This document shows, in pieces, positions 1-32,250 of a DNA stretch of 32,250 bases. Source of the stretch: an uncultured Bacillota bacterium (GTDB lineage Bacteria > Bacillota > Clostridia > Oscillospirales > Oscillospiraceae). The stretch lies in NCBI GenBank assembly GCA_947172355.1, contig CAMWBA010000015.1, positions 1 to 32,250 on the forward strand, in the 5' to 3' direction. Made by a program: the position numbers and the translations under genes. Numbering within the stretch: position 1 is the first letter of the stretch; each line of letters opens with the position of its first letter. Below the pieces are notes generated by a model. It saw nothing but the letters and a program-made list of their open reading frames with translations, did no database searches and had not been told where the DNA came from.

Positions 1-214
1 GATTGGGCAGGTCCACTTGGATGGGGGCCTGCTCTTGGAGAAGGGACATCAAGGGCAGCGGAATGGCCAGCCGCTGGCACAGCAGCAGCCACGCCCAGCA
101 CCGCCACTTTGCTCCATAACGGCCCCTCGTATTCCGGCCCAGCAGCGCCAGCAGAGCGACGGCGGCGGAGCCGCCCAGGGTCAGCCCGCCCAGGGTGAGA
201 AGGATTTCATTCAT
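1..214 (-). CDS. BlaR1/MecR1-type M56 sensor protease, N-terminal part only
   Basis: The gene starts at ATG 214 and runs off the left edge, so only about 71 residues are visible. They begin MNEILLTLGG and form a hydrophobic, Ala/Leu/Gly-rich stretch, then a short basic loop and a second hydrophobic stretch, as in the N-terminal membrane segments of BlaR1 proteins. The start codon overlaps the stop of the BlaI-type gene by four bases (ATGA), the usual arrangement of a repressor and its sensor protease. In the family, the membrane sensor detects a cell-wall or beta-lactam signal and its zinc protease domain leads to loss of the repressor. The HExxH motif would lie outside the window, so the assignment rests on context and membrane character. 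Confidence 0.7.
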   Translation of the reverse strand, partial: MNEILLTLGGLTLGGSAAVALLALLGRNTRGRYGAKWRCWAWLLLCQRLAIPLPLMSLLQEQAPIQVDLPN

Positions 215-582
215 CGCTTCTGACCTCCGTTCAGTTGGTCAATGAGAGCTTGCAGCTCCTCCAGTTCTCCCCGGTGCAGCCCCTCCCGGGCCAGGGCCGC
301 CACAAAGTTGCGTGGGGAGCCGTACAGCCGGTCCAGCACCGCCCGACTGTCAAAGGCCTGATACTCCTCCTGCCCTACCAGCGCAGTATAACGGTTGCTC
401 TTGCCCTCCCGGCAAACCTCCACAAAGCCCTTATCCGCCAGGCGGGCAAGATAGGTATTGATGGTATTGGCAGCCCAACCGAAATGGGCCAGCTTTTCCT
501 CTAACAAAGTCCTGGGGGTGTTGGCACCGGTGGCCCACAGGGCTTTCATCACTTCCAACTCCGTGTCAGGCAGCCGTTTCAT
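211..582 (-). CDS. blaI: BlaI/MecI-family transcriptional repressor
   Basis: A 123-residue protein with the BlaI/MecI layout: an N-terminal winged helix (LPDTELEVMKALW, then a recognition region around NTINTYLARLADKGFVEV) and a C-terminal helical dimerisation part (residues about 75-123). Family members are about 120-130 residues and repress their own operon until cleaved through the partner sensor. The sensor gene follows directly with a four-base overlap. Two sequences resembling BlaI boxes (core TACA-NN-TGTA) flank and overlap the -10 region just upstream, which supports autorepression. The controlled target genes are not visible and could lie left of the window. Confidence 0.9.
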   Translation of the reverse strand: MKRLPDTELEVMKALWATGANTPRTLLEEKLAHFGWAANTINTYLARLADKGFVEVCREGKSNRYTALVGQEEYQAFDSRAVLDRLYGSPRNFVAALAREGLHRGELEELQALIDQLNGGQKR

Positions 583-595
583 AACATCACATCCA

Positions 596-645
596 CTTCA
601 ATTGTAGTTGAACATTATACTACACTTGTCGTCGATATCCGTCAA
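596..645 (-). promoter_or_regulatory. blaI promoter with two BlaI-like operator boxes
   Basis: On the minus strand, TTGACG (640-645) is followed after 17 bases by TAGTAT (617-622), which runs into TATAAT (614-619). Box 1, CGACAAGTGTAG, lies at 620-631 over the promoter. Box 2, CTACAATTGAAG, lies at 596-607 downstream. Both resemble the TACA-NN-TGTA core bound by BlaI/MecI. Inner half sites TGTAGT and ACTACA form a perfect inverted pair ten bases apart. Confidence 0.6.
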
Positions 646-696
646 GTTACAGTATGGTTACAATTCCCTCCCCGCCAGACGGCAGTTTTCCGGACA

Positions 697-729
697 TAAA
701 AAGAGGCAGACACCGTAAAGTGTCTGCCT
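697..729 (-). terminator. Rho-independent terminator of the ATP synthase operon
   Basis: A perfect 10 bp stem (704-713 paired with 720-729, six-base loop) is followed on the minus strand by TCTTTTTAT. It lies 20 bases past the atpC stop and ends the atp transcript before the blaI promoter. Confidence 0.85.
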
Positions 730-748
730 TCTTCTCTCTTCAGCGGAT

Positions 749-2574
<1,826 letters not shown>

Positions 2575-3474
2575 TCACCTCTCCTTCCCGCGCTGCTGCC
2601 GCTGGGCCCTGGCCCCGGCGGAGATCTCGGTGATCTCCTGGGTAATGGCCGACTGCCGGACCCGGTTAAACTGGAGGGACAGTTCTCCCAGCAGCTTTTC
2701 CCCGTTCTGGTTGGCGCTGTCCATGGCCATCATGCGGGCATTCTGCTCACAGCAGAAACTGTCAATCAGCGCGCTGTAGATAAACCCGGATACATAGCTT
2801 GGTATCATGCTGTTGAGCACCGCCCGCACATTGGGCAGAAACTCAAAGGGCTCTGTCACCGCCCGCTCCCCCGGGGCGGTAAGGAAGTGGCTCCGGTGAA
2901 AGGGCAGCACCCGGGTGGTCCGGGCCTCAAAGGACATGGCGCTGGCCATGTCGGTATAAATGACATAGATTTCCTTCAGTTCTCCCCGGTCATAGCCGTC
3001 CAGCAGCAGAGTGCTGATCTCCCGTGCCCGGGCCATGGTGGGGTTTTGCGCCGTATAGAGGAAACTGCATTCAATGGGAATATTTCGCTGGGCAAAAAAC
3101 CGCCGGCCATATTCCCCCACCACAAACAGCTTGGTATCTGGGTGCTCCTCCAAAAGCTGCTGAGCCTGGCGGATGGCGTTTTGGTTGTAAGAGCCCGCCA
3201 GCCCCTTGTCGGCGGTGATGACCAGGCAGCCATAGGTCCCCTTTAAGGGGGAGTCGTCCCCCACCGGGTAAAAATAGTGGCTCTCCACATCGTGCACCTG
3301 GCGGAAGATACGTTTGATCTCCCCCTGCACCGCCTGGAAATAGGGGCGGGTGTTGTCCAGCTCAGCCCGGGCCCGGCGCAGCTTGGTGGCGGCGATCAGA
3401 TACATGGCGTTGGTAATCTTCCGGGTCTCCTGCACACTGTCGATATGGGTTTTAATCTCTTTCGTCCCGGCCAT
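2575..3474 (-). CDS. atpG: F1 ATP synthase gamma subunit
   Basis: A 299-residue central-stalk subunit. The family-typical N-terminus begins MAGTKEIKTHIDSVQETRKI, and the long C-terminal helix carries ENRVRQSAITQEI-like residues (LQFNRVRQSAITQEITEISAG). The frame is open for another 63 codons upstream, but that stretch lies inside atpA and has no gamma homology, so ATG 3474 is chosen. It starts one base after the atpA stop, consistent with coupled translation. Confidence 0.96.
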   Translation of the reverse strand: MAGTKEIKTHIDSVQETRKITNAMYLIAATKLRRARAELDNTRPYFQAVQGEIKRIFRQVHDVESHYFYPVGDDSPLKGTYGCLVITADKGLAGSYNQNAIRQAQQLLEEHPDTKLFVVGEYGRRFFAQRNIPIECSFLYTAQNPTMARAREISTLLLDGYDRGELKEIYVIYTDMASAMSFEARTTRVLPFHRSHFLTAPGERAVTEPFEFLPNVRAVLNSMIPSYVSGFIYSALIDSFCCEQNARMMAMDSANQNGEKLLGELSLQFNRVRQSAITQEITEISAGARAQRQQRGKER

Positions 3475-3475
3475 A

Positions 3476-5236
3476 TCAGCCACCGCGCTTTCCTGCCGGC
3501 TGGAAGTCCTCCAGGAGCTTCCGGGCCAGACTGATGATCTCCTCCCGGTCCTCCTGTGTAAGCTGTCCGGTCCGGTCAATCCGCTGGCACAGGTCCGGAG
3601 CCTGTTCTTCCACACTGGCCAGCAGGCTGTTTCGATAGCTGTCCAGCTGTTCCAGCGGGACATCCTGCATCACATGGCTGAGAACCGCCACCAACATACA
3701 CACCTGCTGATGCTGGGAGAAGGGCGCATATTGGGGCTGGCGCAGCAGGCGCATCAGGCTCTGGCCATAGGCCAGCTGCCGTTGGGTGGCCTCGTCCAAG
3801 TCGCTGGAGAACTGGGTAAACACCGCCATCTCCCGGTACTGGGCCAGATCCAGGCGGATCGCCCCGGCGGCGGACTTCATGGCTTTGGTCTGAGCGTCGC
3901 CCCCCACACGGGAGACCGACAGGCCCACGTTGACGGCAGGCCGCTGGCCGGAGAAAAACAGGTCCCCTTCCAGGAAGATCTGGCCGTCGGTGATGGAGAT
4001 GATGTTGGTGGGAATATAGGCGGATACATCCCCCGCCTGGGTCTCCACAATGGGAAGGGCGGTCATACTGCCGCCCCCCAGCTCATCACACAGGTGGGCG
4101 GAGCGCTCCAGCAGCCGGGAGTGGAGGTAGAACACGTCGCCGGGAAACGCCTCCCGGCCCGGCGACCGCTCCAGCAGCAGGCTGAGGGTGCGGTAGGCAA
4201 TGGCGTGCTTGCTCAAATCGTCATAGACAATGAGCACGTCCCGGCCCTTGTACATAAAGTACTCCCCCAGGGCGCACCCGGCGTAGGGGGCTACATACTG
4301 CAAGGTGGCGGAGGCCCCGGCGGGGGCGCTGATAACGGTGGTATACTCCATCGCCCCCCGGCGGGCGAGGCTTTCCACAATCTGAGCAATGGAACTGGTC
4401 TTCTGTCCAATGGCCACATAGATACACACCACGTCCTTCCCCTTCTGGTTCAGGATGGTATCCAGGGCGATGGCGGTTTTGCCCGTTTGGCGGTCGCCGA
4501 TAATCAGCTCCCGCTGGCCCCGGCCGATAGGAAACATGGAGTCGATGGCCAGCAGGCCGGTCTCCATAGGGGTATTCACCGGCTGGCGGTCCAGAATGCC
4601 GGGGGCCGGGGTCTCAATGGGCCGGTAGGACTCCGCCTGAATGCGGCCCCTCCCGTCCACAGGAACCCCCAACGCATCCACCACCCGGCCCAGATAGTCG
4701 TCGCCCGCCGGCATAGCGGCGGTCTTTAGGGTCCGGCGGACCATGCTGCCCGCGGCCACTTCCTCGCTGTCGCCAAAGAGGATACAGCTCAGCTCTCCTT
4801 GGCGCAGGTCCTGTACCATCCCCTTGACGCCGGAGGAAAAGAGCAAAATCTCGCCGTACTGGGCGTGGTCCAGTCCGCTGACGGTGGCAATCTCGCTGTC
4901 CACCGTCAAGACCTCGCCGATCTCCTCCGGGATGACGGCAGGCTTCCACTCGTCAATGGCCTGCTGCATCAAGGGCAGAATATCGTCCTGACCAGGCGGA
5001 ATCTGCCTCAGATAGTCTTGGAATTGACGAACGCGGCCTTTCAGGCTCCAATCATATACGTCAGAACCCGCCTGGAGGCGAAAGCCCTCCCGCTGGGAGT
5101 CGTCCTTTTCCCAGGTGAGGGGAATTTCCCGCTGATAGGTGCGAAGAAGGAACTCGCCAAACCGGCGCATCTGCTCGGGAGATGGCTCTTGGGCGCTGCG
5201 CAGGGTGGCCGTCATCACCCCTCTAGCGTTTCTCAT
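3476..5236 (-). CDS. atpA: F1 ATP synthase alpha subunit with an N-terminal delta C-terminal-domain fusion
   Basis: A 586-residue protein; ordinary alpha subunits are near 500. From about residue 105 it is a normal alpha subunit, with the P-loop GDRQTGKT and the arginine-finger region SVSRVGGDAQ. Residues about 8-75 are not alpha-like. They match the C-terminal domain of the delta (OSCP) subunit in order: TATLRSAQEPSPEQM, then LQAGSDVYDWSLKGRVRQF, which corresponds to the E. coli delta segment RAGDMVIDGSVRGRLERL. The six-helix N-terminal domain of delta is missing and no atpH is present between atpF and atpA. ATG 5236 has GGAGGGAGG upstream and overlaps atpF by 14 bases. In-frame GTG 5218 or ATG 5215 are possible starts and would still include the delta-like part. 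Confidence 0.93.
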   Translation of the reverse strand: MRNARGVMTATLRSAQEPSPEQMRRFGEFLLRTYQREIPLTWEKDDSQREGFRLQAGSDVYDWSLKGRVRQFQDYLRQIPPGQDDILPLMQQAIDEWKPAVIPEEIGEVLTVDSEIATVSGLDHAQYGEILLFSSGVKGMVQDLRQGELSCILFGDSEEVAAGSMVRRTLKTAAMPAGDDYLGRVVDALGVPVDGRGRIQAESYRPIETPAPGILDRQPVNTPMETGLLAIDSMFPIGRGQRELIIGDRQTGKTAIALDTILNQKGKDVVCIYVAIGQKTSSIAQIVESLARRGAMEYTTVISAPAGASATLQYVAPYAGCALGEYFMYKGRDVLIVYDDLSKHAIAYRTLSLLLERSPGREAFPGDVFYLHSRLLERSAHLCDELGGGSMTALPIVETQAGDVSAYIPTNIISITDGQIFLEGDLFFSGQRPAVNVGLSVSRVGGDAQTKAMKSAAGAIRLDLAQYREMAVFTQFSSDLDEATQRQLAYGQSLMRLLRQPQYAPFSQHQQVCMLVAVLSHVMQDVPLEQLDSYRNSLLASVEEQAPDLCQRIDRTGQLTQEDREEIISLARKLLEDFQPAGKRGG

Positions 5237-5723
5237 CCGCGCCGCCTCCCTCCGCCAGATCCAGGAACTGGTCGAAGGGGTCTGTGCCCCGGCGGAAGGC
5301 CAGCTTCTTCGCCGCCTTGGCCGCCATCTCCCTCAGTTCCCGCTGAGAGTCCTTACGCAGCCGCTCCCGGGTGGCCTCCGCCTCCTCCTGGGCTTTCGAG
5401 ATGATCTGCCGCGCCTGGACCTGGGCCTGATCCAGCTGATCCTGGGTGGACTTTTGGATGTCCTGCTGGGCTTTCACCCGGGCCTGGTGGATCTCCTCTT
5501 CTGCGACGTCCAGCTTGACCTGATACTGGGTCTTCAGCTCCTCCGCCTGAGACAGTTTCTCCTGAACCTGCTGGTCCAGCTCCTGATAATACGCCTCCCG
5601 CTTGGCCATGAACTGCTTTACCGGCTTATAGAGCAGGAAATACAGTCCCCCTGCCAGAATCACGAAATTCATCCAGTGCAGCAAAATCTGCTGCCAATCA
5701 ATATTCAGCGGCATGTTTTCCAC
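5223..5723 (-). CDS. atpF: Fo ATP synthase subunit b (peripheral stalk)
   Basis: A 166-residue subunit b with one N-terminal membrane helix (WMNFVILAGGLYFLLYKPV) and a long charged coiled coil rich in Gln, Glu and Ala. The family length is about 155-170. It dimerises and links the membrane a subunit to the top of F1, where the delta subunit normally receives its C-terminus. Here the next gene is the delta-alpha fusion and overlaps it by 14 bases, so b probably docks on the fused domain. No fused delta domain is seen at its own C-terminus, unlike the mycobacterial b-delta protein. Confidence 0.95.
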   Translation of the reverse strand: MENMPLNIDWQQILLHWMNFVILAGGLYFLLYKPVKQFMAKREAYYQELDQQVQEKLSQAEELKTQYQVKLDVAEEEIHQARVKAQQDIQKSTQDQLDQAQVQARQIISKAQEEAEATRERLRKDSQRELREMAAKAAKKLAFRRGTDPFDQFLDLAEGGGADEKR

Positions 5724-5728
5724 CTGCC

Positions 5729-6100
5729 TTACAATACAAAGATGATTAAGATGACCACCAGCAGCGCATAGATGATGGCCGTTTCAATAAAGACAAGGCC
5801 CAGCATCATCATGGTGCGGATCTTGCCCTCGGCCTCCGGCTGGCGGGAGATGCCCTCCGCCGATTTGGCGGTGGCCAGGCCCATACCGATGGCGCCGCCG
5901 GCGGCGGCGATACCGATGGCCAGACCCGCGGCAATGGACTTCATCCCAATAGTTGTACCCTCGCTCTGTTCCTCTGCGGCGGCGGCCGGTTCCTCCGTGT
6001 CGGTGGTGCCGGCGGCCATGACGGGCGCCGCCAGAGCCATGGCCAACAGCAGCACCAAGGCGAATACACCAATCTTTTTTCGAGCAAACAGCTTTTTCAT
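5729..6100 (-). CDS. atpE: Fo ATP synthase subunit c with a signal-peptide-like N-terminal extension
   Basis: A 123-residue protein; ordinary c subunits are about 75-90. Residues about 54-123 form the usual hairpin: a Gly/Ala-rich helix, the loop ISRQPEAEGKI and a second helix with the ion-carrying Glu106 (LVFIETAIIYALL). Residues 1-30 look like a Sec signal peptide (basic start, Leu/Ala core, APVMAA), followed by an acidic Ala-rich linker to about residue 50. The position equal to Gln32 of Na+-binding c rings is Met73, so the standard Na+ motif is incomplete and proton use is more likely. A GGAGG site lies nine bases before the ATG. Confidence 0.95.
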   Translation of the reverse strand: MKKLFARKKIGVFALVLLLAMALAAPVMAAGTTDTEEPAAAAEEQSEGTTIGMKSIAAGLAIGIAAAGGAIGMGLATAKSAEGISRQPEAEGKIRTMMMLGLVFIETAIIYALLVVILIIFVL

Positions 6101-6139
6101 GTCAGAAAACCTCCGTTGTTAAAATCAGCTCCACCTCAA

Positions 6140-6156
6140 CCGTCCATCCGGGACGG
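6140..6156 (-). other. Hairpin in the atpB-atpE spacer
   Basis: CCGTCC (6140-6145) and GGACGG (6151-6156) form a perfect 6 bp stem with a five-base loop, about 40 bases before the atpE start. It could affect mRNA stability or raise expression of subunit c relative to subunit a, which the complex needs in many copies. There is no U-run, so I do not call it a terminator. Confidence 0.4.
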
Positions 6157-6166
6157 CGGAAGGGCC

Positions 6167-7012
6167 TTACAGGGACGCGGCAGAGGCGGATATTTTTTGT
6201 CCCCTGCGTTTTTTGGGCTTGTGCGGCACCTCAGACACCTCGCCGTAGTACAGGGCCGTCAGCATGGTGAGCACGTAGCTTTGAATCAGGGCGTGGAGCA
6301 GGGTGAACAGCACCCCCACAATCACCGGGAGCACAAAACTCAAGCTGACAAAGTAATATACCAGCTCCGTCACCAGCAGGCCGCTGAGCAGCGCACCGAA
6401 GAGACGAAAGCTCATGGAAATAGGTAGGGAGAACTCCTTCAGTGTCTTCCCCACGCCGCCCAGACCGTTGCCGGCAATCCCTCCGGAGAGGATGACCAGA
6501 TAGGACAGACAGCCCATGGCAATGGCTCCATTCACATCCGACAGGGGGGCGGGCAGAGTGACAGGGTGTCCGTGGACGGTAATGGCCTGGAGCCCCAACA
6601 GTTCAAAGAGGGTCCCCACAAAAATATAGGTGCCCACGGAAAAGAGATAGACGCCCAAAAATCCGTGGCGGTGGGGGCTGTTGCTTTTGGCCATGCCGTC
6701 AAACAGGCCCACCCATTCCTCCAGCAGCAGCTGAAATTTTCCGGGAATATATTGGAATCTGGGGATTACAAAGACTCGGACGCAGAGGGCAAAAACCAGT
6801 AAAACTGCCGTCACGGTAAAGGCGGAGATCAGTCCCGGATTGACCGCCTTTCCGCCTAGGAGGCCGATCTGGTTTACGTCGTGAAGCACTGCGTCCCGCA
6901 TGGCCTCCTGCACGCTCTCCAGCCGGCCTGGGGAACCGGTGAGCAGGGCGCCGGCCAACAGCAGCAGGATCGCCAGCAGCCACAGCGCCAAACCCTTTTT
7001 GTGTTGTCTCAT
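6167..7012 (-). CDS. atpB: Fo ATP synthase subunit a
   Basis: A 281-residue polytopic protein with the subunit a signature FSLPISMSFRLFGALLSG, which contains the essential arginine (Arg203), and a C-terminal helix pair ending ALIQSYVLTMLTALYYGE. It forms the two ion half-channels against the c ring. The C-terminus has a basic tail (HKPKKRRGQK). It is the first gene of the operon; no atpI gene precedes it. Repeat copy A stops 28 bases before the start codon, and AGAAGG upstream is the likely ribosome site. Confidence 0.96.
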   Translation of the reverse strand: MRQHKKGLALWLLAILLLLAGALLTGSPGRLESVQEAMRDAVLHDVNQIGLLGGKAVNPGLISAFTVTAVLLVFALCVRVFVIPRFQYIPGKFQLLLEEWVGLFDGMAKSNSPHRHGFLGVYLFSVGTYIFVGTLFELLGLQAITVHGHPVTLPAPLSDVNGAIAMGCLSYLVILSGGIAGNGLGGVGKTLKEFSLPISMSFRLFGALLSGLLVTELVYYFVSLSFVLPVIVGVLFTLLHALIQSYVLTMLTALYYGEVSEVPHKPKKRRGQKISASAASL

Positions 7013-7040
7013 TCCACATGCCTTCTCTCACTTGTTTCCT

Positions 7041-7198
7041 AGGCCTTGCTTGAACCATGGCAATATGACCAGCAGCGAGAGCTTTTCCCCCGGACGAAGC
7101 CGATTTGAGCCAGAATACTGGACATATTTCCAGAAAAACCGGCAAAACGGGCAAAAAGATCCACTGATTGGGCGTGTTGCCAAAATTCAGGCAGGCCC
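7041..7198 (-). repeat. Interspersed ~160 bp repeat, copy A
   Basis: Read on the minus strand, this segment matches copies B (8390-8558) and C (18842-19001) almost end to end. Shared blocks include CGCCCAATCAG-GGATCTTTT, TTGCCGGT, GGAAATAT and TTGCCATGGTT. The ends form an imperfect terminal inverted repeat: GGCCTG-TGAA at one end and GGCCTTGCTTGAACCATGG on the other strand. It fills about half of the 350-base gap before atpB. No convincing reading frame spans it. Confidence 0.85.
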
Positions 7199-7261
7199 TC
7201 AAGGAGCACGTCCTAATGTCCGGTTTCTTACTGGCCCTGGGACGTTGGTTCCTTCTCTAAA

Positions 7262-7289
7262 ATTGTACTACTGTTGTCAAGAGTGCAAA
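7262..7289 (-). promoter_or_regulatory. Candidate promoter of the ATP synthase operon
   Basis: On the minus strand, TTTGCA (7284-7289) is followed after 16 bases by TACAAT (7262-7267). A perfect TTGACA (7275-7280) also lies here but lacks a good -10 at normal spacing. This is the only promoter-like sequence I find between the upstream terminator and atpB, and it would place repeat copy A in the 5' leader. Confidence 0.4.
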
Positions 7290-7294
7290 GGAAA

Positions 7295-7320
7295 AGAAAG
7301 CCCGATTTTTCGGGCTTTCT
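7295..7320 (-). terminator. Terminator of the glycosyltransferase unit
   Basis: A perfect 10 bp stem (7295-7304 with 7311-7320, loop of six) is followed on the minus strand by TTTTCCTTT. It lies 43 bases past the stop of the gene ending at 7363. Confidence 0.8.
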
Positions 7321-7362
7321 GCTGACAAAATTCAAATTCTCAACATCATCTTGATGCAAATT

Positions 7363-8349
7363 TTACATTTTTTCATCAAATTTGACCATTTCTCCTGTCT
7401 CCTCTTTCTCCGCTCCAACCAAGGTGTTCCAGCGCTCTTGAATGCAGATGAGCTGCATCTCAAAATCCTGCCGGTTCTTCTGGTTGATGGTCTCCAGAAT
7501 CAGGCCGGAGAAAAACGCTTGAATGGCCGCAATGGCGGTAAAACCGCAGACAATGAGGGTGGGCTGATTGGGAACCAGGCCCGTCCGAACATAGTGGAGA
7601 AGCACCGGGAGGAAGAACCCTCCGGACAGCAGCATCAAAATCAGGGCCATCATCCCAAAAAAGAGAAAGGGCTTGTAGACACGAAAGAGCCTGCCGATGG
7701 TCCGCAGCACCTTGATCCCATCCGACACCGTGTTCAGCTTGGATTGGCTGCCGGCGGGCCGGTCCCGGTAGTCGATGACCACATTGCTGATTTGCATGTG
7801 TTTGTCGATGGCATGAATGCTCATCTCTGTTTCGATCTCAAAGCCCTTGGACAAAACCGGGAAGCTCTTGACGAACTGGTAACTGAAGGCCCGGTAGCCC
7901 GTCATAATATCCTTGATGCTGCTTTGAAACAAAAGATTGATGCTCCTGCGCACCATGCTGTTGCCAAAGTTGTGGAAGGGGCGTTTATTCTCCTCAAAGT
8001 ATGTGGAGGACAGCCGGTCCCCCACCACCATATCCACCTTCCGCTCCAGCACCTGCCGTACCATCTCGGGGGCGTGCTCTGCGGGATAGGTGTCGTCCCC
8101 GTCCGCCATAATATAGCACTGGGCGTCGATTTCCCGAAACATCCGCCGGATGACGCTGCCCTTCCCCTGCTGATACTCCTGCCGAACCACAGCCCCTGCC
8201 TGGCGGGCCGCATCTCCGGTGCCGTCGCTGGAGTTGTTGTCGTAGACATAGATAACCGCCTCGGGCAATGTCCGCTTGAAATCGGCCACCACCTTGGCAA
8301 TGGTCTGGCACTCGTTGTAGCAGGGAATTAAAACCGCGATTTTATCCAT
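7363..8349 (-). CDS. GT2 family glycosyltransferase with two C-terminal membrane helices (DPM1/GtrB-like)
   Basis: A 328-residue protein. The N-terminal GT-A domain has VLIPCYNECQTI, YVYDNNSSDGT and the metal-binding acidic cluster MADGDDTYP. The C-terminus has two hydrophobic segments around FLFFGMMALILMLLSGGFF and CGFTAIAAIQAFFSGLIL. This is the layout of polyprenyl-phosphate sugar transferases, which load a sugar on a lipid carrier at the inner membrane face. ATG 8349 has GAGAGG nine bases upstream. The frame stays open upstream only through repeat copy B, so the longer version is rejected. The upstream GT-C-like gene is a plausible user of the lipid-linked sugar. Confidence 0.9.
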   Translation of the reverse strand: MDKIAVLIPCYNECQTIAKVVADFKRTLPEAVIYVYDNNSSDGTGDAARQAGAVVRQEYQQGKGSVIRRMFREIDAQCYIMADGDDTYPAEHAPEMVRQVLERKVDMVVGDRLSSTYFEENKRPFHNFGNSMVRRSINLLFQSSIKDIMTGYRAFSYQFVKSFPVLSKGFEIETEMSIHAIDKHMQISNVVIDYRDRPAGSQSKLNTVSDGIKVLRTIGRLFRVYKPFLFFGMMALILMLLSGGFFLPVLLHYVRTGLVPNQPTLIVCGFTAIAAIQAFFSGLILETINQKNRQDFEMQLICIQERWNTLVGAEKEETGEMVKFDEKM

Positions 8350-8389
8350 GGCAAATATCCTCTCTCCCGCTAAACCATCTTTGGTTCCA

Positions 8390-8558
8390 GGGCCTGTCTG
8401 AACCTTGGCCGCACGCCCAATCAGCGGATCTTTTCCGCCACACGTTGCCGGTCTTCCGGAAATACATCCAGCATTCCCGCAGCATACTTGGGTCAGATCC
8501 GCTTCGTTTGGCGAACACACTCTCACGGATGGTCATACCGCCATGGTTCCAACACGCT
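8390..8558 (+). repeat. Interspersed ~160 bp repeat, copy B
   Basis: This copy is in the same orientation as copy C and opposite to the genes around it. It starts GGGCCTGTCTGAACC and ends GCCATGGTTCCAACA, and its two ends are imperfect inverted repeats. It fills most of the gap between two same-strand genes, touching the stop codon of the upstream gene (8559-8561) and stopping 40 bases before the glycosyltransferase start. It carries a short insertion relative to copy C in the middle. Confidence 0.85.
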
Positions 8559-10109
8559 CTAGTTCAGTCCCAGGCTGAGAATGGACGCGAATTTGTCCAA
8601 ATAGGCGGGGTCACAGTAGGTAAAGTTGTAATCATTGGGGTTGGCCCACAGCAAAAAGCTTTTGAACGCAGTCAGCAGCGCAGCGAGGGAAATGACAAAG
8701 CACCACCGCCTGCGGGATGTCTCCGGGGCGCTCTGGCAGAAAAAGCCAAAGGACAAAAAGCACAGCAGCCCCATCAGCCAGTAGAAATCGGAGCGGTAAC
8801 GCTCCAAAAGCCAGGGAGACATAAGCACCTCTGAAACAGTGATCAGGATGGGCAGGAGAAGCAGGATGGCGATAAAGCTCCGAAACCGCCTCGCTTTCAT
8901 CAAGGCCAGGGTATCCCGCTGCGCCAGGCAGAACAAGGCGAAGATGCACACCGGAAAGTTAATCAGTGCAGAGCTAATCGAGACATAAGGAAACTCCGGC
9001 TTGACTGCGTTGAAGAGCAAAAAGTTGCTCAGCAGACCGTTGACCACTTTGCACAGGTCGAAGCGGGAAAGGAGATTGCCATAGCTGCTCTGGTCCGTCA
9101 CGGTGATCTGATAGCTCTGTCCAAACTCGAAGGGGTTTTCAAAGCGGGCATAATTATAGGCCATCAGGGCGGCCCCCACCACAAGGTAGGGCAGGGCAAC
9201 GGCCGCAATCTGGCCCAGCAGCCTGCGGTCCCATCTCCTCCCTCTGACATAGTGGACCAGCATAGGCACCGCCAGCAGGTTGGCCAGGGCAACGGGAGGC
9301 CGGCATCCAAAGGCCAGCGCCCCCATCAGACTGCCCAGCACGCCCCATAGAGTCGCCCGTGTTTCGCTGGAGCTGTCCCATACTGCCCGGGCAAAAAAAT
9401 ACAGGCTCCACACCTCCATGCAGATGCCGGAGGCGATGGCTGTGCAGTACAGCGCCGGTGTCCCCGCCACATACCACACGCTCATCATGGAGAAGGCGGC
9501 GGACATACTGAGGTATGCCCCCCAGGACAGGGAGGGGAAGAACTTTCGCGCCAGCAGGCGGAACAGGAAAAAAACACCTACAATGAACAGGGCGGTAAAC
9601 ACCTGGGTCCCCTGATAGCTGAGCAGGGCGGTCCCCGTAATTACCCGGAAAGGGAGGAACACCAACAATACTGGCACCACCCCAAAATACATATAGTAGC
9701 GCCCATTATAAAAAGCGTGGTCCCAGTGGACCGACACGTCCAGCTCCACCCGCTTCATGGTGTCATAGGGGTTGTCCATCTCCAGTAGCCTGGGATCGAT
9801 GTCGTCGTAATCCATGTAAATATGGCCATTTAGTAAGGACTCTGCCATCACTTCATACTGATTTCTGTGCTGGGGAAACTCCCCGTTCCAATAGGGGCTG
9901 AGGGACATAGGAAGGATCCACACCAGAACGGTGGCCAAGGCCAGCCCAGCCATAACCAGCATTTCCCTGCGGCCGCAGATCTCCATATCCGTCCGGTTTA
10001 AAACTGCGTTGGGGCGCAGACAATAGACGGCGGCGGCCACTGCCCCCCAAAAGAGAACTCCTAACAGCCTAGCGTCCATAGCAACGGCGCGTCCAGCCCC
10101 ATACGGCAT
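8559..10109 (-). CDS. Polytopic membrane protein, GT-C glycosyltransferase-like
   Basis: About 516 residues with roughly ten to twelve hydrophobic segments. After the first two helices comes a large extracytoplasmic loop with conserved-looking acidic and aromatic residues (MDYDDIDPRLLEMDNPYD, WDHAFYNGRYYMYFGVVP), as expected of GT-C enzymes using lipid-linked sugars. No exact family is recognised. The frame opens at 10178, but a good promoter (TTGATA, 17 bases, TACTAT) abuts that codon, so translation probably begins later. ATG 10109 has AGGAGGGAAGG upstream and is preferred; ATG 10079 is also possible. The GT2 gene downstream on the same strand may supply the donor. Confidence 0.75.
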   Translation of the reverse strand: MPYGAGRAVAMDARLLGVLFWGAVAAAVYCLRPNAVLNRTDMEICGRREMLVMAGLALATVLVWILPMSLSPYWNGEFPQHRNQYEVMAESLLNGHIYMDYDDIDPRLLEMDNPYDTMKRVELDVSVHWDHAFYNGRYYMYFGVVPVLLVFLPFRVITGTALLSYQGTQVFTALFIVGVFFLFRLLARKFFPSLSWGAYLSMSAAFSMMSVWYVAGTPALYCTAIASGICMEVWSLYFFARAVWDSSSETRATLWGVLGSLMGALAFGCRPPVALANLLAVPMLVHYVRGRRWDRRLLGQIAAVALPYLVVGAALMAYNYARFENPFEFGQSYQITVTDQSSYGNLLSRFDLCKVVNGLLSNFLLFNAVKPEFPYVSISSALINFPVCIFALFCLAQRDTLALMKARRFRSFIAILLLLPILITVSEVLMSPWLLERYRSDFYWLMGLLCFLSFGFFCQSAPETSRRRWCFVISLAALLTAFKSFLLWANPNDYNFTYCDPAYLDKFASILSLGLN

Positions 10110-10178
10110 CCAACGCGCCTTCCCTCCTGTCCCAATAATGATGGGCAGCCCTTCCACCCACTTCAGATTATCCCTCAT

Positions 10179-10207
10179 ATAGTATCAAACTTTTTCTCAA
10201 ATATCAA
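10179..10207 (-). promoter_or_regulatory. Promoter for the GT-C-like and GT2 genes
   Basis: On the minus strand, TTGATA (10202-10207), a 17-base spacer and TACTAT (10179-10184). The -10 ends at the codon ATG 10178, which argues for a later translation start. Confidence 0.6.
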
Positions 10208-10248
10208 TAGCTTGTCTGCATATTGTTGTCAGGTTTTCCCTATTTCCG

Positions 10249-10286
10249 AAAAAAGCAGGGAGGGCCGTTTTTTAACAGCCCTCCCT
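10249..10286 (-). terminator. Terminator of the amylosucrase operon
   Basis: AGGGAGGGC (10257-10265) pairs perfectly with GCCCTCCCT (10278-10286). On the minus strand the stem is followed by GCTTTTTT. It lies just past the amylosucrase stop at 10300. Confidence 0.88.
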
Positions 10287-10299
10287 ATTATGGCGGTTA

Positions 10300-12147
10300 T
10301 CACTCCGCCCCGTCCCGCAGCAGCCAGGCAAAGCCGTTGGGCCACAGCTCAATGGAACGAATGCCGCTGTATTGTGTACCATACATCAGCTCGGTGTAGG
10401 TGCCTTCCCGGTCCACACCTGCATGGACAAATTGGCTGCTGAAGTTAAACAGGCACACCAGTTCCCGATCCCCGGCCCTGCGGCACAGGGCCAGCACCCG
10501 GCGGTCACCGCTGTCCTCCACAGACACATCGGCTCCGGCATCGAAGCAGGGCTCTCCGGCCCGAATTTTCTCCAGCCGGCGCAAGCCTTGAAACAGCTTG
10601 CCCTGATAGGTGCCCGGGTCGGTCCGGTTCTCGGCTAATCCCCACTGGAATGTTCCGCGATGAATATACCGGCTGTCATCTCGCTTATCCGGATCGTTGT
10701 GATAGGTGTAGTCGTTGAGCTGGCCCACCTCGTCTCCGCTGTAAATCACCGGAATCCCGCTTTGCGACAGCATCCAGGCGTGGAGGGTCAGATCGCAGGC
10801 CACCGCACGCTCCAGTTTGAAGGGGTCCCCCTCAAAGTCGGCGGCCTCCACCCCGCACAGCGAGGCGGTGGTGCCGCACAGGCGGGCGTCCCCCAGCCGT
10901 GGGTCGTCGTTGTACAGTTCCCCCCGGGCAGGGCTGCCCGGCCACCGTCCGGTAAACCAGTCGTTGAGATACCGCTTGTGAGCCACCTCTCCGGCGCCAA
11001 AGTTCTCCTGGAGCCAGGGGTAGTCCAGCCCCCAGCCGATGTCGTCGTGGCAGCGCAGGTAGTTCAAAAACAGGAAGTCTTTGGGCAGCGCACAGACCGC
11101 CTCCATCTGCCGTTTCAGCAAGGAGGCGTCTCCGGCGGCCAAGGTGTGCCAGGTGGTACACATGGTGGTGACATTGTAGAGCATATGGCACTCAGGCCTT
11201 TCGGGGGTGCCGAAGTAGGGGGCCACCTTGGCCGGCTCCATCACCACCTCCCCCAGCAGGAGGACGCTGGGACAGACAATCTCACACACGATGCGCAGCA
11301 TCCGGGCCAGGGTGTGGACCTGGGGCAAATTCCGGCAGTTGGTGCCCAGCTCCTTCCAGATGTAAGGGATAGCATCCAGGCGGATAACGTCGATGCCCCG
11401 GTTTGCCAGAAAGAGGAGGTTTTCCGTCATGTCGTTGAACACCACAGGGTTGGCATAGTTCAGGTCCCACTGATAGGGGTAGAAGTTGGTCATAACAATC
11501 CAGCCATTCTCCAGCTGGGTAAAGCTGCCCGGGGCTGTGGTGGGGAATACCTGGGGGATGGTCCGTTCAAACTGACGTGGGATGTCCCAGCTGTCATAGA
11601 AAAAATACCGCTTCTGGAAGCCCGATTCCCCGGCCCGTGCTTTTTTCGCCCACTCATGGTCTTCGCTGGTGTGGTTCATCACAAAGTCCAGGCACAGGCA
11701 GATACCCGCCCGCCGGCAGGCGTTGGCCAGGGTCTCCAGATCCGCCATCGTCCCCAGATCCGGCCGGACACTCCGGAAATCGGAGACGGCGTACCCTCCG
11801 TCGCTGCGGCCCTTCGGCGTGTCCAGCAGGGGCATCAAGTGAAGGTAGTTCACCCCACACGCTTTGAGGTAGGGCAGTTTCTTTTTTACGCCCTCCAGAT
11901 TGCCGGCGAAAGCATCCACATAGAGCATCATGCCCAGCAGATCCCGCCGGCGATACCAGCCCGGGTCTGCTTCCCGGCGTGTATCCTGGTCCCGAAGGGC
12001 TTTTTTCCGCTCCTTCCAGCACCGCTCCAGCATGGAAATGAAATAGCCATAGGCCGCTTCGTCGTGGTACAGCTCCAGATAGAGCCATTTCAGCTCGTCG
12101 CGGTGACGGGCAAACCGGCTATGAAACACAGTCTTTCTAGCATTCAT
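10300..12147 (-). CDS. Amylosucrase-type glucosidase (GH13 subfamily 4)
   Basis: A 615-residue enzyme without a signal peptide, so cytosolic. Amylosucrases act on sucrose, releasing fructose and transferring glucose to an alpha-1,4-glucan or to water. Segments matching Neisseria amylosucrase are LYVDAFAGNLEGVKKKLPY, YLHLMPLLDTPKGRSDGGYA, GIDVIRLDAIPYIWKELG with the nucleophile Asp258, LLLGEVVMEP with the acid/base Glu300, and RCHDDIGWG (His367, Asp368). An N-terminal helical region precedes the barrel, unlike shorter sucrose phosphorylases (about 490 residues). The chosen ATG 12147 has GGAGG eight bases upstream; ATG 12162 is less likely. It overlaps the DUF624 gene by 11 bases. Hydrolysis versus polymer synthesis cannot be decided here. 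Confidence 0.9.
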   Translation of the reverse strand: MNARKTVFHSRFARHRDELKWLYLELYHDEAAYGYFISMLERCWKERKKALRDQDTRREADPGWYRRRDLLGMMLYVDAFAGNLEGVKKKLPYLKACGVNYLHLMPLLDTPKGRSDGGYAVSDFRSVRPDLGTMADLETLANACRRAGICLCLDFVMNHTSEDHEWAKKARAGESGFQKRYFFYDSWDIPRQFERTIPQVFPTTAPGSFTQLENGWIVMTNFYPYQWDLNYANPVVFNDMTENLLFLANRGIDVIRLDAIPYIWKELGTNCRNLPQVHTLARMLRIVCEIVCPSVLLLGEVVMEPAKVAPYFGTPERPECHMLYNVTTMCTTWHTLAAGDASLLKRQMEAVCALPKDFLFLNYLRCHDDIGWGLDYPWLQENFGAGEVAHKRYLNDWFTGRWPGSPARGELYNDDPRLGDARLCGTTASLCGVEAADFEGDPFKLERAVACDLTLHAWMLSQSGIPVIYSGDEVGQLNDYTYHNDPDKRDDSRYIHRGTFQWGLAENRTDPGTYQGKLFQGLRRLEKIRAGEPCFDAGADVSVEDSGDRRVLALCRRAGDRELVCLFNFSSQFVHAGVDREGTYTELMYGTQYSGIRSIELWPNGFAWLLRDGAE

Positions 12148-12820
12148 CGCTGTCGCCTCCAAATTGCTTCAAAATGGTGCGGATGAAAAAGTTTCCCAGC
12201 AGACAAGGGACGGAAAAGCCAATGAAAAGAAGGTAAATGGCGCTGATGGGAAATGCCAGCACCGCTGCTGCGATGGTTCCGTAGACAGACAAAGCGGCCA
12301 GCGCCGCCCGCATGGGCCTTCCAATCCCCAGAATCAAGGCCAGGCGCAGGCACACCCCGACCGGGCGGTCTGTGGTCAAAAAGCCGTAGAGATAGGTAGA
12401 GGCCAGCACTGTCACCAGAAACACGGTGGAACAAAGCAAAAAGGGGGCTAGAAACAGGGGCTGGCTTGCAGCCCGGCTCAAATAAAACCAAATTCCGCAG
12501 CCGGACAGCACCAGGGGAAGAACCACCAGCACAAAGCCGGCATATCCCCGCTTCCAATACCGGCAGAAGGCGGTGCGGTAATGATAGAAACACAGCACCG
12601 GCTGGTCCAGCACCATCTTGCGCACCACCTGGTTCATGGCCATCAGTGCGGCAGGGATGGTCACAAGGGGAATGCAGCTGACCAGAAACAGCAGGTTGAG
12701 CTGAAGCAGTGCAGCACACTCCAGAGACAAGATCTCCAGCAGGCGGGCCATCCCGGTTTTTTCCGGGGCGTTTGGGTCAATGCCCGGTCCGGGGGTGGCG
12801 TAATCCTTTTTCAAAAACAT
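12137..12820 (-). CDS. DUF624 (YesL-like) membrane protein
   Basis: A 227-residue protein with about five membrane segments (LNLLFLVSCIPLVTIPAALM, GFVLVVLPLVLSGCGIWFYL, LAPFLLCSTVFLVTVLAST and two more near the C-terminus) and the family-typical stretch MNQVVRKMVLDQPVLCFYHY. YesL-like proteins usually accompany carbohydrate ABC transporters; their role is not established. ATG 12820 follows GGAGAGGAG at eight bases. The frame is open further upstream through the promoter, so the longer form is rejected. It is co-transcribed with amylosucrase and divergent from the ABC ATPase. Confidence 0.85.
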   Translation of the reverse strand: MFLKKDYATPGPGIDPNAPEKTGMARLLEILSLECAALLQLNLLFLVSCIPLVTIPAALMAMNQVVRKMVLDQPVLCFYHYRTAFCRYWKRGYAGFVLVVLPLVLSGCGIWFYLSRAASQPLFLAPFLLCSTVFLVTVLASTYLYGFLTTDRPVGVCLRLALILGIGRPMRAALAALSVYGTIAAAVLAFPISAIYLLFIGFSVPCLLGNFFIRTILKQFGGDSDEC

Positions 12821-12855
12821 GAGACCGCTCCTCTCCTGAACCTTGTTGACTGTGA

Positions 12856-12884
12856 AGTATATCATACCCGCCCGCTGGGGGCAA
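12856..12884 (-). promoter_or_regulatory. Promoter of the DUF624-amylosucrase operon
   Basis: On the minus strand, TTGCCC (12879-12884), a 17-base spacer and TATACT (12856-12861), about 35 bases before the DUF624 start. Confidence 0.5.
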
Positions 12885-12967
12885 GGGCAAGAATCTGATG
12901 TGCCGGGTAATTTTTTTAGATCTGGGCAAAAGGTCAATATTTTACTGGCTCCATCTTAAATTTACCC

Positions 12968-12996
12968 TTGTACACAGCAAAAAGCCGTGCTATTCT
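12968..12996 (+). promoter_or_regulatory. Promoter of the MsmK-like ATPase gene
   Basis: TTGTAC (12968-12973), a 17-base spacer and TATTCT (12991-12996), with AGGAGG at 13011-13016 and the start codon at 13027. Confidence 0.5.
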
Positions 12997-13026
12997 GTTG
13001 CCAAAATCAAAGGAGGAGATTACACT

Positions 13027-14124
13027 ATGGCCAGCATTACTTTTAAGCATGTGGAAAAGACCTACCCCGGTAATGTCACCGTCGTCCCCGATCTGAACCT
13101 GGAGATTCAGGACAAGGAGTTTGTCATTTTGGTCGGCCCCTCCGGCTGCGGCAAGTCCACCACCCTGCGGATGATCGCCGGTCTGGAGGACATCAGCAGC
13201 GGTGAACTGTACATCGGCGACCGGGTGGTCAACGACGTGGCCCCCAAGGACCGAAACATTGCCATGGTCTTCCAGAACTACGCGTTGTACCCCCATATGA
13301 CCGTCTATAAAAACATTGCATTCGGTTTGATGCAGGCCAAGGTGCCCAAGGACGAGATTGACCGCCGGGTCCATGAGGCGGCCAAGGCCCTGGACCTAGA
13401 GCCCTACCTGAACCGCAAGCCCAAGGCCCTGTCCGGCGGCCAGCGCCAGCGTGTGGCTTTAGGCCGCGCCATGGTCCGCAACCCGGCCGTCTTCCTTCTG
13501 GACGAACCGCTGTCCAACCTGGACGCCAAACTGCGTACCGCCATGCGGGCGGAAATCAGCCGGCTTCACAAGCGCCTTCAGACCACCTTTGTCTATGTCA
13601 CCCACGACCAGACCGAGGCCATGACCATGGGCGACCGGATCGTGGTCATGAAAAACGGCATCATTCAGCAGAACGACACCCCTCAGAACCTGTACGACTA
13701 CCCCTGCAACCTGTTCGTAGCCGGCTTTATCGGCTCCCCCCAGATGAACTTCCTGGATGTGGTCATCACCCAGAAGGACGGCGGCTACTGCGCTCAGGCA
13801 GGGGGAAATTCCATCGCGCTGTCTCCCGAGATGGACAAAGCCGCCTTGGCCCCCTATGTAGGCAAGACCATGGTGCTGGGTATCCGGCCCGAGGATTTAG
13901 AGGCGGTGGATGCCGGTTCCAGCCACGATTTGGAAGGCAAGATTGAGATCGCTGAGCTGATGGGTGCAGAAATCAACCTCCACGTGGACTTCCAGGGCAC
14001 CCGCCTGGTGGTTCGCGCCCCCTCCACCTATGCCGGCCGCGAGGGCGATATGGCCGCTCTCAAGCTCAAGACCCATAAAATCCACCTGTTCGACAAGGAG
14101 ACCGAACTGGCTGTCGCCCACTGA
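13027..14124 (+). CDS. msmK: Sugar ABC transporter ATPase (MsmK/UgpC type)
   Basis: A 365-residue ATPase: Walker A GPSGCGKST, Q-loop VFQNYALYPHMTV, signature LSGGQRQRVALGRA, Walker B VFLLDEPLSNLDAKLR and switch THDQTEA, followed by a C-terminal TOBE-type regulatory domain (about residues 240-365, including GIRPEDLEAVD). Such ATPases power CUT1 sugar importers and often serve several permease sets. Here the binding protein and both permeases are encoded 1.3 kb downstream. ATG 13027 follows AGGAGG by ten bases. A strong terminator follows, so it is transcribed apart from the permeases, consistent with a shared ATPase. Confidence 0.93.
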   Translation: MASITFKHVEKTYPGNVTVVPDLNLEIQDKEFVILVGPSGCGKSTTLRMIAGLEDISSGELYIGDRVVNDVAPKDRNIAMVFQNYALYPHMTVYKNIAFGLMQAKVPKDEIDRRVHEAAKALDLEPYLNRKPKALSGGQRQRVALGRAMVRNPAVFLLDEPLSNLDAKLRTAMRAEISRLHKRLQTTFVYVTHDQTEAMTMGDRIVVMKNGIIQQNDTPQNLYDYPCNLFVAGFIGSPQMNFLDVVITQKDGGYCAQAGGNSIALSPEMDKAALAPYVGKTMVLGIRPEDLEAVDAGSSHDLEGKIEIAELMGAEINLHVDFQGTRLVVRAPSTYAGREGDMAALKLKTHKIHLFDKETELAVAH

Positions 14125-14150
14125 TCAAGGGCATAAACGCTCACTGTTCA

Positions 14151-14190
14151 AACGCAGTATGGCGGGTCTGCCCCGCCATACTGCGTTTTT
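14151..14190 (+). terminator. Strong terminator after msmK
   Basis: A perfect 16 bp stem (14151-14166 with 14172-14187, loop of five) runs into TTTTT (14186-14190), 27 bases past the msmK stop. Confidence 0.95.
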
Positions 14191-14308
14191 GCATCGCCGC
14201 TGCGTCATCCCCCGTCAGCACCGGAAAGCCACGACTTATGCTGTGATCCAGCGGACCTTTGCCCGCCGGATATGTACTCTGCCATAAAAACAACCGCGGA
14301 GGTTTGGT

Positions 14309-15175
14309 ATGCCGTCTTTTCAAACTGAACAAAGAAATCTCCAGCCAACAGCCCCAGATGATGCCGTCAGCGGACTGCTGGCACTGCCGTTGGCGCAAAT
14401 CCTTCCACTCACCGCAGGCGCCCGTTCCAACGGATATGGCAAGACAGGGGACTACATCCTGGCGGCCGCAGTCCAAGGCAGTCTGACCGTCTCTGCCCGC
14501 AGTCACTACGCCCTGCTGGACCCTGGTCAGGCTTTTCTGATGGCCAGTCCCGGAGAGTACACCATTCAGTCGGTCTCAGATGGGCTTTGTATGCTTCTGC
14601 TCCTTCGGGGAGAACTGGTCCCTCGTCTGCTGGAGGGCCGGCTCACAGAGGGCTCCGCCCTCTTTTCCGGCGGCGGGGCCGCTGTACGAGAGGCCGCCCT
14701 CTCTCTGGCCGTGTTGGAGGACGAGCAGGGCTGTGCTCCCGGCGAGACGGCCTCCGCCCTGGCCTATTCTCTGCTGCTCAAGCTGAGGACCATGCCCCAA
14801 CAGCCCGGAGAAAGCCTGGGCTCCCCCCTGGTAGAAGGGGCGCTGGCCATCATTCAGCAGGAACTCCCCTTTTTGGAGGGTGTGGAGGAGCTGGCAGGAC
14901 GGCTGGAGGTGTCCGCCGCCCATCTGAGCCGGGTGTTTTCCAAAAAGATTGGGCTTTCTCCGGGGAAATACATCACCCGAATGCGGGTGGAATACGCTAA
15001 GCTGCTGCTGCGGGACCCAGACATTACCATCACCTATGTGGCGGAGGCCTCCGGCTTTGCCAACGCCAACTATTTTTCCAAGGTATTCCGCAAAGAAACG
15101 GGTATGTCTCCCAGCGAATATTTGGAAAGCGTCCCCCGCCGGCCTGGGGAGAAAATCGCGCATTTTGACGTATAA
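14309..15175 (+). CDS. AraC-family regulator, likely of the sugar ABC operon
   Basis: A 288-residue protein. The N-terminal half (about 1-160) has a cupin-like pattern of a sugar-sensing domain (LDPGQAFLMASPGEYTIQS). The last 100 residues hold two helix-turn-helix motifs, with LAGRLEVSAAHLSRVFSKKIG and ITYVAEASGFANANYFSKVFRKETGMSPSEYL. GGAGG lies seven bases before ATG 14309. It is upstream of, and co-directional with, the binding-protein gene, the position of MsmR/RafR activators. The operon promoter has a weak -35 and two dyads, fitting activator control. Confidence 0.92.
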   Translation: MPSFQTEQRNLQPTAPDDAVSGLLALPLAQILPLTAGARSNGYGKTGDYILAAAVQGSLTVSARSHYALLDPGQAFLMASPGEYTIQSVSDGLCMLLLLRGELVPRLLEGRLTEGSALFSGGGAAVREAALSLAVLEDEQGCAPGETASALAYSLLLKLRTMPQQPGESLGSPLVEGALAIIQQELPFLEGVEELAGRLEVSAAHLSRVFSKKIGLSPGKYITRMRVEYAKLLLRDPDITITYVAEASGFANANYFSKVFRKETGMSPSEYLESVPRRPGEKIAHFDV

Positions 15176-15275
15176 AAGCCTTTCCCGCCGCAGCAAACCA
15201 ATGCCGAAAAGCGAACCTTCTCTATTTTATACAAATCAAATATTTCAATTCTGTGTATTATTAACGATTTTTTGA

Positions 15276-15340
15276 AAAATATACCCGGATGTTGCCCGAC
15301 TTGCACGATACGTCACCAATGCAACATTCTGGTATATTTT
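15276..15340 (+). promoter_or_regulatory. Large imperfect inverted repeat upstream of the sugar operon
   Basis: A 20-base arm at 15276-15295 (AAAATATACCCGGATGTTGC) matches the reverse complement of 15321-15340 at 18 of 20 positions, with 25 bases between them. It lies between the AraC gene and the operon start. It could be a pair of regulator sites or an RNA hairpin; no U-run follows. Confidence 0.55.
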
Positions 15341-15393
15341 ATAAATTCCTGTCCATTTACACACCGCTAAGCCAGTATTATCATTTTATTACC

Positions 15394-15411
15394 ACATGGC
15401 AAGTGCCATGT
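15394..15411 (+). promoter_or_regulatory. 18 bp perfect palindrome before the binding-protein gene
   Basis: ACATGGCA, two bases, TGCCATGT. It sits about 12 bases after a possible -10 TATTAT (15377-15382), which lacks a good -35, and 40 bases before the start codon. Its place near the expected transcription start suggests an operator. Confidence 0.5.
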
Positions 15412-15451
15412 AACAGCTTGCAGGCGAACCATATCGTAGAGGAGTGGAGTT

Positions 15452-16735
15452 ATGAAGAAAATACCCCGTTTGATCACAGCCCTGCTGGCCATAACGCTGC
15501 TGCTGTCCCTGTCCGGGTGCGGCGCGTCAGACGGCAAGACCCACCTTACCTTCCAGATTTGGGATGTCGGCCAGCGTCCCGGTATGCAGGCCATCTGTGA
15601 TGCCTACACCGCCCAGCACCCCGATGTGGAAATTGAGGTCCAGGTCACCAGCTGGAGCGAGTACTGGACCAAGCTGGAGGCCGCTGCCGAATCCAACACC
15701 ATGCCGGACGTTTTCTGGATGCACACCGATCAGATTCTCTACTACGCCGATTTCGGCATTCTGGCCGATGTGACCGATCTCTATGAGGACCCCAACTTCT
15801 GGACCGACCACTATTCCGACGTGTCCATTTCCAATGTCACCGCCTCAGACGGGCGGATGTACGGCGTGCCCAAGGACAAGGACAACGTGGTGCTGGTGTA
15901 CAACAAGAACCTGTTCGATCAGGCCGGCCTCTCCTATCCCGACGAGAGCTGGACCTGGGATGACCTGGAGCGCGCCTCCCAGCAGATTTACGACAAGACC
16001 GGCAAATACGGCTACCTCGCCTACAATGACGAGCAGCTGGGCTACTGGAACTTCGTCTATCAGAACGGCGGCTACATCCTGGACCCGGAGACCAACATCC
16101 ATGCTGGCTACACCCAGCCCGCCACGGCGGAGGCCATCAAGTACTATGTGGGCCTCCAGCAGAACGACTGGTGCCCCGACCAGAAATACTTTGCCGAGAC
16201 CACCCCTGGCACCGCCTTCTTCGGCGCGCAGGAGGGCGCTATGTTCTTTGAGGGCAGCTGGAACCTGCTGGCCACCCTGCAAAACTACCCCAATCTGGTG
16301 GGCATGTGGGACATCGCTCCCCTCCCCAAGTGCCCTGACCCCGTCAGCGGCGACGGCCGGGGAACCATCTCCAACGGTCTGTGCTACGCCACCGCCGCCA
16401 AGGGAAAGAACCTGGAAATCGTCAAGGATGTGCTCCGCTTCTTCGGCTCTGAGGAGGGCCAGCGCATTCAGGGCGAGTCCGGCGCGGCCATCCCCGCCTA
16501 TCTGGGCCAGGAGGAGACCTGGTCCACCGTGTTCCAGAATTTTGACTACATGCTGAATTTGGATGTCTGCTACGACCAGTTCGAGTACTGTGTGCAGTAC
16601 GTCAACAACGCCACCCGCCGCAAGTGGAAATCCACCGTGTCCGACGAGATGGTCCGTGTCTACAACGGCTCTGACATCGACGCGTCCCTGGCCAAAATGC
16701 AGGAGATTGCGGAAAGCTACGTCATTTCGGATTGA
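15452..16735 (+). CDS. Sugar ABC transporter binding lipoprotein (MsmE-like)
   Basis: A 427-residue extracytoplasmic solute-binding protein of the CUT1 group. It has a lipoprotein signal: basic start, hydrophobic core and lipobox LSGC with Cys23 as the lipidated residue. Typical segments follow: LTFQIWDVGQRPGMQ, NTMPDVFWMHTDQILYYAD, GVPKDKDNVVLVYNKNLFD and EGAMFFEGSWNL. It delivers an oligosaccharide to the two permeases directly downstream. GGAG precedes the ATG. The neighbouring alpha-galactosidase and amylosucrase suggest raffinose- or melibiose-type substrates; specificity cannot be read from sequence. Confidence 0.93.
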   Translation: MKKIPRLITALLAITLLLSLSGCGASDGKTHLTFQIWDVGQRPGMQAICDAYTAQHPDVEIEVQVTSWSEYWTKLEAAAESNTMPDVFWMHTDQILYYADFGILADVTDLYEDPNFWTDHYSDVSISNVTASDGRMYGVPKDKDNVVLVYNKNLFDQAGLSYPDESWTWDDLERASQQIYDKTGKYGYLAYNDEQLGYWNFVYQNGGYILDPETNIHAGYTQPATAEAIKYYVGLQQNDWCPDQKYFAETTPGTAFFGAQEGAMFFEGSWNLLATLQNYPNLVGMWDIAPLPKCPDPVSGDGRGTISNGLCYATAAKGKNLEIVKDVLRFFGSEEGQRIQGESGAAIPAYLGQEETWSTVFQNFDYMLNLDVCYDQFEYCVQYVNNATRRKWKSTVSDEMVRVYNGSDIDASLAKMQEIAESYVISD

Positions 16736-16757
16736 TTGAGGGAGAGGAGGTATTTTT

Positions 16758-17654
16758 GTGAAGGAAAAACGAATTCAGCTCTCTGCCGCCGCCCGGCGGG
16801 AGGAAAACTGGGCCTACATCATGATCGCACCCACCATCCTAGGTCTGGTGATTTTGAACCTGTGGCCCTTCGTCCAGACCATCTGCACCAGCTTCTGTGA
16901 GCACCTGGGCTTTGGCCACTACCAGTTTATCGGCCTGGGCAACTACGTCCGGATGTTCCAGAACGGCGACTTCTGGAAGGCCACCTGGAACACCGTCTTC
17001 TTCTGTATCCTCACCGTCCCCCTGGGCATGGCCCTGGCCCTGGGCATCGCCATGCTGCTCAACGCCAAGGTCAAGTTCAAAGGTGGGTTCCGCACCATCT
17101 TCTTCCTGCCTCTGGTGTGCGCCCCCGCCGCCGTGACCATGGTGTGGCGCTGGATCTTCAACAGCAACTACGGCATTTTGAACCAGCTGCTGGGCACCAA
17201 TATCGGCTGGATCACCGACCCTAAGTTCATTATGATCTCCTGCGCCATTGTGGCCATCTGGAGCAACATCGGCTACGATGCGGTACTGCTGCTGGCCGGT
17301 CTGCAGAACATCTCCAAGTCCTACTACGAGGCCGCCAACATCGACGGCGCCAGCAAGCCCACCCAGTTCTTTCAGATCACCCTGCCTATGATCTCTCCCA
17401 GCCTGTTCTCCGTGCTGATCATGCGCCTGATGTCCTCCATGAAGGTCTACGACCTGATCTACATGATGGTGGAGGAGACCAGCCCGGTGGTCACCGACGT
17501 ACAGAGCCTGATGTATCTGTTCTACCGCTCCTCCTTTGTGGCGGGCGAGCGCGGCTACGGCTCCGCCATTGTCATCTGGACCGTGCTTCTCATCGGAATT
17601 GTGACGCTGATCCAGTTCCAGGGCCAGAAGAAGTGGGTCAACTACGACGTGTAA
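16758..17654 (+). CDS. Sugar ABC transporter permease 1 (MsmF/MalF type)
   Basis: A 298-residue inner-membrane permease with six predicted helices and the EAA loop YYEAANIDGASKPTQFFQI, which docks on the ATPase. The start is GTG 16758, seven bases after GGAGAGGAGG (16741-16750). It lies 22 bases after the binding-protein gene and 16 before the second permease, so the three form one operon. The ATPase is encoded separately as msmK. Confidence 0.93.
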   Translation: MKEKRIQLSAAARREENWAYIMIAPTILGLVILNLWPFVQTICTSFCEHLGFGHYQFIGLGNYVRMFQNGDFWKATWNTVFFCILTVPLGMALALGIAMLLNAKVKFKGGFRTIFFLPLVCAPAAVTMVWRWIFNSNYGILNQLLGTNIGWITDPKFIMISCAIVAIWSNIGYDAVLLLAGLQNISKSYYEAANIDGASKPTQFFQITLPMISPSLFSVLIMRLMSSMKVYDLIYMMVEETSPVVTDVQSLMYLFYRSSFVAGERGYGSAIVIWTVLLIGIVTLIQFQGQKKWVNYDV

Positions 17655-17670
17655 GAAAGGAGGAATTTTG

Positions 17671-18513
17671 ATGAAAAGCACGGCTTCTTTAGAGCGGTCC
17701 AGAAGGACCTCCACCATCCTCACCTATGTGGCTTTGATTTTCGGCGCTGTCATCATGGTGTTCCCCTTTGTGTGGATGATCCTCACCAGCTTCAAGACGG
17801 TAGAGGAGAGCATGATGGTCCCGCCTATCATCTTCCCCACCAGCCTGTCCCCGGCCAACTTCATCAAGGCCGTCACAAGCCTGCCCTTTACCAACCTGTA
17901 CCTCAACACCATTTTGATGGTGCTGTTCCGGGTGCTGTTCGCCATTTTGTTCAGCTCCATGGCGGGCTATGCCTTTGCCAAGCTGAACTTCCGGGGCAAA
18001 AATATCCTGTTCGGCATCGTGCTGCTCCAGATGTCCCTGCCCAGCCAAATCTTTATCATCCCCCAATACCAAATGGTGGCCAAGCTGGGAATGGCCAACA
18101 CCATCTTCGCCCTGGTTTTCCCCGGTCTGGTCAGCGCCTTCGGCGTGTTCTTCCTGCGCCAGACCTATATGGGCATCCCGACGGAGATCGGTGAGGCCGC
18201 CTATCTGGACGGCTGCAACCAGTGGCAGACCTTCTACAAGGTCATGTTCCCCCTCACCGGCACCTCGGTGGCCGCCCTGACCATCTTCACCGCCGTCTTT
18301 GCTTACGGCGACCTGATGTGGCCCCTGGTGGTCAACTCCGACCTGAACATGATGACCCTCTCCTCCGGTCTGGCCACCCTCCGCGGCCAGTTCAGCACCG
18401 ATTTCCCCACGCTGATGGCCGGTTCCCTGCTGGCAATGCTGCCTATGATCGTGCTGTATCTGATCTTCCAGCGCCAGTTTGTAGAAGGGATTGCCGGTAC
18501 TGGCGGCAAATAA
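17671..18513 (+). CDS. Sugar ABC transporter permease 2 (MsmG/MalG type)
   Basis: A 280-residue permease with six predicted helices and the EAA loop EIGEAAYLDGCNQWQTFYKVM. ATG 17671 lies seven bases after AAGGAGG; the TTG one codon earlier is a weaker option. It is the last transporter gene. A hairpin, a repeat copy and then the alpha-galactosidase follow on the same strand. Confidence 0.93.
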   Translation: MKSTASLERSRRTSTILTYVALIFGAVIMVFPFVWMILTSFKTVEESMMVPPIIFPTSLSPANFIKAVTSLPFTNLYLNTILMVLFRVLFAILFSSMAGYAFAKLNFRGKNILFGIVLLQMSLPSQIFIIPQYQMVAKLGMANTIFALVFPGLVSAFGVFFLRQTYMGIPTEIGEAAYLDGCNQWQTFYKVMFPLTGTSVAALTIFTAVFAYGDLMWPLVVNSDLNMMTLSSGLATLRGQFSTDFPTLMAGSLLAMLPMIVLYLIFQRQFVEGIAGTGGK

Positions 18514-18542
18514 TCCTCCTCCTTTTCTCTCTTTCCTGTGAA

Positions 18543-18575
18543 AACAGCCCCGGCACACAATGGGCCGGGGCTGTT
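18543..18575 (+). terminator. GC-rich hairpin after the permease genes
   Basis: A perfect 12 bp stem (18543-18554 with 18564-18575, loop of nine). The following bases, CCCCTATC, are not a U-run, so termination is uncertain. It may instead protect the 3' end of the transporter mRNA or allow partial read-through to the alpha-galactosidase. Confidence 0.55.
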
Positions 18576-18640
18576 CCCCTATCAACAAAATCCCACTCTA
18601 AAATTGGTGCGGATTTGTCACATATTTTTGGTGTTTCCTC

Positions 18641-18669
18641 TTGCCTCTTTGGCAAAAATTTCGTACAAT
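18641..18669 (+). promoter_or_regulatory. Possible promoter ahead of the alpha-galactosidase
   Basis: TTGCCT (18641-18646), a 17-base spacer and TACAAT (18664-18669). If used, the transcript has a leader of about 350 bases that contains repeat copy C. I see nothing else recognisable between 18576 and 18841. Confidence 0.35.
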
Positions 18670-18841
18670 CAGCCCGGATGCCGCAGCCAAAGCCGGCCGG
18701 TGCGGCACACGCCTTTTCCGTCCGCAGGCTATGGGCCCGCCGAGACACAGTGCGCGCTTTCGTCCTCGACCAGACAAGCTGCGTCCGCAAATGCCGCAGC
18801 GTTGAACCGGACCCTACAACCCTGTTCAACCTGCCCAACCA

Positions 18842-19001
18842 GGACCTGTTTGAACCTGTCAAAACGCCCAATCAGCGGATCTTTTCCGCCATACTTTGCC
18901 GATTTTCCTGAAAATATATCCCGTATTTCCAGGTCAAATCCGCTTCCTCCGGCGGAAAAATCCTTCGCTGCCGGTCCGATTGCCATGGTTCCAACAAGGC
19001 C
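18842..19001 (+). repeat. Interspersed ~160 bp repeat, copy C
   Basis: It starts GGACCTGTTTGAACC and ends GGTTCCAACAAGGCC. The reverse complement of the end matches the start at 12 of 15 positions, so the ends are terminal inverted repeats. Inside are potential small hairpins: TCCGC/GCGGA pairs near 18876-18890 and near 18947-18962, and CCTG-AAAATA paired with TATTTCCAGG near 18908-18934. It ends 28 bases before the alpha-galactosidase start, the same distance and orientation as copy A relative to atpB. Confidence 0.85.
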
Positions 19002-19029
19002 GATCCGAATTCTATCAGGGGGTGTCCCT

Positions 19030-21210
19030 ATGATCGTCATTGACCAAGAAAACAACGTATTTACTCTGCATACCCAAAATACCACCTATCAAATGAAAGC
19101 CGACCAGCACCGGGTCCTGCTCCACACCTACTACGGCGCCCGGATTGGCGGCGGCGATCTGTCCTATCTGATCCGCCGCGCCGACCGGGGCTTTTCCCCC
19201 AACCCCAACGAGGTAGGGGACAACCGGGACTATTCTCTGGACACCTTGCCCCAGGAGTATTCTACTTGCGGCGTGGGGGATTTCCGCCTGTCTTCCATTG
19301 AGTTTGAGCCGGAGGACGGCAGCCGTCTGGCCGACCTGCGGTATGTGGGCTATGAGCTGCGTCCCGGCAAATACGCTCTGGAGGGACTGCCCGCCTTTTT
19401 CGGCGGAACGGAGTGGGAAACTCTGGTGGTCTTTCTGGAGGACTCCGCCGCCGGCATGTCCGTGGAGCTTTTTTACGGTGTGCTGGAGGACTGCGACCTG
19501 ATTACCCGGGCGGTTCGGGTGGTCAACAAGGGGGATGGGACCGTCCGCCTGCGCCGGTGCGCCTCCCTTTGTCTGGACTTCCAGCGGGATGATCTGGACT
19601 TTATCACCTTTGACGGCTGCCACACCCTGGAGCGCAACCGAAACCGCTCTCCCCTGCGTCCCGGAGTACAGAGTATAGAGAGCGTTCGGGGCACCTCCAG
19701 CCACCACCACAACCCCTTCGTCATCCTCTGCGATCACCAGGCCAATGAGGACTATGGCCTGTGCTATGGCGCCATGCTGGTATACAGCGGCAACTTCCAG
19801 GCCGCTGCCGAACGCACCCAGCTGGAGAACAACCGTCTGCTCATAGGCGTCAACCCCTACCACTTCTGCTTCGACCTGGCTCCGGGGGAGAGCTTCACCG
19901 CCCCGGAAGCGGCGCTGGTCTGCTCCCCGGCTGGCTTTGGTCCGATGAGCCGGCAGTACCACCGGGCCATCCGGAACCACCTGATTCGCGACCCCTACCA
20001 GGGCAGGCGGAGGCCGGTGCTCATCAACAATTGGGAGGCCACCGAGTTTTCCTTCGACGCCTCCAAGCTGGTGGACATCGCCGCCTCCGCCGCCCCTCTG
20101 GGCATCGAACTGTTTGTCATGGACGACGGCTGGTTTGGTGCCCGTGACACCGACCGGAGCGGTCTGGGCGACTGGACGGTAAACCAGAAAAAGATTCCCG
20201 GCGGTCTGGAATCCCTGGTCCCCAAAATCAAGGAGCTGGGGATGTCCTTTGGGTTATGGATTGAGCCGGAGATGGTCAGCGAAAACAGCGACCTCTTCCG
20301 GGCCCATCCGGACTGGGCTCTGGGCGAGCCCCACCGCCCCCAGACCCGGGGCCGGTGTCAGCTGGTGCTGGATTTCTCCCGCAAGGAGGTCCGGGACCAC
20401 ATCTATACCGCCATCAAAACCATTTTGGACAGCGCTGACATCACCTATGTCAAGTGGGATATGAACCGCAGCCTGTCCGATGTGTGGTCTGCCGCTCTCC
20501 CCGCCCACCGGCAGGGAGAGGTCTTCCACCGCTATGTGCTGGGGGTCTATGATGTATTGGAGCGGCTGCACCAGGACTACCCCGACCTGCTCATTGAGGG
20601 CTGTTCCGGCGGCGGCGGACGCTTTGACGCCGGAATGCTCTATTACACCCCCCAGATCTGGTGCAGCGACAACACCGACGCCATCGACCGCCTGCGCATC
20701 CAATACGGCACCTCCTTCTGCTACCCCGTCTCTTCCATGGGGGCCCATGTCTCCGCCGTCCCCAACGGCCAGACAGGCCGCCGGGTATCCATGGAGACCC
20801 GAGGGGTGGTCGCCATGAGCGGCACCTTTGGCTATGAGATGGACCTGAACCAATGCACCCAGGAGGAGCGGGAGACCATCCGCCGGCAGACGGCCTTTTT
20901 CAAAGAACATTACGACCTGATCCAGCAGGGGGACTACTACCGCCTGACCGATCCCTTCACCGACTCCCTCACCGCCTGGGCGCAGGTGTCCGCCGACCGG
21001 CGGGAGGCATTGATTTCCCTGGTCTCCGGAACGGTCCATGCCGCCGCTCCGTTCCGCGCCCTTCGTCTCAAGGGGCTGGACTCGGCACGCTCCTATCAGA
21101 TTAACGGCGAGGGCAGCTTCCCCGGCGATGTGCTGATGGAGGCGGGCTATCCCCTGCCCCTGTTCTGGGACGACTATTCCTGCATGCAGCTCTACCTCCA
21201 AGCCCTGTAG
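19030..21210 (+). CDS. Alpha-galactosidase (GH36)
   Basis: A 726-residue cytosolic enzyme that hydrolyses alpha-1,6-galactosides such as melibiose and raffinose. The catalytic motifs are YVKWDMNR with nucleophile Asp477 and IWCSDNTDAIDRL with acid/base Asp547, almost the same positions as in Geobacillus AgaA-type enzymes. The N-terminal beta-sandwich domain occupies about 1-310, then the barrel (NNWEATEF, FVMDDGWFG, GLWIEPEMVS). There is no signal peptide. The frame is open 164 codons further upstream through repeat copy C, but the family-like N-terminus starts at ATG 19030, with AGGGGG seven bases before it. It fits the transporter operon upstream. Confidence 0.96.
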   Translation: MIVIDQENNVFTLHTQNTTYQMKADQHRVLLHTYYGARIGGGDLSYLIRRADRGFSPNPNEVGDNRDYSLDTLPQEYSTCGVGDFRLSSIEFEPEDGSRLADLRYVGYELRPGKYALEGLPAFFGGTEWETLVVFLEDSAAGMSVELFYGVLEDCDLITRAVRVVNKGDGTVRLRRCASLCLDFQRDDLDFITFDGCHTLERNRNRSPLRPGVQSIESVRGTSSHHHNPFVILCDHQANEDYGLCYGAMLVYSGNFQAAAERTQLENNRLLIGVNPYHFCFDLAPGESFTAPEAALVCSPAGFGPMSRQYHRAIRNHLIRDPYQGRRRPVLINNWEATEFSFDASKLVDIAASAAPLGIELFVMDDGWFGARDTDRSGLGDWTVNQKKIPGGLESLVPKIKELGMSFGLWIEPEMVSENSDLFRAHPDWALGEPHRPQTRGRCQLVLDFSRKEVRDHIYTAIKTILDSADITYVKWDMNRSLSDVWSAALPAHRQGEVFHRYVLGVYDVLERLHQDYPDLLIEGCSGGGGRFDAGMLYYTPQIWCSDNTDAIDRLRIQYGTSFCYPVSSMGAHVSAVPNGQTGRRVSMETRGVVAMSGTFGYEMDLNQCTQEERETIRRQTAFFKEHYDLIQQGDYYRLTDPFTDSLTAWAQVSADRREALISLVSGTVHAAAPFRALRLKGLDSARSYQINGEGSFPGDVLMEAGYPLPLFWDDYSCMQLYLQAL

Positions 21211-21240
21211 CCTTTCCTTTTCGCAGCCATATAGCGCAGA

Positions 21241-21275
21241 AAAGAGGTGACCGAACACCGGTCACCTCTTTTTTT
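21241..21275. terminator. Bidirectional terminator between convergent genes
   Basis: A 12-13 bp stem (21241-21253 with 21259-21271) is followed by TTTTTTT on the plus strand, and by CTTTTCTG on the minus strand. It separates the alpha-galactosidase from the converging AraC gene. Confidence 0.88.
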
Positions 21276-22128
21276 GTATTTGATTCCGGGCTCGCCATTC
21301 CCGGGGGGAAACTCCATATCGTTTTTTGAACGCCCGGGAAAAATGGAGCTGGTTCGGGTAGCCGCACATATAAGAGATGTCCCCGATGGAATTGTTGGTC
21401 CCCTTCATCATGTCCGCCGCTTTGGACAGCCGCAGGCGGATAAGAAATTCTTGGGGCGGACAGCCCATATTTTCCTTAAAAATCTTGCTGAAATAACTCC
21501 GATTCAGCTTGCACACATCGGCCAGGTCCTCAATGGTAATCTCACGGGGATAGTTGCGCTCCATATAGGTGATGGCCTCTTGGATGTAGAAGTCCCGCAG
21601 CTGGCCCCCCTTCAGCTCCCGGCGGGTGGCCGAAGTGGTCATCAAGCCGTCCAAAAACAGACACAGGTGGCCAATCAGATGGAGGGGGGATGCCTCTGTA
21701 TGTTCCACAATGTAAAGCATCCGGTCCCGAAGCCCATCCCCCTGGGCTTGGCTCAGGGGGCGGTAGATGGGCTGGGACGGGCCCAGCCCGGCGCTGTCGA
21801 TATATTCCGCTGCCCGCAGGCCGTCAAATTCCAGCCAGACGTATTTCCATGGGGCCGCTTTATGGGCCGCATAGGTGGTAACCTGTTCAGGGCAGATCAA
21901 AAACCCCTCGCCCTCCCCCAGCGTATAGGTATGGGTTACGCCTTCCACATCTTCGCAGTCCAGCTTCCCCTGCCCGGAGATTACATAGTGAAATAGATAG
22001 TGGTTGCGCACAAAGGGGCCAAAGGAGTGGAGGGGGGCGCACTGCTCCCAGCCATACTGATAAAGGCGCAGATCCAAAAAGTTCTCGTTGGGGAACACAG
22101 AGAATGAAAAATCGTCCACAGGGCACAT
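21262..22128 (-). CDS. AraC-family regulator with N-terminal cupin domain
   Basis: A 288-residue protein. The N-terminal sugar-sensing cupin is visible as RNHYLFHYVISGQGKLDCED and GEGEGFLICPEQVTTYAA. The C-terminal two helix-turn-helix motifs are IEDLADVCKLNRSYFSKIFKENMG and IGDISYMCGYPNQLHFSRAFKKRYGVSPREW. This resembles RafR/MsmR-type regulators of alpha-galactoside genes. It converges on the alpha-galactosidase, so it may control that gene or the transporter. AGGAAGCGAGG precedes ATG 22128. The 238 bases upstream (22129-22366) are AT-rich; I see no clear promoter or repeat there. Confidence 0.9.
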   Translation of the reverse strand: MCPVDDFSFSVFPNENFLDLRLYQYGWEQCAPLHSFGPFVRNHYLFHYVISGQGKLDCEDVEGVTHTYTLGEGEGFLICPEQVTTYAAHKAAPWKYVWLEFDGLRAAEYIDSAGLGPSQPIYRPLSQAQGDGLRDRMLYIVEHTEASPLHLIGHLCLFLDGLMTTSATRRELKGGQLRDFYIQEAITYMERNYPREITIEDLADVCKLNRSYFSKIFKENMGCPPQEFLIRLRLSKAADMMKGTNNSIGDISYMCGYPNQLHFSRAFKKRYGVSPREWRARNQIQKKR

Positions 22129-22366
22129 CCTCGCTTCCTAGCTCACAGATATCCCAATTCCCATTTGCTTTCCCATGCTTAAACTTTTCTATAATGCCGC
22201 CCTGTGAATCCAGAAGCAGAGTTGGGAGCTGTGGATGGCTGCCGAGTTAAATTAAGATGCCATATCATATCACACTTCCCACTGAAATCCAACTAAAAAA
22301 TCAAATTTTCAGAAATTTTTTCCATTCTATCCTCTCTCCCTCAACGGCACAACCGCGGCAGCCATC

Positions 22367-23152
22367 TCAGCCGCTGATTCCCAGCGCCCGCAAACTTAAC
22401 AAAACCGCTCCCAGCACCGTGAGCACACCGCCCATAGCCCGGTTCAGCACTTCCGGCGCCGCCCGGTTGGCAAACCTGGCGGCAAGCCGCGCCCACAGCA
22501 GGGTAAAGGCTATGCACAGCACCAGCAGCAGCACATCCGGCGCACCGCCAATGGCAAAGTGAGACAGTGCGCCGGTGGCAGCGGTAAAGGTCATAATAAA
22601 CACGCTGGTGCCTACAGCGGTCTTCAGCTCGTAGCCCAAAGCACTGGTGAGAATAAACAACATCATCATACCGCCTCCGGCCCCGATAAAGCCGCAGATA
22701 AACCCAATCACAGCGCCCCCTGCCAGCGACTGAACCAGCCGTTTTGGGGCACTGACGGCCTCCATGCTCTCCCGGGTGGTCATAACCGGCTTGACCAGAA
22801 ATTTCACCCCCAGCAGCAGAAGCATCCAAGTGGAAAAACTCCCCATCGTCTGGTTTGGAACCTGGCTGGACACCCAGCTTCCCACCAGGGTGAAGGCAAG
22901 CACCGAGCCCATCATCACCAGGCCATTTTTGACATCCAGATTTTTGTTTTTGTGATAGGTATAGGCGGATATGGCGCTGGCCAGCACATCCGAGGCCAGC
23001 GCAATGCCGATGGCCTGGTAAGCCTCCACCCCCAGCATCCCCACCAGCATGGGGGTAATCACAGCGGCTGCGCTCATTCCCGCAAAACCAGTACCCAGTC
23101 CGGCCCCCATCCCGGCAAAAAAGCAGACAAGTACCGTTAACAACAGTTTCAT
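22367..23152 (-). CDS. TauE/SafE-family membrane permease
   Basis: A 261-residue polytopic protein with the family's two repeated blocks of membrane helices. The first has GAGLGTGFAGMSAAAVITPML and the second AVIGFICGFIGAGGGMMMLFILT. The Gly-rich GxGxGF and GFIGAGGG motifs are characteristic. Such proteins export or import sulfite, sulfoacetate or other organosulfur anions; the substrate is not evident. It lies 50 bases after a MarR gene on the same strand, with AAGGAG eight bases before its ATG, so the regulator probably controls it. Confidence 0.88.
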   Translation of the reverse strand: MKLLLTVLVCFFAGMGAGLGTGFAGMSAAAVITPMLVGMLGVEAYQAIGIALASDVLASAISAYTYHKNKNLDVKNGLVMMGSVLAFTLVGSWVSSQVPNQTMGSFSTWMLLLLGVKFLVKPVMTTRESMEAVSAPKRLVQSLAGGAVIGFICGFIGAGGGMMMLFILTSALGYELKTAVGTSVFIMTFTAATGALSHFAIGGAPDVLLLVLCIAFTLLWARLAARFANRAAPEVLNRAMGGVLTVLGAVLLSLRALGISG

Positions 23153-23202
23153 AACAAGTTCTCCTTTCTATCCTCCCACAATCGCTGGCGGGCTGAAGCC
23201 CG

Positions 23203-23646
23203 TTAAGGACGGCACCGCGCATTCAGCGCGGACTCCAAATTCCGTTGAATCCGGCCCATCAGCCGTCTCAGCGCTTCCCGGTCCTGGGAGGAGAAATCCT
23301 GAACTAAGATACGTCCAAATTCCTCCTGTCCCTGGCAGCCCAGTTCCACCGTTGGAGCGGCAGCGGCCGTGAGGGTCAGATGTTCCACCCGGCGGTCCGT
23401 CTCGTCGGTACGGCGCTGAAGAAACCCTTTTCGTTCCAAACTGCGTATCCCCACCGACACATTGGACTTGGCCAGCCGGCGCAGGGAAACGATGTGGGAG
23501 GCGGTATCGCAGTCTGGATTGTTGGCCAGAAAAAGGAGGATATCCAGTTCTGCCTGGGTCAGCCCCGCCGCCTCTCGGGCCGGCAGCAGCAGTTGATGAT
23601 ACAGCCGTCCTGCACTTTCGTAATACGATAAAACCTCAAGATGCAT
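23203..23646 (-). CDS. MarR-family transcriptional regulator
   Basis: A 147-residue winged-helix protein with LTQAELDILLFLANNPDC, SLRRLAKSNVSVGIRSLERKG and the wing RTDETDRRVEHLTLT. ATG 23646 follows GGAGGGG; the frame is open further upstream only through the promoter. It heads a two-gene unit with the TauE/SafE permease. A 15-base inverted repeat between the promoter and the ribosome site suggests that it represses itself and the permease. Confidence 0.9.
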   Translation of the reverse strand: MHLEVLSYYESAGRLYHQLLLPAREAAGLTQAELDILLFLANNPDCDTASHIVSLRRLAKSNVSVGIRSLERKGFLQRRTDETDRRVEHLTLTAAAAPTVELGCQGQEEFGRILVQDFSSQDREALRRLMGRIQRNLESALNARCRP

Positions 23647-23661
23647 AGTCCCCTCCAAATA

Positions 23662-23709
23662 GTTATAATTCATAACCATTAGAATAGCACTCCCGCCGTC
23701 CAAAGTCAA
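23662..23709 (-). promoter_or_regulatory. Promoter and operator of the marR-tauE unit
   Basis: On the minus strand, TTGACT (23704-23709), a 17-base spacer and TATTCT (23681-23686). Just downstream, over the expected transcription start, GTTAT and ATAAC form an inverted pair with a five-base centre (23662-23676). This is a typical place for a MarR operator. Confidence 0.65.
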
Positions 23710-23827
23710 GAGCGGCGGGAAATCTTTTTGGGTTCCTCTCCTCCGACAAGGGAGCACCAGCTGGAAGCTGGACCGAAAAGTCTTGTGGGGCAGACAGCAA
23801 CCGACAAAAAGGGCGCAGGGCTTGTCC

Positions 23828-23833
23828 TATAAT
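23828..23833 (+). promoter_or_regulatory. Possible -10 element of the spoIIA operon
   Basis: An exact TATAAT lies 45 bases before the spoIIAA start. No good -35 stands 16-18 bases upstream. In Bacillus this operon uses sigma-H; I could not identify a convincing sigma-H promoter here. Confidence 0.3.
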
Positions 23834-23877
23834 GAACTGGAAAATAATGGGATATACCCAAGAGAGGAGCAGGTATC

Positions 23878-24183
23878 ATGCCGGTGACCTGTAAGGAGGA
23901 AAACCGCCGCCTGACCGCGGCGGTCACTGGAGAATTAGATCACCATGGGGCCAGGGCGGTGATGGAGGAGCTGGACCGCCGCATTGACCTGGCCCAGCCC
24001 CGAGAACTGACCCTGGACCTGAGCGGCCTGACCTTTACCGACAGCTCCGGTATCGCTGTATTGCTCCGGGCTCACCGCCGGATGGGGCAGGTACGGGGTG
24101 TCATGCGGGTGGTAAGCACCCCCGACCAGGCGGGCAAGGTGTTTCAAGCGGCCGGACTGGAACGAATCATCCGGTTTGAGTAA
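23878..24183 (+). CDS. spoIIAA: Anti-sigma F factor antagonist
   Basis: A 101-residue STAS-domain protein. The phosphorylation segment FTDSSGIAVLL carries Ser56 and Ser57, equal to the DSSG site of Bacillus SpoIIAA. In the forespore the unphosphorylated form binds SpoIIAB and frees sigma-F. AAGAGAGGAG precedes the ATG. It is the first gene of the classic spoIIAA-spoIIAB-sigF set, strong evidence of a spore-forming lineage. Confidence 0.95.
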   Translation: MPVTCKEENRRLTAAVTGELDHHGARAVMEELDRRIDLAQPRELTLDLSGLTFTDSSGIAVLLRAHRRMGQVRGVMRVVSTPDQAGKVFQAAGLERIIRFE

Positions 24184-24185
24184 CC

Positions 24186-24208
24186 AGCCCTCCCTGACCG
24201 GGAGGGCT
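24186..24208 (+). other. Hairpin in the spoIIAA-spoIIAB spacer
   Basis: AGCCCTCCC and GGGAGGGCT form a perfect 9 bp stem with a five-base loop directly after the spoIIAA stop. No U-run follows. The 124-base spacer is long for this operon; the hairpin could act as a partial attenuator or mRNA stabiliser. Confidence 0.5.
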
Positions 24209-24307
24209 CTGCCCAGGTGCTGTTTGAGCCATGGGGTATGCGTTTGCCCCTTCGGGAGTACCCCGCATCCTTCACGCAGCCCCAATTCCAAGAAAGGACC
24301 GATACAT

Positions 24308-24745
24308 ATGAAAATTGAAAATCATGTGACGTTGGAGTTCCCCAGCCGCTCCGCCAACGAGGGTTTTGCCCGGACGGCGGCGGCCTGCTTTGCTGCCCAG
24401 CTGGACCCCACCTTAGAGGAGGTCAATGATATTAAAACCGCCGTCAGCGAGGCGGTAACAAACGCCATCGTCCACGCGTATCCAGATATTTTGGGAAAAA
24501 TCGTCCTCAGACTGCGCATTCGAGAGGACCATGCTCTGGAAATCACAGTTAAGGACTGGGGGGTGGGCATCGCCGACGTAGACCAGGCCAGAACACCTCT
24601 GTTTACCACCGGCAGTGAGGAGCGCTCCGGCATGGGCTTTACCATCATGGAGAGCTTTATGGATACCTTGAAGGTTCGTTCCGCCCCCGGCAGGGGCACC
24701 ACCGTCACCATGGTGCGGAGGATTGCCCGCCGGGCTGGCCGGTGA
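24308..24745 (+). CDS. spoIIAB: Anti-sigma F factor, serine kinase
   Basis: A 145-residue GHKL-type ATPase. The N box is SEAVTNAIVHAYPD, the G1 box VKDWGVGIADVDQA and the G2 region TGSEERSGMGFTIMESFMD. It binds and holds sigma-F and phosphorylates SpoIIAA. ATG 24308 follows AAAGGA; the longer open frame from 24176 covers the spacer hairpin and is rejected. Its stop overlaps the sigF start by four bases (GTGA). Confidence 0.96.
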   Translation: MKIENHVTLEFPSRSANEGFARTAAACFAAQLDPTLEEVNDIKTAVSEAVTNAIVHAYPDILGKIVLRLRIREDHALEITVKDWGVGIADVDQARTPLFTTGSEERSGMGFTIMESFMDTLKVRSAPGRGTTVTMVRRIARRAGR

Positions 24746-25455
24746 GCGCCCCGCTGTCCGGCCCGGATCTGTTTCAGGCCGCCCGGGAGGGGGACAGCGC
24801 CGCCTGTGAGCAGGTACTGTTAGAAAACAATGGTCTGATCTGGAGCGTAGTGCGCCGGTACTACGGGCGCGGCGTGGAGCCGGACGATCTGTACCAGCTG
24901 GGCTGTCTGGGGTTTCTCAAAGCGGTCCAGGGCTTTGACCCCGATTTCGGCACCCAGTTCTCCACCTACGCCGTCCCCAAAATCGCCGGGGAAATACGTC
25001 GATTTCTTCGGGACGACGGCCCTGTCAAGGTGAGCCGCGGACTAAAAGAGCGCGGCTCAGGCGTCCGTGCCGCCCGAGCCCGGCTGTCCGCCGTCCTGGG
25101 GCGGGAGCCCACCTTGTCCGAACTGGCGGAGGACACCGGTCTGTCTCCCGAAGACATCGCCGCCGCTGAGACAGCCATCGAACCGGTGGTATCCCTCCAG
25201 ACGGAGACGGGGACGGACGGCCTCACCCTGGAAGGAATGCTCACCACCGGGAACGAGGAAGAACATATGGTGGAACGGCTCACCCTGCGCACCGCCATCA
25301 CCGCCCTGCCCGACCGGGAACAGCAGGTTCTGCTCCTGCGCTATTACCGGGGGATGACCCAAACCAACACCGCCCGGATCTTAGGGGTGTCCCAGGTGCA
25401 GGTGTCCCGCCTGGAGCGGCGGGCGCTGGACAAACTGCGCAAAGAGCTGGTGTAG
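24742..25455 (+). CDS. sigF: RNA polymerase sigma-F factor
   Basis: A 237-residue sporulation sigma factor of the SigB/F/G group. Region 2 is IWSVVRRYYGRGVEPDDLYQ with LGCLGFLKAVQGFDPDFG, region 3 is around GREPTLSELAEDTGLSPEDI, and the region 4 helix-turn-helix is MTQTNTARILGVSQVQVSRL. It starts at GTG 24742, inside the spoIIAB stop, so translation is coupled. It directs early forespore transcription. The operon ends in a cluster of hairpins. Confidence 0.96.
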   Translation: MSAPLSGPDLFQAAREGDSAACEQVLLENNGLIWSVVRRYYGRGVEPDDLYQLGCLGFLKAVQGFDPDFGTQFSTYAVPKIAGEIRRFLRDDGPVKVSRGLKERGSGVRAARARLSAVLGREPTLSELAEDTGLSPEDIAAAETAIEPVVSLQTETGTDGLTLEGMLTTGNEEEHMVERLTLRTAITALPDREQQVLLLRYYRGMTQTNTARILGVSQVQVSRLERRALDKLRKELV

Positions 25456-25460
25456 TGTGG

Positions 25461-25705
25461 TTGGGCTCCGCCCAAACCTGCCAGGGCTCTGCCCTGGACC
25501 CAGCAGGGGCTTTGCCCCTGCACCCCACCGCCCTTTGAAAAGGGCGGCCCGAAACTTTTTCCTTTTTTCATCGGGCCGCAAATGCAAGGAGCACTGCCCG
25601 GCAGGGCGGTATTCCCCCAAGAAGATGCAAGGACCGCCGCCCATTGGGCGGCATCCCCCCAAAAGATACAAACGGACCGCCGTCCGGTTGGGCGGCGGTC
25701 CGTTT
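25461..25705. repeat. Cluster of six to eight strong hairpins between sigF and the CofE-like gene
   Basis: Successive perfect inverted repeats: 25461-25475 (TTGGGC stem), 25481-25497 (CCAGGGC stem), 25503-25521 (GCAGGGGC stem), 25528-25547 (CCGCCCTT stem), 25545-25578 (CGGCCCGA stem, competing with the previous one), 25636-25652 (GCCGCCC stem) and 25670-25705 (13 bp stem). The first three share a pattern of a G-run, CTCC, CTCT or CTTT, and a C-run. The fourth is followed by a T-rich stretch (25556-25568) and can terminate sigF. The last, with TTTGTATCTTTT on the minus strand, can terminate the gene at 25707. Confidence 0.8.
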
Positions 25706-25706
25706 C

Positions 25707-26900
25707 TCACTCTGTGGTGTAGTTGTCAAAATAGCCTTGGATAAAGACCACCGGAGTGCCCTTGTCCCCAGAGCCGGAGGTCAAATCGCACAGGGAACCG
25801 ATCAGATCGGTGAGCCGGCGGGGGGTAGTGCCCTCCGATACCATCTGCCCCACCAGGTCCCCGTCCTTCTTTTGTATGCGGTCCTTGATGGCCTCCTTCA
25901 ACGCCTCGCCGGACAGGCTGGCGAAGTCGTTGTCGGCCAAATATTTCAGTTTCAGCTCATTTGGGGTGCCCTCCAGGCCGGCGGTGTAGGCGGGGGAGAC
26001 CACCGGGTCGGCCAGCTCCCAAATTTTTCCCACCGGGTCCTTAAACGCGCCGTCGCCGTAGACCATCACCTCCACATGCTTGCCGGTCTCCTCCAGCAGC
26101 CTCTTCTGGATGGCCTCCACCAGCCCCTGGCAGTCCCGTGGGAACAGCTTCACCCGGTCCTCGGTGGCCTTGTTGGAGCCCAGCAGGCCGTACTTCTCGT
26201 TGCAGCCGCTGCCGTTTACCGGGGAGGTCAGAATCTCGTCCAGTCCGAGAACGGTCACCGCCCCGGCGGTCCGGAGCAGCCGCTTGGTGCGCTGGCGGGT
26301 ATGGATGTCGCAGCACAGCACGTGCTTGGTGTAGGGCAGGATGGCCCGAGGATCGTTGGCGAAGAGGATCTCCACCTCTGCCCCGCAGTCCTCAATCAGC
26401 TCCTGGTAATAGGCCACATAGTCCACCCCGGTGAATGGGTGCTTCTCATAGCCGAACAGCTCCCGGTACTGTTCCAGGGTGAGGACATCCTTGTAGGGGT
26501 CCACCCCCTTCTCGTCCACGGCATCCAGGCTGATGAGGTGATTGCCCACCTCGTCGGAGGGGTAGCTGAGCATGAGGACGATCTTTTTGCACCCCTTGGC
26601 GATGCCCCGCAGGCAGATGGCAAAGCGGTTGCGGCTGAGGATGGGGAAAATCACCCCCACCGTCCCGCCGCCCAGGCTGTCCCGGACGTCGGCGGCAATG
26701 TCGTCCACGGCGGCGTAGTTGCCCTGGGCCCGGGCCACGATGGCCTCGGTCATGGCCACGATATCCCGGTCCCGGATGGAAAAGCCGTCCTCCTTGGCGG
26801 CCTCCAACAGAGAATTGGTCACAATCTCCACCAAATCGTCCCCGCTGCGGATGATGGGGGTGCGGATGCCCCGGGATACGGTACCGACCATACGGCTCAT
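25707..26900 (-). CDS. CofE-like (F420:glutamate ligase fold) protein of unknown role
   Basis: A 397-residue protein whose N-terminal half matches the coenzyme F420-0:L-glutamate ligase family: RGIRTPIIRSGDDLVEIV, then DRDIVAMTEAIVARAQGNY. Further conserved-looking parts are IFPILSRNRFAICLRGIAKG, TSPVNGSGCNEKYGLLGSNK and MVYGDGAFKDPVGKIWELAD. Archaeal CofE is about 250 residues, so this is a longer Firmicutes-type branch. Clostridia of this kind are not known to make F420, and no other F420 gene is here, so the substrate is open; a gamma-glutamyl ligase for another cofactor is one option. GAGGAG precedes ATG 26900. Confidence 0.75.
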   Translation of the reverse strand: MSRMVGTVSRGIRTPIIRSGDDLVEIVTNSLLEAAKEDGFSIRDRDIVAMTEAIVARAQGNYAAVDDIAADVRDSLGGGTVGVIFPILSRNRFAICLRGIAKGCKKIVLMLSYPSDEVGNHLISLDAVDEKGVDPYKDVLTLEQYRELFGYEKHPFTGVDYVAYYQELIEDCGAEVEILFANDPRAILPYTKHVLCCDIHTRQRTKRLLRTAGAVTVLGLDEILTSPVNGSGCNEKYGLLGSNKATEDRVKLFPRDCQGLVEAIQKRLLEETGKHVEVMVYGDGAFKDPVGKIWELADPVVSPAYTAGLEGTPNELKLKYLADNDFASLSGEALKEAIKDRIQKKDGDLVGQMVSEGTTPRRLTDLIGSLCDLTSGSGDKGTPVVFIQGYFDNYTTE

Positions 26901-26957
26901 AAAGGAACACTCCTCGTTTTCATATCGTTTGTGGGGAAATGTTTCCCACCATTTTAT

Positions 26958-26986
26958 ATCATACCACGATTGCGGCTCCTTGTAAA
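26958..26986 (-). promoter_or_regulatory. Promoter of the CofE-like gene
   Basis: On the minus strand, TTTACA (26981-26986), a 17-base spacer and TATGAT (26958-26963), about 55 bases before the start codon. Confidence 0.6.
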
Positions 26987-27017
26987 TAAAATTTTGCAGA
27001 GTAATGCGGCAAAGTGT

Positions 27018-27320
27018 CTATACCACCCCAAAGGATGCGATGGCGTCCCGCATAGTGCGCCACTGCCCCCGCAGTTCCTCCAGCCGGGCCAGGCCGGAGG
27101 CGGTCAGACGGTAGTATTTCCGGTCCGGCCCGCCCCCACCGGGAGACATATACCACTCGGTACAGCCCGACTTGCCCAACCCTCGGAGCAGGGCGTAGAT
27201 GGCGCTCTCCTGGGTGTCCGGGAAGGCGGCGCGGAGCGGGGTGAGCACCTCGTAGCCGTACTTGTCCCCTCCCGCCAGCAGCTGGAGCAGGCACAGCTCC
27301 AGCAGGTCCTTTTTCAGCAC
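27018..27320 (-). CDS. PadR-family transcriptional regulator
   Basis: A 100-residue PadR winged helix: LLELCLLQLLAGGDKYGYEV, then TQESAIYALLRGLGKSGCTE and the wing PDRKYYRLTASGLARLEEL. The start is GTG 27320, overlapping the HAAS gene by seven bases, with GGGGG upstream. It is the second gene of the unit, whereas PadR regulators often come before their membrane partner. A dyad near the unit's promoter is a likely binding site. Confidence 0.9.
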   Translation of the reverse strand: MLKKDLLELCLLQLLAGGDKYGYEVLTPLRAAFPDTQESAIYALLRGLGKSGCTEWYMSPGGGGPDRKYYRLTASGLARLEELRGQWRTMRDAIASFGVV

Positions 27321-28135
27321 AGGGCCACCCCCGTTCCAATCAGGCCCACCGCGCCCACTGGGAGAATCCGGGCAAACACATAGGCGCGAAACAGTTCGGG
27401 CTCACCTGCGGAGATGTCCATCCGCACCATGCAGAACTCCACAAAGCCGAACATGGCCGCCACCGTGACGCCCAGGGTGTACAGCGCCAGCCACCGCCGA
27501 TCGTAGCACTTGGCCAGCACCAGCCCAGCCAGGGCGGTCACGGCACAGGCCATGCCCCCTTCTACCAACAGCTCCCGCTGCAATATGACCTGCCAGGGGA
27601 TGCTGTCGGGGTAGGTCTGCCGATAGAACTCCAAGAACCCCGGAGAGGTGACATACCAGCTCCAGGCCATGCTCCCCGCCCCCAGGAGGAACACCGCCCC
27701 CAGAGCCAGTGCCAGCCGTCTGGACATCGGCCCGTTTTTCTGCCCGTGCCGCCGGAACCAGTACAGGGACAGGAGCAGGCCCACCGCCATGACCCACACC
27801 GGATACCACCAGGCCCTGATCTCATAGAAGCGGAACGGGATCATCGCTGTCCAGGCCCACTTGACCAGCAGGAACAGGCCGAAGGCCAGCACGGCGAACA
27901 CCGCCAGCCACCGGCGGTAGGTTTTCACGTCGGTGAGCAGGTGGGCCGCCTGGACGGGGTCGCCCAGCTCCTCCACCAGCTTCGTCTCGTCCCGTTCCTC
28001 CTGAAAAATCAGCTCCCGGTAGTCGGCGATGGCCTCCTCCGACTCCTGGGACGGCAGACGCCACCGCACCGCCCGGCTGAATTTTTTCAAATACTGCTCA
28101 CAAGTCAGGGGCTTGGCTTTTTTTACACGGTCCAT
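27314..28135 (-). CDS. HAAS/DUF1700-type membrane protein
   Basis: A 273-residue protein. Residues about 1-65 form the soluble helical HAAS-type domain (CEQYLKKFSRAVRWRLPSQE, then LVEELGDPVQAAHLL). After that come about six membrane helices. Such proteins are regularly paired with PadR regulators and are thought to pass envelope signals; the function is not known. ATG 28135 follows AGGAGG. The frame is open 55 codons further upstream across the promoter; that form is rejected. Confidence 0.8.
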   Translation of the reverse strand: MDRVKKAKPLTCEQYLKKFSRAVRWRLPSQESEEAIADYRELIFQEERDETKLVEELGDPVQAAHLLTDVKTYRRWLAVFAVLAFGLFLLVKWAWTAMIPFRFYEIRAWWYPVWVMAVGLLLSLYWFRRHGQKNGPMSRRLALALGAVFLLGAGSMAWSWYVTSPGFLEFYRQTYPDSIPWQVILQRELLVEGGMACAVTALAGLVLAKCYDRRWLALYTLGVTVAAMFGFVEFCMVRMDISAGEPELFRAYVFARILPVGAVGLIGTGVALC

Positions 28136-28166
28136 CTCAGCATCCTCCTGCCACTGAAAAAAATTC

Positions 28167-28228
28167 AGTACTATACAAAATATACTACTGTTAAAATTAT
28201 AATACACTGCCTCACCGAATCTTGTCAA
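28167..28228 (-). promoter_or_regulatory. Promoter and PadR-like operator of the HAAS-PadR unit
   Basis: On the minus strand, TTGACA (28223-28228), an 18-base spacer and TATTAT (28199-28204). Downstream at 28167-28189 is a 23-base dyad, AGTA-C-TATA and TATA-C-TACT around CAAAA, perfect apart from the facing C pair. It lies between the transcription start and the ribosome site, a likely autoregulatory PadR site. Confidence 0.6.
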
Positions 28229-28237
28229 GGAAAATTT

Positions 28238-28266
28238 TTGACGGCGGGGGTTTTTTATGGTATGCT
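28238..28266 (+). promoter_or_regulatory. Promoter of the aldehyde dehydrogenase gene
   Basis: TTGACG (28238-28243), a 17-base spacer and TATGCT (28261-28266). The AAAGGAGG ribosome site starts at 28273, so the leader would be very short. Confidence 0.55.
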
Positions 28267-28288
28267 CAATCCAAAGGAGGGACGCTCT

Positions 28289-29659
28289 ATGGACATCCAA
28301 GCCCTTGTAACGGCGCAGAGGGCCTGTTTTAATACCGGTGCCACCCTGCCCCTTTCTGGCCGGAAAGCGGCCTTAAAGCGGCTGAGAGAGGTCATTCAGC
28401 GCCATGAGAGGGATATCTGCGCCGCGCTGCGGTCCGACCTGAACAAGTCCCCCACCGAAAGCTATCTGTGCGAAATTGGCACGACCCTGTCCGAGCTGCG
28501 GTTTGTGGAGCGGCATCTAGACGGCTGGGCCAGGGACAAGCGCCATCTCACCCCACTGGCTCACTTCCCTGCTCGGAGCTTCACTGTCCAGGAGCCCTAT
28601 GGGGTGGTACTCATTCTGTCCCCCTGGAACTACCCATTTTTGCTCACCATGGAGCCCCTGATTGGGGCCATCGCCGCGGGAAACTGCTGCGTGGTAAAGC
28701 CCTCGGCCTACTCCCCCGCCACCTCTGCGGTGATACGGGACATGTTGGCGGAGTGCTTTCCGCCGGAGTTCGTATCTGTGGTGGAGGGGGGCCGGGAGGA
28801 AAATCAGGCCCTGCTGGACCAGAAATTCGACTATATCTTCTTTACAGGCGGCCCGACAGTGGGGAAGGAGGTCATGACCAAGGCAGCACAGCATCTCACA
28901 CCAGTTACTCTGGAACTGGGCGGCAAGAGCCCCTGTATCGTGGACGGTACTGCAAAGCTGGACTTGGCCGCCAAACGGCTGGTGTTCGGCAAGCTGCTCA
29001 ACTGCGGCCAGACCTGCGTGGCCCCGGACTATCTGCTGGTGGACCGGCGGGTGAAGGACCGCTTTTTGGCCCATGTGCGCAAGTGGGTGTCCATTCAATA
29101 TGGCACCGATGCTCTGGACAACCAGGGTTATGTCCGCATCATCAATCGGAAGCATTTCGACCGGGTGATGGGCCTCATCCAGCCGGACAAGGTGGTGTTC
29201 GGCGGAAAGGGCGACCCTGCCACCTTAAAAATCCAGCCCACCGTTTTGGACCATGTATCTCCGGACGCCCCGGCCATGCAGGAGGAGATCTTTGGACCGG
29301 TTCTCCCGGTCCTGACCTTTGACCAGGTGGAGGAGGCTTTAAACTTTGTCAACGCCCGCCCCCACCCGCTGGCCCTGTACCTGTTCTCCCAGGACAAACG
29401 GGTACAGGAGCTCTTTCTCCGCCGGGTCTCCTTCGGCGGCGGCTGCATCAACGACACCATCATTCATCTGGCCACCAGCCGGATGCCCTTCGGCGGCGTA
29501 GGGAGCAGCGGCATGGGCAGCTATCACGGCAAGGCCAGCTTTGATACCTTCTCTCACCAAAAGAGCATCGTAAAAAAGTCCACGCAGCTGGACCTGCCCA
29601 TCCGATATCCGCCATACACCCATAGCAAAGAAACCCTGCTGCGGCTGTTTTTGCGCTGA
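28289..29659 (+). CDS. Aldehyde dehydrogenase (class 3-like, fatty aldehyde type)
   Basis: A 456-residue NAD(P)-dependent enzyme that oxidises aldehydes to acids. Visible motifs are SPWNYPFLLTMEPL with Asn114, the cofactor lysine Lys137 in VVKPSAYSPATS, IFFTGGPTVGKEV, the general base Glu209 in TLELGGKSP, the catalytic Cys243 in NCGQTCVAPDY, and EEIFGPVLPVL. The length and the C-terminal basic/aromatic tail (RYPPYTHSKETLLRLFL) match class 3 enzymes. ATG 28289 lies eight bases after AAAGGAGG. It stands alone; the upstream unit is divergent. Confidence 0.95.
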   Translation: MDIQALVTAQRACFNTGATLPLSGRKAALKRLREVIQRHERDICAALRSDLNKSPTESYLCEIGTTLSELRFVERHLDGWARDKRHLTPLAHFPARSFTVQEPYGVVLILSPWNYPFLLTMEPLIGAIAAGNCCVVKPSAYSPATSAVIRDMLAECFPPEFVSVVEGGREENQALLDQKFDYIFFTGGPTVGKEVMTKAAQHLTPVTLELGGKSPCIVDGTAKLDLAAKRLVFGKLLNCGQTCVAPDYLLVDRRVKDRFLAHVRKWVSIQYGTDALDNQGYVRIINRKHFDRVMGLIQPDKVVFGGKGDPATLKIQPTVLDHVSPDAPAMQEEIFGPVLPVLTFDQVEEALNFVNARPHPLALYLFSQDKRVQELFLRRVSFGGGCINDTIIHLATSRMPFGGVGSSGMGSYHGKASFDTFSHQKSIVKKSTQLDLPIRYPPYTHSKETLLRLFLR

Positions 29660-29719
29660 CCGCCTGAGCCGGTCTTTATGCCTGGATAGGCAGCCCCGCC
29701 AGCGGAATATCCGGGCATG

Positions 29720-29742
29720 AAAAAAGACGGCCTTCCGCCGTC
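29720..29742 (-). terminator. Minus-strand terminator downstream of the RNA unit
   Basis: GACGGC (29726-29731) and GCCGTC (29737-29742) form a perfect 6 bp stem followed on the minus strand by TTTTTT. It backs up the hairpin at 29755-29809 and prevents transcription into the aldehyde dehydrogenase from the opposite side. Confidence 0.75.
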
Positions 29743-29754
29743 CGCCTGCAAAAA

Positions 29755-29809
29755 AGAAATGACCCTTGACTGCCCGTCTTGTACTCCGCCGCAGTCAAGG
29801 GTCATTTCT
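29755..29809. terminator. 19 bp perfect inverted repeat, terminator
   Basis: The arm at 29755-29773 is the exact reverse complement of 29791-29809, with a 17-base loop. On the minus strand the stem runs into TTTCTTTTTTG, a strong terminator for the RNA unit to its right. On the plus strand the tail is weaker (GTTCTGTCTTATT) but could end the aldehyde dehydrogenase transcript. Confidence 0.85.
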
Positions 29810-29834
29810 GTTCTGTCTTATTATCTAACATCAT
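29802..29834 (-). CDS. Ten-codon frame with a strong ribosome site, possible truncated intron protein start
   Basis: The frame encodes MMLDNKTEQK and stops inside the terminator stem. GGAGGT (29841-29846) lies six bases before the ATG, better than most real starts here. It could be the remnant of an intron-encoded reverse transcriptase whose body was deleted, or simply part of the RNA. It is too short to judge as a protein. Confidence 0.3.
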   Translation of the reverse strand: MMLDNKTEQK

Positions 29835-30250
29835 ATGGCTACCTCCGTTTCTATTGGATACGCTCCGCACCACACTCCGTCCTGCAACCTCCAGTTCCTC
29901 AACGACCATTCATCACCTGCCGTCTTGCGGCCCATTCCCTCATATGTGAGGTTCTTTGGTCGGATCCCTCTCGCCTTGCGCTTCGGACTGTCCGCTTTGC
30001 GCTCGCTGAACACCGCATGCCCGGGTTGAACATTTTAAGAGATTTCTTTTCCCATTTCAGATCCTGAGTTTTCTCGGGGTCTTTTCAATCGAGTGTTCCA
30101 TCTCCCAAAGGTTTCAGATTTCCCTCTTCCCTCTCACGGCACGCACTTGAACCTTAATCAATATATTACCTTGCATCCGGTTTCAGCTACTGGGACACTT
30201 ACTTGTACATTGGACTCACCCTTCCTTGTTCTGGTTATAATTTACCACAC
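29810..30250 (-). ncRNA. Structured RNA resembling the 5' part (domain I) of a group II intron, incomplete
   Basis: This 440-base stretch has no convincing protein but shows group II intron-like blocks in the expected order on the minus strand. GTGTGG (30245-30250) could be a 5' splice end. GGGTGAGTCC (30212-30221) follows 29 bases later. AATCTGAAACC lies near 30110-30120, and GAACCTCACATATGAGG at 29938-29954. From memory, class C introns carry GGGUGAGAGUCCC, AAUCUGAAGG and GAAC-UUCAUAUGAGG in this order. After it comes a ribosome site and a ten-codon frame, where an intron reverse transcriptase would begin, then a terminator. I find no domain V or reverse transcriptase, so it is a truncated intron or a distinct intron-derived RNA. 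Confidence 0.45.
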
Positions 30251-30267
30251 CAACGCAATCTTGTCAA
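30239..30267 (-). promoter_or_regulatory. Possible promoter of the intron-like RNA
   Basis: On the minus strand, a perfect TTGACA (30262-30267) is followed after 17 bases by TAAATT (30239-30244), or after 22 by TATAAC. The 13 bases around the -35, CCTTGACAAGATT, are identical to those at the HAAS promoter. If the intron 5' end is at 30250, the -10 would lie inside the intron, so the two readings conflict in part. Confidence 0.4.
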
Positions 30268-30342
30268 GGTTTTTTGTTCGTTTTAATGAACAAAATCCAC
30301 AAGCGCTTTTTGGCGTTCTGCATAATTCCCGCTCCCGTCCTG

Positions 30343-30375
30343 CAAAAACAGGGTCTCTCCGCGGGAGAGGCCCTG
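30343..30375 (-). terminator. Terminator of the DUF2461 gene
   Basis: A 12 bp stem (30349-30360 with 30364-30375, one G-U pair) is followed on the minus strand by GTTTTTG. It lies 15 bases past the stop at 30390. Confidence 0.85.
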
Positions 30376-30389
30376 TCCGCTGGTTTGAC

Positions 30390-31067
30390 TCACATATGCT
30401 CCGGCTCCGGGTCGCCGGGCAGGGAACACAAAAATTGATATTGCGGGACCAGAGACTTCCACCCCTCCAGCACCTGGCTGGCCAGCTCCGGCGTAAAAAA
30501 GACCCCTTCGCAGTTGCGCTCACAGCTAAAGCTGATCTGCCTCCGGTTGTACCAGGGATAGAGCAGCGGGCCCGGGTCCCCTTTGGGCCGCTTGTACGCC
30601 TGCCCATCCAGCACAAACTCTCCTCGCCGCTCCACCGCCCGGGCCAGCTTCTCCACCGGCTTCGGGTCCCGGTCGATGCGGGCGCGCAGCTTGGCCATGG
30701 TGATGGGGGGGAGCTCCCAGCAGCCCATACCATAGCCGTACCGGTCGGCCGCCACCTCAAACCAGAAACAGGGGATCCTGCCGTCATGCTCCCCGGGCTT
30801 GCGCAGAGAAAACCACAGGTGGTCCTTATAGGGCCCCCGGCCAAAGAGCCGCCGGGCATCCCGATAGATGCGGCTCACCTTCAGCTCCAGCCCCAGCTTG
30901 GGGAAGGCTGCGGTCATCTCCTGGGTCAGCTGTTCGGCCAGCTGCCGGGTGGGCCGGTCCACCAGAGCTAGAAACTCCTCCTTGTGGGCCTGGAACCAGG
31001 GACGCTCGTTGTTCAGCTTCAGCCCCCAAAGAAAGTCAATGGTGCCCTGGGTATATCCTTGAAACAT
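30390..31067 (-). CDS. DUF2461 family protein
   Basis: A 225-residue soluble protein with the DUF2461 pattern: TIDFLWGLKLNNERPWFQAH near the start, SRIYRDARRLFGRGPYKDHL in the middle and WFEVAADRYGYGMGCWELPP after it. The biochemical role of the family is not known. ATG 31067 has GGAGAG eight bases upstream. The gene is followed by its own terminator and sits 38 bases after the end of the interrupted membrane-protein frame. Confidence 0.85.
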   Translation of the reverse strand: MFQGYTQGTIDFLWGLKLNNERPWFQAHKEEFLALVDRPTRQLAEQLTQEMTAAFPKLGLELKVSRIYRDARRLFGRGPYKDHLWFSLRKPGEHDGRIPCFWFEVAADRYGYGMGCWELPPITMAKLRARIDRDPKPVEKLARAVERRGEFVLDGQAYKRPKGDPGPLLYPWYNRRQISFSCERNCEGVFFTPELASQVLEGWKSLVPQYQFLCSLPGDPEPEHM

Positions 31068-31105
31068 CTCGTTTTCTCTCCATTCTGTCCATGGCCAAGA
31101 TCCGG

Positions 31106-31270
31106 TTATACGCCGTCTGACCAGCCCGATCCGCTCAGTGAATCCTGAACCGCGTCCAGCTCGTCGTGCATTGCGTGCCAGCCCTCATAGGTGGTAGGGT
31201 TGCCGTTGAAATCGGTGTAGCCGCCGGAATCGCCGGAGGAACCGCTATAGCTGCTATATGGACTGTCTTT
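31106..31270 (-). pseudogene. C-terminal tail cut off from the membrane protein by an in-frame TAG
   Basis: Directly after the TAG at 31271-31273, the same frame stays open for 54 codons to TAA 31106-31108. It reads as a Ser/Gly/Tyr-rich linker (KDSPYSSYSGSSGDSGGY) followed by an ordinary-looking end (TDFNGNPTTYEGWHAMHDEL, DAVQDSLSG). The composition and unbroken frame suggest that it once was, or still is by read-through, the C-terminus of the upstream gene. No start codon with a ribosome site would express it alone. Confidence 0.6.
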
Positions 31271-31993
31271 CTACTCAAAGCCCTCCCAGCCCTTGGTCAG
31301 CATATAAATCCATATAGCTGCAAGATAGCTGAAGTAAAACAGCTCGCCAGCACCTGGCTCATGGATTCCCGACTTAACCAGATGCAAAACTAATGCCACA
31401 ATAAGGCAAAGGAACGGAGACATGACAAATCCGAAAAAAAGCATTATAACTGCCAAAAAAGGAGCCGCAAGCAGAGACCCAATCATCGACCACAGAACTA
31501 CGCTCCCAATTTCAGGTAACCGAACACGGCCTAGTGTGTTCTCACAGGCACCAGCAGTGAAACCTAACATATTTGCCGCGGCGGCAGGGAGCAGGAACAG
31601 CAGGGCGCAGCCCTCCGCCCCGCACAGCTTCCAAATCTCCCCCCACTCACCAAGCGGATCAATGGCAAAACCGTATTGCCGGAATGCCCAGATACCCATT
31701 ACGGTACATACCCCAGCGGAGAGCAACGCACACAGGCACCAGCTCAGCAGGTAGTTTTTCGTGACAGCCCGGGCCACCAGCAGCAGCAGAATCAATATCC
31801 CCACGGCGGCCAGCAGCAGGACGTCCGGCGGTATCTGAAAGGTGACCTCACTCTTTTTCTGCCACTCCAGGAAGTACAAGACCATCAAAATCGTAGCCAG
31901 AATACCCATGGCCACAAAAAAGCCATAAATGGTATAAGCCGCATACCTCAACAGGTTTTTCAGCCCAACGGGGCGTTTGGTTGACAAATTCAC
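31271..31993 (-). CDS. Polytopic membrane protein of unknown function, probably truncated
   Basis: 240 residues with about seven hydrophobic segments, including GFFVAMGILATILMVLYFL, VLLLAAVGILILLLLVARAV, LLFLLPAAAANMLGFTAGA and LCLIVALVLHLV. I do not recognise a family. The start is GTG 31993, with AAAGGCGG eight bases upstream. The frame ends at TAG 31271-31273 just after KGWEGFE and continues open for 54 codons beyond it, so the protein may have lost a cytoplasmic tail. It lies between a repeat-tailed protein upstream and DUF2461 downstream, all on the same strand. Confidence 0.65.
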   Translation of the reverse strand: MNLSTKRPVGLKNLLRYAAYTIYGFFVAMGILATILMVLYFLEWQKKSEVTFQIPPDVLLLAAVGILILLLLVARAVTKNYLLSWCLCALLSAGVCTVMGIWAFRQYGFAIDPLGEWGEIWKLCGAEGCALLFLLPAAAANMLGFTAGACENTLGRVRLPEIGSVVLWSMIGSLLAAPFLAVIMLFFGFVMSPFLCLIVALVLHLVKSGIHEPGAGELFYFSYLAAIWIYMLTKGWEGFE

Positions 31994-32060
31994 AATCCAT
32001 TCCGCCTTTCTTTCTACCTAGGGTCTCTGTCCTCAGCAGGAAAGGGTTCTTTGGCAGCGC

Positions 32061-32250
32061 TTACCCCACCATCGAATCCGGGTTGATGGGGTTCAGTCCG
32101 GAGTCAGAGGGCTCCGGACTGGGGTCCGGCTCGGCCGTCCCCGGGTCCGCTGGCACTGCTGCGCCGGGGTCGGTGGCAGCGCCGGGATCCACCGTTGTTC
32201 CCGGATCGGCGGGGGTGGTTGTGCCCGGATCGGCAGGGGTGGTTGTGCCG
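32061..32250 (-). CDS. C-terminal end of a protein with a Pro/Asp/Thr repeat tail
   Basis: Only the last 63 codons are in the window; the gene enters from the right edge and stops at TAA 32061-32063. The tail repeats GTTTPADP twice, then degenerate units (GTTVDP, GAATDP, GAAVPADP, GTAEPDP) and ends SGLNPINPDSMVG. Such low-complexity Pro/Asp/Thr tails are common in surface-exposed or secreted proteins, but no signal peptide or domain can be seen here. The DNA shows a 24-base tandem repeat near 32205-32250. Confidence 0.7.
   Translation of the reverse strand, partial: GTTTPADPGTTTPADPGTTVDPGAATDPGAAVPADPGTAEPDPSPEPSDSGLNPINPDSMVG

Follow-up and report, generated by a model that had tools for sequence, protein, structure and literature searches.

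Organization of the region downstream of sigF

The gap between sigF and the convergent gene behind it consists of two unrelated parts, and we consider it likely that the left part (25461-25559) is a copy of a dispersed, non-coding, REP-like repeat of Clostridia without a sigF-specific role, and that the right part (25582-25705) is a separate terminator block. The repeat is dispersed in multiple copies in relatives, is modular in design, occurs in both orientations, is present or absent at one and the same gene junction, and shows covariation of its stems.

In the window (the whole stretch of 32,250 nt analyzed here), sigF (24742-25455, plus strand; Pfam Sigma70_r2, r3 and r4) is the last gene of spoIIAA-spoIIAB-sigF, and the two genes preceding it contain the Pfam domains STAS and HATPase_c_2. 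A gene of the F420-0:gamma-glutamyl ligase family (CofE-type, F420_ligase; 25707-26900, minus strand; Pfam PF01996, E = 1.9e-59) is convergent to sigF, and the GC-rich region 25461-25705 is the gap between the 3' end of sigF and this gene. The original prediction described a dense array of hairpins here. Indeed, this 245-nt stretch is the densest of the window for hairpins, and its hairpins with arms of at least 6 bp have a summed arm length of 30 against a mean of 3.6 in shuffled sequences, a total reached in 0 of 500 dinucleotide-preserving shuffles. Correspondingly, the fold energy was -144.2 kcal/mol compared with -112.0 ± 4.9 kcal/mol for shuffled sequences (z = -6.6), and none of 200 dinucleotide-preserving shuffles was as low. 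Easy folding of GC-rich intergenic DNA by chance has practically no probability as an explanation: the region is GC-rich, but the shuffles, together with the homologous copies at other loci, rule out a chance origin. As for the predicted minimum of six perfect stems, we found five perfect hairpins, whose arms are 6-8 bp long, and one alternative, overlapping 9-bp stem, whereas the longest stem (25670-25705) is slightly imperfect, with 15 of 16 positions paired.

The left part starts with three GGGCTYYGCCC hairpins on the plus strand, H1 (TTGGGCTCCGCCCAA, 25461-25475, 6-bp stem), H2 (CCAGGGCTCTGCCCTGG, 25481-25497, 7-bp stem) and H3 (GCAGGGGCTTTGCCCCTGC, 25503-25521, 8-bp stem), which are all perfect and are joined by ACC-linkers. 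These are followed on the same strand by a terminal hairpin, H4 (CCGCCCTTTGAAAAGGGCGG, 25528-25547, perfect and covarying 8-bp stem), which is the conserved module that closes the repeat, and by a tail (CCCGAAACTTTT, 25548-25559) whose conservation was seen by alignment. As had been noticed originally, H1-H3 share a common plan (G-run, CTCC/CTCT/CTTT, C-run), while their outer pairs differ and yet match. The hairpins run head to tail with the ACC tag always on the same side, and the first hairpin of sister-species copies is identical to H1. An alternative stem of 9 bp (GCGGCCCGA/TCGGGCCGC, arms 25544-25552 and 25571-25579) is perfect and overlaps H4, but none of the other copies read showed it. 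A CRISPR array was rejected, as the units differ and the linkers are only 5-6 nt long.

Distribution of the repeat in the genome, genus and class

A search for the family recovered H1-H3 a second time in the window's own genome; this match has 95% identity across 64 nt and runs up to the final base of contig C95. Repeats that interrupt assembly are expected to leave copies at contig ends in this way, and this one is likely to cause contig breaks when short reads are assembled. Of the two copies in the window's own genome, which is assembled in 275 contigs and is 77% complete, one is complete and the other is cut by a contig end; further copies may have been lost at contig ends, and within-genome amplification in this species is presumed from what is seen in its relatives.

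Among sister species, BLAST detected copies in 9 of 60 genomes. A covariance model built from the last G-run hairpin and the terminal hairpin, which matches the window at 25503-25559 (from the start of H3) with 79.8 bits, scored more than 45 bits, a strong match, in 12 of 64 genus genomes, of which G018 and G063 have 14 or more such matches. Across the class, matches were obtained in 9 further genera (9 genomes from 8 additional families), and the 19 candidates scored in two genomes all matched. Many copies per genome were present in G018, G063, G226 and G094. A copy has between 1 and about 4-5 G-run hairpins. The linkers measure 5-6 nt and mostly start with ACC (dominant tags ACCCA, ACCCC and ACCCG), and the same terminal hairpin closes most sister-species copies. 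In other genera, the letters of the terminal stem vary (CAAGCC/GGCTTG, CGACCC/GGGTCG, ATCGCT/AGCGAT), and a TTTGAAA-like center and the AAACTTT tail are mostly kept. Matches of about 30 bits (in G016, G025, G034, G007 and others) were not counted as copies, since those inspected belong to a different hairpin family.

Most of the 41 genus copies are intergenic, and about a dozen overlap a possibly spurious ORF of our crude gene calls. By equally crude ORF picks, the flanking genes are convergent or co-directional and, in a few cases, divergent, and both orientations relative to genes occur; copies are also found within operons and before start codons. No vector was seen, as viral contigs scanned with three patterns contained no match, and phages and plasmids each yielded a single weak match that covered about half of the query. 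The core sequence, when looked for in the text of papers, led only to unrelated papers.

Other repeats were encountered in these searches. A second dispersed family of hairpin pairs (CCACCGGGCTTTGCCCGGCGGCCCTCCCCCCTTTGGCAAGGGGGG) occurs in the genus at three loci, with weak matches in G016, G025, G034, G036, G030 and G007, and G226 contains a longer repeat, roughly 150-200 nt in length and present at least 18 times. The H2-H3 pair is also found, with 90-96% identity and without the terminal module, in MAGs from a different phylum labelled Acetobacteraceae, Rhodospirillales and Alphaproteobacteria (four loci), which may reflect transfer, contamination or convergence.

A relative of SigF is present in all 61 genomes searched, and the array was absent from all 29 other sigF downstream regions read, a few of which are clipped by contig ends. 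The gene after sigF varies among these 29 regions. Thus, while the family is not confined to this locus, its position after sigF was unique among the 30 species compared. It is unlikely that the array serves as a special control element of sigF, and the comparison points to no sigF-specific function.

Presence and absence at a single junction were found in a V-ATPase operon. In G012 and G015, an insert of about 200 nt between V-ATPase genes F and A includes the element, in reverse orientation. The relatives closest to them in that V-ATPase gene (G083, G001 and G066) show nothing but a short leader at this junction, which indicates that the element inserts. A terminator inside the V-ATPase operon would be harmful; therefore, efficient termination by the element is improbable in that orientation. 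The inserts of these two species also contain other palindromes (CTTTTCTTGAAAGAAAAG and GCGTGAAATGCAATTTCACGC), forming a mosaic of repeat types inside the operon.

Covariation and maintenance of the stems

The hairpins had been suggested to be duplicated with compensating changes, and the copies elsewhere bear this out by strong covariation in both the genus and the class. In the 41 genus copies, 98.2% of the pair cells were paired, with 40 double changes compared with 11.2 in shuffled alignments and 3 one-sided changes. Among the window and the matches of other genera (19 matches, 18 distinct), 98.9% were paired, with 79 double changes compared with 23.4 and no one-sided change; selection by the covariance model favours paired stems, and the double-change counts may be inflated by it. 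Moreover, the stem changes are almost exclusively Watson-Crick double changes, and G-U pairs are nearly absent (3.6% in the repeat hairpins versus 9.6% in terminator-like stems of the same loci, a rough control with a marginal difference; Fisher p = 0.044). In G226, an extra 14-bp hairpin is present in 13 repeat copies in seven arm versions, all of which are perfect Watson-Crick stems, and its nearest flanks are near-constant. This hairpin was checked directly, since RNAalifold missed it owing to its absence from some copies.

A functional RNA structure is normally demonstrated by covariation, and RNA stems usually change by passing through G-U pairs. The near absence of G-U pairs therefore suggests a cause at the DNA level, and the arms may be kept complementary by template-switch copying or by selection on the DNA palindrome; selection may also act on RNA hairpins. 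Template-switch copying from arm to arm has been described for RNA genes (PMC8794818). The hairpins maintained in that way resemble those of the repeat in their multi-base compensatory changes that preserve perfect Watson-Crick stems, and differ in that they belong to RNA genes, while we propose the process for dispersed bacterial repeats. The repeat is of interest as a case of abundant and very strongly covarying hairpins that look like dispersed DNA repeats, almost without G-U intermediates. Clostridia genomes with many copies are a natural setting in which to ask whether such covariation can arise from template switching alone, and the versions of the 14-bp hairpin of G226 are well suited to this. 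A stronger proposal, possible but doubtful in our view, is that this Clostridia-wide array family spreads without an HUH/RAYT enzyme and that intrastrand template switching, rather than RNA selection, keeps its stems perfectly Watson-Crick. If true, strong covariation in such repeats would not signify functional RNA.

Comparison with known elements and alternative explanations

REPs in the broad sense are extragenic, palindromic, short and multicopy with a shared consensus (PMC12306157). The repeat is likewise extragenic, palindromic and short with a shared consensus, and its copies are many in G018, G063, G226 and G094 and two, one of them cut by a contig end, in the window's own fragmented genome. 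That it is a classical REP moved in trans by a RAYT/Y1 (HUH) transposase is unlikely. In agreement with the REP and REPIN blueprint, whose tags are GTAG or CGTC (PMC2817692, PMC3733652, PMC3116915), its short, intergenic, multicopy and clustered palindromes share a consensus and have a one-sided conserved tag beside the stem. However, the tag is of the ACCC type (GGGT on the other strand), and neither GTAG nor CGTC was found at the stem foot; the hairpins run head to tail without the alternating orientation of BIMEs; and the repeat has a separate terminal hairpin and an AAACTTT tail. In addition, Y1_Tnp was absent from G226, which is 99% complete and has at least 19 repeat matches, as well as from G365, G048, G018 and G021, and the surroundings of the Y1 genes tested in other genomes gave weak model matches and no strong copy. 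As it has neither these tags nor BIME alternation, and no resident Y1/RAYT transposase, the repeat is most likely an untagged REP-like, non-autonomous repeat DNA. Untagged REP-like families are known in M. tuberculosis, D. radiodurans, Bordetellae, Brucellae and cyanobacteria (PMC3733652). Such stem-loop families are the closest kind, being dispersed, tagless and often located at gene 3' ends (PMC1590033, PMC3733652), and the repeat differs from them by its own sequence, its modular array, in which one to about five hairpins are joined, and its presence in several Clostridia families.

The array might instead be a compound terminator of the convergent sigF and F420-ligase genes, to which we likewise give a low probability. 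Like intrinsic (rho-independent) terminators, it places GC-rich hairpins after a stop codon between convergent genes; the stem at 25670-25705 combines a GC-rich stem with a T-tract and is terminator-like on the minus strand, and very similar terminators sit just 3' of genes in sister genomes. In contrast, H1-H3 have no T-tract behind them and were not called as terminators, and related elements occur within the V-ATPase operon, between co-directional genes in either orientation and before start codons. A structured small RNA or cis-regulatory RNA under RNA-level selection is less probable still. Although the low folding energy and the strong covariation would fit such an RNA, Rfam returned nothing credible at gathering or relaxed thresholds (best CC1840, 30.3 bits against a cut-off of 50), no promoter-like site was found, copies lie in both orientations relative to genes, the 29 sigF relatives are without the array, and the changes include almost no G-U pairs. 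The stable small RNA that had been suggested is therefore unsupported.

We thus prefer a dispersed REP-like repeat, which would spread as DNA without a gene of its own and of which one copy would have landed after sigF with no role specific to that gene. The number of its hairpins would change through tandem duplication or recombination, and the pairing of its arms would be upheld chiefly at the DNA level, through template-switch copying between arms and/or selection on the DNA palindrome. The searches for Y1/RAYT identified no mobilizing enzyme for the repeat, which counts against this explanation, as does the small number of copies in the window's own assembly. Secondarily, the repeat might also influence the stability of mRNA 3' ends.

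The probable terminator block

The right block (25582-25705) comprises three units 41-43 nt apart with similar borders and related stems, as indicated by three direct repeats of this spacing. Unit 1 (25582-25624, minus strand, about 42 nt) forms an imperfect hairpin, unit 2 (25625-25665, minus strand) contains the perfect 7-bp hairpin GCCGCCCATTGGGCGGC at 25636-25652, and unit 3 (25670-25705) has the stem of 15 out of 16 pairs. As a whole, the block has no second copy in the genus, and it is most likely a separate terminator hairpin duplicated locally in tandem. Its last unit, called as a terminator on the minus strand, is a plausible two-way terminator that would end transcription of both sigF and the F420-ligase gene. 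The original prediction had reckoned that two of the hairpins were needed as terminators; it was right that terminators alone do not explain the array, but a single two-way hairpin may suffice for both genes. In many sister species, a near-constant terminator close to ACCGCCCCCCTTTGGCGGAAGGGGGGCGGT lies 3' of sigF, where it occupies the place of the window's hairpin array.
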